This document shows positions 1-64,000 of a stretch of DNA of 64,000 nt, one piece after another (position 1 is the stretch's first letter; each line of letters opens with the position of its first letter). The stretch comes from Lantana camara (lineage: Eukaryota > Streptophyta > Magnoliopsida > Lamiales > Verbenaceae). A program made the translations under genes and the position numbers. The DNA lies in contig CM074858.1 in NCBI GenBank assembly GCA_037501455.1, positions 44,203,001 to 44,267,000 on the forward strand, given 5' to 3'. The notes beneath the pieces are model-generated. The model did not search any database. It saw only the letters and a program-made list of their open reading frames with translations, and was not told the DNA's origin.

Positions 1-232
1 GTGGACTGTAATAACCAAAGGTGCTTTGTCCCACATCGGATTGGAGGTGGGCTTGAAGCCACTTTATAAAGTGGTGGATCCCCCTCCCCTTGTAGAGGCC
101 TTTTCCTGGGTGGTTCCCTTCGGGGTCCGGTTCCCACCTGGGAGAAACAAAACCGTGAGGGTGGTTCCCTTCGGGGTCTGGTTCCCATCCAAAGCGGACA
201 ATATCGAACGGCGGGTTTTTCGGGCTGTTACA
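1..232 (+). mobile_element. TRIM LTR (right-hand copy of an element cut by the window edge)
   Basis: Bases 1-6 look like the end of a polypurine tract. A 226-bp LTR runs from TGTAATA at 7 to CTGTTACA at 232. It is nearly identical to both LTRs of the complete TRIM at 50189-50708. It contains GTCCCACATCG (28-38), TTTATAA (63-69) and two copies of a GGTTCCCTTCGGGG-type repeat. The flanking sequence from 233 matches the LTR of a minus-strand gypsy family, so this TRIM inserted into that LTR. The left LTR and target duplication are outside the window. Confidence 0.85.
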
Positions 233-2609
233 CCTTCTCCCTCCAATGATGGGAAGGTAGCTAGCCTTCACCATCCACGACATGTTGAGCAGAGGGTACA
301 TGAATCCCTAAGCCCGGAGCTCCTTCCTCCACTAACCTCCTAGTGGATTCAGGGGTGACCCCAAATGTGGTGAGGATAGCACCAGAGTTACCCGTCAGCC
401 CTTGCTTTCCCGGTTGGCTCTAGTCACTACCCTCGGGCCCATCGTGAACGATCATGCTACTCGCCTAAACATGCTTGAAATCATGAACATGGACAATCAT
501 GGCTTGCTTGCTTGAAACATGACTTGCGTGACATAATATATGACTTGATAAATTGTAGCTATAAATCGTGGTCAATAGTTTATGGAAATTATAAATATAA
601 ATACCTTTTGGCCGAAATATCACATAAGGGATATACGGGTTCTATGTAACTAGAAATTAAACCTCACCTGACAGGCGACACACGACTCGTGAATGCGTGA
701 ACGTGCCCATGAGCCACAATCTCCGCCCTGGAGAGTAACTGGACAAGAAACGGGACAATGTGCGTGCATGAGACCATAATTCAAGGACATTATTCCATAT
801 AATGACGCACGGCGTAACCATGAACATATTCTTGTATGAAATAAACGTATACTTGCATGTAACGATCTTATAGATACTTATAAATGGAATGGGATAATTT
901 ACAAGAAGACAAGTAATTTCACGGAGATCACGTATTTAAGGCATGCAATCATACCAATTCGTTTTACATAAAGCATGGAGTTAACAATTAAGTTTAAATA
1001 AGCAAAGACCATAAAATGTCAAATAACCATATAATCATCAAATATTCAAGTATTCCAATCATATAAATCGCATACGGGAGCCGAGAGAGTGAAAGGGATG
1101 CGAGAAAAGAGGTTTTGGCAAAGTTTGGCAAAAGTTGACAGTTTTCGGAAATGTACAAGCTGTAGGAAAACTGGAATATCTTGAGCTATAGAATTTGGAA
1201 TTGGGTTTTGTTTGTTGGATAGAAAACTAGACAAATACACCTTTCCGAAGATATATGGCTCGTATCCTAATTCAAAGTGAGGAGAAAATGGCGTCAGCTC
1301 GAAGTTGAGTGAATGCAGATTTTCGGTAGAGTGGCGACACCAAATTAAAATGGATATATCTCACAAACCAGAAATGATATTAAGCTGATTCCAATTGGAG
1401 AATACTTTAGACTCAATGTAGTTTCTACAGTTCGAAATTCAGGTCAATCCGAGTACGTTTGAGGGGTAAACGGTCATTTAGAACAAATGACATAAATGCA
1501 GAATTGGCTGTGTGATCTTCTGTAACAGTGCTGAAGACGGGAACGGCCGTTCCGGCTTTAGGCCAAAATGGGAAGGGCCGTTCCCAGCCTCGCTGGCCAA
1601 AACATTCAAAGGATGGGAACGGCCGTTCCGGAAAATCAAAGGGGACGGGAAGGGCCGTTCCCGCTGAGCAGAAAGCTCAAAACAGAGCAGAAAACAGGGG
1701 AGCTCTCGGATCACATTCAAAATCATCAAAACATCATAAAAACTTCCACCAAATGCATTAAATCAAGTAAGAAACATACTTATATACTTAAAGTACAATA
1801 AAAACTAACATAAACACTTAATTCATCCTTTGATTCTCAAGAATCATCAACTTTAGCATATATACAAATTCATTATATAATCTCATAATTCTCAAGAATT
1901 CATACATGTTTTCAAGTCTAAGGCTCCTAATCAAGTTTCTAACACCAAACACATAAATTATCAAGCTTGAATCCTAAACCCTAGCTTCATACATAAATTC
2001 AAGAATCATGAAATATCAATCATATACCTTGAAAGGAAGAAAGAAAGAGATGAGATGAGATGATGATGCTTCAAAGCTCCTAATTCCTTCATGATCATGA
2101 CTTGAAAGGATGAAATCTCCCTTTTCCTCCTTGGGTTTGGCTCGGTAGAAAGGAGCAAGAATGGATGATGATTCTTGATGAATGAAAATGATGATTGTGA
2201 AAGAGATGCATATATCGGTATTTTAGGGAAAAATGTGATAATTATGATTAAATCCTTTAAATTCTATAAGTAATGCAATTAAGTATCCAAGGTTTGGAAA
2301 TGATCAATTAAGTCCCTTAACATATTCATGCAATTTAGTCCCTCAATTGAAAGAAATGTGCATTTAAGGACAATTATACAAATTATACAATTTGAGCAAT
2401 TAATTCACGCAACAATTGGAGTCCATTCTTACAAGAATTCTCAATTTGAAATGAATATCATATAATTTCACGTAATCATGTTGAAAACAATTAATAAGAA
2501 TTAATATAACACGTTTAAATCAATTAAACGAAATTAATAAAATAAAATCCTAACGCTCAAAACCCACACGTGTCGAGCGTACCTGACTGTCTGAAAATCG
2601 GGGCGTTAC
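233..2609 (-). mobile_element. Element G, 3' LTR (minus strand), left end outside window
   Basis: On the minus strand the LTR begins TGTAACGCCCCGA at 2609. It resembles the LTRs of element E along its length: the block at 290-430 matches 14325-14470, and the box TTAAACCTCACCT (657-669) is shared. It holds a cluster of GGGAACGGCCGTTCCC-like palindromes (1538-1663). The short open frames here are not conserved and run over the palindromes, so I do not call them genes. Confidence 0.8.
1538..1663. repeat. Palindrome cluster in G LTR
   Basis: Four 14-18 bp palindromes of the form GGGAA(C/G)GGCCGTTCC(C/G) lie near 1539, 1570, 1617 and 1646. The first and third share the variant ending in CCG; the second and fourth have GGGAAGGGCCGTTCCC. 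Clusters of the same motif occur in the LTRs of E and A. Confidence 0.85.
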
Positions 2610-2626
2610 AACTCTCTCCCCCTTAA
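2610..2626 (-). other. Polypurine tract of G
   Basis: The minus strand reads TTAAGGGGGAGAGAGT directly before the LTR start TGTAACGCCCC. This is the normal place for the plus-strand primer of reverse transcription, and it fixes the LTR boundary and the orientation. Confidence 0.8.
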
Positions 2627-2854
2627 GAGAATCCGTCCTCGGATTCCTTGTCCTGAATTCCTGGAATTTAATTGGCTCTTACATGTTCATCCCACGCGGG
2701 TTAGCTACTCCCCGTCAGGGACTAGTTTGAAAGAGGTCTTTATTCCACAAGGTCTTCCAATGGTTGAGATCACGACCCTCAACTTCCGGAGTCTAATCAC
2801 TCGAAAGAAAATCTAACCTTCCACTAAAACAAGTTGACAAGTAGTTGGAAATAC

Positions 2855-2960
2855 TGAGAGTACCCCGTCTCTCAACCAATTAACGAGAGAACCCCGTCTC
2901 CCGAACAAGTAACAAGAGAACCCCGTCTCCTGACAACCCTGAGAGAATCCCCGTCTCTCA
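2855..2960 (-). repeat. Hairpin array of G (4 units)
   Basis: Four inverted-repeat units start at 2855, 2884, 2913 and 2940. Each has arms of 6-7 bp around a loop of the ACCCCG type. Arms are TGAGAG/CTCTCA, CGAGAGA/TCTCCCG (one mismatch), CAAGAGA/TCTCCTG (one mismatch) and TGAGAGA/TCTCTCA. Units two and three differ by a paired G-C to A-T change. Equivalent arrays occur in E and B. Confidence 0.8.
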
Positions 2961-5390
2961 CGCACACGAAATAAAATTCAAGCGAGCACTTAGACAAATA
3001 TTAACACTTACCACACAAGGATCAAGTAAAATTATCATTTATGCAAATAATTGTTCACATTACAATTAATAATACGCAAGGATTCATATGCAAGAATAAT
3101 AATAATAAAATAATAATCAACAATTAATAACAAATAAGGATTCAGGTATAAAATAGCAAGATAATGATAATGAGAAATGAATAATGCACGTGGTATGCAT
3201 GATCAGGTGTACCGTTCACCGAGGATTGAAATTCTGGGACTGAATTAATTCAGTTGAATACTTGATTCTTTAGTTGAAACTTTCCTCGCTTTGCACCACT
3301 ACGGTTCGATATTCCCATTCTTGATAGCCATTTCTGCCATTGTGCTATTTTCTAACAAAATCCGTAAATCATCATTAATCACCACATCTTCAGACCCGTC
3401 TGAATTACAGATTTGCCGGTTGAACCATTCTTGCACTGATTTTCACATTTACTTTCCGATTCCAAAATTGAGAATACCCTGATATTCTTGTTAGAGTGCA
3501 ATTGCCCGTTCAAGCTTAAAAGACTGACTTTGTGTTCCAAGCAAGCTCTTGTCCAACGAGCAGAGAAAACAGGTGTTACCCTTTCTCAGACCTCAGTAAT
3601 TAAAGTAAACCTTTTCCCGAACCAACATTCCTGACTTCTTGTTTGCAATCTGAAAGTTGAGCTCTTACTCCCTTAGTTAACAATACGGCGGATAGTTGCA
3701 ATAGAGGAGCCAAGGTCGTCATCCCGTGAGAGTAATTCAGCGAGCACACTTGCATAGAAACCGAAAGAATCAGGTCCTAGTGAAACGTCTTCCTTTGGCC
3801 CTTGAAATTCGATAACATACCCCACAATTCCACGAAATATCTTGAAAGAGAGGATCACTCGAACTTCCATCTCTCTGAAGGGTTCATAGTAAACTGGTGT
3901 ATTCATGGAGGCGGCGGCAACCACACGAATGAAAGCACGACGAGCATTCCCAAACATCTCTAGGGCACAAGTAACAACTTCATAAGAAAACTCTTGTCGG
4001 AGTTAACCTATCAAAACTTGAGATTGGTTCCGGATATCGCCCAAACTGAATCCTTTTCTATTTACTGAGTCAAATGATATCCTGAGGTTGTCGGAGGATT
4101 GCAGACAGTGTACCCACCTTCCTGAAAATAATGATAGATCAAAGGTACTGTCGATGATGGGACTTTTCTTTGTGTAGGAAGGAGGAAAGCTTAACTTATT
4201 GAAAACTTCTTTCACATGGTTCTGATAGAGGATTCCCGACTCTCCTGAATGTTGTCCAGCTTCCAATTTAATCCATTCCCAGACCGGCTCTCCCCCTTAA
4301 GAAAATGGAAATTTTCTTATCCTTTGGGTTCCTTCTGTCCTTTCCCACTTGCAAGCTTCTCTGCTAATTCAATTCCCGTAACCTTTTCCTCGTCCTACTG
4401 GTTGTTAATCAAAATGTTGATCGATGATTTCTTTCTAATTCTTTCTGTTATCCATATACTCAACTTGAAGCTCCTTGACTATCACCACTCTGACTTAATA
4501 TTAAGATTTTTCCAATATCTACTTCACACCTAATTCTTCCCAGAGAGTCGACATTTACAAGATCATCACCATAATCTGAAGCGAGAAAAGTTCATTCTTT
4601 TACTTCCATTGCATCTCCGGAATACTGATTAATTTCCGAAGGTTGAAGAGCCTACTGGACCTTTATCTGCTTGAACTTATCATCATTTCCCAGTTCCCAA
4701 AGTTTTCCAATAATTATTTCATACCCCCTGCTCCTACTAAATCCTGGATCAATAAATTCTCACAATCCCAAACTGATACCCAATGATTCAGAATCCCCTT
4801 CTTTAAAATTCAAGTTGTCTAAATAGGAGCAAAGATTGTGCAGAGCATCCGAAAGCCTATTGACAATAGCCACTAAATAATGCATGAGGATTAGAGTGTC
4901 AATGCACATCACATACCTATCAGCAATTTAAGTGTAACACGTTGAAACATTTATATTAACTTAAAATATCCTTGTAAGTAAAACAATTTAAATACTTCAA
5001 CTAATTTAAGCATATACTTAATGCATCAAGTAGGTAATTTCAGTAACATCTATAACAATATTTCGTAATAAGAAGCAATTTAATTAACAATTATGATGCA
5101 CGTGCTTATGAATGCATTGAAGAACCTGGCACCGTGGTAACACTGGGCTTGATCCCGTGTTCATTCTCGCTTGACCGAATTGCAACTTGATCCAAGCGGT
5201 TGATCAGTCTCCTAAGTCTTCAAATCCTTCAGCCTTGATTCAAACCTTTCCAAGACCTGTCACTCACAACTTATTTTGCAAATAAATGCATGTGGATAAG
5301 ACGTGCTCATGTCACATAATTGCCACGTAGTTGGGCCAATAACGAGAATTTAAAATAAAATGCAATAAGCAATTCATCAATACCTGAACT

Positions 5391-5898
5391 TATATTGCCT
5401 TCTTTTATAAAATCTTACCTGAGATTATAGCTTGCATGCTAATTGCGCATATATTTATTTATACCCCTCGCTCAGTCCGTGTTAGACTGACCCCTCAACT
5501 TTTCAGTTTTTGCAGGATCGTGCTAGGCGGGAATTAAAGTCTAGCTTGTCTTTTATTCGGGTCTAGCACTTCATCTCATATTTTGGTTCATGTATTGATA
5601 CTTCTTATATTTGGTACTATGCCTTAGTCATGTTGGATACGATATTGTATTGATATGTAAATGTGGGTATCTATTAGTAAACATGTAAACATGGTACCTA
5701 TAAGTATTGGATGTTATTACTTCCGCTTTTATTGCTCTGAATTGTTTATTGGTATTAATTGAGGGTACCCGCCTAGCTTTTGATTTTTTTCTTGTCACCC
5801 CGATCACTATAGTTTTGGTTCATGTACGGATCAGCCATTTCGTATGTGGACTGAGCTATAATGTGGGGGTGTGGCATCTTGGCGTTCCGGGTGCTACA
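5391..5898 (+). mobile_element. LTR 3' fragment, plus strand (E/G-like family)
   Basis: The segment shows shared LTR 3' landmarks in order: a TCAGTC/GACTGA hairpin near 5475, GTGCTAGGCGGG near 5520, and an end at GTGCTACA (5898). The reverse complement of E's LTR has the same order. The 5' part is missing, and the left junction falls inside the interior of G. Confidence 0.7.
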
Positions 5899-6594
5899 AA
5901 GAAGGAGTTACTGAAACTGCTAATTGTGCACCGTAATTAACTGCTTGATCACCTAATCACCTAATAATTGATTGATTGTACACTGTCGGAGTAAGGTTGG
6001 AGAATTTCCCTCACTCACCGGACCACGAATTGATTGTATTGAATTGATGGAATTAATAAATTTAATTGGTTGTAATCTCGGGCGATAGTATCTCTTATCT
6101 TACTAAATTGTATTGTTATTTTCCAACATTATTACCCGAGATTATAACTTGCATGTATGTGCACATATATTTATTTATAACCCCTCGCTCAGTCCGTGTT
6201 GGACTGACACCTCAACTTTTCAGTTTTACAGGTTCGTGCTAGGCGGGAATTAGAGTCTAGCTTGCCTTTTATTCGGGTCTAGCACTTCACCTTCATACTT
6301 TGTTCTTGTATTGATACTAGTTATTTTGTAGCACATCTTGGATTTATATTTGGAGATGATATTGTATTGGACTATAAATGTTGGTATCTATAAGTATTAA
6401 ATGCTATTGCTTCCGCTTTTATTGCTCTGAATTGTTTTTGGTTATTATTTGAGGGTTAGTCCCGCCTAGCCTCGTAGTGTTTTTTTTATTGTCTCCCGTT
6501 CGCTATAGGCTTGATTCATGTATGGGTTGTCCATCTAACATGTGGATTGAACTATAGTGCGGGGGACGTGGTTCCTAGCGTTCCGGGTGCTACA
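5899..6594 (+). mobile_element. Second LTR 3' fragment, plus strand
   Basis: This piece starts further upstream in the same LTR family; the block around 5940-6080 matches E's LTR in reverse complement near 14000-14240. It repeats the same landmarks as the preceding fragment and ends GTGCTACA at 6594. It is a diverged copy, not an exact tandem duplicate. Confidence 0.7.
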
Positions 6595-7649
6595 ATTATG
6601 TTAAGAATCTGATATGATTATGCTAGGATTATGATTATGCTAGAGATATGAATATGATTATGATTTTGAATTTGAATATGCTATATTTATGCCTATGCTA
6701 TGACTATGGATATGAATAAGTCGGATCTGATATACCTCTGATATACCTCCGAATATGATTTGCACTTGGTCTTGGACCTTGTTTTGCCTTGGATTCAGGT
6801 AAGACTCCGATTCTGTGTATGCCTAGGGCTTAGTGATTATGGGTAAAGGAGATACGGGACGCCGAGTATTACTCCTGTGCATGATCATCGTGATGTGGGT
6901 AAGGGAGATCCGGCGCAGATAATATCCCTGTGCACATTTTCCCATCTGTTTGTAGGTATTTTGTGTGTATGTTTCGATATGTTAGTTTGTTACATACTAG
7001 TTTAGGAAATGGGAGTGGATTCTCAATTAATAAAATTTGGTTGTTTTGGCCTTTGGCCTATCTCTTTTAACCCCTATATCTAGTATCACGAGTGGAAATG
7101 TTTTAGAATGTAAAAACCATGCCCCGGTTTATGAACTCGCTCCTATGATATGTGTTGTGCTCCTTATACCTATGTATGTGTTCGTGTGTAGTCCCTCACT
7201 CAGTCCGTGTGACTGACCCCTCCCTCTTTATGTTTTAGTTTGCAGGTTTCGTTCCGTTGGTCCGAGCTAGGCGGTTTGCTGTCTTTTGAGTCTTTGGTAG
7301 CTTTGGTCGAGTCTGCATTCTGTTTAGAGCATGTTCTACATTATAAACTCTAATCCTTTGTAATTTGAATTTTGTATTTGTAAGGTTTGGCCATGGAGGC
7401 AAGTTTGAATTTAATTCGTTTTAGTCCTATATAACTTAACACTATGCCTATGTCTGTTTCATTAATGCTTTCGCTCTTATATGTTTGTCTTTTGCGCGCT
7501 CTGTTTGAGGGTTTAGACCACCTAGCTTAGGAGGGTCTTTTGTTTGTCACCCGTTCGCTAGTGCTTGGTGCGTGTACGGAGTCTCCATTTTGTTACACGT
7601 GTCGGGCTCTAGGGCAGGGGATGTGGCGCCCACCGCTTGGGGTGCTACA
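6595..7649 (+). mobile_element. LTR 3' fragment, plus strand, related to element B
   Basis: Read against the reverse complement of B's LTR, this matches the block containing ATTACTCCTGTGCATGATC, a TTGTTTTGGCCTTTGGCC block and ATCTAGTATCACG. It also has the TCAGTC...GACTGA hairpin near 7200 and ends GGTGCTACA at 7649. It has one copy of the repeat that is doubled in B. The open frame at 7540-7764 crosses the LTR end and is not a gene. Confidence 0.7.
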
Positions 7650-7820
7650 CGATTCTCCACCTAGCTGTACCTGCAAAACACTAAAAACATTGGGGGAGGG
7701 GCCAGTCTCTAGAAGACTGAGTGGGTGGTTATACATAAATATAAAAGAAAAGAAAATCAAGTAATCACGTACATGCAAGCTATAATTCTGTATAAGATTT
7801 TCTAACTTAGTTCCCAAGCG
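7650..7820 (-). mobile_element. Short reverse LTR fragment
   Basis: About 170 bp in minus orientation carry the hairpin region (AGTCTCTAGAAGACTGAGTG) and the CATGCAAGCTATAA block seen in the E/G-type LTRs. It sits between the end of the previous LTR piece and the start of H and has no ends of its own. Confidence 0.5.
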
Positions 7821-10231
7821 TGTAACGCCCCAACTTTTCCGTATTCTAAAATGACGTATGTGTTTACTAATTTGCGCGAATTAATTGTTTATACGTGTTT
7901 TATATATTTAATTCTATATATTAAATGTTAATTATTTATATTTTAATTTTATTAACATTCAATGTAAATTGTGCACTTTAAATTTAAAGTATATTAAATA
8001 CGTGCCTTCGACTTTAAATTAAATTAATTTGTACAATTATTATTAAATGTATAAATGCAATTCGTGCATCTTGAATTTCATTTTATAAAGGACTTTAAAT
8101 TTTGTTTTATTTTATGAATATAATGAATTTGTTATGCATTGCTCATGAATGTTATAAACGTGCTTCGTTCTTATACGATGTGATATCGAAATTTCATGAA
8201 AATTCAATATGTTGGAAATATATGTGTCATGAATATGAATATACGCTCGTTTCATGTTTTCGGATTTATTTACATTAGTTTCGAATTTATTTTGTTCTTG
8301 GGATCTAAATCGGGGGCTAATGAGCAATTAGGGCACCCTTGGTTCTGTATGTGATATCTTGAGCTAGGAAACTCGGATTCGAGTTTGGTCAACTTCGCTG
8401 AACTCGTAATGAAAATTTGAGTTTAATGAACTTAGCCTCATATTTTTCCAAAGTTATTTGAACCTCCGAAATTCAACCGAAAAGTGCTACGTTCGTCAAA
8501 ACTGCCACATTTTACCAAAAGAGCCATAATTTTCTCAAACCTTGACCAAATTAACCATGGTTGGAGGCATTGGAACCCCAGTTAAGGTCACTATCTGATC
8601 CTTATCTCCCTCAACTGAAAAAACCCTCACACATAAGGAAAAATCAGCCAAAAGCCCCTGCTCTCCAGAAAATCCCGTCACGATGCCCTACTTGGAGATT
8701 TCAAGCTCGAATCTCTTCCATCTTCCATCCAATTCATAAGGTGAGTTAAGGTTTGTAATGTACACTTATTATGTGTCATTTTAAGCCATGTTTCCCTAAA
8801 TTTGAGCTGGTATACTTGGAGATATGAGGATATACATGAATAGTTAGGTTTTAACATAAATTCTTGATCTCATGCATTCCTTGATGCTTTTGTTGATTTT
8901 AAAGCTTGAAAGTGATTATCTTAACTTCCTTATTTCAATTATGATCATGTATTTTGTGGTAGTTGGCTATTAAATGAGTTACCATTAATGAACTTGTTAT
9001 GAAATGCATGAAAAAGGAACTGATTCTTCCTCTCTCTCGATGTACTGCTGCTGCTGCGTTTTAGGGCTCATGTTGCTGTCATTTGCTGCTCCTTTTTGCA
9101 TTATTTGTTGCACATATATAGCTGATCTTGTTTCATAAAGAGGATGGATTGTTGCCCTGTTTTGCTTCATTTTGGCCTTGTTTTCCTACGTTTTGTTGCT
9201 GTCATGCTACTGTTCTTTTCCATGCTTTGTTGATGTACTTTTCCATTCGTTTTGTGGGAGTTTTGATGCCTTTTTACTGCTGCATTTGATACCTTGATTG
9301 CTGCTATCTTCTGCTGAGTATTCATGAAGGTAAAACAAAGGTTTAATCCTTGAGTTACTGCTGCCTCGCGCCTATAATGTAACTCCCCGGCAGGGGAGAT
9401 TTTGTGCATGGAAAAGGCCCAGCCGGGTAGCTGTGTTGCAGAAGCTGCTGCTTCTTTCTTCCATTTGTGTCTGCATGTTATTAATGTTTATTGTATGGTT
9501 AACCATATATAAATGCATGAAGTACGTGCATGCATGAGATTGATTTTGGTTCTTGAGTAATATATAAATATAATTGCATGCATGATTGTTCATTGGTTGT
9601 AAATGTTGCATGCATGGAATTAATTAGGCATGTGTAATCTATACTATATATTAATCGTGAGACCCAAGTTGTAACCGCTTTGGTCTCTTGGTGTCCTCTT
9701 TTTCTTTTCTTTTTCTTTTTATTTATTTATCTTTTATCCATTTTCTTTTATTGCGTTCTTCTATTTTCTTTTTCTTTTATTTATTTATTCTATTACCTTA
9801 ACAATGTTTTTTTAACTTATCTTTTCTCTCACCTCATTTCAATTATATTTTTTATATAGATAATTTATCTTTTTACAAAGATATTATTATACGAGTGTGT
9901 TATTCTTTTATACTATTTATTTATTTAATTATTATACTTTAATAATTATATTAAGAATAATTATAAAATATATATTAATATAAAAATTAATTTCAATATA
10001 TTTTAAATAATAAATTCTTTTAATATGCACACGCAATTGAGTGTGCCAAAATTACTAGTATATATAACTTATTGGCATGCATATTTAATTTATTACCTTA
10101 TTGCATGTATGCGTTTGTGTTTAAATATGAGTATTAATGTGTTTTATTAGTAATATATGCATGCATGTGCATGCAACTATATATATATAAAGTATTTATG
10201 TATATTATATATATGTTTATGATATATTAAA
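7821..10231 (+). mobile_element. Element H, LTR (plus strand), interrupted by C
   Basis: The LTR begins TGTAACGCCCCAAC at 7821. It is a distant relative of C's LTR, with matching blocks around 8160-8300, the splice-donor-like AAG/GTGAGTT at 8741, the poly-Leu-like CTGCTG region near 9045, and CCGGGTAG near 9425 (C: 26555). It contains a Helitron at 9638-10058 and stops at 10231, where C begins. No coding sequence is seen. Confidence 0.7.
9638..10058 (+). mobile_element. Short non-autonomous Helitron
   Basis: The 5' end is TCTATACTATATATTAA, typical of plant Helitrons. The 3' end has a hairpin with arms GCACAC (10027-10032) and GTGTGC (10041-10046), then eight bases, then CTAG at 10055-10058. 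The element lies between A (9637) and T (10059), the usual A^T target, with no target duplication. The 421-bp body is AT- and pyrimidine-rich and codes for no Rep/helicase, so it would need proteins supplied from elsewhere. Confidence 0.75.
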
Positions 10232-13200
10232 TGTGAAACCCCGTCTCTCTGACCAGCCAAGTATAACGTCACGAGAGGTTTTTCCGACGTTTAATTCTTC
10301 TTTTGATTTAATTTATTCATTGAATTAATTATTTAAGTGATTTATATGCTCTAACTATTTAATTTTCACGTCTTAAATTTTGTATTTAAAATTTTCTATT
10401 TTGAATTTAATTCCCGAGTATGCTAATTTCGTGAATTTATGTGAGATACGCGATTTAGGTATGTAAATGTATGACTTTAAAATTAGTGGACTTAATTGAA
10501 AACTTGGGTTTTGACTTAATTGCAACTTTTTGAAAGTTTTGGAGCTAATTGGAAATTTTGCCTTTTTAACAAAATTTTATTTATTTAATTCGTTTAATTT
10601 TAAATTTTTATTGTATTTGTTAATTCTTGAAATTTAATTTTAATTATTTCAATAATATGCTTATTTGTTGGAATGTGCTGCGTTTGTGTTCGATTTGAGA
10701 TCGAAATTTCGTGTTTTTCTGATATGTTGGAGAATTGTGAGTTATGAATTCGTTTATGTGTTCGTTTTACATTTTCGGACTTGTTTGAAATGGTAACGCA
10801 CCATTTTATTTGTTTTGGGGACTCGAGGGCCTAACTAGTTTTAGCGCGCCTTGTGTTCCGGAATTTATTTCTTGAGCTCGGGAATTCGGATTCGAATTCC
10901 AGAAGTGGCGCCGGACTCGTAACGAGATTTTCAAGCTAAGAAATCTAGACTCATATTTTTCTAAGCCCGTTTGAGCCTTCGAAATTGGTCCGAGCCAAGC
11001 AGCTCGCGCAGATTCACCACCTTGGAGTATCTTGGCCATAATTAATTCATTTCTTAACCAAATCCCTTGATTCTTAAGCCAACTTAACCCTAGTTAAGCC
11101 CTTAATCACTCTCTCCAGGCCTCATTTCCAAAATATCAGCCAAGAGAAGGAAAAGAGCAGCTGAACCGAGAGCTAAGGAGAAGGGATTTTCTGCACTATT
11201 CATTCTTGCAATACCAAGCTCGTGTCTCATCCGATTCGTCTCAAATTCGAAAGGTAAGTCCATAATTTGATTCTCCATCTTCTCCTCATTCTTTTAAGTC
11301 CAGATTTGTTGTGTTTCATGATCCTTTGAGCATGGTTGGGGCTGCTACATGAATAGTTAAGTTATATGAAATTTTGTTGAAATTTTGAAACTCCTTGTTT
11401 CGTTTCTGATTTGTAGCTGGTTATATGATCAATATGGTGTATTTGTTTCATTTATATGCATGATTTTTATGGTTCTTCAGTGTATAATGATCTATCATAG
11501 CTGCACTTCATGAAAATCTTGAAGTATAAGTTTAAATTCTATTTTTTTCCTTCCTTGTTGCTGCTACGAACTGCTGCTATGATTTGTGCCTGTTACGTGA
11601 CAATACATGGAATGGTTAATTGAGAACTTTGCATGAATCTTACTTATATTATTTGTGTCTTTAAAGGTGTTAAGGGCTGGTACGTGTATATATATATATA
11701 TATGTTACATTTCATGCATGCATGAGTGTATATGTGTAATATATGTTACACATTTAAATTAATGAATTTAAGTGCTTTAATTTGATGATTTAATTTATAA
11801 ATGTAATCCTATGGTTTTATATGAATTCTTATGTATGAAATACGCGATCTATGTGATTTCGTGATTTAAATTATTTGTTATATTTTATGAATTACGCTTA
11901 TGAAATGATTTGATACGTTTTATTCAAAATTTGAACTTAAGTAACTTAAGTGATGCACTCTTGCATTTCATTGCGTCCGTTTTCATTCATATGCATCGTC
12001 GTGTATCTAAGTGGTTTATGATCGAGTCTAAGGCATACGTTTATGTTCGTTTTCTCATAGTTGAGTTCCAGAGGAGTCGGTTCCACCATTTAAACTTCTT
12101 CTTGGTCGTCAACGCTCTTCCGGGAGCTCTTTTGGTAAAAGGTGAGGTTTAGGTTTGTTTTCTTTTAGTTAATGCGACCTACGACCCTGTATGCTCGTTT
12201 TCAAGCCCGCATGCGAATATACTATATGTATATTAAATTTGTGTCTTATAATATGTTATGAATCTTGTTAATTCGATTTAATACGAATTCTTCTAAAATT
12301 ATACTTATGGGCGTATATAAGCTTAAAATGGTTTTGCAACGAGGCTATGCTCCAAACCGTGTATCGTCAAGAAAATTATGGATTTCCTTTAGCATATCAT
12401 GAATTAGGAAGAGACGGAGAGGTATGTGTATAGCATATGCCTAGTTACACGGTAAGGTATGTTTCTTATGGTATGTTTCTTAAGTATGAATCGTACTTTT
12501 CTAGGTTTCGCGAGTTAGGTATGTTTCTTATGAATCCTTATGAATCTTATGAAACCCTGGGCCCTAGAGGCGTGGGTAAGGAAGCCTGAGTCGGTGTTAG
12601 ACCGCCGGGTTAAGCCTGTGCACGTGCTCCCTAAGGTACGTTGCGGGATCGCTACCCCACGTATCGGTATCGAGTTGCACGATGTGGGCCCCGTAACCCG
12701 CGTGCAGACTTCCGGAGAAGGGAGCGGCCACTGAACCTGTTCTAGCGTCGTGGGATGAACTAGAAAGAGGATCAGAACATGAAAGTAGGGATTGGCCCCC
12801 TGGTATTCTTGAGGTTGACCTGCCTTCGAGACTTGGCTAGTGAAGCACAAACCACTCATCTTTCCATAGAGAGTGCTACCCTAGAGTAAGATGAGTGACC
12901 CCAGTGGATGGAATACGGGAATATGAGGCTTACGAATTTTATGCATTTATGTTTCTTTACGACTCTTATGAATGCTTTTGTTAAGAAGTAGAGTTGACCC
13001 GTACTCGTCGGGTAATTTAAGTTGTTTTGTTAGGTTGATTATGAAACGGGATAGGAGAGTTTGTTTTCAATATGAATTCCATGCTAAGCTATGAATCGAT
13101 CTGACTATAAGAATCCTTATGAGTTTTAATTATGAATCTTCATGAGTTTCAATACGAATCACTATGAGATTTAATATGAATCCATATGCGTCTTTGAATC

Positions 13201-13451
13201 TATGAATCTTTACGAATTTTCAAACTTAAGAATATACAAATATATGAATAAGTATGAGTTCTTTTGGAAAATGGCTTTGGTATGTAAAACCCTATTGCCG
13301 GTTCATAGTTCTTTGTTTAATACATGCTTTGCTCGATATGTAGATATGTGTTGGTGTGCGTTAGCCCCCTCACTCAGTCGGTGGACTGACCCTATCCTTT
13401 CAACTTTTCAGTTTGTAGGTTGGGCATGCTAGGCGGAGTCTTGAGTCGGTC
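10232..13451 (+). mobile_element. Element C, left LTR, first part
   Basis: The LTR starts TGTGAAACCCC at 10232; the right-hand copy starts TGTGACACCCC at 25006. The copies align with many substitutions and several indels, so C is older than A and E. Visible landmarks are a donor-like AAAG/GTAAGTCC (11254), GGTGAGGTTTAGG (12141-12153) and the TCAGTC/GACTGA hairpin (13374-13389). It lacks about 330 bp present at 26370-26705, and holds about 180 bp (12720-12900) missing from the right copy. Element E interrupts it after 13451. Confidence 0.85.
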
Positions 13452-16059
13452 TGTAGCACCCCTATACGTAGGGATACCACACCCCCGCACTGTAGGCCGA
13501 TCCACATACGAAATGGACCATCCGTACATGAACTAACCTATTGCGAACGGGTGACAAAGAAAAGAAAAGACGAGCTAGGCGGGACTAAACCCCAAGGCAA
13601 TACAAAATCAAGACATAACAGTTAAAAGCGGAAGCATTAACTCATAAATACATATAGGTACCATATTTATCAGATAGATACGTATAGATACCAAACTTAA
13701 CTATCAATACATTATCATCTCTTATACATGATCAAGTATTCAAAATGTGATAACAATAGACATGACATGAGAAGTAGTAAAATATATACATGATGGTACA
13801 CTGATAGACTCGTGACAATGCAAGACTGGACCAGACTCCCGCCTAGCACGACCGGCTCTCAAGTACCTGAAAAGTGAAGTATCAGTCTACCGAAGACTGA
13901 GTGAGGGGCATAAATATATATATAGCGCAATCACATGCAAGTTATAACCTCGGGTAAGGTTTTATAGTTAAAAGTTATAAGTTCACAATAACATAAACTC
14001 GCCCGAGATTACAACTACCAGTATTAACTACTTGTTCATTTTCATGCAATCAATCAATACATGGCCCCGGCGAGTAAAGGCGGTCTCCAACCGATCTCCC
14101 AATGAACATGAACATGCTTGCTTGTTTAATAGTCAATAGGTGATCATGCAATTCACTTATCGTGCAATCGTGCGATAGTGTACTCATATAACACGTTCAT
14201 GAAATGACAATCATGCAATAACCCGAGGCGCATCCGTGGTGCCGGACTCGTCCCCAGTCTCCTTTTTCCTCCGGTTTGATGAAGGGATTGCAAGGCCCCA
14301 ACATCCAATCTCATTGAGCAGAGGGTACATGAATCTCTAAGCCCGGAGCTCCTTCCTCCACTAATCTCCTAGTGGATTCAGGGGTGACCCCTAACATGGT
14401 GAGGATAGCGCCAGAGTTACCCGTCAGCCCTTGCTTTCCCGGTTGGCTCTAGTCACTACCCTCGGGCCCAAACGGAACCGGTCATGCTACTCGCCTAAAC
14501 ATGCATGAAACGATACCTGACTTGCTTGCTTGCTTGAACCTGGCTTGAAATGATTAATGATTTATAGAAAGTATAACCGTAAATACTATTTTGGCCAAAA
14601 TATCACATAAGGGGTATATGGGTTCTATGTAACTAACAATTAAACCTCACCTATACCGACAAAGACAAGTAGGCACGACCTACGGGGCTTGCTCCTCGTC
14701 CCTACCCTCGTGACCTGTGCAAACACGACACTTATACATGAGACATGACCCAAAATGCCCAAAATGTGACGAACTGCGGAAATGTATCGAGATGACCACG
14801 AAAATGCAATGTGGTATGATAACATGTTGTTTCACATCATATTAGCACATATTATAGCAATTCGGGGTCAAAGAAGTCGTTGGATCGAGGGGCTAAAAAT
14901 GTAATTTTATGCAGTCACATTTGTTCTGTCAGCGAGGTGGGAACGGCCGTTCCGAACCCCTTTGCAAAATGGGAACGGTCGTTCCCACAACCCCCAAAAA
15001 CGCACCAACGTTTTCCCCCTTTAAAACGCGCGGAAGCTGGGAACGGCCCTTCCGGCACAAGGCCAAAATGGGAATGGCCGTTCCCATGCTCGGCCGCCTA
15101 AATCATTTGAAAAGGTGGGAACGCCCGTTCCCACAATGCCTTGAGGCTGGGAACGGCCGTTCCCTGTTTCTGCAAATATGAAGAACAGAGGAAAAACAGA
15201 GTATGGCTACGGGAAAGCATAACAAAGCCACCAAAAATCCATTTTCAATCTACCAAGTTATGTTTTGCTGGAAGTATGATGCATACATATTCAACAAGCA
15301 ATAAAACTCCATTAAAACACCTAAATCATGGAAAATCACCAAGAATCCAGGTTCCAAGTTCATGATCACACTTGATCATTCAAGCTCCATTCTCAACCAA
15401 TTGATGTACAAATCATGCCATAATTCATGATATAATCACATAATCATGCTTCCAACTTCAATTAACTCATCTAACATATAAATCCCAAACCCTAGCTCAA
15501 TCATACATGCTCAAGAATCAAGAGTTCATGCACAACCAACCTTGGAAATGAAAGAAAGGAAGAAGATGGATGAGGGTGATGATCAAGCTTCCCAAACTTG
15601 GATTAATACTTGAAATTCTTGATGAAATGGGTGAAAATCACTTCCTTTCCTTTTCTTCTTAATACCGAGAGAGAGAGGAAGCAAATATGATGAAAGATCA
15701 AGAATGAAATGAGTTTGGAAGCTAGGAGATGATATACCGTGATATTTAGGAAATATGTAATATTTGCAATTAAACCCTCCAAGTTATTTAAGTTAAGCAA
15801 TTAAGGATATCAAGTTTGGAAAGTGATCACTTTAGTCCTCAAAGGTTTCATGCAATTTGGTCCCTAAGTTTAAAAGAATGAACGTATAGGACCAAGTTGA
15901 CAATTAAATCATTTTCGGTAATTAATTCACGAAATAAATATTTTCAAGTTATGAGATAAATTATGTGTTTAATATGAATTTCATGAAAGTATTATAAATT
16001 TTAATTTATAAAATTATTTTAGACATAAGATATCAATAAATAAAAATCGGGGCGTTACA
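13452..16059 (-). repeat. E 3' LTR
   Basis: This 2608-bp LTR, read on the minus strand, runs from TGTAACGCCCCG to GGGTGCTACA. It matches 19496-22102 with only scattered differences. It holds six GGGAACGGCCGTTCCC-type palindromes (14939-15164), a TCAGTC/GACTGA hairpin (13882-13900) and the box TAAACCTCACCT (14641-14652). The open frames inside overlap these repeats and are not genes. Confidence 0.92.
14939..15164. repeat. Palindrome cluster in E LTR (six units)
   Basis: Six 14-20 bp palindromes lie at about 14940, 14971, 15040, 15070, 15115 and 15149. The perfect form is GGGAACGGCCGTTCCC; variants include GGGAACGGTCGTTCCC and GGGAACGCCCGTTCCC. The other LTR repeats the cluster at 20983-21208. 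Read from the LTR start, the cluster lies about 0.9-1.1 kb in, the same position as in G and A. Confidence 0.88.
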
Positions 16060-16088
16060 ACTCTCCCCCCCCCCCCCCCCCCTTAAGA
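16060..16088 (-). other. Polypurine tract of E, expanded to G18
   Basis: The plus strand shows 18 consecutive C (16065-16082), followed by TTAAGAGG. On the sense (minus) strand this is CCTCTTAA, G18, AGAG, directly before the 3' LTR. Related elements have G5-G7 at this place. This is a slippage-type expansion of a site needed to prime plus-strand DNA synthesis. Confidence 0.85.
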
Positions 16089-16139
16089 GGACCTGGTCCC
16101 CAGGTCCACTGTCAAGTTTTCAAACGATGCCCAAGTCAT

Positions 16140-16269
16140 AAGAGAACCCCGTCTCTTGAACGAGAATGAAAGAACCCCGTCTTTCACAAGAAGTGAGAAA
16201 ACCCCGTTTCTCAACAAGAAGTGAGAGAGCCCCGTCTCTCAACAGAAAATGAGAGAGCCCCGTCTCTCA
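16140..16269 (-). repeat. Hairpin array of E (5 units, 27-28 bp spacing)
   Basis: Units start at 16140, 16167, 16194, 16222 and 16250. Each has a perfect 6-7 bp stem around a six-base loop, ACCCCG or GCCCCG on the plus strand (CGGGGT or CGGGGC on the sense strand). Arms are AAGAGA/TCTCTT, TGAAAGA/TCTTTCA, TGAGAAA/TTTCTCA and twice TGAGAGA/TCTCTCA. Loops stay almost constant while arms change on both sides, keeping the pairing. The array lies between the gag remnant and the polypurine tract. Confidence 0.9.
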
Positions 16270-16476
16270 CTAGGAATGAAGTAGTTCAAAGAGTAAATAA
16301 CGAGAACAATGGCATGAATGTTGCATGGACAATTAGAATCATAATCATTTCACAAATATCACATAGACAACTAAACCAATTAATCACATACTTATCACTC
16401 ATAATTAACTAGTTGGCAATGCACAAGAAATTAAATACACTAACAATAAGATCAGTAATGCACGTGGTATGCATGG

Positions 16477-17208
16477 TTAAAGGTACCGTTCACCGTTGGT
16501 TGTATCATGTATATAATTGGTACCTTCCCGTGCTTGCACTGGTAATCTTCCACCCCCGGGAGATTTCCCTCGTAGCCTTGAGCAAGTGTCGATGTGATGC
16601 TCGTCACTTCCACAGTAGAGACATAATCCCAACCGTTTCCTACAGCCATCATAAGTGTGGTTATCACGTCCATAATAACTGCAAAGAAGTTTCCCAGAAG
16701 ATGTTGTTGAAACTGGGTTACACGAAGTTCCCGAACTCGGTCCAAGTGATTGCTTCTTTTTCTTGCGAGATCTTTCCTGAGGTGCCGGGGTATGATAAGA
16801 GATAGGCCGCTTTCCTTTGCTAAAAAGCTATCCCGACTTCGAACCTGAAGCCTATCCGGGGTGAGGATTAGACCTTCTTGCCTCAAACAAGGTGGTGCCT
16901 CGGTCCTTTTCTTGGGAGTCACTCGGAATTAGTTCCCACACTCTTTTGATTTTCTTGAGTTGTGATCCGGTGGAATCCTTGTTTCCTTCAAAGGGTCTTG
17001 AGGATGGTTGGTTCTGAAATTCCCGAAATGCCATCGAAATTTGGCCCGGCTGTGATGCTAAGTCCCGCGACTCGGAAGAAGCATACTCTTTTATCTGCTG
17101 ATCTACTAAACGAACCAAAGACTCGAAAAACTCCTGAGGCTGAACCGGAGGGGGTAGTTGCGGAGAAACTCTAGGCACTCGCTCCCTATAAGGGCGATCT
17201 TGCGACAT
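16477..17208 (-). pseudogene. Broken gag of element E
   Basis: A gag frame starts at 17208 (MSQDRPYRERVPR), immediately after a TTAACAG/G acceptor-like site like the one before A's gag. The first part has a Pro-rich stretch and then FREFQNQPSSRPFEG, matching A's gag ([13 protein letters not shown]). The 145-aa frame that contains it ends near 16852. Two zinc knuckles are read in another frame at 16683-16582: CSYYGRDNHTYDGC, whose second Cys is Tyr, and CLYCGSDEHHIDTC, a full CCHC. The frame then reads PVQAREGTNYIHD and stops at 16477. Gag is thus frameshifted and ends where protease would begin; pol is absent. The identification rests on alignment by eye with A. Confidence 0.75.
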
Positions 17209-19470
17209 CCTGTTAATCAAGACACTGAATATGCATGTTGAATTAATATGCCAATGCACGTTACCCACTCGGAAATAATATTTCAGCACATTGGAGCAAT
17301 TAAGTTCAATCAGGGAAATTACATATATGTAAAGAAATTTAAAATTAAAGTAGCGTATGATGCACGTGCTTATGGATGCATTGAACCTGTCACCGGAGTA
17401 ATGGAAAATTTTTATCTCGACATGAAATTCCTTGTTTGTTGAATCCGAAGCTTGTCCTGAACTAGTGATCGTTCCTCTTTTCCCACGGTCTTCTGTTCTT
17501 CAAATATGTCTAACATTCACTTGAACATTCCCACGGCTCAGTATTATGATTTCTGAAACCCGAAGTCTTCTATGCTCATGGAATTAACATCTAGCTTACT
17601 CTTTAATAGCTGCTCCCCGATTGTTGCCTGAATCCTCTTCATAGTTGTCACTTTGATCCAACTCCCTTGTTTACTCTTTAAGAGTTTGAATAATTGAATG
17701 AATTCCCTTTTTCCGTTGTTTGCACTCGATCACCCAATCTTTACCTAGCAATTCGTGGCCTTTCTTTATTGTCTTCATTCATTGCTTCATGTCCTTTAAC
17801 GCGATCTCTCCACACGACAATTCAGCTTGGGTCTGGATATGCCCACTACTGAAATCTTTAACATGGTTGTCTTTCAATTTCATATTCACTGGAGTGCTGA
17901 GCTTCCTTTATCCCTTCCTTAATTGAAATCCCAAAATTGTCCTTGCATTAACTGGGGTAACTATATGATCCCCCAAACAAGACTCCTGAATTCAATTTCT
18001 GTTCCACTTATAGAATTGATTTCCTGACCCCTCTCGAACCTTAAGTCTCCAGTTATTCTCCCGATTCACCAAGTTGCCACCGCGATTGAAACCCTTCAAG
18101 TCTACTCTTTCACTCTGAATCGGTTATAGAACTCCTCTTCTTACTTACCTACTTGTGAGCATATAATTTCCTTCCAAATTCTTTATCATTCGTTACCATT
18201 TTTATTTGATACTCCAATCTCCCAATTCTCACTCTTGCACGACCCTCTGAATTGAATCCAGAAAATAACTCATTCCACCCGGTTATAGAGTCCTAGGAGC
18301 TTTACCTTGCGTGAATCCAAATCTACCAGCTCGATTGAAATGATCTTCCTCTCCTACTTGAATTTGCTTCCCAATTAACCAAGTCTCAATTTAACGACAC
18401 ACCTGAATCTTGAGTAATTAGTACCCCAATCTCCTTCACCTTATCCTCGGATGAAATAGCCTTCCTAACCCGGTAGACGCGTCATCTTTGATAGCACAAA
18501 TTTCCTTCAGTGAATTCTTGTATTCCGGATCTCATCCTTTGAATCATAACTTAATGAACTTGTCTTCGAACTTCTCATATTTGATCCTTAGTCTAAAATT
18601 CCCCGGGGTAGCACTTTCTGTGAATTGATGATCCACGGTGGTAGTTCCGAAATTTGAATGCTTCGACTTGTTGCTCCATATCCTCCAATTCCACCACATC
18701 CTAGTTGATAATCTTTAGAGCCATTACCCCGAGAATATCTTTTCCTTATTTTAGAACTCCCTGATTTAAGCATCTTCGACACTTCTTTTCCTTCCAACCC
18801 TTGAATCGCTCGCTAACAGCAATCCGGTTATTCTCGCAACACGACAATTTATCTTGACTCATAAAATAACTTGTCTTACCCTAAATGTAGAATCCCGAAC
18901 ATGTTGATTTCCATAATTGGTTGTTTAATCTTTCTGGCTGTCGTGTTAGAAAGTCGAATCCGATTGTTTTAAACCCAAAGGTAATTCCCAAGCTTGTACT
19001 TCGATCGGAAACACTTAATTGACTTTCCTCCACGCCCTCAATTTGAGCCTCAACACCCTTCTGAAATCCTGTAGTAGCCCAAAATTATCGAGCAAGTGGC
19101 CGTGGTTTGACATTCTTTCCACAACCTGCAACTCACAACTTCTTTGAAACAATTGCATGTGGGTAAGGCATGCTCATGTCACATAATGATCACATAATTA
19201 ATGCTTACGGTAAAAATTTAATATAAATGCAGCAAGTAGTGTATCAATGTTTATAATAAAACACGTTAAGCACGTAATTTCAAAGAATTCAAGATCAGTT
19301 AATTAACAATAAATTGCAGAAATCGATGCAAAGCACAGGTTATCAAGTAATCTAATTAATTCAGAGAATTCAAATAGATTCAAATAATATGCAAGACTCC
19401 CAATCAACAATTAATCCTATGCCGTTCGACTTAGACTTGACACGACACGACACTAGAACCTCGGTTTTGC
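17209..19470 (-). other. E leader between gag and primer site, no gene seen
   Basis: This 2.3-kb, AT-rich stretch upstream of gag on the sense strand has no frame with recognisable domains. Parts (17356-17400, 19135-19200) match the interior of G, which suggests a shared ancestral leader. Scattered minus-strand open frames such as 18588-18797 look like chance frames. Confidence 0.6.
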
Positions 19471-19488
19471 AACCGGGCTCTGATACCA
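19471..19488 (-). other. Primer-binding site of E
   Basis: The minus strand reads TGGTATCAGAGCCCGGTT, matching the 3' end of plant initiator tRNA-Met for at least 12 bases. It lies 7 bp from the 5' LTR (minus strand) and primes minus-strand DNA synthesis. Confidence 0.9.
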
Positions 19489-19495
19489 CCTCAGA

Positions 19496-22102
19496 TGTAG
19501 CACCCCTATACGTAGGGATACCACACCCCCGCACTATAGGCCGATCCACATACGAAATGGACCATCCGTACATGAACTAACCTATAGCGAACGGGTGACA
19601 AAGAAAAGAAAAGACGAGCTAGGTGGGACTAAACCCCAAGGCAATACAAAATCAAGACATAACAGTTAAAAGCGGAAGCATTAACTCATAAATACATATA
19701 GGTACCATATTTATCAGACAGATACGTATAGATACCAAACTTAACTATCAATACATTATCATCTCTTATACATGATCAAGTATTCAAAATGTGATAACAA
19801 TAGACATGACATGAGAAGTAGTAAAATATATACATGATGGTACACTGATAGACTCGTGACAATGCAAGACTGGACCAGACTCCCGCCTAGCACGACCGGC
19901 TCTCAAGTACCTGAAAAGTGAAGTATCAGTCTACCGAAGACTGAGTGAGGGGCATAAATATATATATAGCGCAATCACATGCAAGTTATAACCTCGGGTA
20001 AGGTTTTATAGTTAAAAGTTATAAGTTCACAATAACATAAACTCGCCCGAGATTACAACTACCAGTATTAACTACTTGTTCATTTTCATGCAATCAATCA
20101 ATACATGGCCCCGGCGAGTAAAGGCGGTCTCCAACCGATCTCCCAATGAACATGAACATGCTTGCTTGTTTAATAGTCAATAGGTGATCATGCAATTCAC
20201 TTATCGTGCAATCGTGCGATAGTGTACTCATATAACACGTTCATGAAATGACAATCATGCAATAACCCGAGGCGCATCCGTGGTGCCGGACTCGTCCCCA
20301 GTCTCCTTTTTCCTCCGGTTTGATGAAGGGATTGCAAGGCCCCAACATCCAATCTCATTGAGCAGAGGGTACATGAATCCCTAAACCCGGAGCTCCTTCC
20401 TCCACTAATCTCCTAGTGGATTCAGGGGTGACCCCTAACATGGTGAGGATAGCGCCAGAGTTACCCGTCAGCCCTTGCTTTCCCGGTTGGCTCTAGTCAC
20501 TACCCTCGGGCCCAAACGGAACCGGTCATGCTACTCGCCTAAACATGCATGAAACGATACCTGACTTGCTTGCTTGCTTGAACCTGGCTTGAAATGATTA
20601 ATGATTTATAGAAAGTATAACCGTAAATACTATTTTGGCCAAAATATCACATAAGGGGTATACGGGTTCTATGTAACTAACAATTAAACCTCACCTATAC
20701 CGACAAAGACAAGTAGGCACGACCTACGGGGCTTGCTCCTCGTCCCTACCCTCGTGACCTGTGCAAACACGACACTTATACATGAGACTTGACCCAAAAT
20801 GCCCAAAATGTGACGAACGGCGGAAATGTATCAAGATGACCACGAAAATGCAATGTGGTATGATAACAAGTTGTTTCACATCATATTAGCACATATTATA
20901 GCAATTCGGGGTCAAAGAAGTCGTTGGATCGAGGGGCTAAAAATGTAATTTTATGCAGTCACATTTGTTCTGTCAGCGAGGTGGGAACGGCCGTTCCGGA
21001 CCCCTTTGCAAAATGGGAACGGTCGTTCCCACAACCCCCAAAAACGCACCAACGTTTTCCCCCTTTAAAACGCGCGGAAGCTGGGAACGGCCCTTCCGGC
21101 ACAAGGCCAAAATGGGAACGGCCGTTCCCATGCTCGGCCGCCTAAATCATTTGAAAAGGTGGGAACGCCCGTTCCCACAATGCCTTGAGGCTGGGAACGG
21201 CCGTTCCCTGTTTCTGCAAATATGAAGAACAGAGGAAAAACAGAGTATGGCTACGGGAAAGCATAACAAAGCCACCAAAAATCCATTTTCAATCTACCAA
21301 GTTATGTTTTGCTAGAAGTATGATGCATACATATCAACAAGTAATAAAACTCCATTAAAACACCTAAATCATGGAAAATCACCAAGAATACAGGTTCCAA
21401 GTTCATGATCACACTTGATCATTCAAGCTCCATTCTCAACCAATTCATGTACAAATCATGCCATAATTCATGATATAATCACATAATCATGCTTCCAACT
21501 TCAATTAACTCATCTAACATATAAATCCCAAACCCTAGCTCAATCATACATGCTCAAGAATCAAGAGTTCATGCACAACCAACCTTGGAAATGAAAGAAA
21601 GGAAGAAGATGGATGAGGGTGATGATCAAGCTTCCCAAACTTGGATTAATACTTGAAATTCTTGATGAAATGGGTGAAAATCACTTCCTTTCCTTTTCTT
21701 CTTAATACCGAGAGAGAGAGGAAGCAAATATGATGAAAGATCAAGAATGAAATGAGTTTGGAAGCTAGGAGATAATATACCGTGATATTTAGGAAATATG
21801 TAATATTTGCAATTAAACCCTCCAAGTTATTTAAGTTAAGCAATTAAGGATATCAAGTTTGGAAAGTGATCACTTTAGTCCTCAAAGGTTTCATGCAATT
21901 TGGTCCCTAAGTTTAAAAGAATGAACGTATAGGACCAAGTTGACAATTAAATCATTTTCGGTAATTCATTCACGAAATAAATATTTTCAAGTTATGAGAT
22001 AAATTATGAGTTTAATATGAATTTCATGAAAGTATTATAAATTTTAATTTATAAAATTATTTTAGACATAAGATATCAATAAATAAAAATCGGGGTGTGA
22101 CA
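19496..22102 (-). repeat. E 5' LTR
   Basis: This 2607-bp LTR matches 13452-16059. Visible differences are few, such as GCACTATAGG against GCACTGTAGG, and the outermost bases GGGGTGTGACA against GGGGCGTTACA. Target duplication cggtc follows at 22103-22107. The palindrome cluster is repeated at 20983-21208. Confidence 0.92.
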
Positions 22103-22107
22103 CGGTC

Positions 22108-22461
22108 GGGTTCAAGTCTTCTAGTTCGAGTTACATTTTTTTTTCATTTGCATTCAGTCATGCTTTTGTATATGGTTCGATTGTGGAAATTGAAGTATGT
22201 ATATGTTATCATATGGTTAATGAATTATGTATGAGTTTCTATTTTGTATATTTTGTGGATTTATCTTCTTGGATTTCGTTACATGCTTCCGTTTTCTTGT
22301 TGTTTTTACGAGCTCTGGTCCTGTCTTAGCTCCGTCTGGCTTAGCGAGTGTGTGTAGGTTCCCGTTCGCTTAGTCTTGGGCTCATGTAAGGAGTTCTATT
22401 TCATATGTGGGTTCGGGGCTAGGTGCGGGGGATGTGGTGGCTCGTCGCTCCGGGCGCTCCA
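22108..22461 (+). mobile_element. Element C, left LTR, second part
   Basis: Sequence resumes directly where 13451 left off, matching the right-hand copy from about 59510. It includes CCCGTTCGCTTAG, GTGCGGGGGATGTGG and an eroded end GCGCTCCA (expected GTGCTACA) at 22461. Confidence 0.85.
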
Positions 22462-22469
22462 TCTTAAAG

Positions 22470-22484
22470 TGGTATTAGAGCTCC
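22470..22484 (+). other. Degenerate primer-binding site of C
   Basis: TGGTATTAGAGCTCC differs by one base in its first 12 from the tRNA-Met complement seen in the other elements. It lies 8 bp after the LTR end and fixes C on the plus strand. Confidence 0.75.
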
Positions 22485-25005
22485 GGGTTGTAAAACCGGA
22501 GTTCTCGCTTCGTGTTGTGTCAAGTATAGGTCGTATAGCATAGGAACAACGTGCTAATGTGTGCATTGCATTAAGATAGGTGACTTTATTGAATTATGTG
22601 TTTTAAAATTGCTACTTTCTTTTCATTAATTGTTGTAGTTGCATACGCTATGTGCATTAATTGTTTCATTTATGTGTCATAATCACTTACTAACCGCATG
22701 CATCATAGTTTCACCTCTCTTGTGTATTATAGGTTAATATCTTACAACAGTCACTTTTCCGCTCAGCTACCATGACCCTTGAGTTGAAATCGGGATCAAG
22801 TAGAGATCAAGACTTTTTATAACCGTTGATGTTATCACAAAGATAACGATCCACCAAGATAAAAGACAAAACGACTCGATTTATTGGAAGGGATCTTCTG
22901 TTCGCACCGAACATGTCGCTTTATAAAGGACAAAGATCGGGCACTTAGGGTGGAGAACCAAACCACCCCTGCGAAACTTGTAGAAAGCAATTGGGAACTT
23001 CTTTTGGTACAGTACTTCCGAACACAAGGAAGATTCATGTCCTTACAATACTTGAAAGGAATTGAAGGAGTCCAAAGAATTAGTTCAAATCTTGGAGGGA
23101 ATTAGAGAAGATTTCCGAGAAATGGAAACCGGGATCGAGTTTAGAGCTTGGATCAAGAGTATCGGGGAAGCTCTTCGGGTCGAATCTAAGAAATTGAAAG
23201 GGAGGAGCCGAGTAAGAAGAATGGAATCGGGAGGTAATTGCATTCATAGCACGAGCATCCATCCCCCATTGTATCTTTATACTTATTTGTTATGTGTGTT
23301 ACGTATCGTCATTACTTGTTGCTTCCTTGTTTGGATTGTTGATCAACGTGACACATAGTATGAGCATACCTAACCCAACATGCATTAGTTTAATGTTTTC
23401 ATGATAGCTTGCAATTGAGACAAGTCTTCCTTCGTGATTGTGAAAAGGGGGGTAAAAAGAAGGTGAAAGTGAAAATACAAGGGATTTAGGAAAATAATAG
23501 CAAGGGAGCTAAGAATGCTACGGAAGGAGATGAATGCCTTAATGTTGGTTAATCAAGAGAGTGTTAAGGGGAAGCATTGAAACTATGATCCGGGGACAAG
23601 TATTCTATTCGGACTCAATCTCTAGAAGGTAAATGAGTAACTCCAGGTTCTAGAGGAATATTGAGAGGATTTCATGGGATCATCTAACGTAAGAAGAGCA
23701 AAGAAAGGTCTCGGGAATGTTTTGATTTGAGGTCCAAACTAATGATAAATCGATGGGATTCGTACGAACCTAGATAAACTAAGTTATTTAAGGGGTAAGC
23801 AATGAAGGTCGACAAAGAAGGTTTGAATATATAGGGGGTAGTGGATTGTGGGAACTACGGACCATCAAGGAAGAACTATAATTAAGCCAATCTAAATCAG
23901 TAAAGAGTGGAATCAGGATTTTAATCAAGGTGGTAACTAGATGAAGGCTCAGGACAACAATTGAAGATTGATCATCAAGAAGAAGCTAAGATATTAACTC
24001 CATGACATCAAAGAATTGGGATTTCGAGCTCTAAAAGATTTCGAGCATTGGAAATTGTGAATGAGTGAACACTAGGGCGTGCCACTTGATGACTCTGAGG
24101 AGTACCTCTTCACCGGATCGTATATTACAAGAGAGGTGTCGAGAAACTGGGATTTAAATTAGACAAGGTATGGGGATGTCCTAGAAGGAGGGGTTGAGAA
24201 ACGTCAAGACAACCGGAGATCGTGATGCGATAACGGTCGACTGAATTAGGGTTGATCAAGATTAAACGAGTTATGAAAGATTCCTGAGGTGAAAGGAACA
24301 TAAATAATCCCTCATGGCAATTAGGGAAATGGAATGGAATCAACAAGCTAAGGATCCATTCAATAAAACCGAGGTAGAGGAATCCGGGTCACGAATTCTA
24401 AGACATCAACCTTGATTCTCCACTCTATCTCATCAACGTAAAGGGCTTCGAGAAATGGTGAACGGTACATACATCATTCATGGCACGTGCATCATGCATA
24501 TTTGATTGTTATGGCTTTTTCGTGAGTTTACTTGTGTGTGTGTATGCTTGTTGTGTGCTTTTCTCGAGTGTGTGAGTTTTCTCGGTAAGCTGAGGGTCGT
24601 GGTTACGACGGTTTTTCCGGTTCGACCAAGAAGTGGTGACTTAGCACTCCAGCAAAGGGACTTCTTGAATTTGAAGGTGCGAGTGGTAGGGGTTCGGTAA
24701 CCATGCCATTCGTGTAATGCCGAGGTTTTGAGTAGGTGAAATGAATCAAACAACGGGTCATGAATCAAACTTGGACCCTCCTATCGTGCGAAACATTTTA
24801 GTTGCTCCTAGCACGGATCAAGCGGCGAGGAATTTCTCCATCAAAGATTTCAAGAAGTGATCAAACCCCTTGTGCATGAAGACCTTACCGAGCTAACCCT
24901 CGTCGGGACGTCATGAACCTCGAATTTGGGTGAATACGGAGAGTTGCTTGATCTTGAACTCTAGCAGGTGAACTTGGGGACCTGGTTCTCTTAAGGGGGT
25001 AGGAT
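22485..25005 (+). mobile_element. Element C interior, decayed, gag-like remnants only
   Basis: A possible gag start lies at 22772, a few bases after CTCAG. An open frame at 23062-23358 starts MKESKELVQILEGIRED and ends with a GGNCIHSTSIHPP stretch that resembles the protease-entry motif. A second such motif is read at 24455-24505 (MVNGTYIIHGTCIMHI, then stop). No zinc knuckle, reverse transcriptase, RNase H or integrase motif is visible. The stretch 23400-24440 is rich in stops and unassigned. The polypurine tract is TTAAGGGGGTAGGAT (24991-25005). Confidence 0.6.
24455..24505 (+). pseudogene. Protease-entry motif of C, cut before the active site
   Basis: A 16-codon frame reads MVNGTYIIHGTCIMHI and ends in TGA. 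It aligns with [15 protein letters not shown] in element A, where the next residue is the catalytic Asp of protease. The equivalent place in B, E and G also ends here. The reading is short, so it depends on the parallel in four elements. Confidence 0.6.
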
Positions 25006-26829
25006 TGTGACACCCCATCTCTCTGACAAGCCAAGTATGACGTCACGAGAGGTTTTTCCGACGTTTAATTCTTCTTTTGATTTATTTTATTCGTTGAATT
25101 AATTGTTTAAGTGATTTATATGCTCTAACTATTTAATCTTCACGTCTTAACTTTTGTATTTAAAATTTTATATTTTGAATTTAATTTCCGAGTATGCTAA
25201 TTTCGTGAATTTATGTGAGATACGCGATTTAGGTATGTAATTGTATTACTTTAAAATTAGTGGACTTAATTGAAAACTTGGATTTGGACTTAATTGTAAC
25301 TTTTTGAAAGTTTTGGACCTAATTGGAAAATTTGCCTTTTTAGCAAAATTTTATATATTTAATTCGTTTAATTTAAAATTTTTATTGTATTTGTTAATTC
25401 TTGAAATTTAATTTTAATTATTTCAATAATATGCTTATTTGTTGGAATGTGCTGCGTTTGTGTTCGATTTGAGATCGAAATTTCGTGTTTTTCTGATATG
25501 TTGGAGAATTGTGAGTTATGAATTTGTTTATGTGTTCGTTTTACATTTTCGGACTTGTTTGAAATGGTAACGCACCATTTTATTTGTTTTGGGGACTCGA
25601 GGGCCTAACTAGTTTTAGTGCGCCTTGTGTTTCGGAATTTATATCTTGAGCTCGGGAATTCGGATTCGAATTCCAGAAGTTGCGCCGGACTCATAACGAG
25701 ATTTTCAAGCTAAGAAATTTAGACTCATATTTTTTTAAGGCCGTTTGAGCCTTCGAAATTGGTCCGAACCGAGCAGCTCGCGCAGATTCGCCACCTTGGA
25801 GTATTTTGGCCATAATTAATTCATTTCTTAACCAAATCCCTTGATTCTTGAGCCAACTTAACCCTAGTTAAGCCCTTAATCACTCTCTCCAGCCCTCATT
25901 TCGAAAATATCAGCCAAGAGAAGGAAAAGAGCAGCTGAACCGAGAGAGAAGGAGAAGGGATTTTCTGCACTATTCATTCTTGTAATTCCAAGCTCGTTTC
26001 TCATCCGATTCGTCTCAAATTCGAAAGGTAAGTCCGTGATTTGATTCTCCATCTTCTCCTCTTTCTTTTAAGTCCAGATTTGTTGAGTTTCATGATCCTT
26101 TGAGCATGGTTGGGGTAGCTACATGAATAGTTAAGTTATATGAAATTTTGTTGAAATTTTGAACCTCCTTGTTTCGTTTCTGATTTGCAGCTGGTTATAT
26201 GATCAATATGGTGTATTTGTTTCATTTATATACATGATTTTCATGGTTCTTGAGTGTATAATGATCTACCATAGCTGCACTTCATGAAAATCTTGAAGTA
26301 TAAGTTTAAATTCTATTCTTTTCCTTGCTTGTTGCTGCTACGAACTGCTGCTATGATTTGTGCCTGTTATGTGTGAGTTTTGTTGCTTCCTTCACTCCCA
26401 AATTGCTGTTGTGTTGCTGTTGTTTTGATACCCTGCTACTGCTGCGTGAAAGGGAAAGAGAACAGGGGAAACGGGGCTGCTGCTGCTCATTTTTCCCGTC
26501 TGCACCATTCTCCCCGGGCGGCGAGAATTTGTTCTTATGGAGTACCCGGCCGGGTAGTCTCCTGGCAGTAGCTTCTTGCTTCTTTTTCTTCCTTCTTTGC
26601 ATGTGTTTTGGTGGTATTAAATGCATGAATCAATTTATGTCATTACTTGCAGGTTTAATTCATTTTCATTCTTTTGCATGATGTATGTGGGCTTTGCATG
26701 GGTGGTTACGTGACAATGCATGGAAAGGTTAATTGAGAACTTTGCATGAATCTTACTTATATTATTTGTGTCTTTAAAGGTGTTAGGGGCTGGTACGTGT
26801 ATATATATATGTTACATTTCATGCATGCA
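25006..26829 (+). mobile_element. Element C, right LTR, first part
   Basis: This part matches 10232-11715, with about 330 bp extra at 26370-26705. The extra block is bounded by GTTATGTG and GTTACGTG, which suggests that the left copy lost it by deletion between short repeats. The frames at 26325-26681 lie in this block and are not conserved. Element B begins at 26830. Confidence 0.88.
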
Positions 26830-27660
26830 TGTGACACCCCGCACGTGAGGCGCCACATCCCCCGCACTATGACCCGACACGTGTACGAAATGGAGAATCC
26901 GCACACGCACCAAGTCACAGCGAACGGGTGACAAACGAAAACGCACACACTAGCTAGGCGGTACCTAACCCTGTACAAAAGAAAATATGCGAAGCATGAC
27001 AGCGGAAATAGTACGAAACACCAACTTTCAAAAACTTTTACACACCAAGCATACAACGAAGTACATACATCAGAATCAAATATACGGGTTCAACTAGTTC
27101 AGCAAACCTGTCCTATCCTGTCCCGAATAATTACACATCAAAATGGGTTCAACTAAATCGAGCACCTGTCCTAACCTGTCCCGAATTCCATAAAAGCAAT
27201 GCAAACATGCAAACCTGAGCAGAATATATCTCATACAAAATTACAAAACATAAATCGATTCAAAGAGCTGAACAAACTAAGACAGACCGACAAACACGAC
27301 AGACAGCCGCCTAGCAAGAACTCCAACAAACTCCAAAGCAAAGCCTGCAAACTAAAAACATAAAAGGGGAGGGGTCAGTCCAAAGACTGAGCGAGGGGCT
27401 ACACACACACGCGTATATACATATATAGAGCACAACACATATCATAAAGGGGAGTTCGTGAACCAGGGCATGATTTTTGCATTCTAAAATATTTCTCACG
27501 TGATACTAGATATAGGAGAGTAAAAGAGTTAGGCCAAAGGCCAAAACAATCCCAATTTTATTAATTAGAAATCCTCTCCCGTTTCCCGAAAAATTTCCTA
27601 ACAAACTAACTTAACGAAAACAAACACACCAAGCAAACGTTCAGACAAAAGGGGAAAATG

Positions 27661-27937
27661 TGCACAGGAGTAATACTCGACGGTCCGAGGCTCCTTACCC
27701 ACATCCCGATGATCATGCACAGGAGTAATGCTCGACGCCCCGAGGCTCCTTACCCATAATCACCGGGCCCCAAACAAAGCAGAGTCAAACCATCAAATCA
27801 GAGAGGAAATGTGCACAGGAGTAATACTCGACGCTCTGAGGCTCGTTACCCACATCCCGATGATCATGCACAGGAGTAATGCTCGTCGCCCCGAGGCTCC
27901 TTACCCATAATCACCGGGCCCCCAAACAAAGCAGAGT
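27661..27937. repeat. Direct repeat in B LTR (2 x 150 bp, each of two 55-bp subunits)
   Basis: The motif TGCACAGGAGTAAT starts at 27661, 27716, 27811 and 27866, each time followed by a CTCGACG-like sequence and GAGGCTCSTTACCCA. Two long units of 150 bp each contain two subunits. The same array occurs at 42815-43091 in the other LTR. The related fragment at 6840-6960 has only one long unit. Confidence 0.85.
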
Positions 27938-29124
27938 CGGAAACATCCCAGAATCAGTGGCACAACAAGGTCCAAGGCAAGCGCAATTCATATCCGGAGG
28001 CATATCATATCAGTAGTCAAAGCATAGGCATAACTATAGCATATTCATAATCCTATCATATCAGATCCTAGCATAATCAGATTCTAGAACATAAATTATA
28101 TCAGGCGTATCCATAGGGCTTTTATTCACATACATATCGGCACATATCATTAGGGTTTAACTATAACCTAACCTCACCTGGCACCAAACACAGTCGAAGA
28201 CATTGCAGACGGTTCACCCCGGAACCTGCACGACTCACATGACACCACCCCGGGTGCACCTGATCCACTGAACACACAAAACAGACCACAAAGCTCAGAC
28301 TCAGATAGACAATCACACAGAGACGCACGGCAATTGCAATCACACAAACAGGGATCAAATGCCTAATAATTATTTGCAGAAGAAACATTACATAATTTAA
28401 TCAAATCATATTATTCATTTATCACACAAACAATTAATGGATTGTATAACAAATTTAATTAATAAAGTTTACTTAGTTCATTTCATGCAAATTCACGTAG
28501 CATATTTCATACCAATTGACACATATTAATAAATCAAATAAATCATAATGGCATGCTTCCTAATTCAATTAAAATCATAAGATTACATACTTAAATTCCA
28601 ACTAAATCATAAAGAGCACAATTAACACAAACCAGAAAGATAGGGAGACAAAGCAAATTCAAATTATTTCATATTAATTCATATAGAGCATACTAAATTC
28701 ATATTTGTACAATTAAACTATTTTTAAGTACAAAAGTTCCTAATTAAATCTCATAAATTTCACATAAGTCATATATCAAATTCATTTGTCACACAACAAT
28801 TCATTTATCACAAAACGGATTCAATTAACAAGGTCTACCTAATTAAATCAAATAAATTCACATCATTTCCAAAATTACACATACACCCTTTTAAAATTAG
28901 ACACTTAGCTCAATTAGACCAAAACGGGATTGAAATTGCAAATTACAATGTTCATATTTGTCACATTTCATATCATACATGATTTCATACATAACAGAAT
29001 ACATTTCAATCGGCAATTCAAGCATATTACAATTAGAACAATTAATCAAATAATTCTCAAATACACAAATAAATTCGTAGAAAATTATCCGATTGACGAA
29101 CGGAAAGTGGTGTTGGACTCACCA

Positions 29125-30060
29125 CAACGAGGCGGACATTCTGTCCGAAGCCCGCCGGGTCGCCGCCACTGTAGCCACCGGAACAGTGGCCGGCCGCCTT
29201 TCGGCCGCCGCCGGAACGTGCCGGAAAAATCCCGAAAAATCACCCGTGCAAGGATTCGTCATGCTCAATCCAATTCCTCGATTAATTTCTGCAAATTCTA
29301 AGCCAATTGTCTCCAATTTAAAATCCAAGAACACGAAAACCCTAAAATCTTCAAACCTCAATTACTTTCAAACCGGTGAACCAAAATGAGATCCGAAAGA
29401 GGCATCAGCTTACCCGTGACGAGCTTTACGAAAGCCCTAAGCTTTCTCGCCGGAAAAATCCCTGGAGGTGGCGCCACCGGTGCGCCGCCACTGTGCCGCC
29501 GCGAACCGCCGCCAAACGGCAAAATCTGGAGTCGAGCAAATGGGGTTTACTAATTCTCGTCGTTCCGAACAACTTTCGTCAAGGACCCGAGGCCAAAAGA
29601 TCGTCGGAAAAGGGCCCCGATAGCCTCCGAAGTTTCTGCCGCCATCGCACCACCCCTAACCACCACCTACGGCCAGAATTGGGTGAAAACGATGCTGAAA
29701 ATGGACTCAGGGGGTCAGAAAACCTTGGCAAACACTAACCTTGGTCGGAAAAGGTCATCGGAGTGCCGCCGTGTCACTGTTCACTCGCGACGGAGGGAGC
29801 TTCAGGCGGCGCGTGCACCGCCGTCCGGTGGCCATTGGCCGCGCCGCCAACGTCAATCGATGCGCGGGAAAGTCTTCTAACTGGGTCCATGGCTCGTGTC
29901 GCCGGAAAGGCGCCGGAAACCGCCTCGAATGGGTGGCGAAGTGGCGGCTCCGCCACCCTCCTCCAGCCGCGTCTGAAAATGGCAGATAACTCCGCCGTCG
30001 GTCGTCGGTTAGTCGAGTTCTTGGTACGGCTGTGACCGCGTCGTCGAGCTCGTCGAAATG
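29125..30060. repeat. GC-rich, CpG-rich block in B LTR
   Basis: This block is rich in CCGCCG, GCCGGAA and CGCCGG within an otherwise AT-rich LTR. Long open frames exist on both strands, as expected of GC-rich DNA. The minus-strand frame at 29755-30129 (124 aa) has a counterpart at 44880-45302 (140 aa), but many differences between them change the amino acid, so I do not call a protein. It could be an LTR promoter/leader or a captured host gene fragment. Confidence 0.6.
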
Positions 30061-30475
30061 GACTAGTGGTTCGTCGAAATTCGTCGAGAAATGAGCGAGA
30101 TTGAGTTGTGCATGAAAACACACCTCCACTGTGTGAACAGTAACGTGTCGCGGGAGAGAAGAGAGCTGAGTCTGGAGCGGGAGTTATGGCACGCAAAACG
30201 AGGATCCGGGGCATTTATCTCGGGTCCTCACGCGCAAAACGATCGATAGGAGGAGCTAACGACGTCAGAATTGGGCAAACTCAGAGTCTACGGACTCGTC
30301 TCGATGCCCCGAACGCGTTGAAGGGGTGAAAAAGGTCGAAAATTCTATCGAACGAGAAATGACCGAAAGACCCCTAAAAAGAGAAAATTACAAACAGGCC
30401 CTTAAACTCTAAAAGAGTCCAAAATAGGGCCACGAAAAATATAAAATCACATAATCGGAGGATCGGGATGTTACA

Positions 30476-30500
30476 AACTTCCCTCCTTCAAAAGGACCTG
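30476..30500 (-). other. Polypurine tract of B
   Basis: The minus strand reads TTTTGAAGGAGGGAAGTT directly before the LTR start TGTAACATCCC. This is the plus-strand priming site and sets the end of the interior. Confidence 0.8.
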
Positions 30501-30797
30501 TCCTAAGGTCCTAAGGTCGGATCTTGAACGACGCTGAAACGAATTCCACTTCAAGCTTCCGCTGCGCAACTCTGATCTAGGCGAACTGCAATCTCTGCAG
30601 GATACTCCTCCCTTAGTTGGCATCAACTCCCTTCATAGTGCCTCATTGTCACTGAAGTTCCACTGAGCGCTTGACCGTTGGTCCCTTTAAACTCATTCGA
30701 TCGGCACTAGGCCACTACACCCGAAGCTCGATACTATCGCATCCTCGTTGCTTGCAAACTGTCGTCAGGCTTCGCGTAGCTCAACTACAACAAACAA

Positions 30798-31200
30798 GAG
30801 AGAATCCCATCTCTCAACACCCAAGTGAGAGAACCCCGTCCCTCAGCACACACAAAAGAGAGAAACCCCGTTTCTCAAGCACATAAATGAGAGAACCCCG
30901 TCTCTCAAACACAACATCGAGAGAACCCCTTCTCTCAACCTAAGTCTGATTGATTCCACATCTCCCAGATAATCTAGTTTGAGAAAATCCGGCATTTCTC
31001 AAACCCTAAATACAAGGGAATCCAGCATCCCTCGAATACCCAAGTACAAGTGAATCCAGCATCTCTCGTGCACAGGACTCAGAAAGACCCCAACATCTTT
31101 CTGTCACGTAATATAGAGAGAATCCAGCGTCTCTCTAACACACAAGTAGGAAGAATCAACATCCCCCTAGCACATAAATAGAGAGAATCAAATCTCTCTC
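30798..31200 (-). repeat. Hairpin array of B (about 12 units)
   Basis: Clear units include 30826 (TGAGAGA/TCCCTCA, one mismatch), 30860 (GAGAAA/TTTCTC), 30888 (TGAGAGA/TCTCTCA), 30919 (GAGAGA/TCTCTC), 30978 (TTTGAGAAA/TTTCTCAAA), 31015 (AGGGA/TCCCT), 31080 (CAGAAAGA/TCTTTCTG), 31114 (TAGAGAGA/TCTCTCTA) and 31181 (GAGAGA/TCTCTC). Loops change gradually from ACCCCG to ATCCAGCA or CCCCAACA. Arms keep pairing despite changes on both sides. Units near 30945, 31050 and 31147 are weak. The array lies 0.3-0.7 kb before the polypurine tract on the sense strand. Confidence 0.85.
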
Positions 31201-31288
31201 ACTCAAACACAAAAGCAGAATCAGAATTACAACAATCAACAAGTATCACAATTGACAGATATAACACATAATAACAAGAACTAATCAA

Positions 31289-31341
31289 ATAAAGAATGCA
31301 TGGATGCTCGTGCCATTAATGCATAGTGTACCGTTCACCGT
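31289..31341 (-). pseudogene. Protease-entry motif of B, cut before the active site
   Basis: The minus strand reads TVNGTLCINGTSIHAFFI followed by a stop. It aligns with [15 protein letters not shown] in A, where the next residue is the protease catalytic Asp. Nothing of protease, reverse transcriptase or integrase follows; the hairpin array comes next. No zinc knuckle was recognised upstream. Confidence 0.65.
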
Positions 31342-31930
31342 AACAACAGAGTCAAAGTTCCAATCTCCTTTGGTGGCAATTGTCCCCACTCGTAGTGATC
31401 GGAATCCTGGCATCTAATTCAGAATTGCAGTGCTCTTCAAATTCTTAAGTGTTCTCTTAGCCTTGCTTGGTCAATCCTGCTTTAGCGTACCATCCTTGCT
31501 AACCAAGACTAATAGAGGTTCCATAGCAGCTTTCACACCTATCTACCATCAAACCATTTATGAGGCTACGAACATCGCTTTGTACAAAGAAGTTAACCAC
31601 AGCCCAACATTCTATCTTACATGCATTCACCTACAAATCACAAATTGAACGAATATCTATGCATGTTGGTCACTGAGTGGACATGTCAAGTAAGGGAAAT
31701 AATTAAGAGCACCTAATTAAATGCAACTGCAATACATAGCTGCTAGAATTTAAAAAGCATCAAGTAAAATGTTGCATAATCATAATCACAGCATACACAC
31801 ACTCACAAAAGTTCAAATCAATTCATGCAAAGAAGTCAAATGCCACGTCAAAATGGATGCAATGCACACGTATTCCTAAGCCGTATGACCTAGACTGACA
31901 CAACACGACCCAGAGCACCGGTTCTGAACC

Positions 31931-31947
31931 TGGTAGCTCTGATACCA
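31931..31947 (-). other. Primer-binding site of B
   Basis: The minus strand reads TGGTATCAGAGCTACCA, complementary to the initiator tRNA-Met 3' end over the first 12 bases, 8 bp from the LTR. It sets the minus orientation. Confidence 0.9.
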
Positions 31948-31955
31948 CTTATAGA

Positions 31956-32052
31956 TGTAACACCCCGCACGTGAGGCGCCACATCCCCCGCACTATGACC
32001 CGACACGTGTACGAAATGGAGAATCCGCACACGCACCAAATCACAGCGAACG
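31956..32052 (-). repeat. B 5' LTR, first part
   Basis: These 97 bp match 26830-26926 and end in the target duplication gaacg, where element A is inserted. The LTR resumes at 42076. Confidence 0.92.
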
Positions 32053-32438
32053 TGTAACACCCCGACTCACAGTCGGTAAAGGTAAATTATGTGATTTATC
32101 AATATTTGCGTTTTGGATTAATTGTATATGACTTATATGAACTATTTGAACTTATATGAATTTATTTAAATTAATGTTGCATGTAATTTATTCGTTTTAA
32201 TTTGAGTTGGCCTTATTTGGACCTGTATTTGTTGAACCAAACCAACTTGAACCGAAAACCTTGAACCGAACCCGTGAACCGAACCGGCTCAGCCTTAAAG
32301 GCTGAACCATTTTCCTTCTCTTTCATTTTACGTTCATTTTCAGCAGCAACTCTAGAGCTAGAAGCAAAATCCCAAGTTTGATCATCCAACTTCCCAAGCC
32401 AATATCTCTCCCGTTTCTTCGTCTTTTCTCGAACTTAG

Positions 32439-33416
32439 GTAGGTTTCGGAATCCCCTCGTCGTGCTCGTCGTTTATATGGTTTAATTTCTGAGTTTGGAG
32501 TGAGTTTTGCATGTCTTGGCTTCCCTACGTGAATAGTAAGGGTTTGATGAAAAATGTGATTACTTGCTCTTTGCTTGCTATTCTTGATTCCTAGCTTCTT
32601 ATATGAGTTGTATATGCTATATGTGTTGTATTTATTGCATTTAAACTTTGGTTGGTGGAGTATTTATTGATGTTCATGTTTTTAGTTTGAATTTTGCAAT
32701 CCCTTGATCATGCTTTTAAATTCCGTTTTCTTGCGTTATTTGAGTGTTTATATGTCAAGCATGATTTATATGTATTGTTTGTGCTTTTTGAGAGGTTGTG
32801 GCAACTCTTGGGATTGAAATTTTGGCCATTTTTGGCACCAAAATGGAGCTCCCCTGTTTCTGTAAAAATTTGCTCTGCTCCAGCTTTCGAACCAGGCCGG
32901 AACGGCCGTTCCCGCCCCAGTTTTAAAACTGGGAACGACCGTTCCCAGGCCCGGTACTGTTCATCCCGAGAGTGGGAACGACCGTTCCCAGTTTGTACTG
33001 GGAACGGGAACGGTCGTTCCCAGGGCCGGAACCCCTCCTACTGGGTCAAATCCGCGATCGTGGATTTTTCCTTTTGGAAAAATCCGCGAGGGTGGATTTG
33101 AGGCAGTAGCTTGGGAAAAATCCATGGGGGTGGATTTTTCCCTTTGGAAAAATCCATGGGGGTGGATTTTGCCATTTCTTCTCTTTGATTTATTTATGCA
33201 TATGTATGATTTTAAATGCTTTTCTTTTGCATATTAATTGTTATAATTTGATTGTTTTGTATAATTAAATTGTAATTAAGTATGTGTGATATGATTTTAT
33301 GAATTTTATGAATTAATTGTGACATTTTATCTTTGAACATGAGTCATGCATTTTGCCGAGCGTCCTATTTGGTTCATATAGAGTCTAAGTCTTGGGCTTT
33401 TGTGTTTTCTTTTCAG
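32439..33416 (+). other. Possible leader intron in A LTR
   Basis: A donor-like CTTAG/GTAGGT is followed 978 bp later by a pyrimidine-rich TTTTCTTTTCAG. D, C and H have similar donor-like sites at the same LTR position (46701, 11254, 8741). This is inference from sequence only; no transcript data are available. Confidence 0.35.
32898..33024. repeat. Palindrome cluster in A LTR
   Basis: Units are CCGGAACGGCCGTTCCCG, CTGGGAACGACCGTTCCCAG, GTGGGAACGACCGTTCCCA and a compound unit with GGGAACGGGAACGG followed by TCGTTCCCAG. The cluster is repeated at 40260-40387. It lies about 0.85-0.97 kb into the LTR, inside the possible leader intron. Confidence 0.88.
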
Positions 33417-34719
33417 AGGAGGTTCCAGTTGACGAGCCCGAGGCGTAGGTTGTGCACGTCTGCTCGTTTTTTTTTTATCACGCACAAGGTGAGGTTTAGG
33501 AATTTTATTAGCTAAGCGACCTAAAGCCTTATGTGATGTTTTCAAGCCGTGCATGTGACTATATATATTATATATATAGATATGTACGTGTCGATTAGAA
33601 TATGTTTATGGTCTTGTGAACAACTTTGTTTTGGGAAAAGATATTAAATAAGCTTATGTAAGCTATGTTTTGGAAAAAGGCTTTACGATTCTGTTAGCGA
33701 GATCGCCATGAAAGATTTGGCATATGTTATGATATGATTTGTATGTGTGGATCCAAGGAGCTACGGGTAAGGAACCCTCGGGACGGTTCGGGCCGTCGAG
33801 GTTCGGCCTGTGCGTAGTCTCCACCCGATATATCACACGCGACCCCTGGGAGTTTGGGAAGGTGTGATAGTTCGATGCCTTCGGCGTAAAAACCGGGGAG
33901 GGCACGATGTGGGTTCGCTACCCCTCGTGAGTCTGTATATGTCTGGATGGTTAGGGCCGCCGGTGGCTCTTCCATCATTGGTGTAGAGGAGAGTGTATGA
34001 TTTCTGTTTTGTTTATTCTGAGGAGTAAAGGTTGGAAGCTCGTTCTCGCCGAGCATTATGTTTTGTTATGTATGTCTGTGAAGTATGAATCGGGATAGTG
34101 TTTATGAAATGTTTTAAAGTATATGTATTTGTTTTGGAACGTTTTAGTTTGTAAAACCTATTCCGGTTCATAATTTCGCCCTTTGCTTTGTGCTCTGCTC
34201 TATATGTATGTAGGGTGTGGGTGTGCGTTAGCCCCCTCACTCAGTCAGTTGACTGACCCCTCGTTTACTCTTTTAGTTGCAGGTTTTGGGAGCGTGAGCT
34301 AGGCGGAGAAGTGTGTCGTCTGTTACACTTGTCGGTCTAGGTCTCGTTAGGTGCATTTACATACCTGCACTTTATTATTTTGTAATTGTATAGTTCTGAT
34401 TTGTATATACTTGCTGACTATTTTGTTCGAGCCGGGATGGCTTTTGTACAGGTTTATGTGTTGGTACCTATATGTAAATATTATATGGATAATTAAGTGT
34501 TGGTATCTATATATATATGTGATGATTTTGCTTATTGTTTTTATTTATTCGCTTCCGCGCACTCTGTTTCCGTTTGGTTTAGCTCCGCCTAGCCTAGAGT
34601 GTGTGTTTGGTCTCCCGTTCGCTATGATTCGGATTCGGGTGCGGACATTCCATTTCGTATTCGGGTTCGGATTATGGTGCGGGGGATGTGGCCCTACGTG
34701 TGGGTGCTACATCCTGAAG

Positions 34720-34731
34720 TGGTATCAGAGC
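34720..34731 (+). other. Primer-binding site of A
   Basis: TGGTATCAGAGC lies 8 bp after the LTR end. It is complementary to the 3' end of initiator tRNA-Met and primes minus-strand DNA synthesis. Confidence 0.93.
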
Positions 34732-34934
34732 GCGGTTGCAAAACCGGGCTCTAGTGTCGTGTGGGTCTGTCTAGGTCGTACGGCTTAGGATAATGTGACT
34801 TTTGATTATGTGCATGTGTGCTTTGAGTATGTGATTACTTGACTAATTGATTACTTGATTATTTCTTTAAATTGTATACATATTCATACCCTAATTCACA
34901 TGCATCCATATTGCTTGAATTTGTGAATTTCAGG

Positions 34935-37900
34935 ATGCCTCCAAGAAGACATAACAACCGTGAACAAACCCCTGACTTGAATGAACCGGCTCTACATAAT
35001 GCACCTCCGCCACCACCTATGAATGCGGAGAATATTGTTCAAGCCCTACTCAATCAACTCCAAAACAATCAAAGGGGTAATGCCAATCCGGGTGAAGGAC
35101 AAGATATTTCAGCAGTATATCGGGACTTCCGGAACAACAACCCTCCAAAGTGGTATGGAGGTGATGATATTAAGGCGGAAGAGTGGTTATCTGAGATTCG
35201 AGGTATTTGGGAGATATGTCCAGGAACTTCTCAGGACAAGGCTGTTTGCACCGGGCGAATTATTCAAGGGCCAGCGGCTATTTGGCTTAGGAGTGTGAGG
35301 TCCAAGCTTGAGAGAATGGGTATGGAATTCAACTGGGAGACGTTTGTGCAGGAATTCCATGAGAAATATATCCCTCATAGTGCACAAGAACGTCGCCTCC
35401 AAGAGTTCTCCAATTTGAGGCAAGGCAACCGGACGGTGGAGGATTATATTTTGGAGTTTGAAAGGTTAGCTCCGTATGCTACTCACATCACCGACCATGA
35501 TGATCATAAGGCCCGAGCATTTCTTCATGGACTTCGCCGGGATATTCAAGAAGCTTTACAAGCTACTAATGTGAGTACTTGGGCCAAAGTTACAAAGAGG
35601 GCAATACAAGTTGAGGCCCAAATGGCTCGGTTGAAGCCTCCACCTTTCTCTTCTACTCGGGTTGCGGGATCAGGTTCTGGATTGGGTAAGAGGCCCATTT
35701 CTTATGCTCCACGAGCTCCTATCTCACCGGCTTTTCGTCCCCAGGGTTTAGGGAACAAAAAGCCCCGTATTACCGGTCCCATAGTACCTCCTGTTGCTCC
35801 AGTTCGACCGGCTCCAGCTCAGGGACCACCTGTTTGTTCTTATTGTCAGGGGAGACATCCGGTGGAGAGGTGTTGGAAGCTTCAGGGCAAATGCTTTGTG
35901 TGCGGGTCCTCTGATCACTTGGTGAATGCTTGCCCGAATAAGAGGCCGGTTGTGCAGGCACGTGTTTATGCTTTGGACGGAGAGGAGGAAGCTGCTGATG
36001 TCGACCCAAACGCCGTGATAGAAGGTACAATAAACATTCATGGCATATCACTACATGCATTGTTTGATCCCGGGGCTACGCATTCATTTATTTCCCGGGA
36101 TATTGTTGCTTCTTTGCCTTTACTTGATGATTTATCTGCGCATGTGTATGTGGTGAATACTCCTTTGGGAGGATCTGTGGAAGCTGACAGGGTGTTCAGG
36201 GAGTGTCCGGTGGTGTTTGAGGGTCGAGTTTTTCCTGCAGACTTGATAGTTCTACCGTTGAAGAAGTATGAGGTTATTCTTGGTATGGATTTTCTCTTCA
36301 GATACCGAGCTCAGTTGGACTGTCATGAGAAGAAGGTTGTGTTGGGGACAGTGGTCTTTACGGGTGAGAGGTTGAAGTCCAGCCCGTTTGTGTCTTTTAT
36401 GGAAGCAAGTAAGCTCCTCCGGGACGGTGCGACAGGTTTTGTGGCCTATCTTTTGAATAAACCGAAGGATCAGGCCAAACTTGAGGAGACAGAGGTCGTA
36501 AGTGAGTTTCCCGATGTTTTCCCTGAGAATTTGGGTTCTTTGCCACCTGATAGGGACATCGAGTTTGTAGTCGACCTTTATCCTGGAGCTGAGCCTTTCT
36601 CTAAGACACCGTATAGGATGGCTCCTGCTGAGTTGAAGGAGTTGAAAACGCAGCTGGATGAGCTTTTGACTTGCGGTTACATCCGTCCGAGTACATCCCC
36701 GTGGGGTGCTCCCGTATTATTTGTAAAGAAGAAGGATGGGACTTTGAGGATGTGTATAGACTACCGCGAGTTGAACCGGATGACAGTGAAGAATAAGTAT
36801 CCTTTACCTCATATCGAAGAGTTGTTTGACATCTTGCAAGGGTCGCAGGTGTACTCTAAGTTAGATTTGAGGCAAGGGTATTACCAACTTCGTATCCGGG
36901 AAGAGGATATCTCTAAGACTGCGTTCAATACCCATTATGGACACTTCGAGTTTGTAGTGATGCCGTTTGGGTTAACTAATGCTCCAGCCGTGTTCATGGA
37001 TATGATGCACCGAGTGTTTAGACAGTATCTTGACAAGTTCGTGGTCATTTTCATAGATGACATCTTGGTGTATTCTAAGTCTGCAGAAGAGCACGCATCT
37101 CACCTCAGAATTGTGTTGGAGACCCTTAGAGAGCACAAGCTTTATGCTAAGTTCAGCAAGTGCGAGTTCTGGCTCGACAGAGTATCTTTTCTGGGTCATA
37201 TTATTTCAGGTGAGGGGATTGAAGTTGATCCTTCCAAGATTGAGACCGTGGTCCAGTGGGAAAGACCGAAGAATGCCTCCGAGATAAGAAGTTTTCTCGG
37301 GTTAGCGGGTTACTATAGGAGATTTGTGAAGGATTTCTCCAAGATTGCTTACCCGTTGACTCGATTAACCAAAAAGGAGGTGAAGTATGAGTGGGATGAT
37401 GGGTGCGAGAGAAGTTTCCAAACTTTGAAGGAAAGATTAACTTCAGCACCAGTTCTTACCCTACCCGAGGGATCCGAGGGTTATTCAGTTTTTGCAGATG
37501 CTTCTAAGGAAGGACTCGGATGTGTATTGATGCAAAATGGCCGAGTGGTGGCCTATGCTTCTAGGAAGTTGAAGGAACACGAGAAGAACTACCCCACTCA
37601 TGATCTTGAGCTTGCAGCGGTTGTGTTTGCTTTAAGGAAGTGGCGTCATTACCTCTATGGGACGACTTTCGAGATATTCACGGATCATAAGAGCCTCAAG
37701 TATCTTTTCACTCAAGAGGAGCTGAATAATAGACAGAGGCGTTGGATGGAATTCTTAGAGGATTATGACTGCACGATTCAGTATCATCCGGGCAAGGCGA
37801 ATGTCGTGGCAGATGCTTTGAGCAGAAAAGCAAGTGTTTCAGGTTTGAGTGCAGGGTCTTCAGGACAGGATTCGACAGTTTTGGTTTCAGTGGCTCGGTT

Positions 37901-39335
37901 AGCTAACATCTCAGTTCAGCCGGATTTGAAACAGAGGTTGTTGGATTCTCAGGCTTCGGATGCAGAGATTCAGAGATTAGTGGTTCGGTCTAGGATAGAC
38001 CCCGAGACGAAGTTTGGGTTTGATGATTCCGGTTTGTTCAGGTTCAAGACCAGGGTTTGTGTCCCAGAAGACCTCAAGAGGTTAATACTTGAGGAAGGAC
38101 ATCGTTCTGGATATTCCATTCACCCCGGTGGTACGAAGATGTACCGAGATTTGAAGGAATACTTCTGGTGGAACGGCATGAAGAGAGATGTCGCGAACTT
38201 TGTGAAGCGATGCCTCACGTGTCAAGTGGTGAAGGCAGAACACCAGAAACCGGGAGGAACCCTCCAACCACTTCCGATTCCGGAATGGAAGTGGGAGCAA
38301 GTGACTATGGACTTCGTGTCCGGCTTGCCGAGATCAAGAGGAGGTTATGATGGAATTTGGGTGATAGTCGACCGATTGACCAAGTCTGCTCATTTTCTCA
38401 AGGTGAAGATGTCTTACAAGACTCCGAAGTTGGCCGAATTGTATTGTAATGAGATTGTGAGACTTCATGGGGCGCCTGCTAGCATTGTTTCAGATCGTGA
38501 TCCGAGGTTCACAGCTAAGTTTTGGCAGGATCTTCAGAGTAGGTTGGGTACGAGGCTCAATTTCAGCACCGCTTTTCATCCTCAGACAGATGGACAATCA
38601 GAGAGACTGATTAAGTATTTAGAGGATTTGTTGAGGGCGTGTGCTTTGGATTTCAAGGAAAAGTGGGATAAGCATTTAGCTCTGGTTGAGTTTGCCTATA
38701 ACAACAGTTTTCAGACTTCTATTGGTATGGCTCCCTACGAGGCACTATATGGAAGGAAGTGTAGATCGCCTCTATTTTGGGACTTGGAAGATTGGCGGTG
38801 GACTGAGGAGAACAAGCTCGAAAGAGCTACACCTCGAGAGAGGTTGGATAAGACCACTGCTAAGGTTAAATTGATTCAACAGAGAATGAAGGCAGCTCAG
38901 GACCGTCAGAAGAGCTATGCGGATAAGAGGAGAAGACCCCTTGAGTTTGAAGTCGGAGATAAGGTTTTCTTGAAAGCATCTCCGAGAAAGGGATTTTCTC
39001 GAATAGGTCGAGGTGGGAAGCTTAACCCGAGATACCTTGGACCTTTTGAAATCCTTGAGAGAGTTGGAGAAGTGGCGTATAGGTTGGACCTACCGCCGAG
39101 ATTGACCGGGATACATAATGTGTTTCATGTCTCGCAGCTTAGGAAGTTTTATCCCGAGGAATCAACTATTCTCCCTGTTGAAGAGGTACAACTTGAGACA
39201 GATTTGACGATAGTAAGGCACCCGGTTGAGATTCAAGACCGGAAGATACAAGTGTTGAGGAATAAACAGATTCCCTTGGTCCGAGTTCTTTGGAGAGATC
39301 AGAAATCCGAAGAGTCTACTTGGGAGACTGAGTAG
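34935..39335 (+). CDS. gag-pol: Gag-Pol polyprotein of element A (1466 aa)
   Basis: I chose ATG 34935 (MPPRRHNN) because it follows a 3' splice-like TTTCAG/G and matches the start in D; an in-frame ATG at 34872 would add 21 residues. Domains in order: gag core (about 55-185); two zinc knuckles (301-313 and 320-333, the second [14 protein letters not shown]); protease with catalytic Asp378 in [10 protein letters not shown] (Pro where Ser/Thr is usual); reverse transcriptase with Asp644 and the Asp708-Asp709 pair in FIDDILVYS; RNase H with Asp855; integrase zinc motif His1056, His1063, Cys1093, Cys1096; integrase core Asp1126, Asp1187, Glu1223 (DD35E); C-terminal chromodomain-like segment (about 1430-1466). 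The products would form particles, copy the RNA and integrate the DNA; chromodomains of this group are thought to steer insertion into heterochromatin. A TAG at 39333 falls inside the chromodomain, about 12 codons before the end seen in D. Confidence 0.95.
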
Positions 39336-39402
39336 AAGATGAGACAGTTGTACCCAGAGTTGTTCTCAGGTCAGACAGTTAACCTGGGGACCAGGTTCTC
39401 TG

Positions 39403-39415
39403 AAGGGGGGGAGGT
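39403..39415 (+). other. Polypurine tract of A
   Basis: GAAGGGGGGGAGGT lies directly before the 3' LTR. It is the plus-strand DNA primer and defines the LTR start at 39416. Confidence 0.9.
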
Positions 39416-42075
39416 TGTAACACCCCGACTCACAGTCGGTACAGGTAAATTATGTGATTTATCAATATTTGCGTTTTGGATTAATTGTATATGACTTATA
39501 TGAACTATTTGAACTTATATGAATTTATTTAAATTAATGTTGCATGTAATTTATTCGTTTTAATTTGAGTTGGCCTTATTTGGACCTGTATTTGTTGAAC
39601 CAAACCAACTTGAACCGAAAACCTTGAACCGAACCCGTGAACCGAACCGGCTCAGCCTTAAAGGCTGAACCATTTTCCTTCTCTTTCATTTTACGTTCAT
39701 TTTCAGCAGCAACTCTAGAGCTAGAAGCAAAATCCCAAGTTTGATCATCCAACTTCCCAAGCCAATATCTCTCCCGTTTCTTCGTCTTTTCTCGAACTTA
39801 GGTAGGTTTCGGAATCCCCTCGTCGTGCTCGTCGTTTATATGGTTTAATTTCTGAGTTTGGAGTGAGTTTTGCATGTCTTGGCTTCCCTACGTGAATAGT
39901 AAGGGTTTGATGAAAAATGTGATTACTTGCTCTTTGCTTGCTATTCTTGATTCCTAGCTTCTTATATGAGTTGTATATGCTATATGTGTTGTATTTATTG
40001 CATTTAAACTTTGGTTGGTGGAGTATTTATTGATGTTCATGTTTTTAGTTTGAATTTTGCAATCCCTTGATCATGCTTTTAAATTCCGTTTTCTTGCGTT
40101 ATTTGAGTGTTTATATGTCAAGCATGATTTATATGTATTGTTTGTGCTTTTTGAGAGGTTGTGGCAACTCTTGGGATTGAAATTTTGGCCATTTTTGGCA
40201 CCAAAATGGAGCTCCCCTGTTTCTGTAAAAATTTGCTCTGCTCCAGCTTTCGAACCAGGCCGGAACGGCCGTTCCCGCCCCAGTTTTAAAACTGGGAACG
40301 ACCGTTCCCAGGCCCGGTACTGTTCATCCCGAGAGTGGGAACGACCGTTCCCAGTTTGTACTGGGAACGGGAACGGTCGTTCCCAGGGCCGGAACCCCTC
40401 CTACTGGGTCAAATCCGCGATCGTGGATTTTTCCTTTTGGAAAAATCCGCGAGGGTGGATTTGAGGCAGTAGCTTGGGAAAAATCCATGGGGGTGGATTT
40501 TTCCCTTTGGAAAAATCCATGGGGGTGGATTTTGCCATTTCTTCTCTTTGATTTATTTATGCATTTGTATGATTTTAAATGCTTTTCTTTTGCATATTAA
40601 TTGTTATAATTTGATTGTTTTGTATAATTAAATTGTAATTAAGTATGTGTGATATGATTTTATGAATTTTATGAATTAATTGTGACATTTTATCTTTGAA
40701 CATGAATCATGCATTTTGCCGAGCGTCCTATTTGGTTCATATAGAGTCTAAGTCTTGGGCTTTTGTGTTTTCTTTTCAGAGGAGGTTCCAGTTGACGAGC
40801 CCGAGGCGTAGGTTGTGCACGTCTGCTCGTTTTTTTTTTGATCACGCACAAGGTGAGGTTTAGGAATTTTATTAGCTAAGCGACCTAAAGCCTTATGTGA
40901 TGTTTTCAAGCCGTGCATGTGACTATATATATTATATATATAGATATGTACGTGTCGATTAGAATATGTTTATGGTCTTGTGAACAACTTTGTTTTGGGA
41001 AAAGATATTAAATAAGCTTATGTAAGCTATGTTTTGGAAAAAGGCTTTACGATTCTGTTAGCGAGATCGCCATGAAAGATTTGGCATATGTTATGATATG
41101 ATTTGTATGTGTGGATCCAAGGAGCTACGGGTAAGGAACCCTCGGGACGGTTCGGGCCGTCGAGGTTCGGCCTGTGCGTAGTCTCCACCCGATATATCAC
41201 ACGCGACCCCTGGGAGTTTGGGAAGGTGTGATAGTTCGATGCCTTCGGCGTAAAAACCGGGGAGGGCACGATGTGGGTTCGCTACCCCTCGTGAGTCTGT
41301 ATATGTCTGGATGGTTAGGGCCGCCGGTGGCTCTTCCATCATTGGTGTAGAGGAGAGTGTATGATTTCTGTTTTGTTTGTTCTGAGGAGTAAAGGTTGGA
41401 AGCTCGTTCTCGCCGAGCATTATGTTTTGTTATGTATGTCTGTGAAGTATGAATCGGGATAGTGTTTATGAAATGTTTTAAAGTATATGTATTTGTTTTG
41501 GAACGTTTTAGTTTGTAAAACCTATTCCGGTTCATAATTTCGCCCTTTGCTTTGTGCTCTGCTCTATATGTCTGTAGGGTGTGGGTGTGCGTTAGCCCCC
41601 TCACTCAGTCAGTTGACTGACCCCTCGTTTACTCTTTTAGTTGCAGGTTTTGGGAGCGTGAGCTAGGCGGAGAAGTGTGTCGTCTGTTACACTTGTCGGT
41701 CTAGGTCTCGTTAGGTGCATTTACATACCTGCACTTTATTATTTTGTAATTGTATAGTTCTGATTTGTATATACTTGCTGACTATTTTGTTCGAGCCGGG
41801 ATGGCTTTTGTACAGGTTTATGTGTTGGTACCTATATGTAAATATTATATGGATAATTAAGTGTTGGTATCTATATATATATGTGATGATTTTGCTTATT
41901 GTTTTTATTTATTCGCTTCCGCGCACTCTGTTTCCGTTTGGTTTAGCTCCGCCTAGCCTAGAGTGTGTGTTTGGTCTCCCGTTCGCTATGATTCGGATTC
42001 GGGTGCGGACATTCCATTTCGTATTCGGGTTCGGATTATGGTGCGGGGGATGTGGCCCTACGTGTGGGTGCTACA
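39416..42075 (+). repeat. A 3' LTR
   Basis: It matches 32053-34711 apart from about six changes: CGGTACAGG for CGGTAAAGG near its start, GCATTTG for GCATATG, TGAATCA for TGAGTCA, one added G after the T10 run, GTTTGTTC for GTTTATTC, and ATGTCTG for ATGTATG. Target duplication gaacg follows. Confidence 0.95.
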
Positions 42076-45000
42076 GAACGGGTGACAAACGAAAACGCAC
42101 ACACTAGCTAGGCGGTACCTAACCCTGTATAAAAGAAAATATGCGAAGCATGACAGCGGAAATAGTACGAAATGCCAACTTTCAAAAACTTTTACACACC
42201 AAGCATACAACGAAGTACATACATCAGAATCAAATATACGGGTTCAACTAGTTCAACAAACCTGTCCTATCCTGTCCCGAATAATTACACATCAAAACGG
42301 GTTCAACTAAATCGAGCACCTGTCCTAACCTGTCCCGAATTCCATAAAAGTAATGCAAACATACAAACCTGAGCAGAATATATCTCATACAAAATTACAA
42401 AACATAAATCGATTCAAAGAGCTGAACAAACTCAGACAGACCGACAAACACGACAGACAGCCGCCTAGCAAGAACTCCAACAAACTCCAAAGCAAAGCCT
42501 GCAAACTAAAAACATAAAAGGGGAGGGGTCAGTCCAAAGACTGAGCGAGGGGCTACACACACACGCGTATATACATATATAGAGCACAACACATATCATA
42601 AAGGGGAGTTCGTGAGCCAGGGCGGGGTTTTTGCATTCTAAAATATTTCTCACGTGATACTAGATATAGGAGAGTAAAAGAGTTAGGCCAAAGGCCAAAA
42701 CAATCCCAATTTTATTAATTAGAAATCCACTCCCTTTTCCCGAACAATTTCCTAACAAACTAACTTAACGAAAACAAACACACCATGCAAACGTTCAGAC
42801 AAAAGGGGAAAATCTGCACAGGAGTAATACTCGACGCTCCGAGGCTCCTTACCCACATCCCGATGATCATGCACAGGAGTAATGCTCGACACCCCGAGGC
42901 TCCTTACCCATAATCACCGGGCCCCAAACAAAGCAGAGTCAAACCATCAACTCAGAGGGGAAATGTGCACAGGAGTAATACTCGATGCTCCGAGGCTCCT
43001 TACCCACATCCCGATGATCATGCACAGGAGTAATGCTCGACGCCCCGAGGCTCCTTACCCATAATCACCGGGCCCCCAAACAAAGCAGAGTCGGAAACAT
43101 ACCAGAATCAGTGGCACAACAAGGTCCAAGGCAAGCGCAAATCATATCCGGAGGCATATCAGAGGCATATCATATCAGTAGTCAAAGCATAGGCATAACC
43201 ATAGCATATTCATAATCCTATCATATCAGATCCTAGCATAATCAGATTCTAGAGCATAAATCATATCAGGCGTATCCATAGGGCTTTTATTCACATACAT
43301 ATCGGCACATATCATTAGGGTTTAACTATAACCTAACCTCACCTGGCACCAAACACAGTCGAAGATATAGCAGACGGTTCACCCCGGAACCTGCACGACT
43401 CACATGACACCACCCCGGGTGCACCTGATCCACTGAACACACAAAACAGACCACAAAGCTCAGACTCAGATAGACAATCACACAGAGACGCACGGCAATT
43501 GCAATCACAGAAACAGGGATCAAATGCCTAATAATTATTTGCAGAAGAAACATTACATAATTTAATCAAATCATATTATTCATTTATCACACAAACAATT
43601 AATGGATTGTATAACAAATTTAATTAATAAAGTTTACTTAGTTCATTTCATGCAAATTCACGTAGCATATTTCATACCAATTGACACATATTAATAAATC
43701 AAATAAATCATAATAGCATGCTTCCTAATTCAATTAAAATCATAAGATTACATACTTAAATTCCAACTAAATCATAAAGAGCACAATTAACACAAACCAG
43801 AAAGATAGGGAGACAAAGCAAATTCAAATTATTTCATATTAATTCATATAGAGCATACTAAATTCATATTTGTACAATTAAACTATTTTTAAGTACAAAA
43901 GTTCCTAATTAAATCTCATAAATTTCACATAAGTCATATATCAAATTCATTTGTCACACAACAATTCATTTATCACAAAACGGATTCAATTAACAAGGTC
44001 TACCTAATTAAATCAAATAAATTCACATCATTTCCAAAATTACACATACACCCTTTTAAAATTAGACACTTAGCTCAATTAGACCAAAACGGGATTGAAA
44101 TTGCAAATTACAATGTTCATATTTGTCACATTTCATATCATACATGATTTCATACATAACGGAATACATTTCAATCGGCAATTCAAGCATATTACAATTA
44201 GAACAATCAATCAAATAATTCTCAAATACACAAATAAATTCGTAGAAAAGAAACCAAGTGTCCGATTGAAGAACGGAAAGTGGTGTTGGACTCACCACAA
44301 TGAGGCGGACATTCTGTCCGAAGCCCGCCGGGTCGCCGCCACTGTAGCCGCCGGAACAGTGGCCGGCCGCCGTTCGACCGCCGCCGGAACGTGCCAGAAA
44401 AATCCCGAAAAATCACCCGTGCAAGGATTCGTCATGCTCAATCCAATTCCTCAATTAATTTCTGCAAATTCCAAACCAATTGTCTCCAATTTAAAATCCA
44501 AGAACACGAAAACCCTAAAATCTTCAAACTTCAATTACTTTCAAACCGGTGAACCAAAATGAGATCCGAAAGAGGCATCGGCTTACCCGTGACTAGCTTT
44601 ACGAAAGCCCTAAGCTTTCTCGCCGGAAAAATCCCCGGAGGTGGCGCCACCGGTGCGCCGCCACTGTGCCGCCGTGAACCGCCGCCAAACGGAAAAATCT
44701 GGAGTCGAGCAAATGGGGTTTACTAATTCTCGTCGTTCCGAAAAACTTTCGTGAAGGGCCCGAGGCCAAAAGATCGCCGGAAAAGGCCCTTGATAGCCTC
44801 CGAAGGTTCTGCCGCCGTCGCACCACCCCTAACCACCACCTACGGCCAGAATTGGGTGAAAACGCTGCCGAAAATGGACTCAGGGGGTCGGAAAACCTTG
44901 GAAAACACTAACCTTGGTCGGAAAAGGTCGCTGGAGCGCCGCCGTGTCACTGTTCACGCGCGGCGGCGGGAGCTTCAGGCGGCGCGTGCGCCGCCGTCCG

Positions 45001-45629
45001 GTGGCCATTGGTCGCGCCGCCAACGTCATTCGATGCGCGGGAAAGTCTTCTAACTGGGTCCATGGCGCGTGTCGCCGGAAAGGCGCCGGAAACCACAGCG
45101 AATGGGTGGCGAAGTGGCGGCTCCGCCACCCTCCTCCAGCCGCGTCTGAAAATGGCGGATAACTCCGCCGTCGGTCGTCGGTTGGTCGAGTTCTTGGTAC
45201 GGTTGTGACTGCGTTGTCGAGCTCGTTGAAATGGACTAGTGGTTCTTCGAAATCCGTCGAGAAATGAGGGAGATTGAGTTGTGCGTGAAAACACACCTCC
45301 ACTATGTGAACAGTAAAACGAGGATCCGAGGCATTTATCTCCTCACGCGCAAAACGATCGGTAGGAGGAGCTAACGAAGTCAGAATTGGGCAAACTCAGA
45401 GTCTACGGACTCGTCTCGATGCCCCGAACGCGTTGAAGGGGTCAAAAAGGTCAAAAATTCTATCGAACGAGAAATGACCGAAAGACCCCTAAAAAGAGAA
45501 AATTACAAACAGGCCCTTAAACTCTAAAAGAGTTCAAAATAGGGGCACGAAAAATATAAAATCACATAATTAAACACATTAAAAGGTTGGAACCACGTAC
45601 CTTATAAATCGGACGATCGGGATGTTACA
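42076..45629 (-). repeat. B 5' LTR, second part
   Basis: It resumes after A and matches 26922-30475, with the direct repeat (42815-43091), AT-rich block and GC-rich block (44280-45230). It ends GGGATGTTACA at 45629, then the target duplication atgca. It keeps a segment near 45570-45610 missing from the other copy. Confidence 0.9.
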
Positions 45630-46039
45630 ATGCATGTGTGTATATGTGTAATCTATGTTACACATTTGAATTAATTAATTTAAGTGCTTTAATTTATAAA
45701 TGTAATCCTATGGTTTTATATGAATTCTTATGTATGAAATGAGTGATCTAAATGTGATTTCGTGATTTAAATTATTTGTTATATTTTATGAATTACGCTT
45801 ATGAAATGATTTGATACGTTTTATTCAAAATTTGAACTTAAGTAACTTAAGTGATGCACTCTTGCATTTCATTGCGTCCGTTTTCATTCACATGCAACGT
45901 CGTTCGTCTCAGTGGTTTATGATTTAGTCTAAGTCATACGTTTATGTTCGTTTTCTCAGAGCTGAGTTCCAGAGGAGTCGGTTCGACCATTTAAGCTTCT
46001 TCTTGGTAAAAGGTGAGGTTTAGGTTTGTTTTCTTTTAG
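45630..46039 (+). mobile_element. Element C, right LTR, second part
   Basis: It continues the LTR interrupted at 26829 and matches 11716-12170, including the GGTGAGGTTTAGG box. It ends in tttag, the target duplication of element D. Confidence 0.88.
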
Positions 46040-46540
46040 TGTGACGCCCCGTCCGATAAACCGTATAGGTATGTGCCACAAGAGAGTCTACCTTACGCAT
46101 TTACATGATTTAATTTCTTTTTTTTTTCCCTTATTTTGTTTGTGTTTAATTTCAACCTTGATAGAGAATGGGATTTAATTGACTAAAATGCAAAATGGTA
46201 AAATATGAATTCTTGCTTGACAACTTAAGAACAGAACTTGTGTGAATTTAATTTAAATGTTGGAGTTGAATTGTAAAATAGGACTTGGGCCTATTTGCAA
46301 TTTTGGGAGTTTTGGGCCTAATTTAAATAAGGTAATTTAGGGTGCGTTTGGAACCGATATGAGCTCGGGAATTCGAATTCGAATTCCGAAAACACCAGGA
46401 CTGGATTCGGTGATTCGGATTCAATGGAATTTATTTCATATTTTTCGGAAGCCGTTTGGACATTAAACCTTCTAAATATGACCTATTGGGCCAAAAGTCA
46501 ATTATTTGGGCCCAAACCCTAATGAAACCTTTAGCCACCA

Positions 46541-46548
46541 TATATATA
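46541..46548 (+). promoter_or_regulatory. Candidate TATA box in D LTR
   Basis: TATATATA is followed by CCTTGAAACCCTAACC and by a transcribed-looking leader with a donor-like site 150 bp on. The other LTR has it near 55307. It is a candidate U3 promoter element judged from sequence alone. Confidence 0.45.
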
Positions 46549-47744
46549 CCTTGAAACCCTAACCTAGGCTCTTTTCAAACTTCATTTCACACAAATTATA
46601 TCATTCATGGAGGGCTTCAAAGGAGGATGAAGATCTAAGGCTTTCCCAAACTTTCAAGAGCTCATATCTTCCTCGTTTCTTCATCATTTCAAGAGTCAAG
46701 GTAAGCAACGATTTTTCCTTGATGTGAATTTCATTTCTATTTTTGAATTTTAAGCATGAAAATATGTACTCTTCGAATCTATCGATGTATTTTTCAACTT
46801 CAATTAGCTAAATCATAGTTTGATGTCACGATATATTTTGGCCTGTATAACACTGCATATTTGACCGAAATATCCCACTGTATAACATTTAGGATAAAAT
46901 CAGCTAGGTACAATCTCTTGGTTTCACTTTTGCCTTCCAACCATACTGAAATTATGATATTAAATGCAAAGACTTCGGTAGTGGTGGGTACATAAATTAA
47001 TCAAGGCTTGAAATTTATGCCCTTGAGTGCGTCCGCCTTTTGCTGCGAAACGAGATCAGCAGCTTCGTTAACTGGAACGGTCGATTAAAAAGGAAGATTG
47101 GAATTATTGCAATTAATAATGATAGTAAACGTAATGCTTTTGTGGTGGAGTGAATGCTTGAATTATAAAGCTGGAAATTAATATCAACATGTCCCAATTA
47201 AATAATAGTTGTAATGAATTGCTAAGTGGAGAGTTGAATTCTCGAATTTAATGCCAACACTTGTGTAATGATTACTTGAAATCTATAAATTAGGTGAAAT
47301 TAATGTTTTACTACCTACACTTCATTTCGTGGGACTGATTCTTGAAATTAATAAATGAATGATGCCACTACCTAATATTAAGATGCACTAAATATTGGAT
47401 TGGGTGCTGCATGAATTGTGCCTGGAAGGACGTGTGAGTGCGTTGCCTTGCTATTGTGCTGCTGTTCCTTCATGTTGCCGCGGCCATTCATTCCATTAAA
47501 ATAGATGCTAAATCCTCCAACTGAAACTATTAATGCATGCCGAATTAAATTAGACACACTAAATTTGAATTGATTCCTTGTTATCGTAATACGTGCATCC
47601 ATTGTTAAACATGAGAATGGAATTAATAAAATGCTACCTTCATTTCGTTAAGTGGGTGTTGATTCTTGAATTAAATTACTAATGCACGTCACTATCCAAT
47701 ACAAATATTAATTTAATGTTAAAATGCATTATTTTAAATATTAA

Positions 47745-47746
<2 letters not shown>

Positions 47747-47800
<54 letters not shown>
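47747..47800. repeat. (AT)27 microsatellite in D LTR
   Basis: A perfect dinucleotide run of 54 bp. The matching place in the other LTR (56547-56567) has only about 10 units, so the tract changed length after insertion. Confidence 0.95.
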
Positions 47801-47802
<2 letters not shown>

Positions 47803-50188
47803 GTGGTAGTGTGATTATAAGTTCTAAATATGGAAATGAGAATTCAAGGCAACCCCTGCTTACTTTCTTTGACAACATTAATGTGTTGTATCCATTTTCT
47901 GTTTTTAGGGTAATTGCTATTATGATCTGACTTGGTTAGTTATCGAAAGTGTTAGAATATCTTTATATGTTATAACTGTGCTTTCTAACCTTAAGAATGA
48001 TATGAACTGAGATTGTTTATCTTAGCTTTTGAGTTGCTTTGTGTATTATATGTTATGATATGACTTTAATTATGCTCTAAACTCTAGTACTTCATGTTAA
48101 TTGTATAATTTATTATAAATACATGTCTTATGCTATGTTACGTGACCTATGTGATGCATATCATTCCATAATGCATTTCATACATGATGTATATATGTTG
48201 TCGTGCGTCTTACTTGGTTCATATAAAGTTTTAAGTCTGGGCTTCTATATGTCTTATTACAGAGTTTGGTGGTGCCGGTGGGCCCGAGATTTAGAGTGTT
48301 TGGCCCTTCACACTCTCAGACTCTACTACTACGAGGTGAGGTTTAGGATTTTGTATAGTTATGCGACCTATGGCCTTTACATGCTGATTTCTACCATTGC
48401 ATGCGAGTATACCTTACTATAAATACGTATGTGTTGGATATTATATGTTTATGACCTTGTGCGTGCGTCCTGCGTGGGTGGGAGCCTTCGTGGATTAAAT
48501 TACACAGCGTAGGTATATATATAAAAATCAGTTTTTGAGGCATATGTAAGCCATTTTGGAAATGTCAGTGTGTTATGATTCTGTAACGAGTTAGCCATGA
48601 AATATGGTATCTGTCTTGTTTTGTTCTGTTCTGTTGTGGATCCAAGGAGCTACGGGTAATGGGTCCCCCACGACGGTTAGGCCCGTCGGTGTTTCAACCA
48701 TGTGCGTATGCTCCATTTGAGATATCATTACACGACTCAGGGAGATAGGGGAGGCGTGATATCTTGAGCCTTCGGTGTTTTATCCGGGGAGGACTCTTGT
48801 GGGATAGCTACCCCTTGAGGGCCAGTCAGTTCTCGATAGTTTGGGGACGGTACATCTCCTCCATCATTGGTGTAGAGGATGGATTGATTTTGATTTATGT
48901 TTTGAGGAGTAAAGGTTGGAAGCTCGTACTCACCGAGCATGTGTTCTATTCTGTTATGGAATTATGAATCGGGATAGGGTCTTTCTGGAAATTGGTTTCT
49001 AAACTTATATCTATATCTATTTGGGTTATTTCGGAATGATTTGTTATGCAGCACCTATCCCCGGTTCATGAGTCCATCCTTTTATTATGTGCTATGCTCT
49101 TTATATATATTGAGGGTGTGCGTTAGCCCCCTCACTCGATCAAGTTGACTGACCCCTCATTTAAACTTTTAGTTGTAGGTCTGTTGGCGTTTGCTAGGCG
49201 GGAAGTGAGTCTTGAGTTGCACTTTGTCGGTCTAGCTTTTCTAGTTGCATTTGTCCTTCATACACTTTACTTATGTTTTGACTTGCAGACTTGAGACTTT
49301 ACTTTACCTTTCTGTAGCCCTGTGTGGCATTCGTATTCGGCCCTGTGTGGCACTTGTCGGTTATTATGTTATGATGCTTTGATATTCGGGACTAGGTATC
49401 TATGCTAGTTGAACCCGTCACATGTTTTGAATGTTGATTTAATTGCTTCCGCTATCTGTTGATGATTCTTTAAATTGCTTCCGCACTCTGAGTTGTCGAG
49501 TTAGTTCCGCCTAGCTTGGTGTGTAAGTTGGTCTCCCGTTCGCTTTGATTCATATTCGGGCATGGACCTTCCAATTTTGTGACCGGGTCTAGGTCTCAGT
49601 GCGGGGGATGTGTCATCTTCCGTTTGGGGTGTTACATCCTTAACTGGTATCAGAGCTCTAGGTTGCAAAACCGAACTCTAGTGTCGTGTTGAGTCTGTCT
49701 AGATGGTACGAAATAGGACAATGTGATTATATGACTCAATTACTTGAATACTTGTTTATTTCTAATACTTGTATACATATACAAGTACTAATCCACATGC
49801 ATCAATATTGCTTGAACCTTTGAATTTCAGGATGCCTCCTAGAAGCCGTGACCGAGAGGCTTCACCGGATGCGCCTAATCCGCCTCCGACACCACCATTG
49901 AATGCGGAGAACATTGTTCAGGCACTTCTCAATCAGTTGCAATAGAATCAGAGGCAGCAGACACCACCCGTTGATGGTCAGGATGGTACTATCTCAACTG
50001 TGTATAGAGAGTTTCGGAGCAACAACCCTCCTAAGTGGTTTGGGGGAGATGATATCAAGGCTGAGGAGTGGTTGGCTGAGATCAGTGGTATTTTGGAGAT
50101 TTACCCGAGGAGTTCTCAGGATACGGCTGTTTGTACTGCTCGATTCATTCAGGGGCAGGCAGCTAACTGGCTCAAGGGAGTTCGATCC

Positions 50189-50708
50189 TGTAATAGCCAA
50201 AGGTGCTTTGTCCCACATCGGATTGGAGGTGGGCTTGAAGCCACTTTATAAGTGGTGGATCCCCCTCCCCTTGTAGAGGCCTTTTCCTGGGTGGTTCCCT
50301 TCGGGGTCTGGTTCCCACCTGGGAGAAACAAAACCGTGAGGGTGGTTCCCTTCGGGGTCTGGTTCCCATCCAAAGCGGACAATATCGAATGGTGGGTTTT
50401 CGAGCTGTTACAAATGGTATCAGAGCCGGGGACCCGGATTCGGTGTGCCAGCGAGGACGCTGGGCCCTCTTAAGGGGGGTGGACTATAATAGCCAAAGGT
50501 GCTTTGTCCCACATCGGATTGGAGGTGGGCTTGAAGCCACTTTATAAGTGGTGGATCCCCCTCCCCTTGTAGAGGCCTTTTCCTGGGTGGTTCCCTTCGG
50601 GGTCTGGTTCCCACCTGGGAGAAACAAAACCGTGAGGGTGGTTCCCTTCGGGGTCTGGTTCCCATCCAAAGCGGACAATATCGAACGGTGGGTTTTCGGG
50701 CTGTTACA
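50189..50708 (+). mobile_element. Complete TRIM element nested in D gag
   Basis: Two 224-bp LTRs (50189-50412 and 50485-50708) flank a 72-bp interior that holds a primer site TGGTATCAGAGCCGGGG (50415) and a polypurine tract with TTAAGGGGGG. The target duplication gatcc lies at 50184-50188 and 50709-50713. The LTRs differ by about four bases; the right one starts TATAAT, not TGTAAT. It codes for nothing and depends on other elements' enzymes. The end block AAAGCGGACAATATC...CTGTTACA resembles, from memory, a TRIM family common in eudicots. Confidence 0.96.
50210..50251 (+). promoter_or_regulatory. snRNA-type USE + TATA pair in TRIM LTR
   Basis: GTCCCACATCG (50210-50220) fits the plant snRNA upstream element RTCCCACATCG. 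TTTATAA (50245-50251) follows after 24 bp. The same pair and spacing occur at 50506-50547 and at 28-69. In plant snRNA genes a gap near 24 bp is typical of Pol III types (U6) and a gap one helical turn longer of Pol II types. Function in the TRIM is inference. Confidence 0.55.
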
Positions 50709-51552
50709 GATCCAGACTTGAGAGGAGTGGTACGGAGTTCACTTGTGAGATCTTCGTGCATGAGTTCCACGAAAAGTATATACCTCATAGTGCACGAGAG
50801 CGCAGACTTCAGGAGTTTTCTGAGCTGAAGCAGGGATCCAGATCTGTTGAGGGCTACATTCTAGAGTTTGAGAGACTTGCTCCCTATGCTACCCACATTA
50901 CTGATGTTGATTCACACAGAGCCCGTCACTTCCTTCATGGGCTTTGAGAGGATATTCAGAGAGCTCTTCAGGCTGTCGATGTTAGCACTTGGGATGAGGT
51001 TACCAAGACGGCTATTCAGGTCGAGGCTCAGAGACGGAGGTTGGGACCCCCATCTTTCTCTTCGGGGCATGGTTCGGGTTCTAGATCGGGCAAGAAGCTC
51101 ACTGCTCATATTTCTACTACTTCTACACCAGCTTTCCGTGCACAGGGCTTTATTAACAAGAAGCCTCGTCCCGATACTCCTACAGTGCCACCAGCATTAC
51201 AGGCACCAGCTCCAGCTATTTGTTCTCACTGTCAGGGTCCTCACCCATTGGAGAGGTGTTGGAGGTATTTGGGTAGATGCTTGGTGTGTGGTTTGGCTGA
51301 GCACAAGAAGGACGCTTGTGCAAGGAAGAGGCCGGCAGTTCAGGCTCGTGTTTTTGCTCTGGATGGTGAGGAGGAGGCAGCAGAGATTGATCAGAATGTT
51401 GTGGTGGAAGGTACAATACATATTCATGGTATCTCATTACATGCATTGTTTGACCCCGGGGTTACTCATTCTTTTATTGCCCGGGATATTGTTGCTTCTT
51501 TGCCTTTGCTTGCTGAGATATCTGCGCATGTGTTTGTGGTGAGTTCTCCCTT

Positions 51553-51566
51553 GGGGGGGGGGGGGG
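51553..51566 (+). repeat. G14 run in D gag-pol
   Basis: Fourteen consecutive G lie where A has TTGGGAGGATCTG. The run shifts the reading frame between the protease active site and the rest of pol. Confidence 0.95.
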
Positions 51567-54500
51567 AGCTTGGAGACGGACAGAGTGTTTCGTGAGTGTC
51601 CGGTGAGTTTTGAGGGTCGAGTTTTTCCTGCTGATTTGATTGTGAAGCCGATGGGAAGGTTTAAGGTGATTCTTGGGATGGATTGGCTTTCCCGACATGG
51701 TGCAGTTATAGATTGCCGTTTGAAGAGGATTTCTTTTGACTCCGCGGTGTTTTCGGGAGAGAGTTTGGGATCCAGCCCATTTATATCCTTTGTTGAGGCT
51801 AATAAGTTAGTCTGGAATGGTGCTACAGGTATCGTGGCTTACCTTCTGAATAAACCCAAGGACCAAGTCAAGCTTGAGGAGACGGAGGCCGTACGGGAGT
51901 ATCTGGATGTATTCCCAGAGAGTCTGTAGTCCTTACCACCGGACAGGGACATTGAGTTTGTAGTGGATCTCTATCCCGGAGCTAAGTCTTACTCGAAGAC
52001 CCCCTACAGGATGGCTCCTGCCGAGTTGAAGGAGTTGAAGAAGCAATTGCATGAGCTTTTGGTTAGCGGATACATTCGTCCGAGAACTTCTCCATGGGGT
52101 GCTCCCATCCTGTTTGTTAACAAGAAAGATGGGACGCTAAGGATGTGTATAGACTACCGCGAGCTGAGCAGGATGACAGTTAAGAACAAATATCCATTAC
52201 CCCATATTGAGGAGTTGTTTGATAGCTTGCAGGGTTCACGAGTGTACTCCAAATTGGATTTGAGGTAGGGATACTATCAGTTGAGGATTAGAGACAAGGA
52301 TATCTCAAAGATTGGATTTAACACGAGATACGGGCACTTTGAGTTTCTGGTTATGCCATTTGGGTTGACGAATGCTCCTGCGGTATTTATGGATATGATG
52401 CACCGGGTGTTTAGACAGTTCTTTGATAAATTTGTGTTGATCTTTATAGACGACATCTTGGTGTATACGAGATAGGTTGAGGAGCATTCACAACATCTCC
52501 GGATTGTGTTGGAGACACTTAGAAAGCACAAGCTGTATGCTAAGTTCAGTAAGTGCGCATTCTGGATTGATAGAGTCACTTTTCTGGGTCACATCATCTC
52601 AGGCAATGGAATTGAGGTCGATCCCTCTAAGATTAAAACGGTATTACATTGGGATAGGCCTAGGAACGCCTCTGAGATACGGAGTTTTCTGGGTTTGGCA
52701 GGTTATTATAGGAGGTTTGTGATGGATTTCTCTAAGATTGTAGCCCCGTTAACTAGGTTGACTAAGAAGGAAACCAAGTTTGAATGGGATGATAGTTGTG
52801 AGATGAGTTTTCAAACTTTAAAGGAAAGGTTGACTACAACACCGGTTCTTACCCTACCCGAGGGGCTTGAGGGTTATGCGGTTTATGCAGATGCTTCTAA
52901 GGAAGGGTTGGGTTGTGTGTTGATGCAGAACGGTCGGGTTGTAGCTTATGCCTTTAGGAAGTTGAAGGTGGATGAGCAGAATTACCCCACCCATGATCTA
53001 GAGCTTGCAGCAGTCGTGTTTGCATTGTCTAAGTGGCGCCACTATCTCTATGGTGCTACGTTTGAGGTGTTCTCGGATCATAGAAGTCTTCAGTACTTGT
53101 TCACGCAGAAAGAGCTTAACTTGAGACAGAGGAGATGGGTTGAGTTGTTAGAGGACTATGATTGCACCATTCAGTACCATCCGGGTAAGGCAAATGTTGT
53201 TGCCGACGCATTGAGCAAGAAGGCCAATGTTGCGAGTTTAGTGGCAGAGTCTTCTGAGCAAAGTTCGACTGTTGTGGTTTCCGTGGCTAGGTTAGCCAAC
53301 ATCACGGTTCAGCCTGATTTGAAGCAGAGATTGTTAGAGGCTCAGTCTACGGATGCCGAGATTCAGAGATTGGTTGCCCGTTTGAGAGATGATCCAGAGA
53401 CTAAGTTTGGGTTTGATGGTTCTCGTTTGTTCAGATTCAAGGCAAGAGTGTGTGTGCCTAACCAGCTCAAGAGGGTAATACTTGAGGAGGCGCACCGCTC
53501 CAGTTATTCCATTCACCCGGGAGGTACAAAGATGTACCGAGACTTGAAAGAGTTATATTAGTGGAGTGGCATGAAGAGGGATGTAACATTCTTTGTGAAG
53601 CGATGTCTAACATGCCAGATGGTTAAGGCAGAACATCAGAAACCAGGAGGTACTCTCCAACCACTTCCGATTCCGGAGTGGAAGTGGAAGCAGTTGACTA
53701 TGGACTTTGTGTCTGGCCTGCCGAGGTCTAGGAGAGGATTCGATGGGATTTGGGTAGTAGTAGACCGTTTGACTAAGTCTGCCCATTTCCTTAAGAATCG
53801 GATGACGGATAAGGTGCCTAAGTTGGCTGAGTTGTATTGTGATGAGATAGTGAGGCTACATGGAGTTCCGGCTAGCATCATGTCAGATCGGGATCCTCGG
53901 TTTACAGCTAGTTTTTGGCAAGATCTTCAGAAGTGTTTGGGTACAAAGCTTAAGTTTAGCACCGCATCACATCCTCAGACTGATGGACAGTCAGAGCGGC
54001 TGATTAAATATCTTGAGGATATGTTAAGGGCGTGTGCATTGGATTTTAAGGATAAATGGGATAAGCACTTGACTTTGGTTGAGTTTTCTTACAACAACAT
54101 CTTTCAGGCTTCGATTGGTATGGCCCCTTACGAGGCACTTTATGGGAGGAAGTTCAGGTTGCTACTTTATTGGGATATTGAGGATTGGCGATGGACTGAG
54201 GAGGATAAGCTCACGAGAGCTAAGGCCTCAGCTAAGATAGAGAAGACGGCTGAGAAGATTAAGTTGATCTAGTAGAGAATGAAAGCAGCTCAAGATAGAC
54301 AAAAGAGTTATGAGGATAAGAGAAGAAAGCCCCTTGAGTTTGAAGTCGGAGATCGTGTTTTCTTAAAGGCATCTCCTAGGAAGGGCTTTTCTCGTATTGG
54401 TAGAGGTGGAAAGCTTAGCCCTCGAAATCTTGGACCGTTTGAGATTCTAGAGAGGATTGGAGAGGTGGAGTATAGGTTGGACCTACCACCGAGTTTGACT

Positions 54501-54802
54501 GGGATTCATAATGTGTTCCACGTTTCACAGCTTCAGAAGTTCTACCCCGATGGGTCGACGGTTTTACCGGTTGAAGAGGTACAGCTCGAGTCTGATTTGA
54601 CGATTGTGAAGCACCCGGTTGAGATTCAGGATCGGAAAGTACAAGTGTTGAGGAACAAGCAGATTCCCTTGGTTAGAGTACTATGGAGAGACCAGAAATC
54701 TGAGGAATCGACTTGGGAGACTGAAGAGAAGATGAGGAAGATGTATCCGGAGTTGTTTTGAACCGTGAACCTGAGGACAGGTTCTCCTAAGGGGGGGAGG
54801 GT

Positions 54803-57800
54803 TGTGACGCCCCGTCCGATAAATCGTACAGGTATACGCCAGGAGAGCGTTTACCTTACGCATTTACATGATTTAATTTCTTTTTTTTTTCCTTTGTTGT
54901 GTTTGTGTTTAATTTCAACCTTGATAGAGAATGGGATTTAATTGACTAAAATGCAAAATGGTAAAATATGAATTCTTGCTTGACAACTTAAGAACGGAAC
55001 TTCTGTGAATTTAATTTAAATGTCGGAGTTGAATTGTAAAATAGGACTTGGGCCTATTTGCAATTTTAGGAGTTTTGGGCCTAATTTAAATTAGGTAATT
55101 TAGGGTGCGTTTGGCACCGATATGAGCTCGAGAATACGAATTCGAATTCCGACAACACCATTGGACTCGATTCGATGATTCGGATTCAATGGAATATATT
55201 TCATATTTTTTTGGAAGCCGTTTGGACATTAAACCTTTTAAATATGGCCTATTGGGCCAAAAGTCTCTTATTTAGGCCCAAACCCTAATGAAACCTTTAA
55301 CCACCATATATATACCTTGAAACCCTAACCTAACCTCTTTTCAAACTTCATTTCACACAAATTATATCATTCATGGAGGGCTTCAAAGAAGGATGAAGAT
55401 CTAAGACTTTCCCACACTTTCAAGTGCTCATATCTTCCTCGTTTCTCCATCATTTCAAGAGTCAAGGTAAGCAACGATTTTTCCTTGATGTGAATTTCAT
55501 TTCGATTTTGAATCTTGAGCATGAAAATATGTACTCTTCGAATCTATCGATATATTTTTCAACTTCAATTAGCTAAATCATAGTTTGATGTCATGATATA
55601 TTTTGGCCTGTATAATACTGCATATTTGACCGTAGTATCCCACTGTATAACATTTAGGATAAAATCAGCTAGGTACAATCTCTTGGTTGCACTTTTGCCT
55701 TCCAACCATACTGAAATTATGATATTAAATTCAAAGGCTTAGGTAGTGGTGGGTACATAAATTAATCAAGGCTTGAAATTTATGCCCTTGAGTGCGTCCG
55801 CCTTTTGCTGCGAAACGAGATCAGCAGCTTCGTTAACTGGAATGGTTGATTAAAAAGGAAGATTGGAATTATTGCAATTAATAATGATAGTAAACGTAAT
55901 GCTTTTGTGGTGGAGTGAATGCTTGAATTATAAAACTGGAAATTAATATCAACATGTCCCAATTAAATAAGAGTTGTAATGAATTGCTAAGTGGAGAGTT
56001 GAATTCTCGAATTTAATGCCAACACTTGTGTAATGATTACTTGAAATCTATAAATTAGGTGAAATTAATGTTTTACTACCTGCACTTCATTTCGCGGGAG
56101 TGATTCTTGAAATTAATAAATGAATGATGCCACTACCTAATATTAAGATGCACTAAATATCTAATTGGCTACTGTGTGAATTGTGCCTGGAAGGACGTGA
56201 TGATTTTGCTTGGAAATTTATCTAAACATGGCTTGTGAGTGCGTTGCCTTGCTATTGTGCTGTTGTTCCTTCATGTTGCTGTGGCCATTCATTCCATTAA
56301 AATAGATGCTAAATCTCCAACTGAAGCTATTAATGCATGCCGAACTAAATTAGACACACTAAATATGAATTGATTCCTTGTTATCGTAATACGTGCATCC
56401 ATTGTTAAACATGAGAATTAAATTAATAAAATACTACCTTCAGTTCGTTAAGTGGGTGTTGATTCTTGAATTAAATTACTAATGCACGCCACTATCCAAT
56501 ACAAATATTAATTTAATGTTAAAATGCATTATTTTAAATATTAATGATATATATATATATATATATAAGTGGTAGCGTGATTATGAGTTCTAAATATGAA
56601 AATGAGAATTCAAGGCAACCCCTGCTTACTTTCTTTGACAACATTAATGTGTTGTATCCATTTTCTATTTTTAGAGTAATTGCTATTATGATCTGACTTG
56701 GTTAATTATCGAAAGTGTTAGAATATGTTTATATGTTATAACTGTGCTTGCTAACATTAAGAATGATATGAACTGAGATTGTTTATCTTAGCTTTTGAGT
56801 TGCTTTGTGTATTATATGTTATGATATGACTTTAATTATGCTCTAAACTCTAGTACTTCATGTTAATTGTATAATTTATCATAAATACATGTCTTATGCT
56901 ATGTTACGCGGCCTATGTGATGCATATCATTCCATAATGCATTTCATACATGATGTATATATGTTTCCTTGCGTCTTACTTGGTTCATATAGAGTTTAAG
57001 TCTGGGCTTCTACATGTCTTGTTACAGAATTTGGTGGTACCGGTGGGCTAGAGGTTTAGAGTGTTTGGCCCTTCACACTCTCAGACTCTACTACTACGAG
57101 GTCAGGTTTAGGATTTTATATAGTTATGCGACCTATGGCCTTTACATGCTGATTTCTACCATTGCATGCGAGTATACCTTACTATAAATACGTATGTGTT
57201 GTATAGGATATGTTTATGACCTTATGCATGCATCTTGCATGGGTGGGAGCCTACGTGGCTTAAATACCACAGCGTAGGTATATATATAAAAATCATTTTT
57301 TGAGGCACATGTAAGCCATTTTGGAAATATCAGTGTGTTATGATTCTGTAGCGAGTTAGCCATGAAATATGGTATCTGTCTTATTCTATTCTGTTCTGTT
57401 CTGGATCCAAGGAGCTACGGATAATGGGTCCCCTGGGACGGTTAGGGCCGTCGGGGTTTCAACCATGTGCGTATGCTCCATTTGAGATATCATTGCGCGA
57501 CTCAGGGAGATAGGGGAGGCATGATATCTTGAGCCTTCGGTGTTTTATCCAGGGAGGACTCTTGTGGGATAGCTACCCCTTGAGGGCCAGTCAGTTCACG
57601 ATGGTTTAGGGACGATACATCTCCTCCATCATTGGTGTAGAGGATGGATTGATTTTGATTTATGTTCTGAGGAGTAAAGGTTGGAAGCTCGTACTCGCCG
57701 AGCATGTGTTCTATTCTGTTATGGAATTATGAATTGGGATAGGGTCTTTATGGAAATTGGTTTCTAAACCTATATCTATATATATTTGGGTTATTTGGGA

Positions 57801-58399
57801 ATGATTTGGTATGCAACACCTATCCCCGGTTCATGAGTCTACCTTTTATTCTGTGCTATGCTCTTTATATATATTGTGGGTATGCGTTAGCCCCCTCACT
57901 CGGTCAAGTTGACTGACCCCTCATTTAAACTTTTAGTTGCAGGTCTGTTGGCGTTTGCTAGGCGGGAAGTGAGTCTTGAGTTGCACTTCGTCGGTCTAGC
58001 CTTTCTAGTCGCATTTGTCCTTCATACACTTTACTTATGTTTTGACTTGTAGACTTGAGACTTTACTTTACCTTTCTGTAGCCCTTTGTGGCATTCGTAT
58101 TCGGCCCTGTGTGGCACTTGTCGGTTATTATGTTATGATGCTTTGATATTCGGTACTAGGTATCTATGCTAGTTGAACCCATCACATGTTTTGAATGTTG
58201 ATTTAATTGCTTCCGCTATTTGTTGATGATTGTTTAAATTGTTTCCGCACTCTGAGTTGTCGAGTTAGTTCCTCCTAGCTTAGTGTGTGAGTTGGTCTCC
58301 GTTCGCTTTGATTCGGATTCGGGCATGGACCTTCCAACTCCGTGACTGGGTCTAGGTCTCAGTGCGGGGGATGTGGCATCTCCCGTTTGGGGTGTTACA
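54803..58399 (+). repeat. D 3' LTR
   Basis: It matches 46040-49636 with scattered substitutions and a shorter (AT)n tract. It ends GGGGTGTTACA, followed by target duplication tttag. Confidence 0.93.
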
Positions 58400-59733
58400 T
58401 TTAGTTAATGCGACCTACGACCCTATATGCTCGTTTTCAAGCCCACATGTGAATATACTATACGTATATTAAATATGTGTCTTATAATATGTTATGAATC
58501 TTGTTAATTCGATTTAATACGAATTCTTCTAAAATTATACGTATGGGCATATATAAGCTTAAAATGGTTTTGCAACGAGGCTATGCTCCAAACCGTGTAC
58601 CGTCAAGCAAATTATGGATTTCCTTCAGCATATTACGAATTAGGAAGATACGGAGAGGTATGTGTATAACATATGCCTAGTCGCACGGTAAGGTATGTTT
58701 CTTATGGTATGTTTCTTAAGTATGAATCGTACGTTTGTAGGTTTCGTGAGTTAGGTATGTTTCTTATGAATCTTATGAATCCTTATGAATCTTATGAATC
58801 CCTGGGCCCTGGAGGCATGGGTAAGGACGCCTGAGGCGGTGTTGGGCCGACGGGTTAAGCCTGTGCACGTGCTCCCTAAGGTATGTTGCGGGATCGCTAC
58901 CCCACATATCGGTATCGAGTTGCACGATGTAGGCCCGTAACCCGCGTGCAGACTTCCGGAGAAGGTGGATGGAGTACGGGAATATGAGGCTTATGAATTT
59001 TATGCATTTTTGTTTCTTTACGACTCTTATGAATGCTTTTGTTAGGAAGTAGAGTTGACCCGTACTCGCCGGGTAATTTAAGTTGTTTTATTAGGTTGAT
59101 TATGAAACGGTATAGGAGAGTTTGTTTTCAATATGAATTCCACGCTAAGCTATGAATTGATCTGACTATAAGAATCCTTATGAGTTTTAATTATGAATCT
59201 TCATGAGTTTCAATATGAATCACTATGAGATTTAATATGAATCCATATGCGTCTTTCAATCTATGAATCTTTACGAATTTTCAAACTTAAGAATATACGA
59301 ATATATGAATAAGTATGAGTTCTTTTGGAAAATGGCCTTGGTATGTAAAACCCTATTCCCGGTTCATAGTCCTTTGTTTAATACGTGCTTTGCTCGATAT
59401 GTAGATATGTGTTGGTATGCGTTAGCGCCCTCACTCAGTCGGTGGACTGACCCTCTCCTTCCAACTTTTGAGTTTGTAGGTTGGGCATGCTAGGCAGAGT
59501 CTTGAGTCGGCCGGGTTCAAGTCTTCTAGTTCGAGTTGCATTTTTTTTTTCATTTGCATTCAGTCATGCTTTTGTATATGGTTCGATTGTGGAAATTGAA
59601 GTATGTATATGTTATCATATGGTTAATGAATTATGTATGAGTTTCTATTTTGTATATTTTGTGGATTTATCTTCTTGGATTTCGTTACATGCTTCCGTTT
59701 TCTTGTTGTTTTTGCGCGCTCTGGTCGTGTCTT
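58400..59733 (+). mobile_element. Element C, right LTR, third part
   Basis: It resumes after D and matches 12165-13451 and then 22108-22330, confirming that D and E are insertions into two copies of the same LTR. About 180 bp present at 12720-12900 are missing near 58965. The LTR is cut at 59733 by element F, so its true end is outside the window. Confidence 0.88.
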
Positions 59734-60192
59734 TGTTAGGAATAGTGCCCTAGAAAGCCGATTGTAAATCCGCTTTATGCTTTTCCTTATTGTAATCACA
59801 GACAATCTTTGAATGAAATAACGAATTGAGGCAGCACTTCTTCATATGCTCTTGTTTGGTATGCATTTACTTTAGCTGTGCATGTATGAGAACTCCCCTA
59901 ATCCTGATGACTTTAGGACTCTACCATTTAGGTGAAATGGTTCATGAAACGTGCCCTATATCACATAAGTCATGATTAGTAAAATACTCCAAGCCGATGA
60001 GTCCTACAGACAGTGGGAGTGTCAACCTGACTCCTCTAAGGCTTGCTTGTGGGATCACGCCCTTAAGAAGGACCACCTTGTTTCATGGAGGTGCAAAGTG
60101 TATAGTTGATACGTGCGTGATACATGAGGGTGCTTACTTTAATAAGTAAGTTCACTGAGGTGCCCCGTGTGAGAACATTCCTAAATGGGAAA

Positions 60193-60224
60193 GGAAGTTT
60201 CTATTTTAGGAAATAGAAACTTCC
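60193..60224. repeat. Perfect 14-bp hairpin in F LTR
   Basis: Arms GGAAGTTTCTATTT (60193-60206) and AAATAGAAACTTCC (60211-60224) enclose a TAGG loop. It lies upstream of the presumed start of transcription. Confidence 0.9.
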
Positions 60225-60881
60225 AGATTAGGAAATATCTCACGAGTCATTGATGTGATTAATTGATCCTTAAGACTTGAGGTTCCTTGTCACTTTATGA
60301 GTTAACTCTGTAGTCTTAGGTATAAGCTTTAAAGGGTGTCGCCTTACACAACTGATTCAAGGCTTATGCTGGGGCTGCACAAGTGATTCATGAAAGTGAA
60401 TGAGAATCAAGAAAGGACCTACACTTGCATTTTCAAGGTGATCTCTTATTGTGTAAGTCATTCATATGCCATATGGAGTCCTTGGCCTAGGCAGTAGATC
60501 AAGACATCAAGAAAAGGGTTTCTTGGATTGAGATCAAATGGATATGAAATGCACTTAGCTTTAAGACCGGATTATTAGGGTTCTGATTATTCTCTTGCCC
60601 TAGATCTTGGTTGAGAGATAGTAAGGAGGAGGATTGTATCTCACATGAATCAATGACTTAAAGGTTCTGTCGAATCCGAACATTCTAATTCAGCTAGGGT
60701 TAAAAACCTGTTGCTAGACTATGGTCGTTTAATCTGTGGACTGATTAATTAATTAGTGAATTAATTAATTAGGGTCACTGCTAATTGAATTGAGAACCTA
60801 GAGGGTCACACACAACAACTTGGTTACATTAGTTGAGGCTTTAAAATGATTAAACGAGTTAATCGGGCCAAGAGGGTTCCA

Positions 60882-60948
60882 CACGTGTCAACCACACGTG
60901 TGGCTCACGTGAGTGACACGTGTCATTGTGACACGTGTCTCACACGTG
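60882..60948. promoter_or_regulatory. Array of six G-box (CACGTG) sites in F LTR
   Basis: CACGTG starts at 60882, 60895, 60906, 60917, 60932 and 60943, with spacings of 13, 11, 11, 15 and 11 bp. Most sit in ACACGTGT, which fits ABRE/G-box cores bound by plant bZIP and bHLH factors. The array lies about 340 bp upstream of the TATA-like box. Regulation is inferred from the motif. Confidence 0.75.
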
Positions 60949-61289
60949 TGTAAATATATGTGTATATTTATTTATGTGTTAAATAATTAATGTGATTAAT
61001 TATTTAATAGACTTTGGTTTAATTTTGAATTAAAAAGAAAGTCTTATTTTGGAGAAAAATAATCTAGTTAATTAATTATGAATTAATTAATTAGATAAGA
61101 TAAGTTATTTATTTTAAATAAATAAAGTATAAAATTATCCAAAAATAGTTTGGATATTTTTAGCTCTCTTGAAAGTTGATTTGAATTTGAATTCAAAGTC
61201 AAAGTCAAAATTACTTGATGATCAAGTAATATGAGAGAGAGACCAAAACCCTAGCCCATAAGGACTAGGATTTTCGGTCCTCCCTTTAT

Positions 61290-61315
61290 TATAAATAGGG
61301 GAGCTCGAGCTCCCC
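61290..61315 (+). promoter_or_regulatory. TATA-like box with adjoining 18-bp palindrome in F LTR
   Basis: TATAAATA (61290-61297) is followed without a gap by GGGGAGCTCGAGCTCCCC (61298-61315), a perfect palindrome. The start of transcription would be expected just after it. Confidence 0.6.
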
Positions 61316-61685
61316 TTAGAGCTAATTGGTAATTCTTTTGGTTCATGTGTTGAATACCATCCTTTCTCCAAGATAAACGAAACCCTAGGTTAAGCCTAAA
61401 CACTAACTAGAGAACTAGCATCCTTACTAGTTAGATTGTAGTCAAGTTGGTGGACTATCTCTAGAGAGCTTCAAGTTAGAAGTTTGAAGATTCGAGCTTT
61501 ACCAAGGAGAGGGGATCAAGCCGCGAGAAGAGCGTTCTTGGGTGGCTTGAAACGCTTCAAGAAAGAATAAAAGAAAAGTAAGTTTCTTATCTCTACGAAT
61601 TTGGTTACACGATTGCGAGTCCAGATCCTTTTGTTGGGAAATTTTTTAAAATTCCGCTGCTTTCTGATTCGTGTTTTCCAACAAG

Positions 61686-61701
61686 TGGTATCAGAGCCAC
61701 C
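61686..61701 (+). other. Primer-binding site of F
   Basis: TGGTATCAGAGCCACC matches the initiator tRNA-Met complement at its first 12 bases. It lies 3 bp after the LTR end. Confidence 0.92.
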
Positions 61702-61972
61702 TCGTAAATCGTGTTTCTGAATCGTCTCAATTATTCTGAATTTGTTAGAAATTCTTAGGCTTAGATGCGAATTAGGTATTCATGAGTTCTTTTAGAAAGC
61801 CTGAATTACGAAACTGTAATTTTTCTTGAATTTCTGAAATTGTTTTCTTGAATTGTGTTTTTGAAAACCATTTTGATTGAAATCTATTTAAATCGAATTT
61901 TTCTGATTATGGATTGAACCGGGTTTTGGAGAAACCCAAAAATACGAAACGAGACAGGAACAGAATGGGCCT

Positions 61973-62186
61973 GGGCGTGCTAGAACGTCGCACGCCCAAG
62001 CCCTGTCACCGCCGCCCAGCCCTCCCGCATCCGTGCGGGAGGCCTCTTGCCCGCCTAGGCGCCCCCCTCGCCTGTCCCGCAACCGTGCGGGACAGCCGCC
62101 TGCTCCTCCCGCAACCGCGCGGGAGCGCCCGCCCAGGGATGGGCGGGACTGCCTGCCCACGCCGTATGCCTGCGCGCAAGGGCGCA
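61973..62186 (+). other. GC-rich chain of six stem-loops in F leader
   Basis: Stems: GGGCGTGC/GCACGCCC (61973-61997), CCTCCCGCA/TGCGGGAGG with loop TCCG (62021-62042), CTGTCCCGCA/TGCGGGACAG with loop ACCG (62072-62095), CTCCCGC/GCGGGAG (62106-62125), CCCGCCCA/TGGGCGGG with loop GGGA (62128-62147), and a weaker TGCGC/GCGCA (62171-62186). All are perfect. The second to fourth share CCCGCA-type arms. Confidence 0.8.
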
Positions 62187-63450
62187 CGCTGGCGGCAATC
62201 GCTACCGGCTGTGCGCAGCACTGGCGCGCGCCTACTTCGCGTTCCTGTGTGGCGGGCGGGCGATCCCGCGTCGTCTCGGGCCCGTGTTTTCGTGTTTCTC
62301 GTGTTTCGTATTTTCGGTCCTAAAAATCCCATTAAATTTTATTTTAATTTTATCTTTTAAAATCAATTTTGCTAAAATAAAATTATTTTAAAATTTTGAT
62401 TAAATTGGGATTTTTGAGAAGTTGATCGATTTAAATTTTGAGAAAAATTGCAAACTTTATTTTCTGATAATATTGAATGAATAAAATTATTAATTTTCAG
62501 AAATTAATTGGAATTTTATTAGTCTATTGTTTTTCGGGTTTTATTGAAAAGGGTCTTGAACAAGAATTGCATCTAAGTCGTGTTTTAAGCTATTAGAGCT
62601 TAAAGCGAGAATTTTAATTTATTGGTTAATTTAAATTCTTGCAAATGCATGTTAGGTGATCATGGGTTTAGACTTATGTATGGTTTTAATTTATGCACAT
62701 GGATGGTTTAAATTGGGGTTGGAGCCCTATAGTTGCGTTTTTCAATTGAGGTTGGAGCCTCACTTATGTGCGTACTGTTATGTGATTTATTATGTAGCTT
62801 TCCATATTACTGTTTTTGAGGCCGGGGTATGCCCCGTGTAATTGTCTAAGGCCAATATGAAGATTGAGCCTTATTACTTTATGTCTTTTTCTTTTTATTG
62901 TAATTTGAGAGTAGAGATAGGTGGTGAGGTTTTATTTTCATTTTGGAGACAATGCACCCATGGAGTAAGATGGACCACATTCAAGTAACAAGGAGGCCAT
63001 AAGTGAAGACCCCTCAAAATGTTAGGGAGGGGAATCTCAATTGTAAAAATGTAATAGAGATAGGGCTCGTATTTTGTTACCGCTTTCCCTTATGTGATTT
63101 AAACTGTTTATGTGGCATGTTTGTTAGAACTTGTGATTGTGGAGTGGCTCCCACATATCACGCATAAGATAGGTAGAACCCATGATCATTAGATGTTAGT
63201 ATCATGCTAGGACATGTTATCTGTTTATGTGCTTGTTTGAAATGCATTTAAGTGTACTTGCATTAATCAAGACTAATAAAATTGGATAACATATATGTTG
63301 GTGAAGTCGAACAGGACAACTCTCCGGTTGATTCGAAAATTCCCATTAAATATTAAGCTAATTTCGAACAAATAGGTGTTTAATTCGAGATGCAAATTTT
63401 GAATTAAATTCCTAGCATTCCATCAATAGGTTTTAAGTTTAGTAAGTGAA

Positions 63451-63791
63451 ACTAGTTATTGTCCGCGAGTCGTGGGATAGCTAGTGGAGCTTATTAGTTC
63501 TTAGTTACCTAATTGATCATTTTAAATGATCAATATTTCATGATCAATTTTAGCAAGGGCGATGTCCGCGAGTCGTAGGTCGTTCGAACTAAGTTTTGAT
63601 CATGATCTTATGATTGATGAGTCTAGCTTAACGCCTAAGTAAATATGGATGTCGCACGAGTCGTGGGTCCATATTGAAAGATAGGTGATGCAAAAACAAT
63701 TACTAAGAGTTCTAAAGGTGTTAGAATTGATAAGTTGTACCTACCTAGGGTTTTACTTAGAATGTCCGCGAGTCGTGGGTTCGAGGTAAAA
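63451..63791 (+). other. Four hairpins presenting one 17-nt module in F leader
   Basis: The module TGTCCGCGAGTCGTGGG (or close variant) occurs at 63460, 63563, 63650 and 63763. Flanks pair in each case with different sequence: ACTAGTTAT/ATAGCTAGT, GGGCGA/TCGTTC (with G-U), AATATGGA/TCCATATT, TTTTACTTAGAA/TTCGAGGTAAAA (one mismatch). Inside the module CCGCG can pair with CGTGG around an AGT loop. Similar structure with unrelated stem sequences points to an RNA element. Confidence 0.85.
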
Positions 63792-63985
63792 TGCCTAGGA
63801 TCTTAGTACCCATTGGGAAACGTGTTCCTCTTAGATCTTTGGGAATTATAGATCTTTGAAAAACAGTGGGAGCTACATTTGATTAAAGAACTTATCTTTT
63901 GTATATCGTTATAATTCAGCATGCTCACTAGTTCTCAGTTTAACCATTTAGGTCGTAGATTCTGTGATTCTCTACGTGTTTTGAA

Positions 63986-64000
63986 ATGGCAACCAAAAAC
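63986..64000 (+). CDS. Possible gag start of element F (cut by window end)
   Basis: ATGGCAACCAAAAAC (MATKN) is the last sequence in the window, in the place where a copia gag would begin. Only five codons are visible, so this is a positional guess. Confidence 0.4.

Follow-up and report, generated by a model that had tools for sequence, protein, structure and literature searches.

Signals by which retroelements select their genomic RNA sit between the primer site and gag, and cis-acting hairpins in a retroelement leader are a known kind of element. In Ty1, the copia element of yeast, the structured 5′ RNA comprises a pseudoknot and palindromes and is preferred by Gag, no fourfold identical apex being described in the accessible parts of the two sources (PMC8396678, PMC4974528). 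Ty1 Gag favours Ty1 RNA carrying the packaging signal in competition, and its affinity for different RNAs is high and similar, with in vitro differences explaining packaging in part (PMC8396678). Among RNA phages, MS2 bears packaging signals with a common apical motif and a 5′ bulge, a short and variable motif that several stem-loops present to the phage coat protein (PMC6281560). In plants, the copia element BARE carries dimerisation and packaging signals that are described as conserved in BARE2 as well (PMC3735527), and the Arabidopsis copia element Evade has a functional RNA structure, the ENE, a triple helix in the 3′ UTR that involves the poly(A) tail (PMC12501189). Short motifs, nearly always GC-cored, are repeated in the non-coding parts of Sireviruses, likewise plant copia elements, as DNA palindromes located in the LTR and before env (PMC2829016).

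The element examined here, F, is a plant copia element at the end of the window, i.e., the whole stretch of 64,000 bases of Lantana camara DNA that was analysed. Like Ty1, F has a structured 5′ RNA and, like MS2, it places one motif with a 5′ bulge on several stem-loops. It differs from Ty1 in the fourfold use of an identical apex, and from MS2 in that this apex is 17 nt long and nearly invariant and is a candidate site with a putative reader. The likeness to BARE is by description only, and F resembles Evade, with its ENE, in that the transcript of a plant copia element carries an RNA structure. With the Sirevirus motifs F shares a short motif repeated in a non-coding part; unlike those palindromes, the F apex lies in the leader and its symmetry resides in variable flanks with G·U pairs, and the leader location and G·U-paired stems ruled out the module as a Sirevirus repeated motif. 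In the literature searched, within the accessible parts of the sources, no such array was found among plant copia leader structures, packaging signals or conserved RNA structures. The main text of a 2025 survey of plant structured RNAs, in its available portion, contains no word starting with transpos, copia or LTR (PMC12218528), and four module and LTR sequence pieces had no match in paper text from which most subscription papers are absent. The form, four rods sharing one 17-nt apex, appears to be new.

The 5′ LTR of F (TGTTAGGAATAG...TTCCAACA; positions 59734–61684, forward strand, 1,951 bases) was read from the sequence, with a short inverted repeat at its ends, and no second copy of it was detected in the 64,000-base window. 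It is followed by an exact match to a primer binding site (TGGTATCAGAGC; 61686–61697, forward strand), which we take to be of the initiator Met tRNA type; such a site is not specific to copia elements. The leader extends for about 2.3 kb (61698–63985) from the primer binding site to the gag start (MATKN...; 63986–64000, forward strand), which runs on past the window end. The frame at the gag start, MATKNPLVSILESNKLTGPNYSDWLRNLKIIL, reaches a stop after codon 71, and farther downstream a different frame holds an open stretch with a match to PF14223 (Retrotran_gag_2) at 1.8e-18. Public protein matches to F gag carried PF14223 in 20 of 22 cases and all named organisms were plants, the best match showing 58% identity across 46% of the query. 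Because of the PF14223 match and the PF14223-bearing plant proteins, the earlier label of a copia element was right, and F, judged by its gag, is a Ty1/copia LTR retrotransposon. The insertion in the window is a broken copy, and in a motif scan of its three forward frames, over 6 kb from just before gag, no pol motifs turned up that would show the copia order protease-integrase-RT-RNase H. In three other copies inspected, open frames of 408–467 codons follow the array, two of them with a CCHC knuckle (CFHCGKAGHWRRNC). Other features of the leader include a 70% GC island (61940–62320; fold z-score −5.57) with three related hairpins (approximately 62018–62045, 62069–62098, and 62105–62128) that have CCCGCANCCGNGCGGG in common and paired flanks differing by eye, possibly a second repeated hairpin family. 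A mid-leader hairpin at 62853–62962 is strong on the sense strand (z −4.99 vs. 0.07 on the antisense strand). Elsewhere in the window, an uninterrupted Ty3/gypsy gag-pol frame of 1,494 codons (34851–39335) is flanked by stretches identical across 300 bases, probably LTRs.

The module TGTCCGCGAGTCGTGGG, of 17 nt, occurs in four copies inside the 526 bases upstream of the copia gag start, with starts 103, 87, and 113 bases apart, which confirms the fourfold repeat before gag at 87–113 spacing given in the original prediction. Copy 2 has one mismatch and copy 3 is 18 nt long owing to one inserted base; ungapped matches with up to three mismatches numbered 3, vs. 0.01 expected by chance. When the four hairpins were aligned, 15 columns of the apex were invariant and none of the flank columns was. 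Each hairpin, all on the forward strand, is a long rod composed of an inner stem, a small internal loop, and an outer stem. Hairpin 1 (63441–63496; apex 63460–63476; MFE −23.0) has an inner stem of 9 pairs and an outer stem of 7, hairpin 2 (63543–63600; apex 63563–63579; MFE −14.3) has 6 and 5, hairpin 3 (63632–63687; apex 63650–63667; MFE −18.5) has 8 and 6, and hairpin 4 (63744–63800; apex 63763–63779; MFE −25.6) has 11 of 12 inner pairs and 6 outer ones. The inner counts of 9, 6, 8, and 11 of 12 reproduce those first reported; the rods are longer than noted by the outer stems of 7, 5, 6, and 6 pairs, and since these continue past the small internal loops, the array spans approximately 63441–63800, ending about 185 bases upstream of the gag ATG. 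The spacer that separates hairpins 1 and 2 holds a near-perfect 23-nt palindrome (63512–63534).

Within the apex, the details depart somewhat from the initial description. The first T, regarded as unpaired in all copies, can form a U·G pair with the last G of the module, and this pair is at an invariant position in all four copies; a 5′ bulge is present in copies 1 and 4, as a GU bulge rather than a single T. The predicted apical loop is AGU in hairpins 1, 3, and 4, as in the AGT loop first proposed, and has 5 bases in hairpin 2 of the window, whose apical stem contains a C·A mismatch. Among the aligned arrays, the G to A change of this copy is seen in the window alone, and at this place most of the others have a perfect module. 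The change of an apical G·U to an A-U pair in copy 3 was seen as described, and it is the only pairing-keeping change inside the module, next to one broken cell in copy 2; the evidence for covariation therefore sits in the lower stems. In folds of 586 and 2,288 nt, pair probabilities of the inner stems were 0.86–1.0, except in hairpin 4, whose inner stem has one mismatch position with a neighbouring pair at 0.65. An exact complement of the apex (7–12 nt) that could support long-range pairing was found neither in the LTR nor in the leader.

To the covariation test the structure was given, comprising 15 pairs and 60 cells, with 500 shuffles and slid-partner controls. Standard pairs filled 90% of the 60 cells, a value as high in 0 of 500 shuffles, and fell to 31–45% when the partner was slid by one to three columns. 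Changes on both sides affected 9 of the 15 pairs (reached by 2 of 500 shuffles), and the covariation score was 0.722 vs. 0.244 ± 0.077 in shuffled data, where 0 of 500 shuffles reached it, with a maximum of 0.211 in the slid controls. Likewise, pairing scores of each apex's own flanks were 31, 35, 25, and 35.5, vs. 0–23 for the 12 crossed combinations, and their sum of 126.5 (vs. 45.5 ± 12.0) was matched by none of 200,000 random quadruples. Taken alone, each own-flank score was met by 0.1–1.7% of 20,000 sampled window positions and, within the leader, by 0.1–5.2%, copy 3 being the weakest. The flank test is not circular because it is the apex, not the flanks, that defines the repeat. These values bear on the reading that flank pairing is accidental or that the array is a relic without function: the shuffles and random quadruples speak against it, as does the complete set of hairpins in 32 of the 33 whole arrays, even though those loci were chosen by the module, and the neutral look of stem changes within the family (see below) is in its favour. 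On balance, chance or relic is strongly disfavoured, and we regard it as the least probable of the explanations weighed here.

Strand bias was assessed with composition-corrected z-scores on both strands, and for hairpin 2 also against 200 shuffles. The sense strand scored lower than the antisense in three of the four rods: hairpin 1 (−5.20 vs. −1.86), hairpin 2 (−1.35 vs. −0.07), and hairpin 4 (−4.68 vs. −3.46). Hairpin 3 showed no preference (−3.54 vs. −3.50), and the stability of hairpin 2 in the window is unremarkable, with 23 of 200 shuffles folding as well. Hairpin 3 and the base composition are relevant to a DNA-level explanation, according to which the repeats would be DNA binding sites or chromatin signals with the dyad symmetry of DNA, as in Sireviruses, whose palindromic repeats nearly all have a CGG-CCG core in the accessible account (PMC2829016). 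The repeats are indeed CpG-rich within an AT-rich region, the modules holding 12 of the 17 CpGs of 63441–63815, and the absence of strand preference in hairpin 3 would suit such boxes. DNA boxes, however, give no reason for four unrelated flank pairs to be complementary, the stems contain G·U pairs, which are not DNA pairs, with U·G at the invariant position in all four copies, and three of the four rods favour the sense strand; we consider this explanation very improbable. A selected sense-strand RNA structure in the copia leader, in contrast, is well supported, and by prediction and covariation the region between the primer binding site and gag contains a structured RNA.

The module (up to 2 mismatches) has at least 14,174 plus at least 14,603, i.e., at least 28,777, matches in the 1.27-Gb genome, these counts being lower bounds because of repeats, vs. 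121 + 133 = 254 for a reversed-pattern control in the same genome. We took 39 stretches from C1 among 100 module matches listed, all chosen for having the module. In the first set, 19 of 19 arrays had all four hairpins, and an additional one, L028, had three. The second set, with 72 matches, included 13 of 20 arrays seen whole, each with four hairpins; the remaining seven (L080, which is the L028 array, L084–L087, L098, and L099) were cut by stretch ends and show two to four. Four hairpins were thus present in 32 of 33 whole arrays from loci picked by the module. The arrays are 94–98% identical to F, L085 aside, and since they are so alike and the match count is high, the F family is, by inference, large and fairly young. 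In L028 (1–3017), unrelated sequence stands where hairpin 4 is expected, and a 467-codon open frame with a zinc knuckle is retained, making this copy a natural test of whether three hairpins suffice.

The original prediction took absent flank covariation among other copies, or a module in single copy without pairing flanks, as evidence against it; the module proved to be spread genome-wide, and flank covariation was absent across the F copies. For this comparison 39 of 40 arrays, F included, were aligned, L085 being dropped for poor alignment. By the majority letters of these 39 arrays, 78 of 78 counted pairs were standard. Among distinct stem changes, 31 keep and 34 break pairing, with 33.4 of each expected from the spacer mutation spectrum (p 0.69), and no double stem changes were seen among the 39 near-identical arrays. 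Stem changes within the family look neutral and neither refute nor support the structure; the test has little power because the copies are very similar and dead insertions are expected to drift. A count of cells over 21 sequences was more favourable (one-sided changes, 36 kept and 21 broken; two-sided, 3 and 3) and was discounted because inherited changes were counted many times. In the same 21 sequences, variation was 1.2% in the apex, 2.3% in the stems, and 2.4% in the spacer, the lower apex value proving nothing because the loci were picked by the apex. The claim of a selected RNA structure draws on the covariation and flank pairing of the four hairpins, the sense-strand bias of three rods, the genome-wide spread of the module, the arrays seen whole, and the position before a copia gag, and gains nothing from the stem changes among the F copies.

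When other copia families were searched, the module was found in none of 30 loci, a sample from 150 scored among 16,542 candidates, whose gag was 20–31% identical to F gag over the longer matches, seen in 27 of the 30. For the exact apex with G or C as the closing base on each side, the genome gave no match. A scan for three-copy hairpin families, which found 19 of 19 positive controls and gave 2 positive among 80 window segments, detected none in the 1.56-kb upstream stretches of the same number of other copia loci (0 of 30); its k=10 pair version was not specific (42 matches vs. 43 in the reversed control). A four-copy model recovered its own copies in the window at 40.5–46.3 bits, as follows from its construction, with no additional match there, and no Rfam 15 family exceeded its gathering score in the 64,000 bases. 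Twenty viral contigs with an exact 16-mer reached at most 21.9 bits and look like chance; the two-module pattern had no match in viral contigs, and because neither the gypsy protein of the window nor a pattern for copia RT retrieved a relative from them, these contigs were taken as uninformative for plant copia elements. In bacterial contigs, a two-module match in Nocardioides was rejected as two pieces of 14.8 bits without stems. Since no diverged relative was found and the F copies lack covariation, the evidence for covariation comes from the four hairpins of a single family.

These searches bear on who would read the apex. Repeats of one motif are usual for host-read transport and stability elements, and constitutive transport elements are host-read RNA elements of other retroelements. 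A host protein might likewise recognise the F apex to export unspliced RNA from the nucleus, silence splicing, or affect stability, the more so as the Evade ENE, in the available text, acts via host RNA turnover (PMC12501189). With no Rfam match in the window, and with the module missing from 30 further copia loci in this host, which is unexpected for a common factor, we find a host reader unlikely. The absence of the module from the copia loci compared fits a reader specific to the element, and thus Gag, better than a host factor, though it is no proof.

The main rival concerns translation, because the leader holds 49 ATGs in 2,288 bases, with upstream frames (61698–63985) of up to 131 codons. 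The array, ending some 185 bases before the gag ATG, could help ribosomes reach gag past this long, AUG-rich leader, whether through internal entry, shunting, or regulated stalling. An A in front of three of the four modules creates a further ATG, which is odd for a path-clearing element, and a binding site accounts better than a single ribosome-entry fold for identical apices on rods that are interchangeable; translation control is, in our estimate, as improbable as a host reader. Dimerisation through kissing loops is also unlikely, since the AGU triloop that is predicted lacks self-complementarity, and no self-complementary apical loop occurs in hairpins 1–4 (predicted AGU, or 5 bases in hairpin 2).

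The most likely reading, which we hold to be about as probable as not, is a multivalent recognition site on the genomic RNA, for which Gag packaging is the leading guess. The invariant apex and exchangeable stems suggest that the apex is the part read and the stem its presenter, and the presence of four copies at intervals of about 100 nt suggests that binding is multivalent. Directly observed are the repetition, pairing that persists while the sequence changes, the sense-strand bias of three rods, the genome-wide spread of the module, the complete array in 32 of the 33 whole cases, and the adjacent copia gag; a protein that reads the apex, its identity as Gag, and packaging as the result are what we infer. 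The array would act as a cis-acting element in the genomic RNA of this abundant copia retrotransposon, each rod displaying one recognition apex (closed by a conserved U·G pair, with a GU bulge on the 5′ side, a short stem, and the AGU triloop), with lower stems that would merely present it and whose sequence would be free to change while pairing is kept. The element's own Gag, with the CCHC knuckle found in other copies, would bind the apices multivalently and then select its genomic RNA for the virus-like particle, withholding that RNA from translation. Arrays in other copia lineages would fit a packaging role, and none of the 30 upstream stretches had one. The neutral look of stem changes within the family, the failure of the above searches to find a diverged relative, the similar affinity of Ty1 Gag for different RNAs, the ordinary stability of hairpin 2, and the missing strand bias of hairpin 3 also count against this reading.

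Little is known of how plant LTR retrotransposons single out their own RNA from among thousands of related ones. More tentatively than the recognition site itself, we propose that a private fourfold RNA address, one aptamer on four exchangeable rods, may have evolved in a plant copia lineage, and that Gag may read it multivalently to tell its own genome from those of co-resident copia families. With its short apex repeated on exchangeable stems, the array is a compact candidate for this address that can be tested, and it offers a search model for elements or transcripts with the same apex.
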